33,978 bases of DNA, taken from the NCBI GenBank assembly GCA_035517655.1, contig DATIYJ010000007.1, positions 1 through 33,978 of the forward strand. The letters run 5' to 3'. The notes below the pieces were generated by a model. It saw nothing but the letters and a program-made list of their open reading frames with translations, did not search any database and was not told where the DNA came from. Origin of the DNA: Nitrospiria bacterium (GTDB lineage: Bacteria > Nitrospirota > Nitrospiria > JACQBZ01). The translations under genes were made by a program, and so were the position numbers. Shown here one piece after another: positions 1-33,978 of the stretch (position 1 is the stretch's first letter; every line of letters starts with the position of its first letter).

Positions 1-1
1 C

Positions 2-1681
2 ACGACCACCCCGATGATGTGCGCGCGGCTGCTGAAGCCGGATGCGGCGCGCGCGCGCAGCCGCGTTTATCACGCCGGCGCGCGCGCGTTCGCCGCGGTC
101 CTGGGCTGGTATGACACGTCACTCGCCTGGTCGCTCCGGCACGGGCGTTTCATGCTGTTGCTGCTTGCTGGCACCATCTGTCTGAACGTCTACCTTTACG
201 TGATCGTACCCAAGGGTTTCTTTCCTCAACAGGACACCGGGCGGTTGATCGGCAATATCCAGGCGGATCAGAGCATCTCGTTTCAGGCGATGCGGCAGAA
301 ACTCACCGATTATACCGGAATCATCAGCCAGGACCCGGCCGTGGAGAGCGTGGTCGGGTTCACCGGCGGTTCACGGGTCAACTCGGGTTTCATGTTTATC
401 TCGCTCAAGCCGCTCGCGCAACGCAAGCTTTCCGCTGACCTGGTGATCGAGCGGCTGCGCGGCAAGCTCGCGCGCGAGCCCGGCGCGAACCTGTTCCTGC
501 AACCGGCGCAGGATATCCGCATGGGCGGACGGCAGAGCAACGCGCAATACCAGTACACGCTGCAGGCGGACGAGCTGGACGAGCTGCGCGCCTGGGGGCC
601 CCGCATCCTGCGGGCCTTGAGCCAGCTGCCCCAACTGGCCGACGTGAACACGGATCAGCAGGACAAGGGCCTGCAGACCACGCTCGTCATCGACCGGGAC
701 ACCGCCGCGCGCCTCGGCGTGACGCCGGAACTGATCGATGCGACGCTGAACGACGCCTTCGGCCAGCGCCAGGTCTCCACGATTTACAACCCTCTGAACC
801 AGTACCGCGTGGTGATGGAAGCCGCGCCCCAGTACGGGCAAAGTCCGTCGGCGCTGAACAACGTCTACGTGAGCACGTCCACCGCGGCGCAAGTACCGCT
901 GTCGGCCTTCGCGCATTACGAACCTACGAACACGCCGCTCAGCGTGAACCACCAGGGCCAGTTCGTGGCAACCACGATCTCGTTCAATCTGTCGCCCGGT
1001 GTTTCGCTGTCCGCCGCGGCGCGTGCGATCGAGCACGCGCTCGGCCGCATCGGCGTGCCCACGTCGATCCACGGCAGTTTCCAGGGCACGGCACGCGCGT
1101 TCCAGTCCTCGCTCGACAGCCAGCCGTGGCTGATTCTGGCGGCGCTTCTGACCGTTTATATCGTGCTGGGAATCTTGTATGAAAGCTATGTGCATCCGAT
1201 CACGATCCTTTCCACCCTGCCGTCGGCGGGCGTCGGGGCGATCCTCGCGCTGCTGGCTTTTCACATCGAGTTCAGCGTCATCGCCTTGATCGGCGTCATC
1301 CTGCTGATCGGCATCGTCAAGAAGAACGCCATCATGATGATCGACTTTGCGCTCGACGCGGAACGCCGGCACGGGCTGGGCCCGGAACAGGCGATCTACC
1401 AGGCCTGTCTGCTGCGTTTCCGCCCCATCATGATGACAACCATGGCGGCGCTGCTGGGCGCGGTGCCGCTGGCCATCGGCTTCGGCGAGGGCGCAGAGAT
1501 GCGCCGTCCGCTCGGCGTCGCCATCGTCGGTGGTCTGATCGTGAGCCAGTTACTGACGCTGTATACGACGCCGGTGGTCTACGTGTATCTCGACCGTTTT
1601 CGTCTCAGGTGTCTCCACGTATGGGCCAGACGCTCGGAGCGGTCCACCAGCGAGCGCGCACCGGAGACGCCCGGATGTTGA
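2..1681 (+). CDS. RND efflux permease, HAE1 type, C-terminal part (5' truncated by window)
   Basis: This is an inner-membrane proton-driven drug exporter of the AcrB/MdtB/MdtC superfamily, cut by the window edge. The reading frame is open from base 2 and begins in the middle of a [11 protein letters not shown]-like segment, so the ATG at 14 is internal. About 559 residues are visible: the transmembrane helix and PKGFFPQQD segment that precede the second periplasmic loop, the loop itself with the QYQYTLQ and GRQVSTIYN motifs, and the last helices with [29 protein letters not shown] and [20 protein letters not shown]. These match the second half of the complete permease at 6326-9481 closely, so the two are paralogues. 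The TGA overlaps the ATG of the next small gene by 7 bases, suggesting translational coupling. An adaptor gene probably lies upstream of the window. The drug specificity cannot be read from sequence. Confidence 0.93.
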
Positions 1682-2013
1682 AGGTGCCGAATTCAAATAT
1701 CCATCTCGAAGAAAATATTTGCATTCATATTTTCTCTGTGTCCGCAGCTATGGTGGGCGCGTGCATGACGGTGATTGGCTTAATACGCGTCGTGATTACC
1801 ATTCAGAAAACCAATACGCTCGCTGATGATTTCCTCGCTGTGGATGCAGGCTTGTTCCTTGTCTCCTGCCTTATGTCGTATTGGGTGTTGCGCAGGCGCC
1901 ATATTGGCAGAATGCATCGAGTGGAGCGTTTTGCCGATGCTATATTCATTTTCGCCTTGGTTATGATGGCAGCCATGTGCGGGTTCATTACATATGCAAT
2001 CTCATTCATTTAA
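1675..2013 (+). CDS. Small multi-pass membrane protein of unknown function within the RND operon
   Basis: This is a 112-residue protein that I do not recognise. The ATG at 1675 overlaps the RND stop codon by 7 bases. An upstream in-frame start at 1609 would lie wholly inside the permease gene, so 1675 is preferred. Three hydrophobic segments can be seen: about residues 17-41 ([22 protein letters not shown]), 52-72 ([20 protein letters not shown]) and 88-110 ([22 protein letters not shown]). They are separated by a basic loop with [14 protein letters not shown]. It has no cleavable signal and no periplasmic domain. Its position between the permease and its outer membrane channel suggests an accessory role in the pump, analogous in size only to known small RND-associated peptides. 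Its local base composition is AT-richer than both neighbours. The coding call rests on the coupling, length and hydrophobic pattern. Confidence 0.7.
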
Positions 2014-2150
2014 GAGCAGACCTGTGCCAACTCGGCCTGACCATGCTAGCAGACTCCATGCGGGCGAGGGCTGCTACCGGCCTGCAGACACGCCGGCCGC
2101 GAGAACGCCGCACTCCGCCTGTAGGATCTTGTTCTCGTCATGGTGACGCG

Positions 2151-3680
2151 ATGAATCGAAAACATGTGAGAATTGTCGTGCTCGCAGCGACACTCGCGCT
2201 GCTCGGCGCGTGCGCAGTCGGACCCGATTACGTGCGTCCCACGATCAAGGTGCCGACCGATTTTAAGGAGATGAACGGCTGGAAGGTGGCGGAACCCAAG
2301 GACGATGGCGTCCGGGGGACGTGGTGGGAGCTTTTCAATGATCCGTTGCTGAACACGCTCGAAGAGCAGGTCAACATTTCCAATCAGAACGTGGTCGCGG
2401 CGGAAGCGCAGTTTCGCGCGGCTCGCGCGCTGGTTCAGGCGGCTCGGTCAAGCTACTTTCCAACAGTCACCGCGGGTGCCTCGTTCACTCGGTCCAATAA
2501 ACCGTCCGGTCTTGCCGGCAACACCAAGGTCTATTCATTGCCCGTCGAGGCGTCCTGGGAGGCGGATGTCTGGGGCCGGATTCGCCGCACCGTCGAGGCC
2601 AACGAGGCGAGCGCCCAGGCGAGCGCGGCGGACCTTGAAGCAACCCGCCTGAGCGTCCGCGCCGAACTTGCGCAGGACTATTTTCAATTGCGTGCGCTCG
2701 ATGCCCAGAAAGGGCTTCTGGACTCTGCGGTCGTTGACTATCAAAGATCCCTTGAACTTACAAAGAATAGGTACGCAAGCGGCGTCGCGGCCAAATCGGA
2801 TATCCTCCAGGCCGAAACCCTACTCAAGACCACCGAGGCCCAGGCTCTGGACGTCGGCGTGCAGCGCGCGCAACTGGAGCATGCCATCGCGCTGCTCATC
2901 GGGACACCGGCTTCGCTCTTTTCCATTCCCGTCGTGCCTCTGACCGCGATCCCGCCGGTCATTCCCGTCGGCGTCCCATCGGAGCTGCTCGAACGTCGGC
3001 CCGATATCGCGGCGGCCGAGCGGCGCGTCGCGGCCGGAAACGCGGAGATCGGCGTCGCCAAGGCCGCGTTCTTTCCCGCCGTCACACTGGGCGCGTCGGG
3101 GGGCTTCCAAGCCTCGGATCTGGCCTCGTGGCTGATGTGGCCCAGTCGCTTCTGGGCGATCGGCCCCGCGATCCTGGAAACCGTGTTCGACGGGGGTCTT
3201 CGACGGGCGCAAACCGACCAAGTGCGGGCGGCTTATGACGCGGACGTGGCGTCCTATCGCCAGACGGTGCTGACGGGCTTCCAGGAGGTGGAGGATAATC
3301 TGGCCGCGCTCCGCATCCTGGATGAAGAGGCCCGGGTGCAGGATGAGGCGGTACAGGCCGCCCGGCAATCCGTAACGTTGACCACGAACCAGTACAAGGC
3401 CGGAATCGTCAACTACCTTGATGTGGTCACGGTTGAAGTCATTGCGCTGTCCAATGAGCGGACCGCGGCCAACATCCTCGGCAACCGGATGTCCGCCAGC
3501 GTGCTCTTGATCAAAGCGCTGGGCGGCGGCTGGAACGCGTCCGCCTTGCCCTCGGTCCATGACCTTGCCGGGATGAAGGACGGTCGGCCGGCATCTACAG
3601 GAAGCGAAAGCGTGTCGGTGAATTTTCCCGTTGCGGCGGCCGTTCCCGGTGAACGGCGGGCATTGCATACGGAAAGATGA
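2151..3680 (+). CDS. Outer membrane efflux lipoprotein, NodT/OprM (OMF) family
   Basis: This is the outer membrane channel of a tripartite efflux pump, 509 residues. The ATG at 2151 is chosen because it starts a clean lipoprotein signal: a basic MNRKHVR, a hydrophobic core, then the lipobox LLGAC followed by AVGPDYVRP, the hallmark N-terminus of OprM/NodT/AdeC proteins. The open frame extends upstream to 1881 but through unrelated sequence. Two TolC-type repeats follow, with coiled-coil-rich stretches (VVAAEAQFRAARALVQAARS; VQDEAVQAARQSVTLTTNQY), the conserved ERRPDIAAAERRVAAGNAEIGVAKAAFFP and FDGGLRRAQTDQV segments, and a terminal YKAGIVNYLDVVTVE repeat. It lies 137 bases after the small membrane protein. 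A 45-residue C-terminal tail rich in Ser, Val and Arg follows the conserved region. It probably works with the truncated RND permease upstream. No good ribosome binding site was seen. Confidence 0.93.
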   Translation: MNRKHVRIVVLAATLALLGACAVGPDYVRPTIKVPTDFKEMNGWKVAEPKDDGVRGTWWELFNDPLLNTLEEQVNISNQNVVAAEAQFRAARALVQAARSSYFPTVTAGASFTRSNKPSGLAGNTKVYSLPVEASWEADVWGRIRRTVEANEASAQASAADLEATRLSVRAELAQDYFQLRALDAQKGLLDSAVVDYQRSLELTKNRYASGVAAKSDILQAETLLKTTEAQALDVGVQRAQLEHAIALLIGTPASLFSIPVVPLTAIPPVIPVGVPSELLERRPDIAAAERRVAAGNAEIGVAKAAFFPAVTLGASGGFQASDLASWLMWPSRFWAIGPAILETVFDGGLRRAQTDQVRAAYDADVASYRQTVLTGFQEVEDNLAALRILDEEARVQDEAVQAARQSVTLTTNQYKAGIVNYLDVVTVEVIALSNERTAANILGNRMSASVLLIKALGGGWNASALPSVHDLAGMKDGRPASTGSESVSVNFPVAAAVPGERRALHTER

Positions 3681-3766
3681 TCAGGTCGGCCGGCGGTCGT
3701 TGAAGCATCCGATGATTCAGACCGCCGGACTGCATGGGTCAAGGGAGGTGATGTGCGGAGGATCGG

Positions 3767-3800
3767 CGGCGAAGCGACAGACATGCCTTAGGCTTCGCCG
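3767..3800 (+). other. Hairpin between the efflux channel and the Spy-like gene
   Basis: CGGCGAAGC at 3767-3775 is the exact reverse complement of GCTTCGCCG at 3792-3800, leaving a 16-base loop. No T-run follows, so it is a weak case for an intrinsic terminator of the upstream gene. It could also protect a 3' end. The rest of 3681-3868 shows no convincing gene or promoter. Confidence 0.4.
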
Positions 3801-3868
3801 GCATTTGACGGGTATGAAGGCCAATGAGAACAGCCTCTGATGTTCTCGATTCGTAAGAGGAGATCAAA

Positions 3869-4441
3869 ATGTCGAATACAACAATGACAAAAAAATCCCG
3901 GTTATCGCTCGCGCTCGTCCTTGGAGCCCTGCTGGTCGGGGGCGCCGTTCTGGCGACCGGTGTTCTCGCCGATTCGGGCCCGAGGGCCATGATGGGCCGC
4001 CACTGTGATATGCATCGCGGAGACATGCGCGACAGGGTCGGTCACGCATTGCACGGGTTGATCCGGTCCCAGAAGGCGCTCGGTTTATCCGCGGACCAGG
4101 AAACCAAAATCAAGGCCATTGCGCTTGAACATGAAAAGAGCCGCATCCAAAGCGAAGCGGACATGAAACTGGCCAATCTGGATGTCCGGGCGGATATTTT
4201 CAACGAGAAGGTTGAACTGCCGACGATAGAGTCGGCGCTTCAAAAATCCGAAAGCGCCCGTACCGCCATGCGTCTGGAAGGGGTAAAGGCCCTGCGCGCC
4301 GCGGCGGCCGTTCTGACGCCGGAACAGCGCGAGAAATGGCATCAGAGGATGATGCCGGGACACGAAGCGGGAGCCGGAAGGAACGGGCACGGTCACGGAC
4401 CTATGGCCCATCCCAACGATATGCCCGAAAAGCAGGGTTGA
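3869..4441 (+). CDS. Spy/CpxP/ZraP-like periplasmic protein, His/Met-rich
   Basis: This 190-residue exported protein has an ATG at 3869 preceded by AGAGGAGAT with ideal spacing. A basic N-terminus and hydrophobic helix (residues about 11-34, ending VLADS) form a signal peptide. The mature part is helical with two LTxxQ-type motifs, GLSADQ (72-77) and LTPEQ (149-153), the signature of the Spy/CpxP/ZraP/CnrX fold. Histidine and methionine clusters flank the core: residues 41-62 (MMGRHCDMHRGDM) and 159-185 (MMPGHEAG, GHGHGPMAHPNDM). Known relatives are periplasmic chaperones or metal-responsive modulators of envelope stress. The His/Met richness suggests metal binding, which is an inference. It sits alone between two efflux loci and ends just before a strong terminator. 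Confidence 0.82.
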   Translation: MSNTTMTKKSRLSLALVLGALLVGGAVLATGVLADSGPRAMMGRHCDMHRGDMRDRVGHALHGLIRSQKALGLSADQETKIKAIALEHEKSRIQSEADMKLANLDVRADIFNEKVELPTIESALQKSESARTAMRLEGVKALRAAAAVLTPEQREKWHQRMMPGHEAGAGRNGHGHGPMAHPNDMPEKQG

Positions 4442-4464
4442 ACATCGGGGCCCTCCCGGACGTG

Positions 4465-4497
4465 ACAAGGGGCGGTATGAACCGCCCCTTGTGTTTT
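4465..4497 (+). terminator. Rho-independent terminator after the Spy-like gene
   Basis: A perfect 12-bp stem (ACAAGGGGCGGT at 4465-4476 with ACCGCCCCTTGT at 4481-4492), a 4-base ATGA loop and a following GTTTT. It lies 24 bases after the Spy-like stop codon and isolates the left efflux block from the marR operon. Confidence 0.85.
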
Positions 4498-4539
4498 CGG
4501 CCGCCTCCTGTAAAATGAAGGCCGCCGTCTTGAAAGTAT

Positions 4540-4568
4540 TTGACAAGAGGAGAACAATCCGATATATT
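4540..4568 (+). promoter_or_regulatory. Sigma-70 promoter of the marR-efflux operon
   Basis: TTGACA at 4540-4545, a 17-base spacer and TATATT at 4563-4568, an almost perfect sigma-70 promoter. It lies just after the terminator and about 60 bases before marR, so it should drive the long efflux operon. Confidence 0.82.
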
Positions 4569-4576
4569 TAGATAAG

Positions 4577-4587
4577 CTAATTATTAG
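4577..4587 (+). promoter_or_regulatory. Candidate MarR operator (palindrome)
   Basis: CTAAT-T-ATTAG is a perfect inverted repeat placed at about +2 to +12 relative to the expected transcription start, between the -10 box and the marR start codon. MarR-family repressors commonly bind AT-rich palindromes over their own promoters, so autoregulation is plausible. Short AT palindromes also arise by chance. Confidence 0.4.
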
Positions 4588-4627
4588 TTCATCATACCGT
4601 ACGACGGTCCGAGGAACAAAGACAGGC

Positions 4628-5089
4628 ATGGCCGTTAGGTCGACAGACGAGCGTTGCGCTCGGGAAATCATGGAAACGGTTCCCATGGTCATGCGCTTCA
4701 TCCGACGGGAAATGCGCGGCCATGGCGCGCCGTTTCTTTCGGTGGCTCAGTTGCGGACGCTGGTTTATGTGGACCGGTGTCCGGGCACCGATCTCTCCGG
4801 CGTGGCGGACCATCTTGGCGTCACCCCGGCCACCGCGTCCTCTGTCGTGAACCGCTTGGTGCGGCAAGGTCTGGTCAACCGCGCAGCGCATCCTCAGAAA
4901 CGCCGGCATGTGGTGCTGACTCTCACCCGGAACGGCTCTCAGCGTCTCCGGCATGTTCGTGAAACGGTATGTTCGCTGGTGAGAAAAATGCTTGCGGACC
5001 GGTCCGCATCGGAATTGCAAAAGATCCTGGATGGAATCGCTTTGCTCGGAATGGTGTTCAAAGGGGTTGTCGGTCGCGAGGATCGTTAA
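4628..5089 (+). CDS. MarR-family transcriptional regulator
   Basis: This 153-residue cytoplasmic DNA-binding protein is likely the local regulator of the downstream pumps. The winged helix-turn-helix occupies about residues 37-105: FLSVAQLRTLVYV, DLSGVADHLGVTPATASSVVNRLVRQGLVNR (recognition helix) and a wing with PQKRRHVVLTLT. The usual wing sequence DPxDRR is replaced by AAHPQKRR, but the basic residues are kept. Flanking helices would form the dimer interface. ATG 4628 is preceded by GAGGA about 12 bases upstream. A near-consensus promoter lies upstream and the adaptor gene starts 22 bases after its stop, so it is probably the first gene of the efflux operon. The ligand is unknown. Confidence 0.9.
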   Translation: MAVRSTDERCAREIMETVPMVMRFIRREMRGHGAPFLSVAQLRTLVYVDRCPGTDLSGVADHLGVTPATASSVVNRLVRQGLVNRAAHPQKRRHVVLTLTRNGSQRLRHVRETVCSLVRKMLADRSASELQKILDGIALLGMVFKGVVGREDR

Positions 5090-5111
5090 CGGGACACGGG
5101 TGCAGGAGAGG

Positions 5112-6329
5112 ATGGGGCGTCCTTCGTCGGTCTTTCAAACAGTCGGGGTTTCATGCCGTATCGGGCCGCTCTTTCCGAGAACGGCAACGGCGTTCCTGGC
5201 GGTCGCGGTCTTCCTCTCGGCCTGCTCCGGCCAATCCTCGGGACAAACCCCGAAAAAGGATGCCAAAGGGGCGCCCGCCGTTCCGGTTCTCGTGAGCCCC
5301 GTCGTCCAAAAGCCCATGCCGGTCGAGTTGCGCGCCATCGGGAACGTGCAGTCGTATTCCACGGTCGTCGTCAAAAGCCTCGTTGAGGGAACCCTGACCC
5401 GGGCCTACTTCAATGAAGGCCAGGAGGTCAAGCAGGGGGCCCTTCTGTTTACCATCGATGCCCGCCCCTTCGAAGTGCAGCTCAAACAGGCCGAAGCCAA
5501 TCTGGCCCGTGACCGCGCGCAGGCCGAAAACGCACGGCTGGAGGCCAACCGGTATGAACAACTGCTCCAAAAGCAGTACGTCAGCCAGGAACAGTATGAA
5601 CAACTTCGCGCCAACTCCGGGGCCTATGAGGGCACCCTCCTTGCGGACCAAGCGGCTGTAGACCAGGCCAAGCTCCAACTCGATTACTGTTCGATCCGAT
5701 CCCCCGTCGATGGCGTGGCCGGAACCCTTCTGGTCTACCCGGGCAATCTCGTCAAGGTGGACGACCCCGACCACCCGCTGGTGACGATCAACCAGGTCCG
5801 CCCGATCTATGTGGCCTTTTCCGTTCCGGAGAAGGATTTATCGGATATCCGGAGGCACCGGGCGCTCGGCCCGTTGGCCGTCGAGGCGATCGTTCCCAAC
5901 GGCAAGTCGCCTGCGGCTCATGGACGACTGACCTTTGTGGACAATGCCGTGAATAACACAACGGGGACGATTCAGCTCAAAGCCCTCTTTCCAAACGAGG
6001 CGGAAACCCTCTGGCCGGGGCAATTCGTGAATGTGGTTTTAACATTAACCATGCAGCCGGACGCGGTGGTGGTGCCCTCGCAGGCGATCCAAACGGGACA
6101 GCAGGGCTCCTATGTTTTTGTGGTCAAATCCGACCAGACGGTGGAATCCCGCCCGGTCGTGGCGGCGCAGGAGGTGAACGGGGAAACGGTGATCAACCAG
6201 GGGCTTGCGCCCGGCGAGCGGGTCGTGACCGACGGCCAGCTCCGGCTCGTTTCCGGGGTGAAGGTTGAGATCAAAACGGCGCCTCCGGGCGAGATGGATC
6301 CGGAAAAAGCGCCGGGGAAAACCCCATGA
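5112..6329 (+). CDS. RND efflux periplasmic adaptor (membrane fusion protein), lipoprotein
   Basis: This is the periplasmic adaptor linking the RND permease to its outer membrane channel, 405 residues from ATG 5112. An open frame reaches back to 4992 inside marR, but 5112 follows GGAGAGG and gives a normal signal. The lipobox FLSAC-SGQ lies near residue 40. The body shows the AcrA/MexA/MdtA order: a biotinyl-lipoyl half with GNVQSYSTVVVKSLVEGTL, a coiled-coil hairpin (LKQAEANLARDRAQAENARLEANRYEQLLQ), the second lipoyl half (LDYCSIRSPVDGVAGTLLVYPGNLV), a beta-barrel (PIYVAFSVPEKDLSDIR) and a membrane-proximal domain (LWPGQFVNVVLTL, VPSQAIQTGQQGSYVFVV). Its TGA overlaps the permease ATG (ATGA at 6326-6329), indicating translational coupling. 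Confidence 0.93.
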   Translation: MGRPSSVFQTVGVSCRIGPLFPRTATAFLAVAVFLSACSGQSSGQTPKKDAKGAPAVPVLVSPVVQKPMPVELRAIGNVQSYSTVVVKSLVEGTLTRAYFNEGQEVKQGALLFTIDARPFEVQLKQAEANLARDRAQAENARLEANRYEQLLQKQYVSQEQYEQLRANSGAYEGTLLADQAAVDQAKLQLDYCSIRSPVDGVAGTLLVYPGNLVKVDDPDHPLVTINQVRPIYVAFSVPEKDLSDIRRHRALGPLAVEAIVPNGKSPAAHGRLTFVDNAVNNTTGTIQLKALFPNEAETLWPGQFVNVVLTLTMQPDAVVVPSQAIQTGQQGSYVFVVKSDQTVESRPVVAAQEVNGETVINQGLAPGERVVTDGQLRLVSGVKVEIKTAPPGEMDPEKAPGKTP

Positions 6330-9300
6330 GCATTCCGGAACTGTTCATCCGCCGGCCCATCATGACGACGCTCGTCATGTCGGCCATCCTGCTTTTCGGC
6401 ATCGTGAGCTACAGTTTGTTGCCCGTGAGCCAGCTTCCCAACGTCGACTTTCCCACGATTCAGGTCTCGGCGAGCCTTCCGGGGGCCGGCGCCGAAACGA
6501 TGGCCTCCTCCGTGGCCACCCCCTTGGAGCGTCAATTCTCGACCATCGCGGGCATCGATTCCATGACGTCCAACAGCGCGCTCGGGGTCACTCAGATTAC
6601 GGTTCAATTCAGTCTGGACCGAAACATCGACGCCGCCGCGCAGGATATCCAATCGGCCATCGCGGCCGCGGCGAGAACTCTGCCGCCGGACATGCCGACG
6701 CCTCCGACCTATCAGAAAGTCAACCCGGCCGAGCAGCCCATTCTCTTCCTGGCGCTGAGCTCCCCGAGCCTGCCCCTCTCGGCCGTGGACGAATACGCCG
6801 AGACCCTGATGGCGCAGCGCATCTCGATGATCAACGGCGTGGCTCAGGTCCAGGTCTTCGGCTCACAGAAGTATGCCGTCCGGGTTCAGCTCGATCCCGA
6901 CGCCCTGGCCTCGCGTGGAATCGGCATCGACGATGTCGAGAAAGCCGTGGAAGCCGGAAATGTGAACGTGCCGACCGGGACGCTCTACGGAACGCATCAG
7001 GCCTTCACCGTCCAGGCCAACGGCCAGCTCACCGACGCTTCCGCCTATCGGCGTCTCATAGTGGCCTACCGCGACGGATCCCCCGTCCGTTTGGAGGAAC
7101 TGGGTCGCGTCATCGACAGCGTCCAGACCGACAAGGTAGCCAGCTGGTACAACGGTACCCGGGCCGTCATTCTGGCCATCCAGCGTCAACCGGGAACCAA
7201 CACGATCGAGGTGGTCGACGCCATCAAGAAACTGCTCCCCGCGTTTCGAATCCAGATGCCGGCGGCCGTAAACCTGGAGACGCTCTATGACCGTTCGGAA
7301 TCGATCCGCGAATCGGTCCACGACGTGCAATCCACGCTGCTTCTGGCCGTCGGGCTGGTGGTCCTGGTGATCTTCCTGTTTCTGCGAAATGTGTCGGCCA
7401 CGGTGATTCCCAGCCTGGCGCTTCCGATGGCGCTCATCGGCACGTTCACGGTGATGTATCTGTTGGGCTACAGCGTCGATAACCTTTCCCTGCTGGCCAT
7501 GATCCTGTCCGTGGGGTTCGTGGTGGACGACGCGATCGTCGTCCTGGAGAATATCGTGCGGCACATGGAAAAGGGGAAAGGCGTGCTTACGGCGGCGCTG
7601 GACGGCTCGGCCGAAATCGGGTTCACCATTCTGTCGATGACCCTCTCGCTGGCCGCGGTGTTCCTTCCGGTGCTTTTGATGGGGGGGGTGCTGGGGCGGC
7701 TGCTTCATGAATTTGCGGTGACGATCGTGTCGGCGGTTCTTGTTTCCGGTTTCACCTCGCTGACCCTGACGCCCATGCTCTGCAGTCGTTTTCTACGCCC
7801 GCCAGGCCACCGGAAGCACGGGCGCTTGTTTGAGGCGTCGGAGCGGTTCTTCCAGGCGATGTTTCACGCCTACGAAAGCAGCCTGAAGCGTTTATTGGCT
7901 TATCGCCGGACCCTCATGGCGTTCTTCGTTCTTCTCCTTCTGGCCACGGCCTATCTCTTTGTCGAAATGCCGAAGGGGTTCATCCCGACGGAGGATGTCG
8001 GCCTCCTTTTCGGCTTCACCCAGGCGTCGGACGACATCTCCTTCGACGCCATGATGGAACATCAAAAAGCCGTGGCCGAGATCGTCCGGCAGGACCCCGC
8101 GGTGGAATCGTTTATGTCCTCCATCGGCGCGGGAGGTCCCAACGCGACGTTGAACACCGGCAGAGTCTTCATCCGCCTCAAGCCGGCCTCGCAGCGTCCG
8201 ACGGCGGACGAGGTGATTCAGCGGTTGCGCCCCAAGCTGATGACGGTTCCGGGGGTGTCCGTTTTTTTGCAGAACCTGCCGATCATCCGGATCGGAGGAC
8301 AGTTGACCAAGAGCCAGTACCAGTACACGCTGCAGGACACGGATCCCCAGGAGCTTTATCACTGGACCGGCGTGCTCGAGGAGAAAATGAGCGCGCTGCC
8401 GGGATTCCAGGACGTAACGACCGATCTTCTGATCCACAGCCCCCAAGTCGTCGTTGATATCGACCGGGACCGGGCCTCCGCGCTCGGCGTCACGGCCGAT
8501 CAGATCGAAAATGCCTTGTACGACGCCTACGGGGAAAGGCAGGTTTCCACGATCTACACGCCCACCAACCAGTACTGGGTGATCATGGAACTGGAGCCGC
8601 AGTACCAACGGGATCCCGCGGCCATCTCGAAGCTCTACATCCGCTCGGCTTCCGGACCGCTGGTTCCTTTGAACGCCGTGGCCAAGCTGACCCAGAGCGT
8701 CGGACCGCTCACCGTCTCCCATCTCGGCCAGCTTCCCTCCGCCACGATCTCGTTCAACCTTCGACCCGGAGTCTCGCTCAGCGACGCCGTGCGGCAGGTT
8801 GAAAAACTCGCGCGTGAGCTGCGCACCCCCGCAACGCTCAACGCCAGTTTTCAAGGAACGGCCCAGGCATTCCAGTCTTCGCTTCAGGGCCTTTGGGTTC
8901 TGCTGCTTCTGGCCGTTCTGGTTATTTACATCGTGCTGGGGATTCTCTATGAAAGCTTTACTCATCCGTTGACGATTTTATCGGGTCTTCCCTCCGCCGC
9001 GTTCGGGGCGTTGTTGACCCTGCTGATCTTCCATATGGAGCTTAACGTCTACGGCTTCGTCGGACTCCTGATGCTGCTCGGCATCGTGAAGAAAAATGCC
9101 ATCATGATGATCGATTTTGCGCTCGAGGCGCAGCGCAAAGAGGGGAAGAGCCCCCTGGACGCGATCGTCGAGGGTTGTCTGATCCGGTTCCGGCCGATTA
9201 TGATGACGACGATGGCGGCCTTCATGGGCACCCTTCCGATCGCGCTGGGCATAGGAGCGGGAGCCGGGGCCCGGCGCCCCCTGGGTCTGACGGTCGTGGG

Positions 9301-9481
9301 CGGCCTGATCGTTTCTCAGCTGGTGACCCTGTACATCACCCCGGTGATCTACCTTTATCTGGAATCGCTCCAGGAGCGGCTCACCGGCAGACGGAAGCGT
9401 CGTCCGCCCGCGGTGCAGGAGCATATCGCTTCGAGGGAATCCGTGGAGGAGAGAACGTCGGAACCCACAATGGTCAAGTAA
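6326..9481 (+). CDS. RND multidrug efflux permease, HAE1 family (MdtB/MdtC/AcrB-like), full length
   Basis: This is a proton-driven drug exporter of the inner membrane, 1051 residues, the usual length for AcrB-like pumps. It starts SIPELFIRRPIMTTLVMSAILLFG, the classic first helix. The first periplasmic porter domain follows (VDFPTIQVSASLPGA, ATPLERQFSTIAGI), then helices 2-6 with the proton-relay FVVDDAIVVLENI near residues 396-408 (two adjacent Asp). The second half contains PKGFIPTEDVG, the second porter domain (QYQYTLQDTD, ERQVSTIYTPTNQYW), [29 protein letters not shown] and [20 protein letters not shown]. The ATG overlaps the adaptor stop codon by 4 bases, and the TolC-like gene begins about 20 bases after its TAA. 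It is paralogous to the truncated permease at the left edge but has different third-position composition. The substrate is unknown. Confidence 0.96.
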   Translation: MSIPELFIRRPIMTTLVMSAILLFGIVSYSLLPVSQLPNVDFPTIQVSASLPGAGAETMASSVATPLERQFSTIAGIDSMTSNSALGVTQITVQFSLDRNIDAAAQDIQSAIAAAARTLPPDMPTPPTYQKVNPAEQPILFLALSSPSLPLSAVDEYAETLMAQRISMINGVAQVQVFGSQKYAVRVQLDPDALASRGIGIDDVEKAVEAGNVNVPTGTLYGTHQAFTVQANGQLTDASAYRRLIVAYRDGSPVRLEELGRVIDSVQTDKVASWYNGTRAVILAIQRQPGTNTIEVVDAIKKLLPAFRIQMPAAVNLETLYDRSESIRESVHDVQSTLLLAVGLVVLVIFLFLRNVSATVIPSLALPMALIGTFTVMYLLGYSVDNLSLLAMILSVGFVVDDAIVVLENIVRHMEKGKGVLTAALDGSAEIGFTILSMTLSLAAVFLPVLLMGGVLGRLLHEFAVTIVSAVLVSGFTSLTLTPMLCSRFLRPPGHRKHGRLFEASERFFQAMFHAYESSLKRLLAYRRTLMAFFVLLLLATAYLFVEMPKGFIPTEDVGLLFGFTQASDDISFDAMMEHQKAVAEIVRQDPAVESFMSSIGAGGPNATLNTGRVFIRLKPASQRPTADEVIQRLRPKLMTVPGVSVFLQNLPIIRIGGQLTKSQYQYTLQDTDPQELYHWTGVLEEKMSALPGFQDVTTDLLIHSPQVVVDIDRDRASALGVTADQIENALYDAYGERQVSTIYTPTNQYWVIMELEPQYQRDPAAISKLYIRSASGPLVPLNAVAKLTQSVGPLTVSHLGQLPSATISFNLRPGVSLSDAVRQVEKLARELRTPATLNASFQGTAQAFQSSLQGLWVLLLLAVLVIYIVLGILYESFTHPLTILSGLPSAAFGALLTLLIFHMELNVYGFVGLLMLLGIVKKNAIMMIDFALEAQRKEGKSPLDAIVEGCLIRFRPIMMTTMAAFMGTLPIALGIGAGAGARRPLGLTVVGGLIVSQLVTLYITPVIYLYLESLQERLTGRRKRRPPAVQEHIASRESVEERTSEPTMVK

Positions 9482-9501
9482 GACCTTTTCGAGGTATGGG
9501 C

Positions 9502-10848
9502 ATGGATCGGATTCGTTGTCGCGTCTATAGTTTGGGACTGTGGATGTCCCTGCTGATCGTTTCAGCCCCGGTTTCCGCCGGAGAGCCCTCGGCGGCCGCC
9601 GGTCGTCTGGCCCTGCACGAAGCCGTCGAGATCGCGCTCAGTCATCACCCCAGTCTCCTGGCCGCGAGGGGGGCCTTGCAGGCTCAGCAGGCGCTCGTGG
9701 ATGTGGCCCGGTCGAATTTCTTCCCCCAGCTCAGCCTCGGGTCGAGTTATCAGCGCGCGACCGCCAATGTCAACAGCTCCGGCAATTCGGCCGCTCTGGG
9801 GAATACCTCTTTGAGAGGTTCCTCCTCCGGGAGCCTCAACGAGTCGTTTAACAACTACTCGGCGACCCTCACGCTGCAACAACGCATCTTCGATTTTGGG
9901 AAGGTCGGCGCGGACGTCGAGGCCGCGCGCGAAAATATGCAGGGGAGCAGCTGGAGTGAAGAGGCTTCCCGGCAAACGGTTACGGTCAACGTCAAGGTGG
10001 CCTACTTCGGCCTTTTGCAGGCCCGGCGCCTGGTTCAGGTCCAGGATGAGACGGTCCAACAGTTCGAACAGCATCTTAAACAGGCGGAAGGATTTTTCCA
10101 GGCGGGCACGCGCACGCGATACGACGTCACAACGGCGGAAGTGAATCTTACCAACGCGCAACTTAATCTCATCAACGCCCAGAATGCTGAAACGGTGGCC
10201 CGAGTGACGTTGGCGAACACCATGGGCGTGCCGGAACGGCCCATTGGGGAGTTGGAAGACCTGCTGAGTTTTCAAAAGTTCGAGATCTCCGAGGATCAGG
10301 CCATCCAGGAGGCCCTTGCGAACCGGCCGGAATTACTCTCGCTTTCGGCGCAGCGTCAGGCCGCGGAGGCGTCGGTTCGCTCGGCTCAACGTAATTATTT
10401 CCCCGTGCTTTCCGGCGTGGCCGACTACTCCTATGGCGGGGAGGATTTCCCGTTGGTCCGGAATTGGGATGCGGGGGTGAGCCTGACCTTTTCGATTTTT
10501 TCCGGTTACTTGATGCAATCCCAAATCGCGCAGGCCCGGGCCAATCAGGTCGTGATCGGGGCGAACGAAGAGGCGTTTCGGCAGAATATAATTCTCGAAG
10601 TCCACCAGGCTTTTTCAAATCTCACGGAGGCTGAAAAGAGGGTTCAGACCTCGGAGATCGTGGTTCGCCAAGCCGAAGAAAACCTGGATCTGGCGAACGG
10701 CCGGTTTCAGGCCGGTGTGGGGACAACGGTGGAGCAAACCGACGCCCAAGTGCTCCTGACAAATGCCAAGACCTCCCAGGTTCAGGCCCTCTACGACTAC
10801 CGGGTGGCCGAGGCCCAGTTGCAAAAGGCGATGGGGCGAAAGGAATAG
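9502..10848 (+). CDS. TolC-like outer membrane efflux protein
   Basis: This is an outer membrane channel of the TolC/OEP family, 448 residues. Two ATGs lie close together (9496 and 9502). The second is preferred because GAGGT sits 6 bases upstream of it. A Sec signal (LGLWMSLLIVSAPVSA-GEPS) precedes a mature protein with no lipobox, unlike the NodT-type channel at 2151. Two homologous halves each contain a coiled-coil repeat: LHEAVEIALSHHPSLLAARGALQAQQALVDVARSNFFPQL and later AIQEALANRPELLSLSAQRQAAEASVRSAQRNYFPVL. FDFGKVGADVEAARENM and FSIFSGYLMQSQIAQARANQ mark the strand-helix transitions. It lies between the RND permease and the MacA-like adaptor, so it may serve both pumps. Confidence 0.93.
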   Translation: MDRIRCRVYSLGLWMSLLIVSAPVSAGEPSAAAGRLALHEAVEIALSHHPSLLAARGALQAQQALVDVARSNFFPQLSLGSSYQRATANVNSSGNSAALGNTSLRGSSSGSLNESFNNYSATLTLQQRIFDFGKVGADVEAARENMQGSSWSEEASRQTVTVNVKVAYFGLLQARRLVQVQDETVQQFEQHLKQAEGFFQAGTRTRYDVTTAEVNLTNAQLNLINAQNAETVARVTLANTMGVPERPIGELEDLLSFQKFEISEDQAIQEALANRPELLSLSAQRQAAEASVRSAQRNYFPVLSGVADYSYGGEDFPLVRNWDAGVSLTFSIFSGYLMQSQIAQARANQVVIGANEEAFRQNIILEVHQAFSNLTEAEKRVQTSEIVVRQAEENLDLANGRFQAGVGTTVEQTDAQVLLTNAKTSQVQALYDYRVAEAQLQKAMGRKE

Positions 10849-10881
10849 TCCGGAATCCGTGATCTATGTTAATGAGGTGAC

Positions 10882-12069
10882 ATGACCTTTTTAAGAAAAA
10901 AGTGGTACCTGATCGTCGGTCTTCTGATCGTCGCCATCCTGGGGTTCTTTTTCTTCCGGGACGGTAAATCGGCCGTGCAATATAAGACCAAGAAAGTGGA
11001 ACAGGGCGAGATCACGGCCACCGTTTCAGCGACCGGGAAGGTCAACGCCGTCGTCACCGTTCAGGTGGGAAGCCAGGTTTCCGGAACGATCCAGCGGCTC
11101 TTCGCCGATTTCAACTCCGAGGTGAAAAAGGGACAGATCGTGGCCCAGATCGACCCGGCGCTATTTGAAGCCCAGGTGGAGCAGGCCCGGGCGAAGCTGG
11201 CCAACGACGAGGCCAATCAGGAAAAAGCGCGGGTGGTCGTCGTGGACGCCAAGCGCAACCTCGGCCGAATGGAGGAACTTCTCTCGAAGAACTTAGTCGC
11301 CCAAAGCGACAAGGATACCACGCAGACCGCGTACGACTCCGCCTTGGCCGAACAGAAGGCCGCCGAGGCGCAAGTCTTGGAGGACCGGGCCTCTCTCAAA
11401 CTGACCGAGACGAACCTTCGCTACACCACCATCCGGTCTCCCGTTGACGGGATCGTGATCTCACGGACCGTGGACGTGGGCCAGACCGTGGCCGCTTCGC
11501 TTCAGGCCCCCACGCTTTTCACCATTGCGCAAGACCTGACCGAGATGCAGGTCGACACCAGCGTCGATGAAGCCGACATCGGGAAGGTGCGGCTCGGTCA
11601 GGAGTCGGAGTTCACCGTCGACGCGTATCCCACGACTCCGTTTCATGGGACGGTCCACGACATCTACAACGAGCCGCTGGTGGTTCAGAACGTCGTTACC
11701 TATGATGCGATTATCCGGGTCAAGAACCCCGATCTGAAGCTCAAGCCGGGAATGACGGCCAATATCACGATCAAAGTCGGCCATCGGGACAACGCCGTTA
11801 AACTTCCCAACGCGGCGCTCCGTTATAGTCCCGAAAGAGCCCCGGGCGCGGAAAGTTCGCCCAAGGCGGGCAAAGCCGATGCCGCCAAGATCTGGATCTT
11901 ACAGAACGGCGCTCCGGTTCCGGTGTCGGTCGCTTTGGGATTGAACGACGGGAACTTTACCGAAGTGGTCTCGGGACCGTTGAAGCCGGGCGATGAAGCG
12001 ATCGTCGAAAAGATCCAAAAGAACGGTTCGTCGCAAGGCGGGGGAAGACCGCCGTTTATGCGGTTCTAA
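10882..12069 (+). CDS. macA: MacA-like periplasmic adaptor of an ABC efflux system
   Basis: This membrane-fusion protein of the MacA/HlyD group has 395 residues and an ATG at 10882 preceded by GAGGTG. An uncleaved N-terminal anchor (KKWYLIVGLLIVAILGFFFF, residues about 6-25) replaces the lipobox seen in the RND adaptor. The order is lipoyl half (VSATGKVNAVVTVQVGSQVSGTI), coiled-coil hairpin (VEQARAKLANDEANQEKARVVVVDAKRNLGRMEEL and a return helix with AAEAQVLEDRASLKLTETNL), second lipoyl half (YTTIRSPVDGIVISRTVDVGQTVAASLQAPTLF), beta-barrel (EADIGKVRLGQESEFTVDAYP) and membrane-proximal domain (LKPGMTANITIKVGHR). This closely follows E. coli MacA (about 370 residues). It starts 33 bases after the TolC-like gene and is followed by ATPase and permease genes, so MacA is the preferred name. 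Confidence 0.88.
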   Translation: MTFLRKKWYLIVGLLIVAILGFFFFRDGKSAVQYKTKKVEQGEITATVSATGKVNAVVTVQVGSQVSGTIQRLFADFNSEVKKGQIVAQIDPALFEAQVEQARAKLANDEANQEKARVVVVDAKRNLGRMEELLSKNLVAQSDKDTTQTAYDSALAEQKAAEAQVLEDRASLKLTETNLRYTTIRSPVDGIVISRTVDVGQTVAASLQAPTLFTIAQDLTEMQVDTSVDEADIGKVRLGQESEFTVDAYPTTPFHGTVHDIYNEPLVVQNVVTYDAIIRVKNPDLKLKPGMTANITIKVGHRDNAVKLPNAALRYSPERAPGAESSPKAGKADAAKIWILQNGAPVPVSVALGLNDGNFTEVVSGPLKPGDEAIVEKIQKNGSSQGGGRPPFMRF

Positions 12070-12093
12070 CGGGGGGATCGCGGGATTTAAAAG

Positions 12094-12855
12094 ATGACGC
12101 TGCCGTTGATCCAGATCGAGGACCTCTGGAAAATTTATCAAACCGGCGAGATCGAGTTGGCCGCTTTGAAAGGGGTGTCTCTTTCCATTCCTCATGGAGA
12201 GTTTGTCGCGATTATGGGGCCGTCGGGATCGGGGAAATCCACCATGATGCACATCCTGGGATGTTTGGACCGGCCGACCCGCGGTCGGTATCTTTTAGAC
12301 GGTGTGGATGTCGGGGGACTCGGACCGAATGATCGGGCCCGGATCCGGAATCACAAGGTCGGCTTCGTCTTTCAGGGGTTTAACCTCCTCCACCGGACGA
12401 CCGCGATCGAGAATGTGGAGCTTCCGATCCTTTACGACGGCCTCTCGGGTCGCGAGCGGGCCGCGAAAGCCGGCGAGGCGTTGGAGCGGGTCGGCTTGGG
12501 AGACCGACGGTACCATTACCCGAACCAGCTTTCGGGAGGCCAACAGCAGCGGGTCGCGATCGCGCGGGCGCTGGTGATGCGGCCGCCCTTGATCCTGGCG
12601 GATGAGCCGACCGGCAACCTGGACACGCGGACCTCGGTCGAGATCATGGCCCTTTTTCAGGAGCTGAATCGCGATGGCATCACGATTATGGTGGTGACTC
12701 ATGAGCCGGACATCGCCACCTATGCCGCGCGGGTTATCACATTTCGGGATGGAACCATTCGCTCCGATCGGTCCGTCTCTCATCATGCCGATGCGAAGGA
12801 GGTCTTGTCCAAAGGGCTTTTGGATGTTTCAAAGGAAGCGGAGGAGTCCCCGTGA
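12094..12855 (+). CDS. ABC transporter ATPase, MacB/LolD-type
   Basis: This 253-residue cytoplasmic ATPase belongs to the MacB/LolD/FtsE branch. Walker A is GPSGSGKS (residues about 42-49), the Q-loop is [11 protein letters not shown], the signature is LSGGQQQR, Walker B is [12 protein letters not shown], and the H-loop is VVTHEPD. It begins 24 bases after macA, and its TGA overlaps the GTG of the permease (GTGA), so the two are translationally coupled. In E. coli the ATPase is fused to the permease as MacB; here they are separate polypeptides, as in many other bacteria. It would power a periplasmic mechanotransmission pump with the MacA-like adaptor and the TolC-like channel. LolD-like lipoprotein sorting is a less likely alternative because of the adaptor neighbour. 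Confidence 0.93.
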
Positions 12856-14069
12856 ATTTTCTGATGATTTTCAAGATTGCGGGCAGGGCCCTGGCCCGCA
12901 ATACCATGAGATCCGTCCTGACCATGCTGGGAATCATCATCGGGGTGGCGGCCGTGATCGCCATGGTGGCGGTCGGGCAGGGCGCCAAAGCGCAAATCGA
13001 GAGCCAGATCGCCAGCATCGGCTCCAACCTGCTGATGGTTTTCCCGGGCAGCACGACCCAGGGAGGGGTTCACGCCGGTTCCGGATCGGTGACCACCCTG
13101 ACGGAGGACGACGCGCTTGCAATCCAGAAGGAATTGTCCTCGGTCCGTCTCGCGGCTCCGTCGCTTCGAACGGTGGCCCAGGTGGTGAGCGCGAACCAGA
13201 ACTGGTCCACGGGTGTTACGGGAAGCACGCCGGACTATTTTGCGGTGCGGGATTGGTCCTTCGATTCGGGAGGCTCCTTTACCCAATCGGATTACGACGG
13301 CGCGACGAAGGCGGCGGTGATCGGCAAGACGGTGGCGACCAACCTGTTCGGTTCGCAGGATCCGATCGGCCAGATCATCCGAATCCAAAACGTCCCGTTC
13401 AGGGTCGTCGGGCTTCTTTCACCCAAAGGCCAGTCCGCGATGGGACAGGACCAGGACGATACCGTGATCATCCCTCTTTCGACTCTCCAAAAACGCATCA
13501 TGGGTGTGACCTACGTGCAGGCCATTATGATTTCGGCCAATTCTCCGGAGGAAACCGTTGCGGCGGAGGAGGAAATTCAACGGCTTCTCCATCAACGGCA
13601 CCATATCCCGCCCAAACAGGATGACGACTTCACCGTCCGGAATATGACCGATATCGCGGCGGCCGCCGAGGCCTCTTCTCAAATTATGACGCTGCTTCTG
13701 GGAAGCATCGCATCGGTCTCCCTGATTGTCGGAGGGATCGGGATCATGAACATCATGCTGGTTTCGGTCACCGAGCGGACGCGGGAGATCGGCATCCGGA
13801 TGGCGGTCGGGGCGAGAAGCCGGGATATCCTTCTGCAGTTCCTCGTCGAGGCGGTGGTTCTGTCGCTGGCCGGCGGGATCCTCGGCGTGATTCTGGGTGT
13901 GGCCAGTTCCCGGATCATCTCGACATTCGTTCACTGGCCGACCATCATTTCGCTGAGATCCATCATGCTGGCCTCTGTCTTCTCGATCGCGATCGGTGTA
14001 TTTTTCGGCCTGTATCCCGCCCGCCGAGCCGCCTCGCTGGACCCCATCGAGGCGCTTCGGTACGAATAA
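12852..14069 (+). CDS. MacB-type ABC permease (MacB_PCD + FtsX domains)
   Basis: This is the inner-membrane permease of the MacAB-like pump, 405 residues. It starts at GTG 12852, overlapping the ATPase stop by 4 bases. The first helix (RSVLTMLGIIIGVAAVIAMVAVG, about residues 20-42) is followed by a large periplasmic domain of about 230 residues (QIESQIASIGSNLLMVFPGS, GLLSPKGQSAMGQDQDDTVIIPL). Three C-terminal FtsX helices follow: ASVSLIVGGIGIMNIMLVSV, LVEAVVLSLAGGILGVILGV and MLASVFSIAIGVFFGLYPA, ending with the characteristic YPARRAASLDPIEALRYE. It closes the seven-gene marR-efflux unit. No clear terminator follows. Confidence 0.93.
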   Translation: MNFLMIFKIAGRALARNTMRSVLTMLGIIIGVAAVIAMVAVGQGAKAQIESQIASIGSNLLMVFPGSTTQGGVHAGSGSVTTLTEDDALAIQKELSSVRLAAPSLRTVAQVVSANQNWSTGVTGSTPDYFAVRDWSFDSGGSFTQSDYDGATKAAVIGKTVATNLFGSQDPIGQIIRIQNVPFRVVGLLSPKGQSAMGQDQDDTVIIPLSTLQKRIMGVTYVQAIMISANSPEETVAAEEEIQRLLHQRHHIPPKQDDDFTVRNMTDIAAAAEASSQIMTLLLGSIASVSLIVGGIGIMNIMLVSVTERTREIGIRMAVGARSRDILLQFLVEAVVLSLAGGILGVILGVASSRIISTFVHWPTIISLRSIMLASVFSIAIGVFFGLYPARRAASLDPIEALRYE

Positions 14070-14212
14070 AAGATCTTGCCGCCTTCCGAATTTTCCAGAT
14101 CGTGCATATCTGTGAGAAAACATTCATTATTGCGGGAGCGGTTTGTTTGCCGAAGCTTCGTTCATGCTGGCGTCGAAAAATCTCAAGTTCAGGACCCGGC
14201 CTTGAGGTCTCC

Positions 14213-14241
14213 TTGACAAAGAATAACCTGTTCTCTATACT
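14213..14241 (+). promoter_or_regulatory. Sigma-70 promoter before the DUF3553-like gene
   Basis: TTGACA at 14213-14218, a 17-base spacer and TATACT at 14236-14241. This gives a leader of about 65 bases before the ATG at 14315. It separates the signalling genes from the efflux operon transcriptionally. Confidence 0.82.
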
Positions 14242-14314
14242 TTCATCGACTTTCGCCCGGCGGCTTCGGTCCGACAAAGCCATGCGCGCACGGGCGTCAA
14301 GAAGGACGGCTTGA

Positions 14315-14551
14315 ATGCGGAGGCTCTTCCTGAAATTAGGCGACCAGGTCATTCATCTCAGGTATCCCCAGTGGGGGATCGGCGTGGTGACCGAACAGCG
14401 CTCGTCCACCATGGCGGGTGGATTTTGTTTTGTCCGGATTACTTTTCGGGACGGCGTGGAGCGGTCCTTTATCAACGATCTGGACGATTTTAATTGCTGT
14501 TATTATGCCGGAGTCCGCCTTCAGGAAGATTCCCGGCCCATCCATCGGTAA
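14315..14551 (+). CDS. DUF3553-like small protein
   Basis: This 78-residue protein has an ATG at 14315 preceded by AAGGA with 8-base spacing. The segment FLKLGDQVIHLRYPQWGIGVVTEQ resembles the DUF3553 pattern (GDxVxHPxxPxWGxGxV), a small SH3/Tudor-like beta-barrel domain, followed by FVRITFRDGVERSFINDLDDF as the remaining strands. A similar fold occurs in CarD-type and UvrD C-terminal domains, which contact RNA polymerase, but such a function here is only an inference. Two adjacent cysteines (FNCCYYAG, residues about 60-61) are notable. It has its own strong promoter and precedes a response regulator by 77 bases. Confidence 0.75.
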   Translation: MRRLFLKLGDQVIHLRYPQWGIGVVTEQRSSTMAGGFCFVRITFRDGVERSFINDLDDFNCCYYAGVRLQEDSRPIHR

Positions 14552-14628
14552 TCATGGGTTGCTCCCAGTTTTGAAGGTTCACCCGCAGTTCATTTTGGAA
14601 GCTTCAGCCGGGAAAGGATGATCAAGGC

Positions 14629-16104
14629 ATGAGCCAATGCATTCTGATCGTCGATGACGAGGAACACATCCGCCGCTTGTGTTCTGAAATCCTCAAGCAC
14701 GAGTCCTATCAGACCTTTACCGCGGCCAGCGCCAAAGCGGCCGTTGAGCTGGCCCGACTGCAGCCCTTTGACCTGCTGCTGACCGACATTAGTATGCCGG
14801 GGATGGATGGACTCAAGCTCCTCCGGACCATTAAGGAGATTCAAAAAGAGATTGTTTCGGTGGTCATGACGGGCTACGGCACGATCGACAACGCCGTTGA
14901 AGCGATGAAGCTCGGTGCCCAGGGGTTTGTGATCAAACCCTTTTCCGAGGAGGAATTGGTCCAGTCGGTGCGGGACGCCCTTGAAAAGTACCGGCTCCTT
15001 CGTGAGAACATGCGTCTGAAATTACTGGTCCCGCTCTTTGAGGTGGGCAAAACGCTGCTCTCCGATCTGCATTTGAAGTCGCTGTTGGAAACGTTCGTCC
15101 GCGTTGTCTCGAAAGAAACCCGGTCCGACGCCGCGGCCGTGATGTTGGTGGATGATCGGACCTATGCCGTCAAACCGGAATCCTGTTTTATTCTGCCGGA
15201 CGGAATTTCGAATGAAACCTTTCAACGAATCCGGGAAACATTCGGCCCGTGGGCGATGGAAAAGAAGATTCCCCTGCTTCTGGAGGACGGGACTTCCCTG
15301 ACGGACGACATGAAAAGTCTTCTCCACCGGTCCGGGCTGGCGGCGGTCGTGATCGTGCCCTTTGTTTCGAAGGACCGGCTCACCGGCATCCTGATCCTTT
15401 GCAAGAGACCCGGCAATGCTTCGTACAACCCAAGCGACCTGGAGCTGGCGTCCATCTTGTGCGGTCAAGCCGCCATCGCCATTGAGAATGCCAAGCTGTT
15501 CGAGGTGATCGAGGCGAAGAACCGTGAATTGGAGGACTTTTATTTCGAGACGGTCAACGCGCTAGCCCAGGCGATCGAGGTGAAAGATGTCTATACCGGC
15601 GGCCATGGGGATCGATTGGTCGATCTGGCGATCTCCATCGCGGAACGCCTGAACGTCTCGTCCGAGGAGCGGATCTGGCTGAAGTACGCGGCCGCGTTGC
15701 ATGACATCGGGAAAATCGGGGTGAAGGAAACAATCCTGACCAAGCCCGGCAAGCTTACTCCGGAAGAGTATGAGGAGATGAAAACGCATCCCGCCAAAGG
15801 GGCGGAGATCCTCCGCGAGGTGAAGTTTCTGGCGCCGGTGGTTCCGATCGTCTATCATCATCAGGAGCGATATGATGGAAAAGGATATCCGACGGGGTTG
15901 TCGGGCCATCAGATTCCGATCGGGTCGAGAATCGTGGCCGTTCTGGACGCCTTTGATGCCATGACGACCAACCGCCCCTACCGCAAGGGTCTCCCGACCG
16001 AGGTGGCGATCAATGAACTGCGTCGTCATTCAGGGGTTCAGTTTGATCCCCAGGTGGTGGAGGCCTTTATTCAGGTGGTCACCGAGAGCCCTCACACGGC
16101 CTAA
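14629..16104 (+). CDS. Response regulator with REC, GAF and HD-GYP domains (probable c-di-GMP phosphodiesterase)
   Basis: This 491-residue cytoplasmic signalling protein has an N-terminal receiver (residues 1-120) with acidic pocket DD near 9-10, phospho-acceptor Asp53 in LLLTDISMPG and Lys103 in VIKPF. A GAF-like domain follows at about 140-290 (LKSLLETFVRVVSKETRSDAAAVMLVDD, ASILCGQAAIAIENAKLF). The C-terminal HD-GYP domain spans about 300-490, with HDIGKIG at 358-364, HHQERYDGKGYP at 410-421 and DAFDAMTTNRPYRKG. Known HD-GYP proteins hydrolyse cyclic di-GMP, and the key residues are present. No histidine kinase gene is adjacent, so it is an orphan regulator here. The ATG at 14629 follows an AAAGGA. 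The last 75 bases overlap the 3' end of bioD on the opposite strand. Confidence 0.94.
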   Translation: MSQCILIVDDEEHIRRLCSEILKHESYQTFTAASAKAAVELARLQPFDLLLTDISMPGMDGLKLLRTIKEIQKEIVSVVMTGYGTIDNAVEAMKLGAQGFVIKPFSEEELVQSVRDALEKYRLLRENMRLKLLVPLFEVGKTLLSDLHLKSLLETFVRVVSKETRSDAAAVMLVDDRTYAVKPESCFILPDGISNETFQRIRETFGPWAMEKKIPLLLEDGTSLTDDMKSLLHRSGLAAVVIVPFVSKDRLTGILILCKRPGNASYNPSDLELASILCGQAAIAIENAKLFEVIEAKNRELEDFYFETVNALAQAIEVKDVYTGGHGDRLVDLAISIAERLNVSSEERIWLKYAAALHDIGKIGVKETILTKPGKLTPEEYEEMKTHPAKGAEILREVKFLAPVVPIVYHHQERYDGKGYPTGLSGHQIPIGSRIVAVLDAFDAMTTNRPYRKGLPTEVAINELRRHSGVQFDPQVVEAFIQVVTESPHTA

Positions 16105-16770
16105 ACGTCCCTTCTCCACGCTCACTCCGGCCATGAATGGAAGCGTTCCCAGAACCGGAACGGCACACAGCCTGGCAATGACCTGCGGGTTCGTTTTTTC
16201 GGCGATGCTTCGAGCCGACGCTTGGGGTTGGTTGAAGATTATACCCAGGACCGTGGCCCCGGCCTGCTGAGCCCACCGAACGGTCAGCAAGGTATGATTC
16301 AGGGTTCCAATCCGGGTTGATGCGACCACGATCAGCGGCAACTTTAAAAGAAGCGCCAGATCGAGGGCCGAGACCGTCGGCGTGATGGGCGTAAGCAAGC
16401 CGCCGATTCCTTCGACCACGACGATCCGGTGCCGGGATATAAGATGGGCATACGCTTCCGCGATTTGGTCCAATTCGATCGTTCTTCTTTCACGGTCGGC
16501 CGCCACCAACGGCGCCGCCGGAGTCTTAAATCGATAAGGACAAACCCAATCCATCGGGTCATCGACGCCGGCCGCTTGCAATAAAAAGAGGGCGTCGGGA
16601 GCGATCCGTTCTCCCCGTCGAGACAGGCAACCCGTCTGAACGGGTTTCATCACTCCCACATTGAATCCGCTTTTTTTGAAGCGCGCGGCCAAGACGGCCG
16701 CCACGATCGTCTTGCCGACGCCGGTGTCCGTTCCGGTTATAAATATTCCCTGTGGGGTCCCATAGGGCAT
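16030..16770 (-). CDS. bioD: Dethiobiotin synthetase BioD
   Basis: This enzyme makes dethiobiotin from 7,8-diaminopelargonate, CO2 and ATP, the penultimate step of biotin synthesis. The protein has 246 residues. The N-terminal P-loop GTDTGVGKT (13-21), MKPVQTG (41-47, catalytic Lys42) and VEGIGGLLTPI (near 118-128) are all diagnostic. The ATG at 16770 overlaps the TAA of the upstream SDR gene by one base, placing it last in a bioF-SDR-bioD operon on the minus strand. Its 3' end runs 75 bases into the convergent HD-GYP gene. The family is usually 220-240 residues, so the length is normal. Confidence 0.95.
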   Translation of the reverse strand: MPYGTPQGIFITGTDTGVGKTIVAAVLAARFKKSGFNVGVMKPVQTGCLSRRGERIAPDALFLLQAAGVDDPMDWVCPYRFKTPAAPLVAADRERRTIELDQIAEAYAHLISRHRIVVVEGIGGLLTPITPTVSALDLALLLKLPLIVVASTRIGTLNHTLLTVRWAQQAGATVLGIIFNQPQASARSIAEKTNPQVIARLCAVPVLGTLPFMAGVSVEKGRLGRVRALGDHLNKGLHHLGIKLNP

Positions 16771-17501
16771 TAGAAGATGCGGCTGTCGAGATTAAAGACT
16801 TGCCCGGATACGCCGGTCATCCTGGATAAACAATAAACGAACTCGGCGACGTCGGTGATCGGCGGGGAATGACCCAACAGATTCTGTCCGGCCAGCTCTT
16901 CGCGCTGTTGCTTCGATAGATCCGTTGTCATGGCTGTGGATTGGACACCCGGAAGAACGACGTTCAAGCGGATATTGTAGGGTCCCCATTCGGCGGCGGC
17001 GGACCGGATGAGTCCGATCAATCCAGCTTTTGCCGAGGCATAATTGGCCTGTCCCGCTCTTCCGTGGATGCCGGCGATCGAGCCGATCGCAATGACGTGC
17101 CCGTTTTGTTGTCGAATGAACAGCGCACCGGCCGCTTTTAAGCTGTTCCAGATGCCGGTCAGATTGGTTGTTAGGACGGAGTCCCACGCTTCTTCGTCGG
17201 TTCGAAGGAGCAGGCCGTCTCTTCGGACGGCCGCATTGGCCACCAGCAGGTCCAAGCCTCCCCATCGGGTCCGTGCCGTTTCGATCAACGATTCCATCTC
17301 GGCCAGGGATCGAACGTCGGCCTGATGCACAATCGATTCCGAGCCGAGCCGTTCCAGATCGCCGGCCAGCTTTGTCGCAGCCTCCTTGTTTTGATGAAAG
17401 TGGATGACGATTCGACATCCGGAAATTCCAAACCTCAGCGCCATCGCTCGCCCCAAACCTCCGCTCGCGCCGGTGATCAAAATCACACGTCGGTCCCGCA
17501 T
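16770..17501 (-). CDS. FabG-like short-chain dehydrogenase/reductase in the biotin operon
   Basis: This 243-residue NAD(P)H-dependent reductase has the classical SDR fold. The nucleotide-binding TGASGGLG is at 10-17, NAAVRRDG near 89-96, and the catalytic tetrad is Asn113, Ser141, Tyr154 and Lys158 (YASAK). It resembles 3-oxoacyl-ACP reductase FabG, with PGVQSTAMT after the sixth strand. It lies between bioF (3-base gap) and bioD (1-base overlap), so it is cotranscribed with both. This makes a role in forming the pimeloyl-thioester precursor of biotin likely, as the usual bioC/bioH genes are not next to it. That role is an inference, and a general FabG function is possible. The start MRDRRVILITGAS is normal for the family. 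Confidence 0.92.
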   Translation of the reverse strand: MRDRRVILITGASGGLGRAMALRFGISGCRIVIHFHQNKEAATKLAGDLERLGSESIVHQADVRSLAEMESLIETARTRWGGLDLLVANAAVRRDGLLLRTDEEAWDSVLTTNLTGIWNSLKAAGALFIRQQNGHVIAIGSIAGIHGRAGQANYASAKAGLIGLIRSAAAEWGPYNIRLNVVLPGVQSTAMTTDLSKQQREELAGQNLLGHSPPITDVAEFVYCLSRMTGVSGQVFNLDSRIF

Positions 17502-17504
17502 GGA

Positions 17505-18686
17505 TTAAAGAATCCTCAGTGAACGGGCGATCCGGCCGAGCGAGTCCAGCACGCGGTCGAGGTCTTCACGGGTATGCGAAGCCATGATCGTGGTGCGGAT
17601 ACGGCTGGTTCCCTTGGGAACGGTGGGGGGGCGGATCGCCGGGGCGAAAACCCCGGCCTCCAGAAGGCGCTGCGACACGGTCATGGCCGATCGGTCGTCG
17701 CCGATCATGATCGGAATAATCGGTGTCTCGCTGTTCAGAAGATCAAAACCAAGGGACTTCAATCCGTCCGCATAGTAGGCGCGATTTTGCCAGAGGCGTT
17801 CTCGACGTTCGGGTTCCTCCCTCAGCAGGTCGAATGCGGCCAGCGCCGCCGCGGCTGAGGCGGGAGGGAGGGCGGTTGTGTAGATGAACGTTTTGGCTTT
17901 ATTGATGAGATAATCGATCAAGACGCGGCTCCCGGCCACATAAGCCCCGAAACCGCCGAGGGCTTTGCCGAGCGTTCCCATCTGGAAAACCCTGCCGGGT
18001 TTGAGACCGAAATGCTCCAAAGTTCCCCGGCCTTCTTTCCCGATCACCCCCGTGGCATGCGCGTCGTCGACAAACACGGCGGCGCCGTGGCGTTCGGCCA
18101 GTTCGACGAGGTTGGGTAACGGAGCGATATCGCCGTCCATGCTGAAGACGCCGTCTGTCACAATAAGGGTCGGTTGATCCGCCGGTCTTTTAGCCAACAT
18201 CCGCTCGAGTTGATCCAGATCGCCGTGTTCGAAAACGCGGAAGCGACAACCGCTCATGCGGCAGCCGTCGATCAGGCTCGCATGGCATAACCGGTCCGCG
18301 ATCAGAAGACCTTGCGAAGGGATCAGGCAGGATAAGACCCCCAGATTAGCCATATAGCCCGTGCTGAAGACCAGTGCGGATTCCGTTTGTTTAAACTGCG
18401 CGATCCGCTCTTCCAGGGCCTCATGGGGGGGGGCATTTCCAGAAATCAATCGGGAGGCCCCGCTTCCGAATCCATACTGTCGGATGGCGGTGATTGCGGC
18501 CTCTTTGATACGAGGGTGGTCGGCCAGACCCAAATAGTTGTTCGAGGAAAGAAGGATGACGGATCGGCCCTCGATCATCACGCGCCCGGGATGACCGTGC
18601 GGATCCGGCTCCACCCGCCGCAGGCAACGGAATAGTCCGTTTGCGTGAAGCCGTTCAATCGCATCTTGATGAAAGTGAAAGTCCAT
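17505..18686 (-). CDS. bioF: 8-amino-7-oxononanoate synthase BioF
   Basis: This PLP enzyme condenses pimeloyl-ACP or -CoA with L-alanine, the first committed ring-forming step of biotin synthesis. It has 393 residues. Diagnostic segments are SSNNYLGLADHP (47-58), GSGASRLISGN (74-84), VDDAHATGVIGKEGRG (206-221) and GTLGKALGGFGAYVAGS, with PLP Lys241. The C-terminus has IRPPTVPKGTSRIRTTIMASHT, which binds the substrate carboxylate in this family. The ATG at 18686 has no Shine-Dalgarno sequence. A promoter at 18702-18730 would leave only about a 9-base leader, so the messenger may be almost leaderless. Other alpha-oxoamine synthases (such as KBL) are excluded mainly by the bioD neighbour. Confidence 0.94.
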   Translation of the reverse strand: MDFHFHQDAIERLHANGLFRCLRRVEPDPHGHPGRVMIEGRSVILLSSNNYLGLADHPRIKEAAITAIRQYGFGSGASRLISGNAPPHEALEERIAQFKQTESALVFSTGYMANLGVLSCLIPSQGLLIADRLCHASLIDGCRMSGCRFRVFEHGDLDQLERMLAKRPADQPTLIVTDGVFSMDGDIAPLPNLVELAERHGAAVFVDDAHATGVIGKEGRGTLEHFGLKPGRVFQMGTLGKALGGFGAYVAGSRVLIDYLINKAKTFIYTTALPPASAAAALAAFDLLREEPERRERLWQNRAYYADGLKSLGFDLLNSETPIIPIMIGDDRSAMTVSQRLLEAGVFAPAIRPPTVPKGTSRIRTTIMASHTREDLDRVLDSLGRIARSLRIL

Positions 18687-18701
18687 TGCGGTCAGGGTAT
18701 C

Positions 18702-18730
18702 AGCATATACCGCGACTCTTTTTGTGTCAA
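18702..18730 (-). promoter_or_regulatory. Candidate promoter of bioF operon
   Basis: On the minus strand, TTGACA (18730-18725), 17 bases, then TATGCT (18707-18702). The -35 box is perfect and the -10 box matches four of six bases. An alternative TATATG with a 15-base spacer is weaker in geometry. Confidence 0.5.
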
Positions 18731-18735
18731 CACAA
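18722..18735. promoter_or_regulatory. Candidate operator in bioF/TPR divergent region
   Basis: TTGTGT-CA-ACACAA is a perfect 6-bp inverted repeat. It overlaps the bioF -35 box and ends 5 bases before the -35 box of the divergent TPR gene. It does not match the spaced BirA operator, BioR (TTATNNATAA-like) or BioQ patterns known to me. Confidence 0.45.
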
Positions 18736-18740
18736 GGCCT

Positions 18741-18769
18741 TTGACTTTTCCGCTCATTTAGGCTATAAC
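18741..18769 (+). promoter_or_regulatory. Promoter of the TPR membrane protein gene
   Basis: TTGACT at 18741-18746, a 17-base spacer and TATAAC at 18764-18769. It lies about 30 bases before the ATG at 18800. Confidence 0.72.
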
Positions 18770-18799
18770 TACTCCGCTTTTAAATTAAGCAGAGGGAGT

Positions 18800-19648
18800 A
18801 TGGCCTACAAGATTCGGGTTGCGAGCAGAAAACAGCAATTAAAAAAACCGGATGAGTTTATCGGCACGGTGGATTGGCTGGGCGAGCAAATTCGAAAGCA
18901 TGCCGGACTTGTCTGGGCGATATTCGTCGTTGCGGTGGTCATTGCTGCGGGTATCGGAGTTTTTTGGTATTACCAACACCAGCAGGAGATGCACGCCTTG
19001 GCCCTGGAGTTTCAAGGCTCGGAATATTACCGACAGCAACCTCCTGCGGGTGAAAAGACGACGACCGCATCGAAAGAGGAAAATTACAAAAAAGCCATAG
19101 AGCAGTATCAGAAAACGATTCAAGACTATCCGGGAACCCCGTCCGCTTTTATCGCACAGCTTTACATTGGCAATACGTATATGGAGCTTAACGATTTTGA
19201 CTCGGCCGTGTCGGCCTATCGGTCGTTTCTTGAAAAAGAACCGAAAAACGATATTTGGGCGGGATTAGCTTATCAACGATTGGGGTACGCCTTTCTGGCT
19301 AAAAATGATTTCGAGGAAGCCCAGAAGGCGTTTGAGTCGGTCGGTCATCTTACGGGGGCTCTGAACAAGGACCAAGCCGACTACGAATTGGGCCGTATAA
19401 ATGAAACCCTCGGCAAAAAGGAGGAGGCGATCAAACGGTATCAGGAAATTACCCGGCAGTTCTCGGATTCATTATTTCTGGCGGAGGCCCAGAGGCGCCT
19501 GACCGCTCTGGGTGTTACCGAAGTCAAGCCGGAACCAACCAAGAATCCGGTGATCATGTCGCCCTCGAACAAACCAATAACCGTTGTTCCAACGCCTCAG
19601 CAGAAACCGGCTCAGAAGGGGCCGTCGACACCGACGGAAAAGAAATAG
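18800..19648 (+). CDS. Membrane-anchored TPR protein (YfgM-like)
   Basis: This 282-residue protein has an ATG at 18800 directly after AGAGGGAG. An open frame extends upstream to 18641 but across bioF and its promoter, so it is rejected. A basic cytoplasmic N-terminus (residues 1-35) is followed by one transmembrane helix at 37-57 (LVWAIFVVAVVIAAGIGVFWY). The periplasmic part has TPR-like repeats with YKKAIEQYQKTIQDYPGTPSAFIAQLYIGNTYMELNDFDSAVSAYRSFLEKEP and further units ending in AEAQRRLTALG. A Pro/Thr/Lys-rich tail of about 45 residues ends the protein. The layout matches YfgM/tetratricopeptide-like periplasmic chaperones associated with SecYEG. That function is not proven here, as TPR proteins are versatile. 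It converges with the MltD-like gene, leaving an 8-base gap. Confidence 0.85.
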   Translation: MAYKIRVASRKQQLKKPDEFIGTVDWLGEQIRKHAGLVWAIFVVAVVIAAGIGVFWYYQHQQEMHALALEFQGSEYYRQQPPAGEKTTTASKEENYKKAIEQYQKTIQDYPGTPSAFIAQLYIGNTYMELNDFDSAVSAYRSFLEKEPKNDIWAGLAYQRLGYAFLAKNDFEEAQKAFESVGHLTGALNKDQADYELGRINETLGKKEEAIKRYQEITRQFSDSLFLAEAQRRLTALGVTEVKPEPTKNPVIMSPSNKPITVVPTPQQKPAQKGPSTPTEKK

Positions 19649-19656
19649 ACGGTGAG

Positions 19657-21369
19657 TTATAGGTCTTTGGACTGGAATCCGAGAACCAACTGATCCCCGG
19701 GTCGAATCTTACTATGTCTGCCCAACCCGTTGAAACGCTTTAGATCCTGAATCCTGACATTAAAACTCTTCGAGATATCCCAAAGCGTGTCCCCATCCTT
19801 GACGCGGTACAAAATTTTCCCTGTGTCGTCGCCGGAAGGCGACCGATCCTGTTTCTCCAGGGAGGCCATCTCGATGGGAGGCCTCTTCGGAGCCGACCTT
19901 ATCTTGGAGCGACGATGATTCATCGCGGTCATCGGACGGGATTCAGGCTCGCGGGGAACAACCCGGAGTTTCGGGATGAACAAAAGGTCTCCCTGGTGCA
20001 GCAATTGTCCCGGAGCAAGATGATTAATTTCTCGGAGAAGTGCAACCGATGTCCCGAATCGCTTGGCGATGATGCTCAGTGTGTCGTTCCTGCGGATGTT
20101 GTAGTGCGTTCCGATGATCTTGCGTTCATCCGGGATTTGAGCGTAAGCGTCCGCAAAGGTCTGTTGTAGGCCTACCGGAAGCCTCAGGGGATATTGATCC
20201 AAGTACGGAGGCGTCAGTTCTGTCCGCAACTCGGGATTCAACTCCTTGAGATCTTCATAACTGATCCCCGCGGCTTGAGCCATGACGCGAAGATCGGCCG
20301 AGCCGGGTACCGAAACGGTATCAAATTTGAGGGGTTCATGATAGTCCAAGGTGAATCCGTACTTTTCAGGGTTTTTTGCGATGATCGTTGCGGCCATGAA
20401 TTTCGGAACATACCCCTTCGTTTCCCGACGGATATATCGGGTCGATCGCAAATCCCAGAAGTCGTCGGCCTTCGCTCTGACTAAGGCCCGTTGAATTTTT
20501 TTCTCCCCGGCGTTGTAACCGGCCATAGCCAGAGGCCAGGATCCAAACCGATCGTAGAGATCTTTGAAATATCGGGCCGCCGCGTGGGTTGATTTGATCG
20601 GGTCGCGTCGCTCGTCGACCCAGTTGTCGATCCGGAGGCCGTACAGTCGACCGGTTCCTTTAATGAACTGCCAGGGTCCGACCGCCCGTGAGCGGGAGTA
20701 GGCATAGGGATTGAAACCGCTTTCAATCAGGGCGACAAACACCAGGTCTTCCGGGAGACCCTGTTCCTTGAAAATTTGACGCATGACCGGGATGTACCGT
20801 CCTGAACGCTCCAGCCACAATTTAAACTTATCCCGGATTTCGGTTTGGAAATATTCGATATAATCCTCTACGCTTTCGTTTCGCACAATCGGCACGTCGT
20901 AGGTGGCTTCCTCGACATCGGATTCGGTCGTCGTTTCACTTGAAGATCCATCCAAGGAATCGTTCGCGGGTTCGCCATACGCGACATTCTGTGATGTTTC
21001 CGGTTGTGCCGCTACCCGAGAATCGTCGACGGAAGGTGTTTGATTTGGAGACAAGTTTGTGTCGGGGTTTGTGACTTGTGTGCCGGGAGTCGTGGTCTCG
21101 GTCGCTGGGGATGGGTCCATCGGAGGGGAAGAACGATTGACATCCGCCTGGTTGTTTTTTGATTCAACTCTAGCCGGGCCGGCGTGCGATTTCGGCGTGA
21201 CCTCCGATGCTTCCGTTCTTTCCGGAGTTGTGGGTGCAAACCCGGTCGGTGAGAATGACGGCTTGGTTGACAGGTGTGCCTTCTTTTCATTATTGTAAGG
21301 GCTGCTGCAGGAAACGAGAATCAGCAAGCAAAGCAACCAGAGGAATTGTTTGGGAAGCAGCCGGATCAT
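19657..21369 (-). CDS. mltD: MltD-like membrane-bound lytic murein transglycosylase, lipoprotein with two LysM domains
   Basis: This enzyme cleaves peptidoglycan glycan strands to 1,6-anhydro-muropeptides. ATG 21369 is chosen because AAGGCGGG precedes it and it begins a lipoprotein signal with lipobox LVSC (Cys21); an upstream ATG at 21411 would add 14 residues without improving this. The protein has 570 residues. A low-complexity Ser/Thr/Pro linker spans about 25-155. The SLT family 1 catalytic domain is at about 190-335, with FVALIESGFNPYAYSRS (catalytic Glu216), AVGPWQFI and MAGYNAGEKKI. LysM domains lie at about 422-466 (YNIRRNDTLSIIAKRFGTS) and 521-565 (YRVKDGDTLWDISKSFNV). This order matches MltD. 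Two candidate promoters lie upstream. Confidence 0.92.
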   Translation of the reverse strand: MIRLLPKQFLWLLCLLILVSCSSPYNNEKKAHLSTKPSFSPTGFAPTTPERTEASEVTPKSHAGPARVESKNNQADVNRSSPPMDPSPATETTTPGTQVTNPDTNLSPNQTPSVDDSRVAAQPETSQNVAYGEPANDSLDGSSSETTTESDVEEATYDVPIVRNESVEDYIEYFQTEIRDKFKLWLERSGRYIPVMRQIFKEQGLPEDLVFVALIESGFNPYAYSRSRAVGPWQFIKGTGRLYGLRIDNWVDERRDPIKSTHAAARYFKDLYDRFGSWPLAMAGYNAGEKKIQRALVRAKADDFWDLRSTRYIRRETKGYVPKFMAATIIAKNPEKYGFTLDYHEPLKFDTVSVPGSADLRVMAQAAGISYEDLKELNPELRTELTPPYLDQYPLRLPVGLQQTFADAYAQIPDERKIIGTHYNIRRNDTLSIIAKRFGTSVALLREINHLAPGQLLHQGDLLFIPKLRVVPREPESRPMTAMNHRRSKIRSAPKRPPIEMASLEKQDRSPSGDDTGKILYRVKDGDTLWDISKSFNVRIQDLKRFNGLGRHSKIRPGDQLVLGFQSKDL

Positions 21370-21448
21370 ATCCCGCCTTTCCGTTATGGGCCATCTGAAG
21401 TTGATGTTCAAAGTTTAAATCAGCCGTCGGCCATTTCGAAAATGCCCT

Positions 21449-21477
21449 ATCCTACATGCTCTATTACCCGATGTCAA
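21449..21477 (-). promoter_or_regulatory. Proximal promoter of the mltD-like gene
   Basis: Minus strand: TTGACA (21477-21472), a 17-base spacer and TAGGAT (21454-21449). The expected leader is about 70 bases. Confidence 0.62.
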
Positions 21478-21531
21478 GAATTTTACTCACTTTATCCGCC
21501 GGGTGTCTTCAGGGGGGTATACTAGTACTTA

Positions 21532-21559
21532 ATGATACCTGATTTTTATGGATTGTCAA
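21532..21559 (-). promoter_or_regulatory. Distal promoter of the mltD-like gene
   Basis: Minus strand: TTGACA (21559-21554), a 16-base spacer and TATCAT (21537-21532). It lies just downstream of the lipM stop codon and about 80 bases upstream of the proximal promoter. Confidence 0.6.
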
Positions 21560-21573
21560 ATGAAACAGAGAGG

Positions 21574-22386
21574 TTATCCAAGCCGGTTCCATGCATGATC
21601 GGCATATCTTGTTCCGGCGAGGTGATGGGCCCGTTCCAATTCCTGGTCGGTCAGACCAGCCGGCTCAAGTTGAATGGCCAGCGCTTTCTCGAATCCGCTT
21701 GCGATCCGGTTTGCAACGGTTTTTGGATGAACATGCGTCGAAAGCAGATTATAAAGTCCGCCGATGCGGTTTCGACCCTCTTCGATCATCCTGGCCCGCT
21801 GGGCCTGATCCGGAAAACGAAACAGTTTATAGTAAAACACCGGATCGAAATCGAGAAGCAGAGAGCCTTGCTGAAGCATCCCATCCTTCCATCGACGTTG
21901 TGCACTGCCGATGATTTTCCGGCCGTTGCAGATGATTTCATACCAGGAGGCGGACATAAAACAAATGGGCGAGCGGCCCATATTGCGGACGGGGGATCGA
22001 ACGGGTTCGGCATGCAGACCCAATTGATGGAGCCCTTCAATCAGACCGCGGCTAATGGCTAAGAATGTTCCACGGATGGTGTTTGGGAGCTCCGGAACAT
22101 AAGCCCGGGAAGCTACGGAGTAGGTCAGGTCGTGTCCGTGCAGCACCGCCCTTCCCCCGGTCATCCGCCGGATAACCGCTATCTTTTCCGTCTGGCAAAC
22201 GGTCTCATCGATATCGCGGTCGACCTTTTGAAAATAACCGATGGTTAGTGCCGGGCGCGCCCAGCGATAGAGACGAAGCGTGGGAGGAGAGAGTCCCTGT
22301 CGGCAGGACTCCGCGATCGCTTCATCGACCGCCATATTCCAGGCGGCTTCACCCGGATCATCTTCGACGAGTCGCCATTGATTCAC
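21574..22386 (-). CDS. lipM: Octanoyltransferase / lipoate-protein ligase family protein, LipM-type
   Basis: This BPL/LplA/LipB-fold enzyme likely transfers octanoate from octanoyl-ACP to a lipoyl domain such as GcvH. The start is taken as GTG 22386, preceded by AGGA with 7-base spacing and giving MNQWRLVEDDPGEAAWNMAV, which aligns with LipM proteins; GTG 22407 would add 7 residues. The protein has 270 residues, close to B. subtilis LipM (278). Features are RRMTGGRAVLH (73-83), LTYSV (87-91) and SPICFMSASWYEI with Cys142 at the LipM nucleophile position. GRKIIGSAQRR follows, then LLLDFD and the terminal ELERAHHLAGTRYADHAWN. The cysteine favours LipM over an ATP-using lipoate ligase, but LplA activity cannot be excluded. 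It is divergent from the DUF6982-like gene. Confidence 0.82.
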   Translation of the reverse strand: MNQWRLVEDDPGEAAWNMAVDEAIAESCRQGLSPPTLRLYRWARPALTIGYFQKVDRDIDETVCQTEKIAVIRRMTGGRAVLHGHDLTYSVASRAYVPELPNTIRGTFLAISRGLIEGLHQLGLHAEPVRSPVRNMGRSPICFMSASWYEIICNGRKIIGSAQRRWKDGMLQQGSLLLDFDPVFYYKLFRFPDQAQRARMIEEGRNRIGGLYNLLSTHVHPKTVANRIASGFEKALAIQLEPAGLTDQELERAHHLAGTRYADHAWNRLG

Positions 22387-22455
22387 TGGCTGTTCCTGAT
22401 CACTCACTGTTGTTTCGACGAACTCTAGTCTTGTTGATGTTTCTGTTGCGGCAAT

Positions 22456-22484
22456 ATTGTATAATACAACTTCATCGACTGCAA
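22456..22484 (-). promoter_or_regulatory. Candidate promoter of lipM
   Basis: Minus strand: TTGCAG (22484-22479), a 17-base spacer and TACAAT (22461-22456). The -10 box matches five of six bases. It overlaps the divergent -10 box. Confidence 0.5.
22457..22469. promoter_or_regulatory. Candidate operator over divergent -10 boxes (lipM / DUF6982-like)
   Basis: TTGTAT-A-ATACAA is a perfect 6-bp inverted repeat. It covers the TATAAT at 22460-22465 for the plus-strand gene and the TACAAT of lipM. The plus-strand promoter has a perfect -10 but no clear -35, which suggests that it may depend on an activator. Confidence 0.4.
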
Positions 22485-22493
22485 GGGGCGTTC

Positions 22494-22874
22494 GTGAAGC
22501 TTTCAAATCGGGTGGTGGTGCGTTTTCTGACCGGTGCGACGCTGGAGGGTGAACTTTTACGGTTTGACCCGGCCGCCAAACGATTAAAACTACAAACAGC
22601 CTCCGACGTTCACGACATCGACTGTTCCGTTTTGAAAGCGATCTTTTTTCTCCGTCCGCCTGATGCGGAGCCGCTCTCCGAATCGCTCTTGATGCCCGCC
22701 GGGAAAAAAGTCCGCGTGCGCTTCGCCGATGGCGAGGAAATTGCGGGATACACATACGGTCTTCGTCCACTGGAAGACGGATTCTACCTTTTCCCAATCA
22801 ACCGGAACGACCGCAACGAACGGATTTTTGTGATTAAAAAAAATGCCATTCAAATACGTACGGAGGAGAAATAA
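22494..22874 (+). CDS. Small DUF6982-like protein
   Basis: This 126-residue soluble protein starts at GTG 22494, preceded by AAGGGG with a 5-base gap. An open frame continues upstream to 22248 through the lipM gene and is rejected. Two similar beta-rich repeats are visible: VVVRFLTGATLEGELLRFDPAAKRLKLQT (about 8-36) and VRVRFADGEEIAGYTYGLRPLEDGFYLFP (about 71-99), each followed by a strand (LKAIFFLRP; RIFVIKKNAIQI). This resembles the DUF6982 pattern, a two-lobed Sm/SH3-like arrangement, from memory only. The function is unknown. It shares a divergent control region with lipM and precedes the aminotransferase promoter by about 50 bases. Confidence 0.75.
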   Translation: MKLSNRVVVRFLTGATLEGELLRFDPAAKRLKLQTASDVHDIDCSVLKAIFFLRPPDAEPLSESLLMPAGKKVRVRFADGEEIAGYTYGLRPLEDGFYLFPINRNDRNERIFVIKKNAIQIRTEEK

Positions 22875-22921
22875 GCCGGTTTTGTATCGGGGAAGTGAAT
22901 TCAACAACGGTTGTTCGTGAC

Positions 22922-22950
22922 TTGACAAGAGGGGATGGTTGTGTTAGCGT
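22922..22950 (+). promoter_or_regulatory. Candidate promoter of the aminotransferase-serA genes
   Basis: TTGACA at 22922-22927, a 17-base spacer and TAGCGT at 22945-22950. The -35 box is perfect and the -10 box weak. The resulting leader is about 120 bases and contains a hairpin. Confidence 0.5.
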
Positions 22951-22999
22951 AACCACGGTTTTGTGAGTCCGAAAATCGGGCTTGTGGAACTCCCTGAAA

Positions 23000-23038
23000 G
23001 CTCCTGTGCGGGTAGAGAGATCTGTGCCCTGCAGGAGC
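23000..23038 (+). promoter_or_regulatory. Structured leader hairpin upstream of the aminotransferase gene
   Basis: GCTCCTG (23000-23006) pairs with CAGGAGC (23032-23038), and GGG (23010-23012) can pair with CCC (23027-23029) across small internal loops. It ends about 20 bases before the GAGGAG ribosome binding site. There is no T-run directly after the stem. It could be a riboregulator or a stability element. It does not match any riboswitch class I know. Confidence 0.4.
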
Positions 23039-23073
23039 ATCAATTATTCTTTATCCCGAGGAGATTGACGGTT

Positions 23074-24216
23074 ATGCGAAAGCGTTATCTTTTGGCTCCC
23101 GGCCCCACGCCGGTTCCTCCCGAGATACTCCTGGCCATGGCCCAACCTATTTTGCATCACCGTGCGCCTGAATTCGCCGAGCTGTTGGGCCACGTAAGAG
23201 AGGATTTGAAATGGCTGTTCCAGACTCAACAGGATGTGATCACTCTGGTTTCAACCGGCACCGGAGGGATGGAAAGCGCCGTGTCCAATTTCTTGTCGCC
23301 GGGTGATAAGGCGATTGTGATCAACGGCGGGAAGTTCGGCGAACGTTGGTTGAAGCTCTGTCAAGTGTACGGGGTCAAAGTGGAAGAGATCAAGGTCGAA
23401 TGGGGCTATGCGGTCGATCCACAGCAGGTGGCTCAGGCCTTGAAGAAAGACCCTGCCATTAGGGCAGTGTATGTCCAAGCCAGCGAATCTTCCACCGGCG
23501 TGGCGCACGATGTGAAGGCATTGGGTCAAATCGTCAAACCGCTCGCGGAGACGATCTTGGTCGTGGATGCCGTTAGCGCGATGGGGGTGTTTGATCTGCA
23601 GACCGATTCGTGGGGTCTGGATGTGGTGGCGACGGGTTCGCAGAAGGCCTTGATGCTACCGCCCGGTCTCGCCTTCGTCAGCGTCAGCGAAAAGGCCTGG
23701 CGGATGAGCGAAAAAGCGAAGAACAGCAAATTTTATTTTAATCTGAAAAAAGAGCGTGAGAGTCAGTCAAAAAACCAGACGGCATACACCGCCGCGGTGT
23801 CCTTGATTGTCGGACTGCATGAGGTGCTCAAACAACTGAAGGCCGAAGGCCTAGCGAACATTTTCGCGCGTCATAAGCAGTTGGCTCATGCGATGCGGCA
23901 GGCCATGTTGGCGGCCGGCCTGACCCTGTTTCCCAAGCAGTCGCCCAGCGACGCTCTAACGGCCGTCAATGCGCCGGAGGGGGTGGACGGGCAGGCGGTG
24001 TACAAAACCTTGCGCGAGAAATACGGGATCACGGCGGCCGGAGGACAGGATCACCTCAAAGGGAAGATTTTCCGGATCGCCCATATGGGTTATGCCGATC
24101 TCTTTGACGTGATTATTGCGGTGTCGGCGGTCGAGATGGTGATCAAGGGTTTGGGCTATCCGGTAAAAATGGGCGAGGGGGTTCGGACAGCCGAAGAGCT
24201 CTTGATGAAAAAATAG
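23074..24216 (+). CDS. Class V PLP aminotransferase (serine/alanine-glyoxylate type; candidate phosphoserine aminotransferase)
   Basis: This PLP enzyme has 380 residues from ATG 23074, with GAGGAG about 10 bases upstream. It begins RKRYLLAPGPTPVPPEILLAM, typical of the alanine/serine-glyoxylate aminotransferase group. STGTGGMESAV (60-70) binds the cofactor phosphate, and VVDAVSAMG and DVVATGSQKALMLPPG with PLP Lys191 follow. It is followed 29 bases later by serA. In several lineages such AGT-like class V enzymes replace SerC as phosphoserine aminotransferase, so a role in serine synthesis is likely. Serine-glyoxylate transamination for C1 metabolism is the main alternative, and the sequence alone does not decide. 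Confidence 0.88.
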   Translation: MRKRYLLAPGPTPVPPEILLAMAQPILHHRAPEFAELLGHVREDLKWLFQTQQDVITLVSTGTGGMESAVSNFLSPGDKAIVINGGKFGERWLKLCQVYGVKVEEIKVEWGYAVDPQQVAQALKKDPAIRAVYVQASESSTGVAHDVKALGQIVKPLAETILVVDAVSAMGVFDLQTDSWGLDVVATGSQKALMLPPGLAFVSVSEKAWRMSEKAKNSKFYFNLKKERESQSKNQTAYTAAVSLIVGLHEVLKQLKAEGLANIFARHKQLAHAMRQAMLAAGLTLFPKQSPSDALTAVNAPEGVDGQAVYKTLREKYGITAAGGQDHLKGKIFRIAHMGYADLFDVIIAVSAVEMVIKGLGYPVKMGEGVRTAEELLMKK

Positions 24217-24245
24217 AATCCATGTCAACCGAAGGAGAAAAGAAA

Positions 24246-25826
24246 GTGAAGGTGCTGGTCAGCGATGCCCTTTCTGAAAAGGGCGTCGACATTATGAGGC
24301 GGTCGGGATTGGACGTGGACGTGAAGACCAAGCTCGGGCCGGACGAACTCTTCAGCGTGATTCCGGTTTACGACGGATTGGTGGTGCGAAGCGCGACCAA
24401 GGTGACCCAGAAACTGATCGAGGCGGCAAAGCGCCTCAAGGTCGTCGGCCGCGCCGGTTCCGGCCTCGATAATGTTGACCTTGCGGCCGCCACTAAACAC
24501 GGCATCGTGGTGATGAACACCCCCGGCGGCAACACCGTGACGACGGCCGAACATACCATGGCGTTGCTTTTTTCATCGGCTCGAATGATCCCGCAGGCTA
24601 CGGCTTCGATCAAGGCCGGCAAGTGGGAAAAAAATAAGTTCATGGGGATGGAACTTTATAACAAGACGCTTGGAATCATCGGAATCGGTCAGATCGGATC
24701 GTACGTGACCAAATTGGCCCAGGGCGCCCAGATGCAGGTCATCGCCTACGATCCGTACCTTTCCGAGGAAAATGCCAGGAAAATGGGTGTGGAACTGGTG
24801 GATTTGAACGATCTGTACCGTCGATCCGATATCATTTCGGTGCACGTTCCGTTGACGGCCGAGACCAAATCGCTGATCAATGCCGACGCCATCGGCAAAA
24901 TGAAGGATGGGGTTCGGATCATCAATTGTGCGCGGGGCGGCATCGTGAACGAGCAGGATCTGTACAATGCGTTGGTGAAGGGCAAGGTCGCCGGCGCGGC
25001 GATGGATGTGTTTGAGCAAGAGCCGGTTGATCTGAAGAACCCCCTTCTAACGTTAGAGAACGTCATCTGCACGCCGCATATCGGCGCGGCGACAACCGAG
25101 GCGCAGGAAAATGTAGCCCTGGCGATAGCGGAACAGATTGCCGATTATCTGATCCGCGGCGTAATCCGCGGAGCGGCCAATATCCCCTCCGTCCCGGTCG
25201 ACCTCCTGCCGAAAATCCAACCCTATCTGACGTTGTCCGAGAATCTGGGTGCGTTTCTCGCACAGAGCCATGAAGGCGGTCTGGAACAGTTGACGATCGA
25301 GTATCGCGGGGATGTCTCCGGACTGACAACCGCCCCCATTACCGTGGCGGCTCTTAAAGGCCTACTCACCCCGATTCTGGAAGAGCCCGTCAATTATGTG
25401 AACGCTCCGATTGTAGCCAAAGAACGAGGGATCGAGATAAAAGAAATCAAAAGCGCCGAGGCGGGCGAGTTCACCAGCCTGGTCGTGCTGACGGTTAAAG
25501 CCGGCTCAAAAAAAGCTAGCGTGTCCGGCACACTCTACAATCGGAAAGACCCCCGGATCGTCGAGATCGATGGTTTGTCCCTGGAGGTTGTACCGGAAGG
25601 GCATATGCTGTTGATGATCAACGACGACAAACCCGGGGTTATCGGAAACATCGGCCGCTTGTTGGGGGACAACCAAATCAACATTTCACGGATGCAATTG
25701 GGGCGTGAGCATACCGGAGGAAAGGCCATTTCCGTCGTAGGCATCGATGCGCCCGTGGGTTTAGAGTTGCTTGGAAAACTCAAGAAACTTCCTCATGTGC
25801 TTTCCGCCAAACTGATTGAACTTTAA
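24246..25826 (+). CDS. serA: D-3-phosphoglycerate dehydrogenase SerA (long form with ACT domain)
   Basis: This enzyme catalyses the first step of the phosphorylated serine pathway, oxidising 3-phosphoglycerate with NAD+. The start is GTG 24246, which has GAAGGAGA at good spacing and gives VKVLVSDALSEKG and 526 residues, as usual for long SerA. ATG 24222 (8 residues longer) has no ribosome binding site. Domains are: substrate-binding (1-95 and 290-320), Rossmann with TLGIIGIGQIG (141-151) and catalytic Arg230 (NCARGG), Glu259 (DVFEQEP) and His278 (CTPHIGA). The intervening ASB domain is at about 320-445, and a C-terminal ACT domain is at about 450-526 (GHMLLMINDDKPGVIGNIGRLLGDNQINISRM). The ACT domain suggests serine feedback control. 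It probably forms an operon with the aminotransferase and hisZ. Confidence 0.96.
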   Translation: MKVLVSDALSEKGVDIMRRSGLDVDVKTKLGPDELFSVIPVYDGLVVRSATKVTQKLIEAAKRLKVVGRAGSGLDNVDLAAATKHGIVVMNTPGGNTVTTAEHTMALLFSSARMIPQATASIKAGKWEKNKFMGMELYNKTLGIIGIGQIGSYVTKLAQGAQMQVIAYDPYLSEENARKMGVELVDLNDLYRRSDIISVHVPLTAETKSLINADAIGKMKDGVRIINCARGGIVNEQDLYNALVKGKVAGAAMDVFEQEPVDLKNPLLTLENVICTPHIGAATTEAQENVALAIAEQIADYLIRGVIRGAANIPSVPVDLLPKIQPYLTLSENLGAFLAQSHEGGLEQLTIEYRGDVSGLTTAPITVAALKGLLTPILEEPVNYVNAPIVAKERGIEIKEIKSAEAGEFTSLVVLTVKAGSKKASVSGTLYNRKDPRIVEIDGLSLEVVPEGHMLLMINDDKPGVIGNIGRLLGDNQINISRMQLGREHTGGKAISVVGIDAPVGLELLGKLKKLPHVLSAKLIEL

Positions 25827-25863
25827 CCGGTTGATCGGAGGCGGTTCCATCCCGGTTTAAGTC

Positions 25864-27138
25864 ATGACCAAATTTCAAAACAGCAGTCGCCCGATGCTGC
25901 CCAAGGGCCTGGCGACCTTTCTTCCCGAAGCCGCCGTTCACAAACGGCATATCGAGGAGACGGTTCTGTCCGTCTTTTTATCCTGGGGCTATCGGGAAGT
26001 TATTCCGCCCATTTTTGAATATCTGGACGTCATTACCGTGGGTATGGGTGAAGACCTGGTCGAAAAAGGTTATAAATTTGTCGATCGCGGAAACGGCCGC
26101 GTTATGCTTCTCCGTCCGGATGTTACACCTCAGATTGCACGGATCGCGGCGATGTTGATGACCGATGTTCCCAAACCGCTCCGTCTGTGTTATCGCGCGA
26201 ATGTTTTTAGGCACGAAGAAGAGCATGCCGGTCGGGCGCGCGAGCTTTTTCAGATCGGGGGAGAGCTGATTGGATTGGAAGGTCCTGAAGCGGATGCGGA
26301 AGTGATCGCGGTTGCCATCGAAGCGCTGCAGAAAATCGGCCTGACGGAATTTAAAATCGCGATCGGCCAGGTGGAGTTTTTCCGTGGGCTGATGAACGGG
26401 ATCGGTCTGGCCGCCGATCTGCAGAAGCAGGTTCACGCGGCCATGATCCGAAAGGACCGATCCCGACTGGTCCAAATCTTAAATCAAGGAAACGTGCCGG
26501 AAAATAAGTCACGTCAGATAATAACCGTCCTTTCATTATTCGGACAGGAAGAGGCGATCGAACGGGCATGGAGTCTAAGTACGTTTTCTTCTTGTCGGCA
26601 GGCTTTGACCCGATTACGGGACGTGTTTCGCATCCTTATTTCATCTGGCTGGAAAGACCATCTCCTGATTGATCTGTCTGAGATTCGCGGATTTGACTAT
26701 TATACCGGTATAATTTTTGAGGTGTTTGCCAAGGACATGGGTGTTCCCCTGGGCCGTGGCGGACGTTACGACTCCCTGATTGGAAAGTTCGGCGCTCCTT
26801 GTCCATCGACGGGCTTTGCATTTGACGCGGAACAGCTCCAATGGGCCTGGCAGAAGACCGTCGGTGGGGGTCCAGAAACCGCGGTCGATATCCTCGCAGT
26901 GGACACGCAACGTGACATGATTCGCCTTTTTAAGTTGACTCGGATCATCCGAGAAAAAGGCTATAGAGTGATTCAGCACATTGAAAAAATGGATCTCGCC
27001 GAGGCCGTCTATCGAGCCAAGAGGATCGGAGCAAAACAACTGTTTCTATTATTAAATGGCGAAAGGGCCGTCCTGGTCAATTGTCGTACCGGAAAACAAC
27101 AGAGCGGTAGGATCCCCGTTCTCGTTTCGAAATTATAA
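25864..27138 (+). CDS. hisZ: ATP phosphoribosyltransferase regulatory subunit HisZ
   Basis: This catalytically inactive histidyl-tRNA synthetase paralogue activates the short form of HisG, the first enzyme of histidine synthesis. It has 424 residues. It begins PKGLATFLPEAAVHKRHIEETVLSVFLSWGY, followed by LLRPDVTPQIARIAA (about 82-96) and RHEEEHAGRARELFQIGGELIG. These are characteristic of HisZ rather than HisRS. The later motif GRGGRYDSLIGKFG and a C-terminal alpha/beta segment (VDILAVDTQRDMIRLFKLTRIIREKGYRV, about 338-424) resemble the HisRS anticodon-binding domain, which many HisZ proteins lack or have reduced. HisG is not in the window. The start ATG 25864 has only a distant GGAGG, so it is moderately certain. 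It lies 37 bases after serA and 23 before dnaB. Confidence 0.9.
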   Translation: MTKFQNSSRPMLPKGLATFLPEAAVHKRHIEETVLSVFLSWGYREVIPPIFEYLDVITVGMGEDLVEKGYKFVDRGNGRVMLLRPDVTPQIARIAAMLMTDVPKPLRLCYRANVFRHEEEHAGRARELFQIGGELIGLEGPEADAEVIAVAIEALQKIGLTEFKIAIGQVEFFRGLMNGIGLAADLQKQVHAAMIRKDRSRLVQILNQGNVPENKSRQIITVLSLFGQEEAIERAWSLSTFSSCRQALTRLRDVFRILISSGWKDHLLIDLSEIRGFDYYTGIIFEVFAKDMGVPLGRGGRYDSLIGKFGAPCPSTGFAFDAEQLQWAWQKTVGGGPETAVDILAVDTQRDMIRLFKLTRIIREKGYRVIQHIEKMDLAEAVYRAKRIGAKQLFLLLNGERAVLVNCRTGKQQSGRIPVLVSKL

Positions 27139-27161
27139 TCGCTTCACCGGTTGAGGAAAAC

Positions 27162-28547
27162 ATGTCCGTGATCGATTTTCCGTCTCGTAAAAATTCTGAA
27201 GCTGAAGCGCTTACCAAACTCCCTCCTCAGAACGTCGAGGCCGAGCAGGCCGTGCTGGGTGCAATCCTGATCGATAACGCGTCGCTCAATAAAGCGCTCG
27301 AGATCATCCATCCGGATAATTTCTATCGCGACGCGCACCGACGGATTTTCTCGGCCATTCTCGATCTCAACGAGCGGAATGAAGTGGTTGACCTGATTAC
27401 CCTGACGGATCATCTGAGAAGAAAAAATGAATTGGAGACGGTGGGAGGGGCAGCCTATCTCTCATCCCTCGTCAATAGTATTCCAACCGCGGCCAATATC
27501 CGTCAACATTCTCGAATCATTCATGAGAAAGCGATTCTTCGAAATTTAATTTCGGTTGCGACGGACATTGTCGGACAAGGGTATGACGATCAAGGCCGAG
27601 TTGAAGAACTCTTGGATTTCGCCGAGCGGAGCATCTTCGGGATTTCAGAAAAAAAGTTAAAACCCTCCTTTGTGGCCGTCAAAGAAATCATCAAAGACAG
27701 TTTTGAAACCATCGAAAGGCTGTACGAAAAAAAAGAACGGGTAACGGGAGTGGCCACGGGCTATCGGGATCTGGACGAAATGACTTCCGGTTTGCAGCCT
27801 TCCGACCTCATCGTGATTGCCGGCCGGCCTTCCATGGGAAAGACCGCATTGGCGCTGGGCATTGCTCAGCATTTGGGAATCGAAAAGCGGGGTACGGCGG
27901 CCGTCTTCAGTTTGGAAATGTCAAAGGAACAGTTGGTGATGCGCATGCTCTGTTCGGAGGCGCGTGTGGATGCGCATAAACTGCGATCCGGTTATCTGGG
28001 TCGTGCGGACTGGCCCAAGTTGACCACAGCCGCCGGAAGAATCGCCGAAGCCCGAATCTTTATTGATGACACGCCGGCGCTCTCCGTTCTGGAAATGCGG
28101 GCGAAGGCCCGGCGTCTGAAAGCGGAGCATGGTCTGGATCTGATCATCGTGGACTACCTTCAACTTATGCGCGGACGCGGCGATGCCGACAATCGTGAGC
28201 AGGAAATCTCGGAAATTTCTCGATCGCTGAAGGCTTTAGCCAAAGAACTTCAACTGCCGGTTGTGGCCATGTCTCAATTGTCGCGTGCGGTTGAGAACCG
28301 TGCAGATAAACGACCGATCCTGGCTGACTTAAGGGAGTCAGGAGCCATTGAACAGGACGCGGATATCGTCATCTTTATTTACCGGGATGAAGTCTATCGC
28401 ACCACGGATGAGAATAAAGGCATAGCGGATATTATTGTAGGAAAACAACGAAACGGACCAATCGGCAACATCAAACTGGCTTTTCTGGATCGGTACACTC
28501 GATTCGAAAATCTCGAAAAAGTCCATGAAGAGGTGGAAGAGTTTTGA
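27162..28547 (+). CDS. dnaB: Replicative DNA helicase DnaB
   Basis: This hexameric 5'-3' replicative helicase unwinds DNA at the fork. The protein has 461 residues, normal for the family. The N-terminal domain covers about 20-125 (PPQNVEAEQAVLGAILIDN, LITLTDHLRRKNELETVGG), then the linker helix (FGISEKKLKPSFVAVKEIIKD). The RecA-like domain has Walker A GRPSMGKTAL (221-230), FSLEMSKEQLVMRML (249-263), Walker B LIIVDYLQLM (327-336) and LSRAVENRADKRPILADLRESGAIEQDADIV. ATG 27162 is preceded by TTGAGGA. No intein interrupts Walker A or the other motifs. Sitting after hisZ is an unusual position; dnaB more often follows rplI. Confidence 0.96.
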   Translation: MSVIDFPSRKNSEAEALTKLPPQNVEAEQAVLGAILIDNASLNKALEIIHPDNFYRDAHRRIFSAILDLNERNEVVDLITLTDHLRRKNELETVGGAAYLSSLVNSIPTAANIRQHSRIIHEKAILRNLISVATDIVGQGYDDQGRVEELLDFAERSIFGISEKKLKPSFVAVKEIIKDSFETIERLYEKKERVTGVATGYRDLDEMTSGLQPSDLIVIAGRPSMGKTALALGIAQHLGIEKRGTAAVFSLEMSKEQLVMRMLCSEARVDAHKLRSGYLGRADWPKLTTAAGRIAEARIFIDDTPALSVLEMRAKARRLKAEHGLDLIIVDYLQLMRGRGDADNREQEISEISRSLKALAKELQLPVVAMSQLSRAVENRADKRPILADLRESGAIEQDADIVIFIYRDEVYRTTDENKGIADIIVGKQRNGPIGNIKLAFLDRYTRFENLEKVHEEVEEF

Positions 28548-28587
28548 GCCGCGTTATTCCTTGTTCTTATTCCTGAAGGGGTAAGCG

Positions 28588-28779
28588 ATGTTTGGATTAG
28601 GACTTCCTGAGATTGTTGTAATTCTAATCATCGTGCTTGCCGTTTTCGGAGTCGGGAAACTACCGGAGGTCGGTTCTGGCCTCGGAAGAGCCGTCCGGGG
28701 ATTTAAGAAATCGGTGTCGGAGCAGACGGAGATCGACGTCACTCCCCCCAAAGACCATTCAGGCGACAAAAAAGACTGA
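28588..28779 (+). CDS. tatA: Sec-independent translocase protein TatA/TatE
   Basis: This 63-residue component of the twin-arginine translocase forms the protein-conducting assembly. [41 protein letters not shown] shows the short TM helix, the conserved FG and the amphipathic helix of TatA/B/E. The short charged tail and the absence of a long coiled coil favour TatA/E over TatB. ATG 28588 follows AAGGGG at about 8 bases. It starts 40 bases after dnaB. No tatC is adjacent, so it may be one of several paralogues. Confidence 0.92.
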
Positions 28780-28826
28780 AGACCTCCCGTAGGCCCCTAT
28801 TTTACCAAGCAATTGCCTGGCTTACC

Positions 28827-28855
28827 TTGACTTCTCAAAACTCTCGTGTTTTAAT
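28827..28855 (+). promoter_or_regulatory. Candidate promoter of the TPR lipoprotein gene
   Basis: TTGACT at 28827-28832, a 17-base spacer and TTTAAT at 28850-28855, each matching five of six consensus bases. It lies about 90 bases before the ATG at 28945 and about 50 before the alternative TTG at 28906. Confidence 0.62.
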
Positions 28856-28944
28856 TAACAAAGAGGTAATTCATTGCTTCATTGCAAACCGGATAAAAGG
28901 GGCTCTTGGTTGGACTGAATATTCCCACCAAAGCACAATCGAGC

Positions 28945-30783
28945 ATGATGAAGTTTCTTATAAATCGATCTGTTCTTGTTGTTTTTTCACTAGGTCTGCT
29001 ATCCTGTACCCCCGTATTATCAAAAAATACGGAGTTAGTCGGTCCTAGTTCCGAAATCACCCACACAAAATCAAGCCTTGGTAGAGATCCGCGTTCGTAT
29101 TACCATTTTCTTCGTGCCTACTCGGCTGAAATGGATAATGATGATGAACTTGCGCTAAAAGAATATCTGGCTGCGCTCCAATATGATCATCAATCCGTCT
29201 TGCTCTTAACGTCGACAGCATCTCTTTTGATGAGGAGGGGGGATATCGCCGGTGCGACGACCTATATTCAGTCCGCACTTCGCCTCGAGCCTGATAATAT
29301 CAATTCTTTGATGTTTTTGGCGGGACTGTACTCGAGTCGTGGGCAATATCAACAGGCCATCCAAGTCTATGACGGCGTCATTAAACTGGATCCTACGCAG
29401 ACAGAGGCCTATCTGACTGAAGGAACCTTGTACGCGAATCAAGAACAATTCGACCGTGCCGTTTCCGCAATTAAAAAAGGAATCGAGACCGATCCCTCTT
29501 CGCCGCTTGGATACTATTACTTAGGAAGGGTCATCAGCGACCAGAAAAAGTATTCAGAGGCGGTTCTGGCGTTCGAAAAAGCAATCTCTCTAGCACCCAC
29601 ATTTGAATCGGCCTATCTGGGGTTAGGAGCGGCCTATGAAGCCCAAGGCGAATCGGAACGGGCCCGACAGACTTATCGCAAAGTCTTGGAGGAGATTAAT
29701 CCGCATAGCCGAGAGGTGCGATACCACCTTGTGCAGTTGGACATTGAGCAGAAGGCCTATGACTCCGCGTTAGCCATGATCAACCAAATCTTGGCAGATG
29801 ATCCGGATGACATTGAAGCCCGTCTGCGAAAAGGTTTAATCTATTCTGAAATAAAGGAATTCGACAAGGCGATTGGTGAGTTGCAGGCGGTTACAGCCGT
29901 ACGTCCCGATGAGTTGAAAGTGCGTGATTACCTAGCCTATCTTTACGAAGAAACCAGGGACTATAAAATGGCCATTCAGGAATATCGGGCGATATTGGAA
30001 ATAGATCCCAATTATGTTGAGGCTCATCTCCATTTGGGCAACCTTCTCAATCGTATGAATAACACAAGCGAGGCCATTGACCATCTGACACGAGCTATTG
30101 CCATCGATCCGAAACGCACGGAGTCCTATCTGTTTCTAGGATTGACCTATTATCAGGCGGGAAATTATGAAAAAGCAATGGAAGTCTTTAAACAGGGAAT
30201 TGCCCAAGATCCGAACAACCCTGAGCTCTACTTTAACATTGGTGCCGTTTTTGACAAAATGAACCGTTTTAATGATCTTGTCGCAGCCATGGAAGAGGCG
30301 ATCCATTTAGACCCCAAACATGCCAATGCGTTGAACTACTTGGGTTATACTTATGCGGATCGGGGAATAAAGCTGCAGGAGGCGCTTGATCTTATCAATC
30401 GTGCACTGACGGTTAAGCCGGATGATGGTTACTTTATCGATAGTCTGGGATGGACTTATTATAAAATGGGGAGAATCGACGAAGCCCTGATCCAGCTGAA
30501 CCGCGCCGTGGTACTGGTTCCGGACGATGCCGTTATTCAAGAACATCTGGGCGATATCTATTTAAAAAAATCATTGCCACGGGAGGCGAAAGAGGCTTGG
30601 TTAAAATCCCTTGAACTCGATCCCGATAATAGTAAATTAGCAGAGCGCTATAAATCGGCTGGTTTCGGTGATCCGGCAAAAGAAGAACGGATACAAAAAG
30701 CACGCCTTCGAGATTCAACAACCATTCCTTTGAAAAACGGTCGAGAGTTGACCACAGAACAATCGCAATCCATAGTCCACTAA
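28945..30783 (+). CDS. Large TPR-repeat lipoprotein
   Basis: This exported lipoprotein has 612 residues from ATG 28945. It begins MMKFLINRSVLVVFSLGLLSC with a lipobox LLSC near residue 21. An alternative TTG start at 28906 has a good AGGGG 4-5 bases upstream and would add 13 residues before the same signal. The rest is almost entirely tetratricopeptide repeats, about fourteen 34-residue units. Examples are YQQAIQVYDGVIKLDPTQTEAYLTEG, YSEAVLAFEKAISLAPTFESAYLGLGAAYEAQGE, YKMAIQEYRAILEIDPNYVEAHLHLGNLL and LQEALDLINRALTVKPDDGYFIDSLGWTYYKMGR. TPR lipoproteins scaffold secretion, pilus and outer-membrane complexes. The pilin genes downstream hint at a pilus role but have their own promoter, so this is speculative. 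The gene is AT-richer than those upstream. Confidence 0.9.
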   Translation: MMKFLINRSVLVVFSLGLLSCTPVLSKNTELVGPSSEITHTKSSLGRDPRSYYHFLRAYSAEMDNDDELALKEYLAALQYDHQSVLLLTSTASLLMRRGDIAGATTYIQSALRLEPDNINSLMFLAGLYSSRGQYQQAIQVYDGVIKLDPTQTEAYLTEGTLYANQEQFDRAVSAIKKGIETDPSSPLGYYYLGRVISDQKKYSEAVLAFEKAISLAPTFESAYLGLGAAYEAQGESERARQTYRKVLEEINPHSREVRYHLVQLDIEQKAYDSALAMINQILADDPDDIEARLRKGLIYSEIKEFDKAIGELQAVTAVRPDELKVRDYLAYLYEETRDYKMAIQEYRAILEIDPNYVEAHLHLGNLLNRMNNTSEAIDHLTRAIAIDPKRTESYLFLGLTYYQAGNYEKAMEVFKQGIAQDPNNPELYFNIGAVFDKMNRFNDLVAAMEEAIHLDPKHANALNYLGYTYADRGIKLQEALDLINRALTVKPDDGYFIDSLGWTYYKMGRIDEALIQLNRAVVLVPDDAVIQEHLGDIYLKKSLPREAKEAWLKSLELDPDNSKLAERYKSAGFGDPAKEERIQKARLRDSTTIPLKNGRELTTEQSQSIVH

Positions 30784-30961
30784 ATAAACCTAAATTAAAA
30801 AGTGAACGGATTCCAGCTCCGGATGGAACTGCCGAAATTTGTCATGTTGGTTCCAAAGATTGACCGCTCTGTTCATAACGGCTCGATCATAACTAAGGAC
30901 AGGATGTTTTTAATACATTGATTTTGCAGTTGTTTCAAGCTTTAAATTTTTATTATATTCC

Positions 30962-30976
30962 TGGCATGATTGCTGC
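30962..30976 (+). promoter_or_regulatory. Sigma-54 (-24/-12) promoter of the pilin gene
   Basis: TGGCAT-N5-CTGC, with GG at 30963-30964 and GC at 30975-30976 separated by exactly 10 bases. It closely matches the TGGCAC-N5-TTGC consensus. It lies about 65 bases before the pilin ATG. Type IV pilin genes are classically sigma-54/PilR dependent. The rest of 30784-31039 is AT-rich and shows no gene. Confidence 0.78.
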
Positions 30977-31039
30977 AAATTAGCTATGCAGGGCAATAAA
31001 ACGTTAAAAGCAATAAACCGATCACAGGAGGGATACATC

Positions 31040-31567
<528 letters not shown>

Positions 31568-31595
31568 CAGTGGTTTGGTACAGGTATGTATGATT

Positions 31596-31623
31596 GTAGG
31601 GGCGACCGCTTGGTCGCCCCTAC
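31596..31623 (+). repeat. Perfect 28-base hairpin palindrome between the pilin genes
   Basis: GTAGGGGCGACC (31596-31607), loop GCTT, GGTCGCCCCTAC (31612-31623): a perfect 12-bp stem. Only CGTTCATATTT follows, so it is not a classical terminator. It resembles the GTAGGGGCG-type extragenic palindromes dispersed in many genomes. It could protect the 3' end of the first pilin messenger. Confidence 0.75.
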
Positions 31624-31652
31624 GTTCATATTTCGATGGGGAGGATAATGCG

Positions 31653-32153
31653 ATGGATGATCAGAAGGGTTTTACAATCATTGAATTGATGGTGGTCGTC
31701 GCGATTATCGCCGCCTTGGCCGCCATCGCTTATCCCATCTACACGAATTATGTCTACCGTGGCAAACAGGTCGAGGCCAAAACGCTGTTGATGACCATCA
31801 AGGTTGAAGAAGAACAGTACCGTGCGGAGAACAACTGCTATACCACCACCCTCGCCAACTTGTTGGAATCAAGCAAGCTATTTTCAAACAACCGCGTCTA
31901 TTCAAGTGGCGCCACACCGGCCGGGACCGTCACGATCACGGGTACCAATGCCAATGCGTGCACCGCGGACGCAACCCGGCCGGATAATTTTCGGGCCGTC
32001 ATCACGGGGAGGCTCGCAAACGGGCATCCCACAGATAGCTGGGGCATTTCCGATGCCATATCGTCACCGGTCCATTGCGATGGCAGGCCTTCTTATACGG
32101 TGGATCAATTGGCGGCTTGCGCGGGCAGCGCGACCACCGAGATGGAATATTAG
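31653..32153 (+). CDS. Type IV pilin-like protein, PilE-type
   Basis: This second prepilin has 166 residues. ATG 31653 has GGGGAGG 9 bases upstream; an open frame extends to 31542 but through the hairpin spacer. The leader is MDDQKG, cleaved before FTIIELMVVVAIIAALAAIAYPIYTNYV, with Glu11 as the mature Glu5. The segment KTLLMTIKVEEEQYRAENNCYTTTLANLL resembles minor pilins of the PilE type. Four cysteines (62, 103, 142, 156) could form two disulphides. It starts 85 bases after the first pilin, with only a hairpin between, so cotranscription from the sigma-54 promoter with lower expression is likely. A second major pilin is possible. Confidence 0.88.
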   Translation: MDDQKGFTIIELMVVVAIIAALAAIAYPIYTNYVYRGKQVEAKTLLMTIKVEEEQYRAENNCYTTTLANLLESSKLFSNNRVYSSGATPAGTVTITGTNANACTADATRPDNFRAVITGRLANGHPTDSWGISDAISSPVHCDGRPSYTVDQLAACAGSATTEMEY

Positions 32154-32162
32154 TGCGGAGAT

Positions 32163-32894
32163 TTAGAAACTGAGATTCATTCGCCCGCTGTAGGATGGAA
32201 CCTTTGAAAAATCGGCCTCGGCGACAAAACTGATGATAAAAAGACTGAGTTTGACCCCCACGAAACCTTTAGTTTCGCTGAGACTGGCCGATTTAAGATC
32301 AATCAAATCACTTTTCTCCTTGCTCGAGATCCAGACCTCTCCGATCCCCGCATAAGGGGTGACAAACAGGAAGCCCTTGCTGATCGAGATATCGGCGCCA
32401 TAATCAGACAAATTGATATCATTCACCCCGACTAACTTTGTATAATCACCCCGGATTGCAACGGCCGGTATGACCGAGGTCCCTTCAAGAACGGCCCATT
32501 TCAGCTCGCCGCCCATTAATCCGATGTTGGTTCCCGGAACCTTGGCATAACTTAATCCGACATCAATCCCCAGTGGAAGACCTTTCTGTGCGTGGATTTT
32601 CGGAAAAACCAGGTAACTGGGAGGCGTTTTGCCAACGGCGTCTGTCCAGAACGATTTGTTGGAATCAATATGAACAGCGGTTGCCTCAACGCCGATATCA
32701 AAGCCTAATAGTCCAAGGGAAGCTGCCGGTGAGAGTGGGTTGTAACTAATGGCCAACCCAACCTGTCTGCTGAGATCATCGAACTCGGATTGCGTAAAAG
32801 TGTTAGGGAGCTTAATATCGGTTGCAGCGAGTACCGGACTTGAAAGACCGATTAATAGACAAAAAATAGCCGCCACAGACGATTTTGATCTCAT
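32163..32894 (-). CDS. Putative outer membrane beta-barrel protein
   Basis: This 243-residue exported protein has its start at ATG 32894, preceded by AGGAGG. An ATG at 32999 would add 35 residues without a proper signal. The signal peptide is RSKSSVAAIFCLLIGLSSPVLA, with cleavage near residue 23. The mature part alternates short beta-strand-like stretches (LGFDIGVEATAVHI, LGIDVGLSYAKV, GGELKWAVLEG, AVAIRGDYTKLVG, GADISISKGFLFVTPYAGIGEVWISS, GFVGVKLSLFIISFVAEADF) and ends in Phe (GRMNLSF), as outer membrane barrels often do. I do not recognise a family with confidence; it resembles DUF6588-type proteins. It converges with the second pilin, with a 9-base gap. It may be a small channel or envelope protein. 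Confidence 0.78.
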   Translation of the reverse strand: MRSKSSVAAIFCLLIGLSSPVLAATDIKLPNTFTQSEFDDLSRQVGLAISYNPLSPAASLGLLGFDIGVEATAVHIDSNKSFWTDAVGKTPPSYLVFPKIHAQKGLPLGIDVGLSYAKVPGTNIGLMGGELKWAVLEGTSVIPAVAIRGDYTKLVGVNDINLSDYGADISISKGFLFVTPYAGIGEVWISSKEKSDLIDLKSASLSETKGFVGVKLSLFIISFVAEADFSKVPSYSGRMNLSF

Positions 32895-33154
32895 GATCAA
32901 TAAACCTCCTTTTTTGTGAAACGAGGGTGAAAGAGATTGTGATCGAGGGGTTAGAAATAAATGCACTTGACAAATATAAATTTTATGACTAAAATACAAA
33001 ATTTACACTGACTTTCATTGTGCTACTTTTCTGCTAGGTATCCACGTGTGTGGACGTAACCACGCCATAAAAATATTAGATAAACGCTAACATAGAATTT
33101 ATGAAATGTAAAGAGCTATCTTTCGTATGTTTCGTTTGTTTTTTAGAGATTTAG
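32895..33154. other. AT-rich intergenic region upstream of the tRNA cluster
   Basis: This 260-base stretch separates the divergent outer membrane protein gene and the tRNA cluster. It contains the AGGAGG of the minus-strand gene, an imperfect hairpin near 33041-33056 (TCCAC-GTGT-GTGGA) and long AT runs. I found no convincing promoter for either side, although a tRNA promoter must lie here. No gene was seen. Confidence 0.5.
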
Positions 33155-33227
33155 GCCACCGTAACTCAGTCGGTAGAGTAGCTGATTTGTAATCAGCCTG
33201 TCGGGGGTTCAATTCCCTCCGGTGGCT
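33155..33227 (+). tRNA. tRNA-Thr(TGT)
   Basis: A full cloverleaf: acceptor GCCACCG/CGGTGGC, D-stem ACTC/GAGT, anticodon stem GCTGA/TCAGC with loop TTTGTAA (anticodon TGT), T-loop TTCAATT and discriminator T. The CCA end is not encoded (CCG follows). It is first in the conserved Thr-Tyr-Gly-Thr-tuf block. Confidence 0.96.
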
Positions 33228-33229
33228 CC

Positions 33230-33257
33230 GACAATTTTCCGAAGGAAAAGAATTGTC
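33230..33257 (+). other. Hairpin immediately after tRNA-Thr(TGT)
   Basis: GACAATT (33230-33236) pairs with AATTGTC (33251-33257), with an inner TTCC/GGAA stem (33237-33240 with 33244-33247) and an AAG bulge. It is probably a processing or partial-termination element in the tRNA transcript. Confidence 0.55.
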
Positions 33258-33321
33258 CCCCATTTACTATTTGCGATTTACAGTTTTGTCGATAGCGGTA
33301 AATGGTGAATGGTAAATGGGG
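33258..33321 (+). repeat. Heptad-periodic inverted repeat between tRNA-Thr and tRNA-Tyr
   Basis: The left arm contains CATTTAC, TATTTGC and GATTTAC (33261-33281). The right arm contains GGTAAAT, GGTGAAT and GGTAAAT (33297-33317). The outer ends CCCCATTTAC (33258-33267) and GTAAATGGGG (33312-33321) are exact reverse complements. The arms are therefore short 7-base tandem repeats in inverted orientation around a loop of about 15 bases. Confidence 0.65.
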
Positions 33322-33328
33322 AAGTGTA

Positions 33329-33410
33329 GGGGAGGTACCCAAGCGGACAACGGGAACAGACTGTAAATCTGTCGCCATCGGCTTCGGAGGTTCGAATCCT
33401 CCCCTCCCCA
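33329..33410 (+). tRNA. tRNA-Tyr(GTA)
   Basis: A class II tRNA with long variable arm, 82 bases. Acceptor GGGGAGG/CCTCCCC is perfect, anticodon stem ACAGA/TCTGT with loop CTGTAAA (anticodon GTA), T-stem GGAGG/CCTCC with TTCGAAT, discriminator A. CCA is not encoded. Confidence 0.96.
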
Positions 33411-33437
33411 GTTTTGGTCCGCTGGGCGAACCAAAAC
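33411..33437 (+). other. Hairpin immediately after tRNA-Tyr
   Basis: GTTTTGGT (33411-33418) pairs with ACCAAAAC (33430-33437), with an inner CGC/GCG pair set. It starts at the base after the tRNA discriminator. No T-run follows, so it is more likely a processing element than a terminator. Confidence 0.6.
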
Positions 33438-33442
33438 AGAGG

Positions 33443-33502
33443 ATGGAGAATAGAAAATAGAGAATGGGAACAGAGGCCGGTCCAATTTCTATTTTCCATT
33501 TT
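33443..33502 (+). repeat. Second heptad-periodic inverted repeat, between tRNA-Tyr and tRNA-Gly
   Basis: The left arm reads in 7-base steps GGATGGA, GAATAGA, AAATAGA, GAATGGG (33441-33468). The right arm is CCAATTT, CTATTTT, CCATTTT (33482-33502). ATGGAGAATAGAAA on the left is nearly the reverse complement of the right arm. The construction is like that of the repeat at 33258-33321. Confidence 0.55.
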
Positions 33503-33509
33503 CCGGGTT

Positions 33510-33581
33510 GCGGGAATAGCTCAGCGGTAGAGCGCCAGCCTTCCAAGCTGGGGGTCGCGGGTTCAAATCCCGTTTCCCGCT
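33510..33581 (+). tRNA. tRNA-Gly(TCC)
   Basis: Acceptor GCGGGAA/TTCCCGC, D-stem GCTC/GAGC, anticodon stem CCAGC/GCTGG with loop CTTCCAA (anticodon TCC), T-loop TTCAAAT, discriminator T. CCA is encoded at 33582-33584. Confidence 0.96.
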
Positions 33582-33717
33582 CCAGATTGGTTGTGCGGTA
33601 GTTATCCGCTTAGACCAGCGCTAGTTGAAGAGAATTTAATCGGCGTGTCAATTTATGGTAATCAAGAAGAAGATAATCAATTGGAAGAATATATTCAATC
33701 GAAGGATAAAGCGTGTT

Positions 33718-33790
<73 letters not shown>

Positions 33791-33846
33791 CCAGGATCGC
33801 TGCATACACAACCATTATCGGGTCGTTGATTAGTTAGGGAGGTTTT

Positions 33847-33978
33847 ATGTCGAAGGCGAAATTTGAGCGGACGAAGCCGCACATCAATATTGGGACGATC
33901 GGGCATGTGGATCACGGGAAGACGACGCTGACATCGGCGATCACGAAGGTATTGGCGGAGAAGAAGATGGCGGAGTAT
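33847..33978 (+). CDS. tuf: Elongation factor Tu, N-terminal part (3' truncated by window)
   Basis: This GTPase delivers aminoacyl-tRNA to the ribosome. The first 44 residues are visible, beginning [20 protein letters not shown], with the P-loop GHVDHGKT and the following [16 protein letters not shown] 33847 has GGGAGG about 5 bases upstream. It follows tRNA-Thr-Tyr-Gly-Thr in the arrangement known from E. coli tufB and many other bacteria, where tRNA-Trp, secE, nusG and rpl genes usually follow. Confidence 0.97.

Follow-up and report, generated by a model that had tools for sequence, protein, structure and literature searches.

What are the hairpins and periodic inverted repeats that separate successive tRNA genes of one operon in a Nitrospiria bacterium, with the same symmetry in two spacers of different sequence? 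The locus stands at the end of the window, the whole stretch of 33,978 nucleotides analysed here, which is the entire contig C7 (DATIYJ010000007.1) of a 2.65 Mb draft genome (GCA_035517655.1). Four tRNA genes are found there in the order Thr(tgt)-Tyr-Gly-Thr(ggt), followed downstream by what we take to be the start of tuf (Table 1). An initial annotation of this DNA had described, for both the Thr-Tyr and the Tyr-Gly spacer, a hairpin that adjoins the 3' end of the tRNA and is followed by an inverted repeat with arms of 7-base units. It had attributed them to a recurring process, such as repeat expansion or an RNA processing scaffold, rather than to chance.

Table 1. Features of the tRNA cluster and its spacers; positions are those of the window.
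Feature	Position	Strand	Remarks
tRNA-Thr(tgt)	33155-33229	+	3' end T-CC-G, CCA incomplete
Capping hairpin a:a', touching the tRNA-Thr 3' end	33230-33257	+	one bulge
Left arm b of the heptad inverted repeat	33258-33281	+	ATTTACN units; R1 family match, 80.4 bits
Loop of the Thr-Tyr element	33282-33297	+	TTGTCG complementary to CGACAA at 33229-33234, a weak a''
Right arm b'	33298-33321	+	GGTAAAT GGTGAAT GGTAAAT, read from 33297
tRNA-Tyr(gta)	33329-33410	+	no CCA encoded; ends in discriminator A, hairpin right after
Capping hairpin touching the tRNA-Tyr 3' end	33411-33437	+	compensatory differences relative to G012
Left arm of the second heptad inverted repeat	33445-33467	+	GGAGAAT AGAAAAT AGAGAAT
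Right arm of the second heptad inverted repeat	33482-33504	+	shuffle-tested inverted repeat
tRNA-Gly(tcc)	33510-33584	+	CCA encoded; no element behind
tRNA-Thr(ggt)	33718-33793	+	tRNA call

The description holds for both spacers, each 99 bases long. Their inverted repeats beat all 500 dinucleotide shuffles, the best lag among lags 4 to 12 is 7 in each (reached by 2/500 shuffles for Thr-Tyr and 0/500 for Tyr-Gly), and the RNA folding z-scores are -8.0 and -4.3, respectively. The heptads GGTAAAT and GGTGAAT given for the first spacer were recovered, and the units of the second read GGAGAAT, AGAAAAT and AGAGAAT. The Gly-Thr spacer, from which such features had been said to be missing, has neither hairpin nor inverted repeat: 487 of 500 shuffles score equally or better and its folding z-score is -1.1. 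A chance origin of the spacer features is ruled out by the shuffles together with the copies at other loci presented below. At gathering score, tRNA is the sole Rfam match in the window and in eight loci carrying the element. The window contains a third strong inverted repeat at 31589-31630 (score 14).

A dispersed element of about 100 bases accounts for the Thr-Tyr spacer, which is one of its copies. In this element a capping hairpin at the mature tRNA end precedes a long imperfect stem of degenerate units. The heptad search of the own genome proposed in the initial annotation, run with a degenerate pattern and at most one mismatch, gave 11 matches, four of them in the window, against one for the reversed pattern, and the surroundings of these matches share the plan a-a'-b-a''-b'. 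In this heptad family the capping hairpin is composed of AAAATTTTCC, a short loop and GGAAAATTTT. The repeated unit is ATTTAC plus one variable base, so that the left arm b consists of ATTTACN and the right arm b' of NGTAAAT units, and a'', located in the loop, is the complement of a and its loop. A covariance model built from 13 copies, R1, detects the family in four of seven genomes of the bacterial family (the own genome, one of its two congeneric relatives and two of the three from a different genus) and finds nothing in G002, G003 and G004 at E≤0.01; in a search of 196 genomes of the class at E≤1e-4, matches are confined to those four and two marginal cases. The copies have a mean identity of 71% when aligned and are found at many loci with one covariance model, and are therefore homologous. 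Since the Thr-Tyr spacer copies a dispersed element, simple local expansion is not its main story; the arms may still owe their first origin to repeat expansion.

Thirty-nine heptad places were tabulated, of which 38, including a weak one at E=0.003, come from R1 and the last is a short form picked up by the pattern, leaving aside reverse-strand matches of the same places and a partial match at a contig end (G001 C65:2-55). Fifteen are in sense orientation and start no more than 2 bases away from a tRNA 3' end, and a further one touches tRNA-Asn with its own hairpin. Another abuts tRNA-Ala(tgc) at the 5' end, three come after what appears by eye to be a copied tRNA 3' end, and two lie about 90 bases behind tRNA-Leu(gag). 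The copy of G001 C64, 2 bases upstream of tRNA-Glu, is an exception to polarity in that its far end, not its hairpin, is turned toward the tRNA. At the remaining 16 places, one of which begins at a contig end, the fetched stretch showed no tRNA; a role in tRNA processing thus cannot by itself account for the existence of the heptad copies. Many of these 16 share a GC-rich context; such copies distant from tRNAs (L207, L218, L222 and several G001 loci) are often inside a GC-rich repeated context like gcgagcgagagggggaggct. tRNA-like inserts of about 90 bases were also seen behind Pro(ggg), Ser(gct) and Gly(gcc), ending, by eye, in a copy of that tRNA's 3' end (G000:C15, L199 ~1383-1500; G000:C43, L212; G001:C6, L051 ~1600-1700).

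A second family, unrelated in sequence, has an equal architecture with period 8 and is present in all seven genomes of the family. Its capping hairpins are of the type AATTTTTGC/GCAAAAATT and its arms are built of GAGCATTG-like octads. The model R2, derived from an alignment of 20 sequences (A2), was searched in 116 genomes of the class at E≤0.001; it hits the seven family genomes plus G012, the other 108 giving no match. The family has 44 primary places: 25 at a tRNA 3' end, eight at a 5' end and 11 unassigned, some of these last in G003 and G004, where tRNA coordinates were lacking. The eight 5'-end places are all at tRNA-Ser, exactly 2 bases away and pointing outward, with the hairpin next to the tRNA. 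Two octad elements stand in tandem behind tRNA-Glu(ctc) in G002 (C38:10844-11067). Neither R1 nor R2 matched the window's Tyr-Gly element in these searches; G012 shares this element, with 83 of 99 positions identical and with compensatory changes between the two hairpins.

Being stable and following genes on the sense strand, the hairpins could be ordinary transcription terminators or attenuators. However, no T run follows either hairpin or stem in the window, where CCCC and AGAGG come after the two capping hairpins in place of the tract of a Rho-independent terminator. Both elements are located between tRNAs of one cluster, and the eight octad copies at tRNA-Ser are upstream of the gene; we hold this explanation to be highly improbable.

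Elements of this design are precisely anchored at many tRNA 3' ends and, chiefly in the case of tRNA-Ser, at 5' ends too, the hairpin being on the tRNA side. The 3' flanks were counted in 152 distinct cases representing part of the tRNAs of six genomes (G000 37, G001 37, G002 26, G005 27, G006 21 and G003 4). With a rule that demands an abutting hairpin together with a significant inverted repeat or, alternatively, strong periodicity at lag 7 or 8, an element is called in 33 of the 152 listed flanks, and hairpin plus inverted repeat under neutral scoring also gives 33, the copies being related and these counts hence not independent. Roughly one in five of the family's sampled tRNA genes has a hairpin exactly at the mature 3' end. 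The 32 flanks picked by hairpin and inverted repeat alone have their best lag at 7 in 18 cases, at 8 in 13 and at 5 in one, versus a best lag of 7 or 8 in 20 of the 103 flanks with neither feature (Fisher p=6e-16). One of the 33, Met(cat) of G005 with best lag 5, is probably a false hit. The rule missed elements recognised by eye or by R1/R2 in G001 (Ser(gga), Val(tac), Ser(tga) and Pro(tgg)) as well as the Thr element of the window, whose hairpin is bulged. Some flanks entered through R1 finds: Leu(cag) of G005 and G006, which are counted, and Leu(gag) of G000, G001 and G006, which are not. The mirror count at 5' ends gives 8/156, in a set that includes loci taken because R2 matched there; seven are tRNA-Ser, and the best lag is 8 in seven and 7 in one.

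Control flanks behaved differently under the neutral rule. None of 66 flanks from 18 genomes of other families, all of a single tRNA operon, qualified (Fisher p=2e-6), and one of 46 did in an unrelated Pyrinomonadaceae genome (best lag 10; Fisher p=1e-3) that has heptad inverted repeats elsewhere. G012 gave 1/27 with 200 shuffles and 2/27 with 60. The recurrent process postulated from the window is supported by the presence of one architecture behind many tRNAs at period 7 or 8. The opposite case considered in the initial annotation, a sequence with no similar elements elsewhere and invariant spacers in all relatives, does not fit: similar elements were found elsewhere, and the corresponding spacers of G003, of the same family, measure 40 and 67 bases and have no element by the rule. 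This operon was not found assembled in two relatives of the same genus. Most sampled tRNAs (119/152) have no element, which is thus not required, and for several tRNAs some relatives carry none. Contigs C20, C44, C49, C55, C62 and C64 of G000 have an end at or close to a tRNA gene, and assembly breaks may therefore conceal some elements. The 3' CCA is missing from 44 of the 152 sampled tRNA genes, namely 17/33 with an element versus 27/119 without (Fisher p=0.002); the difference is not significant once stratified by anticodon (p=0.21), and loss of CCA through element insertion is suggestive only.

On alignment A1, pairing holds in 95.6% of pair cells and 0/500 shuffles attained the covariation score, the structure having been derived from the same alignment on which covariation was scored. 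In 29 of the 39 heptad copies, a'' matches the complement of its own a and loop over 9.7 bases on average, compared with 6.7 when copies are exchanged (0/5000 permutations); the ten copies without a clean hairpin, left out of this test, include that of the window. This complementarity implies that a can pair with a' or with a'', and the latter pairing would form a pseudoknot. The long stem of the heptad family has a mismatch about every seventh base: the seventh base forms Watson-Crick pairs in 33 of 73 cells, against 395 of 455 for the other six.

The pattern of mismatches bears on the possibility that such structures were born repeatedly in place, heptad slippage and template switching forming hairpins de novo in tRNA spacers with no mobile element involved. 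Template switching should produce matching arms, which is at odds with the frequent mismatch at the seventh base, and the homology of the heptad copies also argues against it. Two studies nevertheless report that many bacterial genomes have heptads in excess or as their commonest longer repeats (PMC4679880, PMC4692102), and template switching is described to yield reverse-complement copies and RNA hairpins (PMC8794818). By eye, a'' follows the local hairpin even when the hairpin sequence differs (G001 C18), and tRNA spacers of other families have periodic inverted repeats of other sequence with no capping hairpin (G012 Thr-Tyr, G019 Tyr-Gly and G049 Tyr-Gly). Heptad inverted repeats occur in other phyla, too: at least 118 loci have three GGTRAAT units, and complementary heptads are present within 150 bases at 15 of the 118 listed versus 0/118 stretches about 1 kb away. 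In view of the homology and of the mismatched arms we judge repeated local birth improbable. The GGTRAAT inverted repeats (L072-L189) are spread over several phyla and have the G-rich arm first in 14 of 15 cases, opposite to the element of the window. Heptad inverted repeats as a general feature of tRNAs were rejected, only 3 of the 118 listed loci being less than 300 bases from a tRNA.

The wobble pairs of the stems indicate on which strand structure is constrained. Under neutral arm scoring, used instead of a scoring favouring G-U that gave 58:18, the ratio of G-U to A-C on the tRNA-sense strand is 39:14 in the 33 elements at 3' ends (20:8 for period 7 and 18:4 for period 8). In the 23 heptad copies that do not directly follow a tRNA it is 15:21 (Fisher p=0.004 against the 3' set), and in the eight 5'-end elements it is 5:9 read outward, that is 9:5 in tRNA sense (p=0.012). 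These Fisher probabilities are too small, given the relatedness of the copies and the presence in all three sets of one element, that between tRNA-Ile and tRNA-Ala. The 16 tRNA-abutting R1 copies alone give 12:5, which is not significant (p=0.14). The bias tracks transcription and not the element's own strand, which we take as evidence for constraint on RNA. An advantage of the sense strand in folding exists too, more weakly, in flanks without elements. Concerning the RNA processing scaffold evoked in the initial annotation, covariation and the excess of G-U over A-C behind tRNAs thus lend indirect support to its structural part, a role of the elements as RNA.

Dispersed palindromes may also be purely selfish, like REPINs or MITEs, with transposition targeting the cloverleaf base on either strand and structure serving mobility rather than maturation. 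The copies are indeed dispersed and patchy, the heptad family not having been found in G002 of the same genus; one tRNA can have different families across species, as do Pro(tgg) and Glu(ctc), where a heptad copy in one species is replaced by an octad copy in another; and the hairpin is on the tRNA side on both flanks of tRNAs. The segments a and a'' are inverted copies of each other, although a'' does not stand at a terminus as the inverted repeats of a MITE would. The movement of REPINs, which are dispersed palindromes, is ascribed to RAYTs (PMC3116915), and the present elements resemble REP/REPIN sequences as short dispersed palindromes in genomes most of which have Y1 transposase genes (5/6 tested; the own-genome one scores 79.5 bits versus a RAYT cut-off of 80). 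They differ from those in their tRNA-end anchoring, in arms of period 7 or 8 and in the lack of any R1 or R2 element (E≤1) in the 10 Y1 loci examined, 29,523 bases, of 15 Y1 matches; mobilisation by RAYTs is therefore not supported. In addition, G005 holds copies yet gives no Y1 match, and the wobble bias varies with tRNA context. Taking both sides together, purely selfish elements are rather unlikely. The own-genome Y1 transposase near the REP-associated type is encoded on the minus strand at L402 150-818, near a contig end.

We favour the hypothesis, to which we give a probability of about one half, that the spacers are tRNA-end palindromic elements, RNA structures kept at pre-tRNA ends probably for tRNA maturation. 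Two families unrelated in sequence have one architecture, with covariation and a sense-strand wobble bias behind tRNAs. The capping hairpin would, in the pre-tRNA transcript, set the tRNA end or protect it against exonucleases, and the long stem could separate tRNAs in the operon or be cut by RNase III. The copies would reach tRNA ends by a mechanism acting on DNA and would then be kept there by selection on RNA. DNA-level spread is suggested as well by copies away from tRNAs, by a patchy distribution and by the copies that point outward from 5' ends; the 5'-end copies are oriented opposite to transcription, which a purely RNA-based origin does not predict.

The proposed role in maturation can be set against the enzymes of tRNA 3' processing. 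B. subtilis uses RNase Z to process tRNAs that lack an encoded CCA and 3' exoribonucleases for those that have it (PMC10100781). The RNase Z model TIGR02651 scored above its cut-off in none of five family genomes (G000, G001, G002, G005 and G006); four of the five have weak matches, the own genome having none at 1e-3. Those of G002 and G005 are metallo-beta-lactamase proteins far below ribonuclease Z cut-offs. The model matched all 14 control genomes, above cut-off in just 9, so absence of RNase Z is not proven. It is a quite improbable extension of our reading that mobile structure-seeking elements landing at tRNA gene ends, on either strand, were adopted as the maturation device of a family in which no canonical RNase Z was detected.

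Heptad inverted repeats are already known, and their anchoring at tRNA ends was not found reported: the open-access literature, mostly exclusive of subscription journals, yielded no report of palindromes anchored at bacterial tRNA ends. In Xanthomonas, the heptanucleotide GGGAATC forms 70 and 75 inverted pairs in two species; the study (PMC4692102) describes repeats like the present ones in their tandem 7-base units, inverted pairs and mostly intergenic location, but G-rich and studied as quadruplexes, and mentions tRNA 0 times in its main part. Adjacent inverted 7-base units, as in heptanucleotide repeats, are found in the window and in the 18 of 32 family flanks with best lag 7. The near-perfect head-to-tail copies of such repeats are not found: the units are degenerate, mostly at the seventh base, and the second family has period 8. 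The P6b stem of the Nostoc tRNA-Leu intron offers a structural parallel (PMC4476775), both of its sides being made of degenerate 7-base repeats, with two alternative repeat classes retaining a similar structure; unlike the elements described here, dispersed at many tRNA ends, P6b resides inside one intron. ERIC and BIME stem-loop families are likewise dispersed, intergenic and endowed with a common secondary structure. The survey that treats them (PMC2267715) dropped tRNA genes and tRNA-related clusters, so the present class could have been missed there. The tRNA-trailer sponge RNA 3'ETS-leuZ is a single E. coli locus (PMC8294330).

The ends of tRNA genes are tightly constrained positions. If our reading is true, this repeat class would tie dispersed palindromes, for which often no function is known, to pre-tRNA maturation, on the basis of precise occupancy on both sides of tRNAs, of the same end being turned to the tRNA and of families that substitute for each other with the same design. 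It would also give a concrete setting for why 7-base repeats abound in bacteria, the heptad stem being a succession of six paired bases and one often unpaired base.
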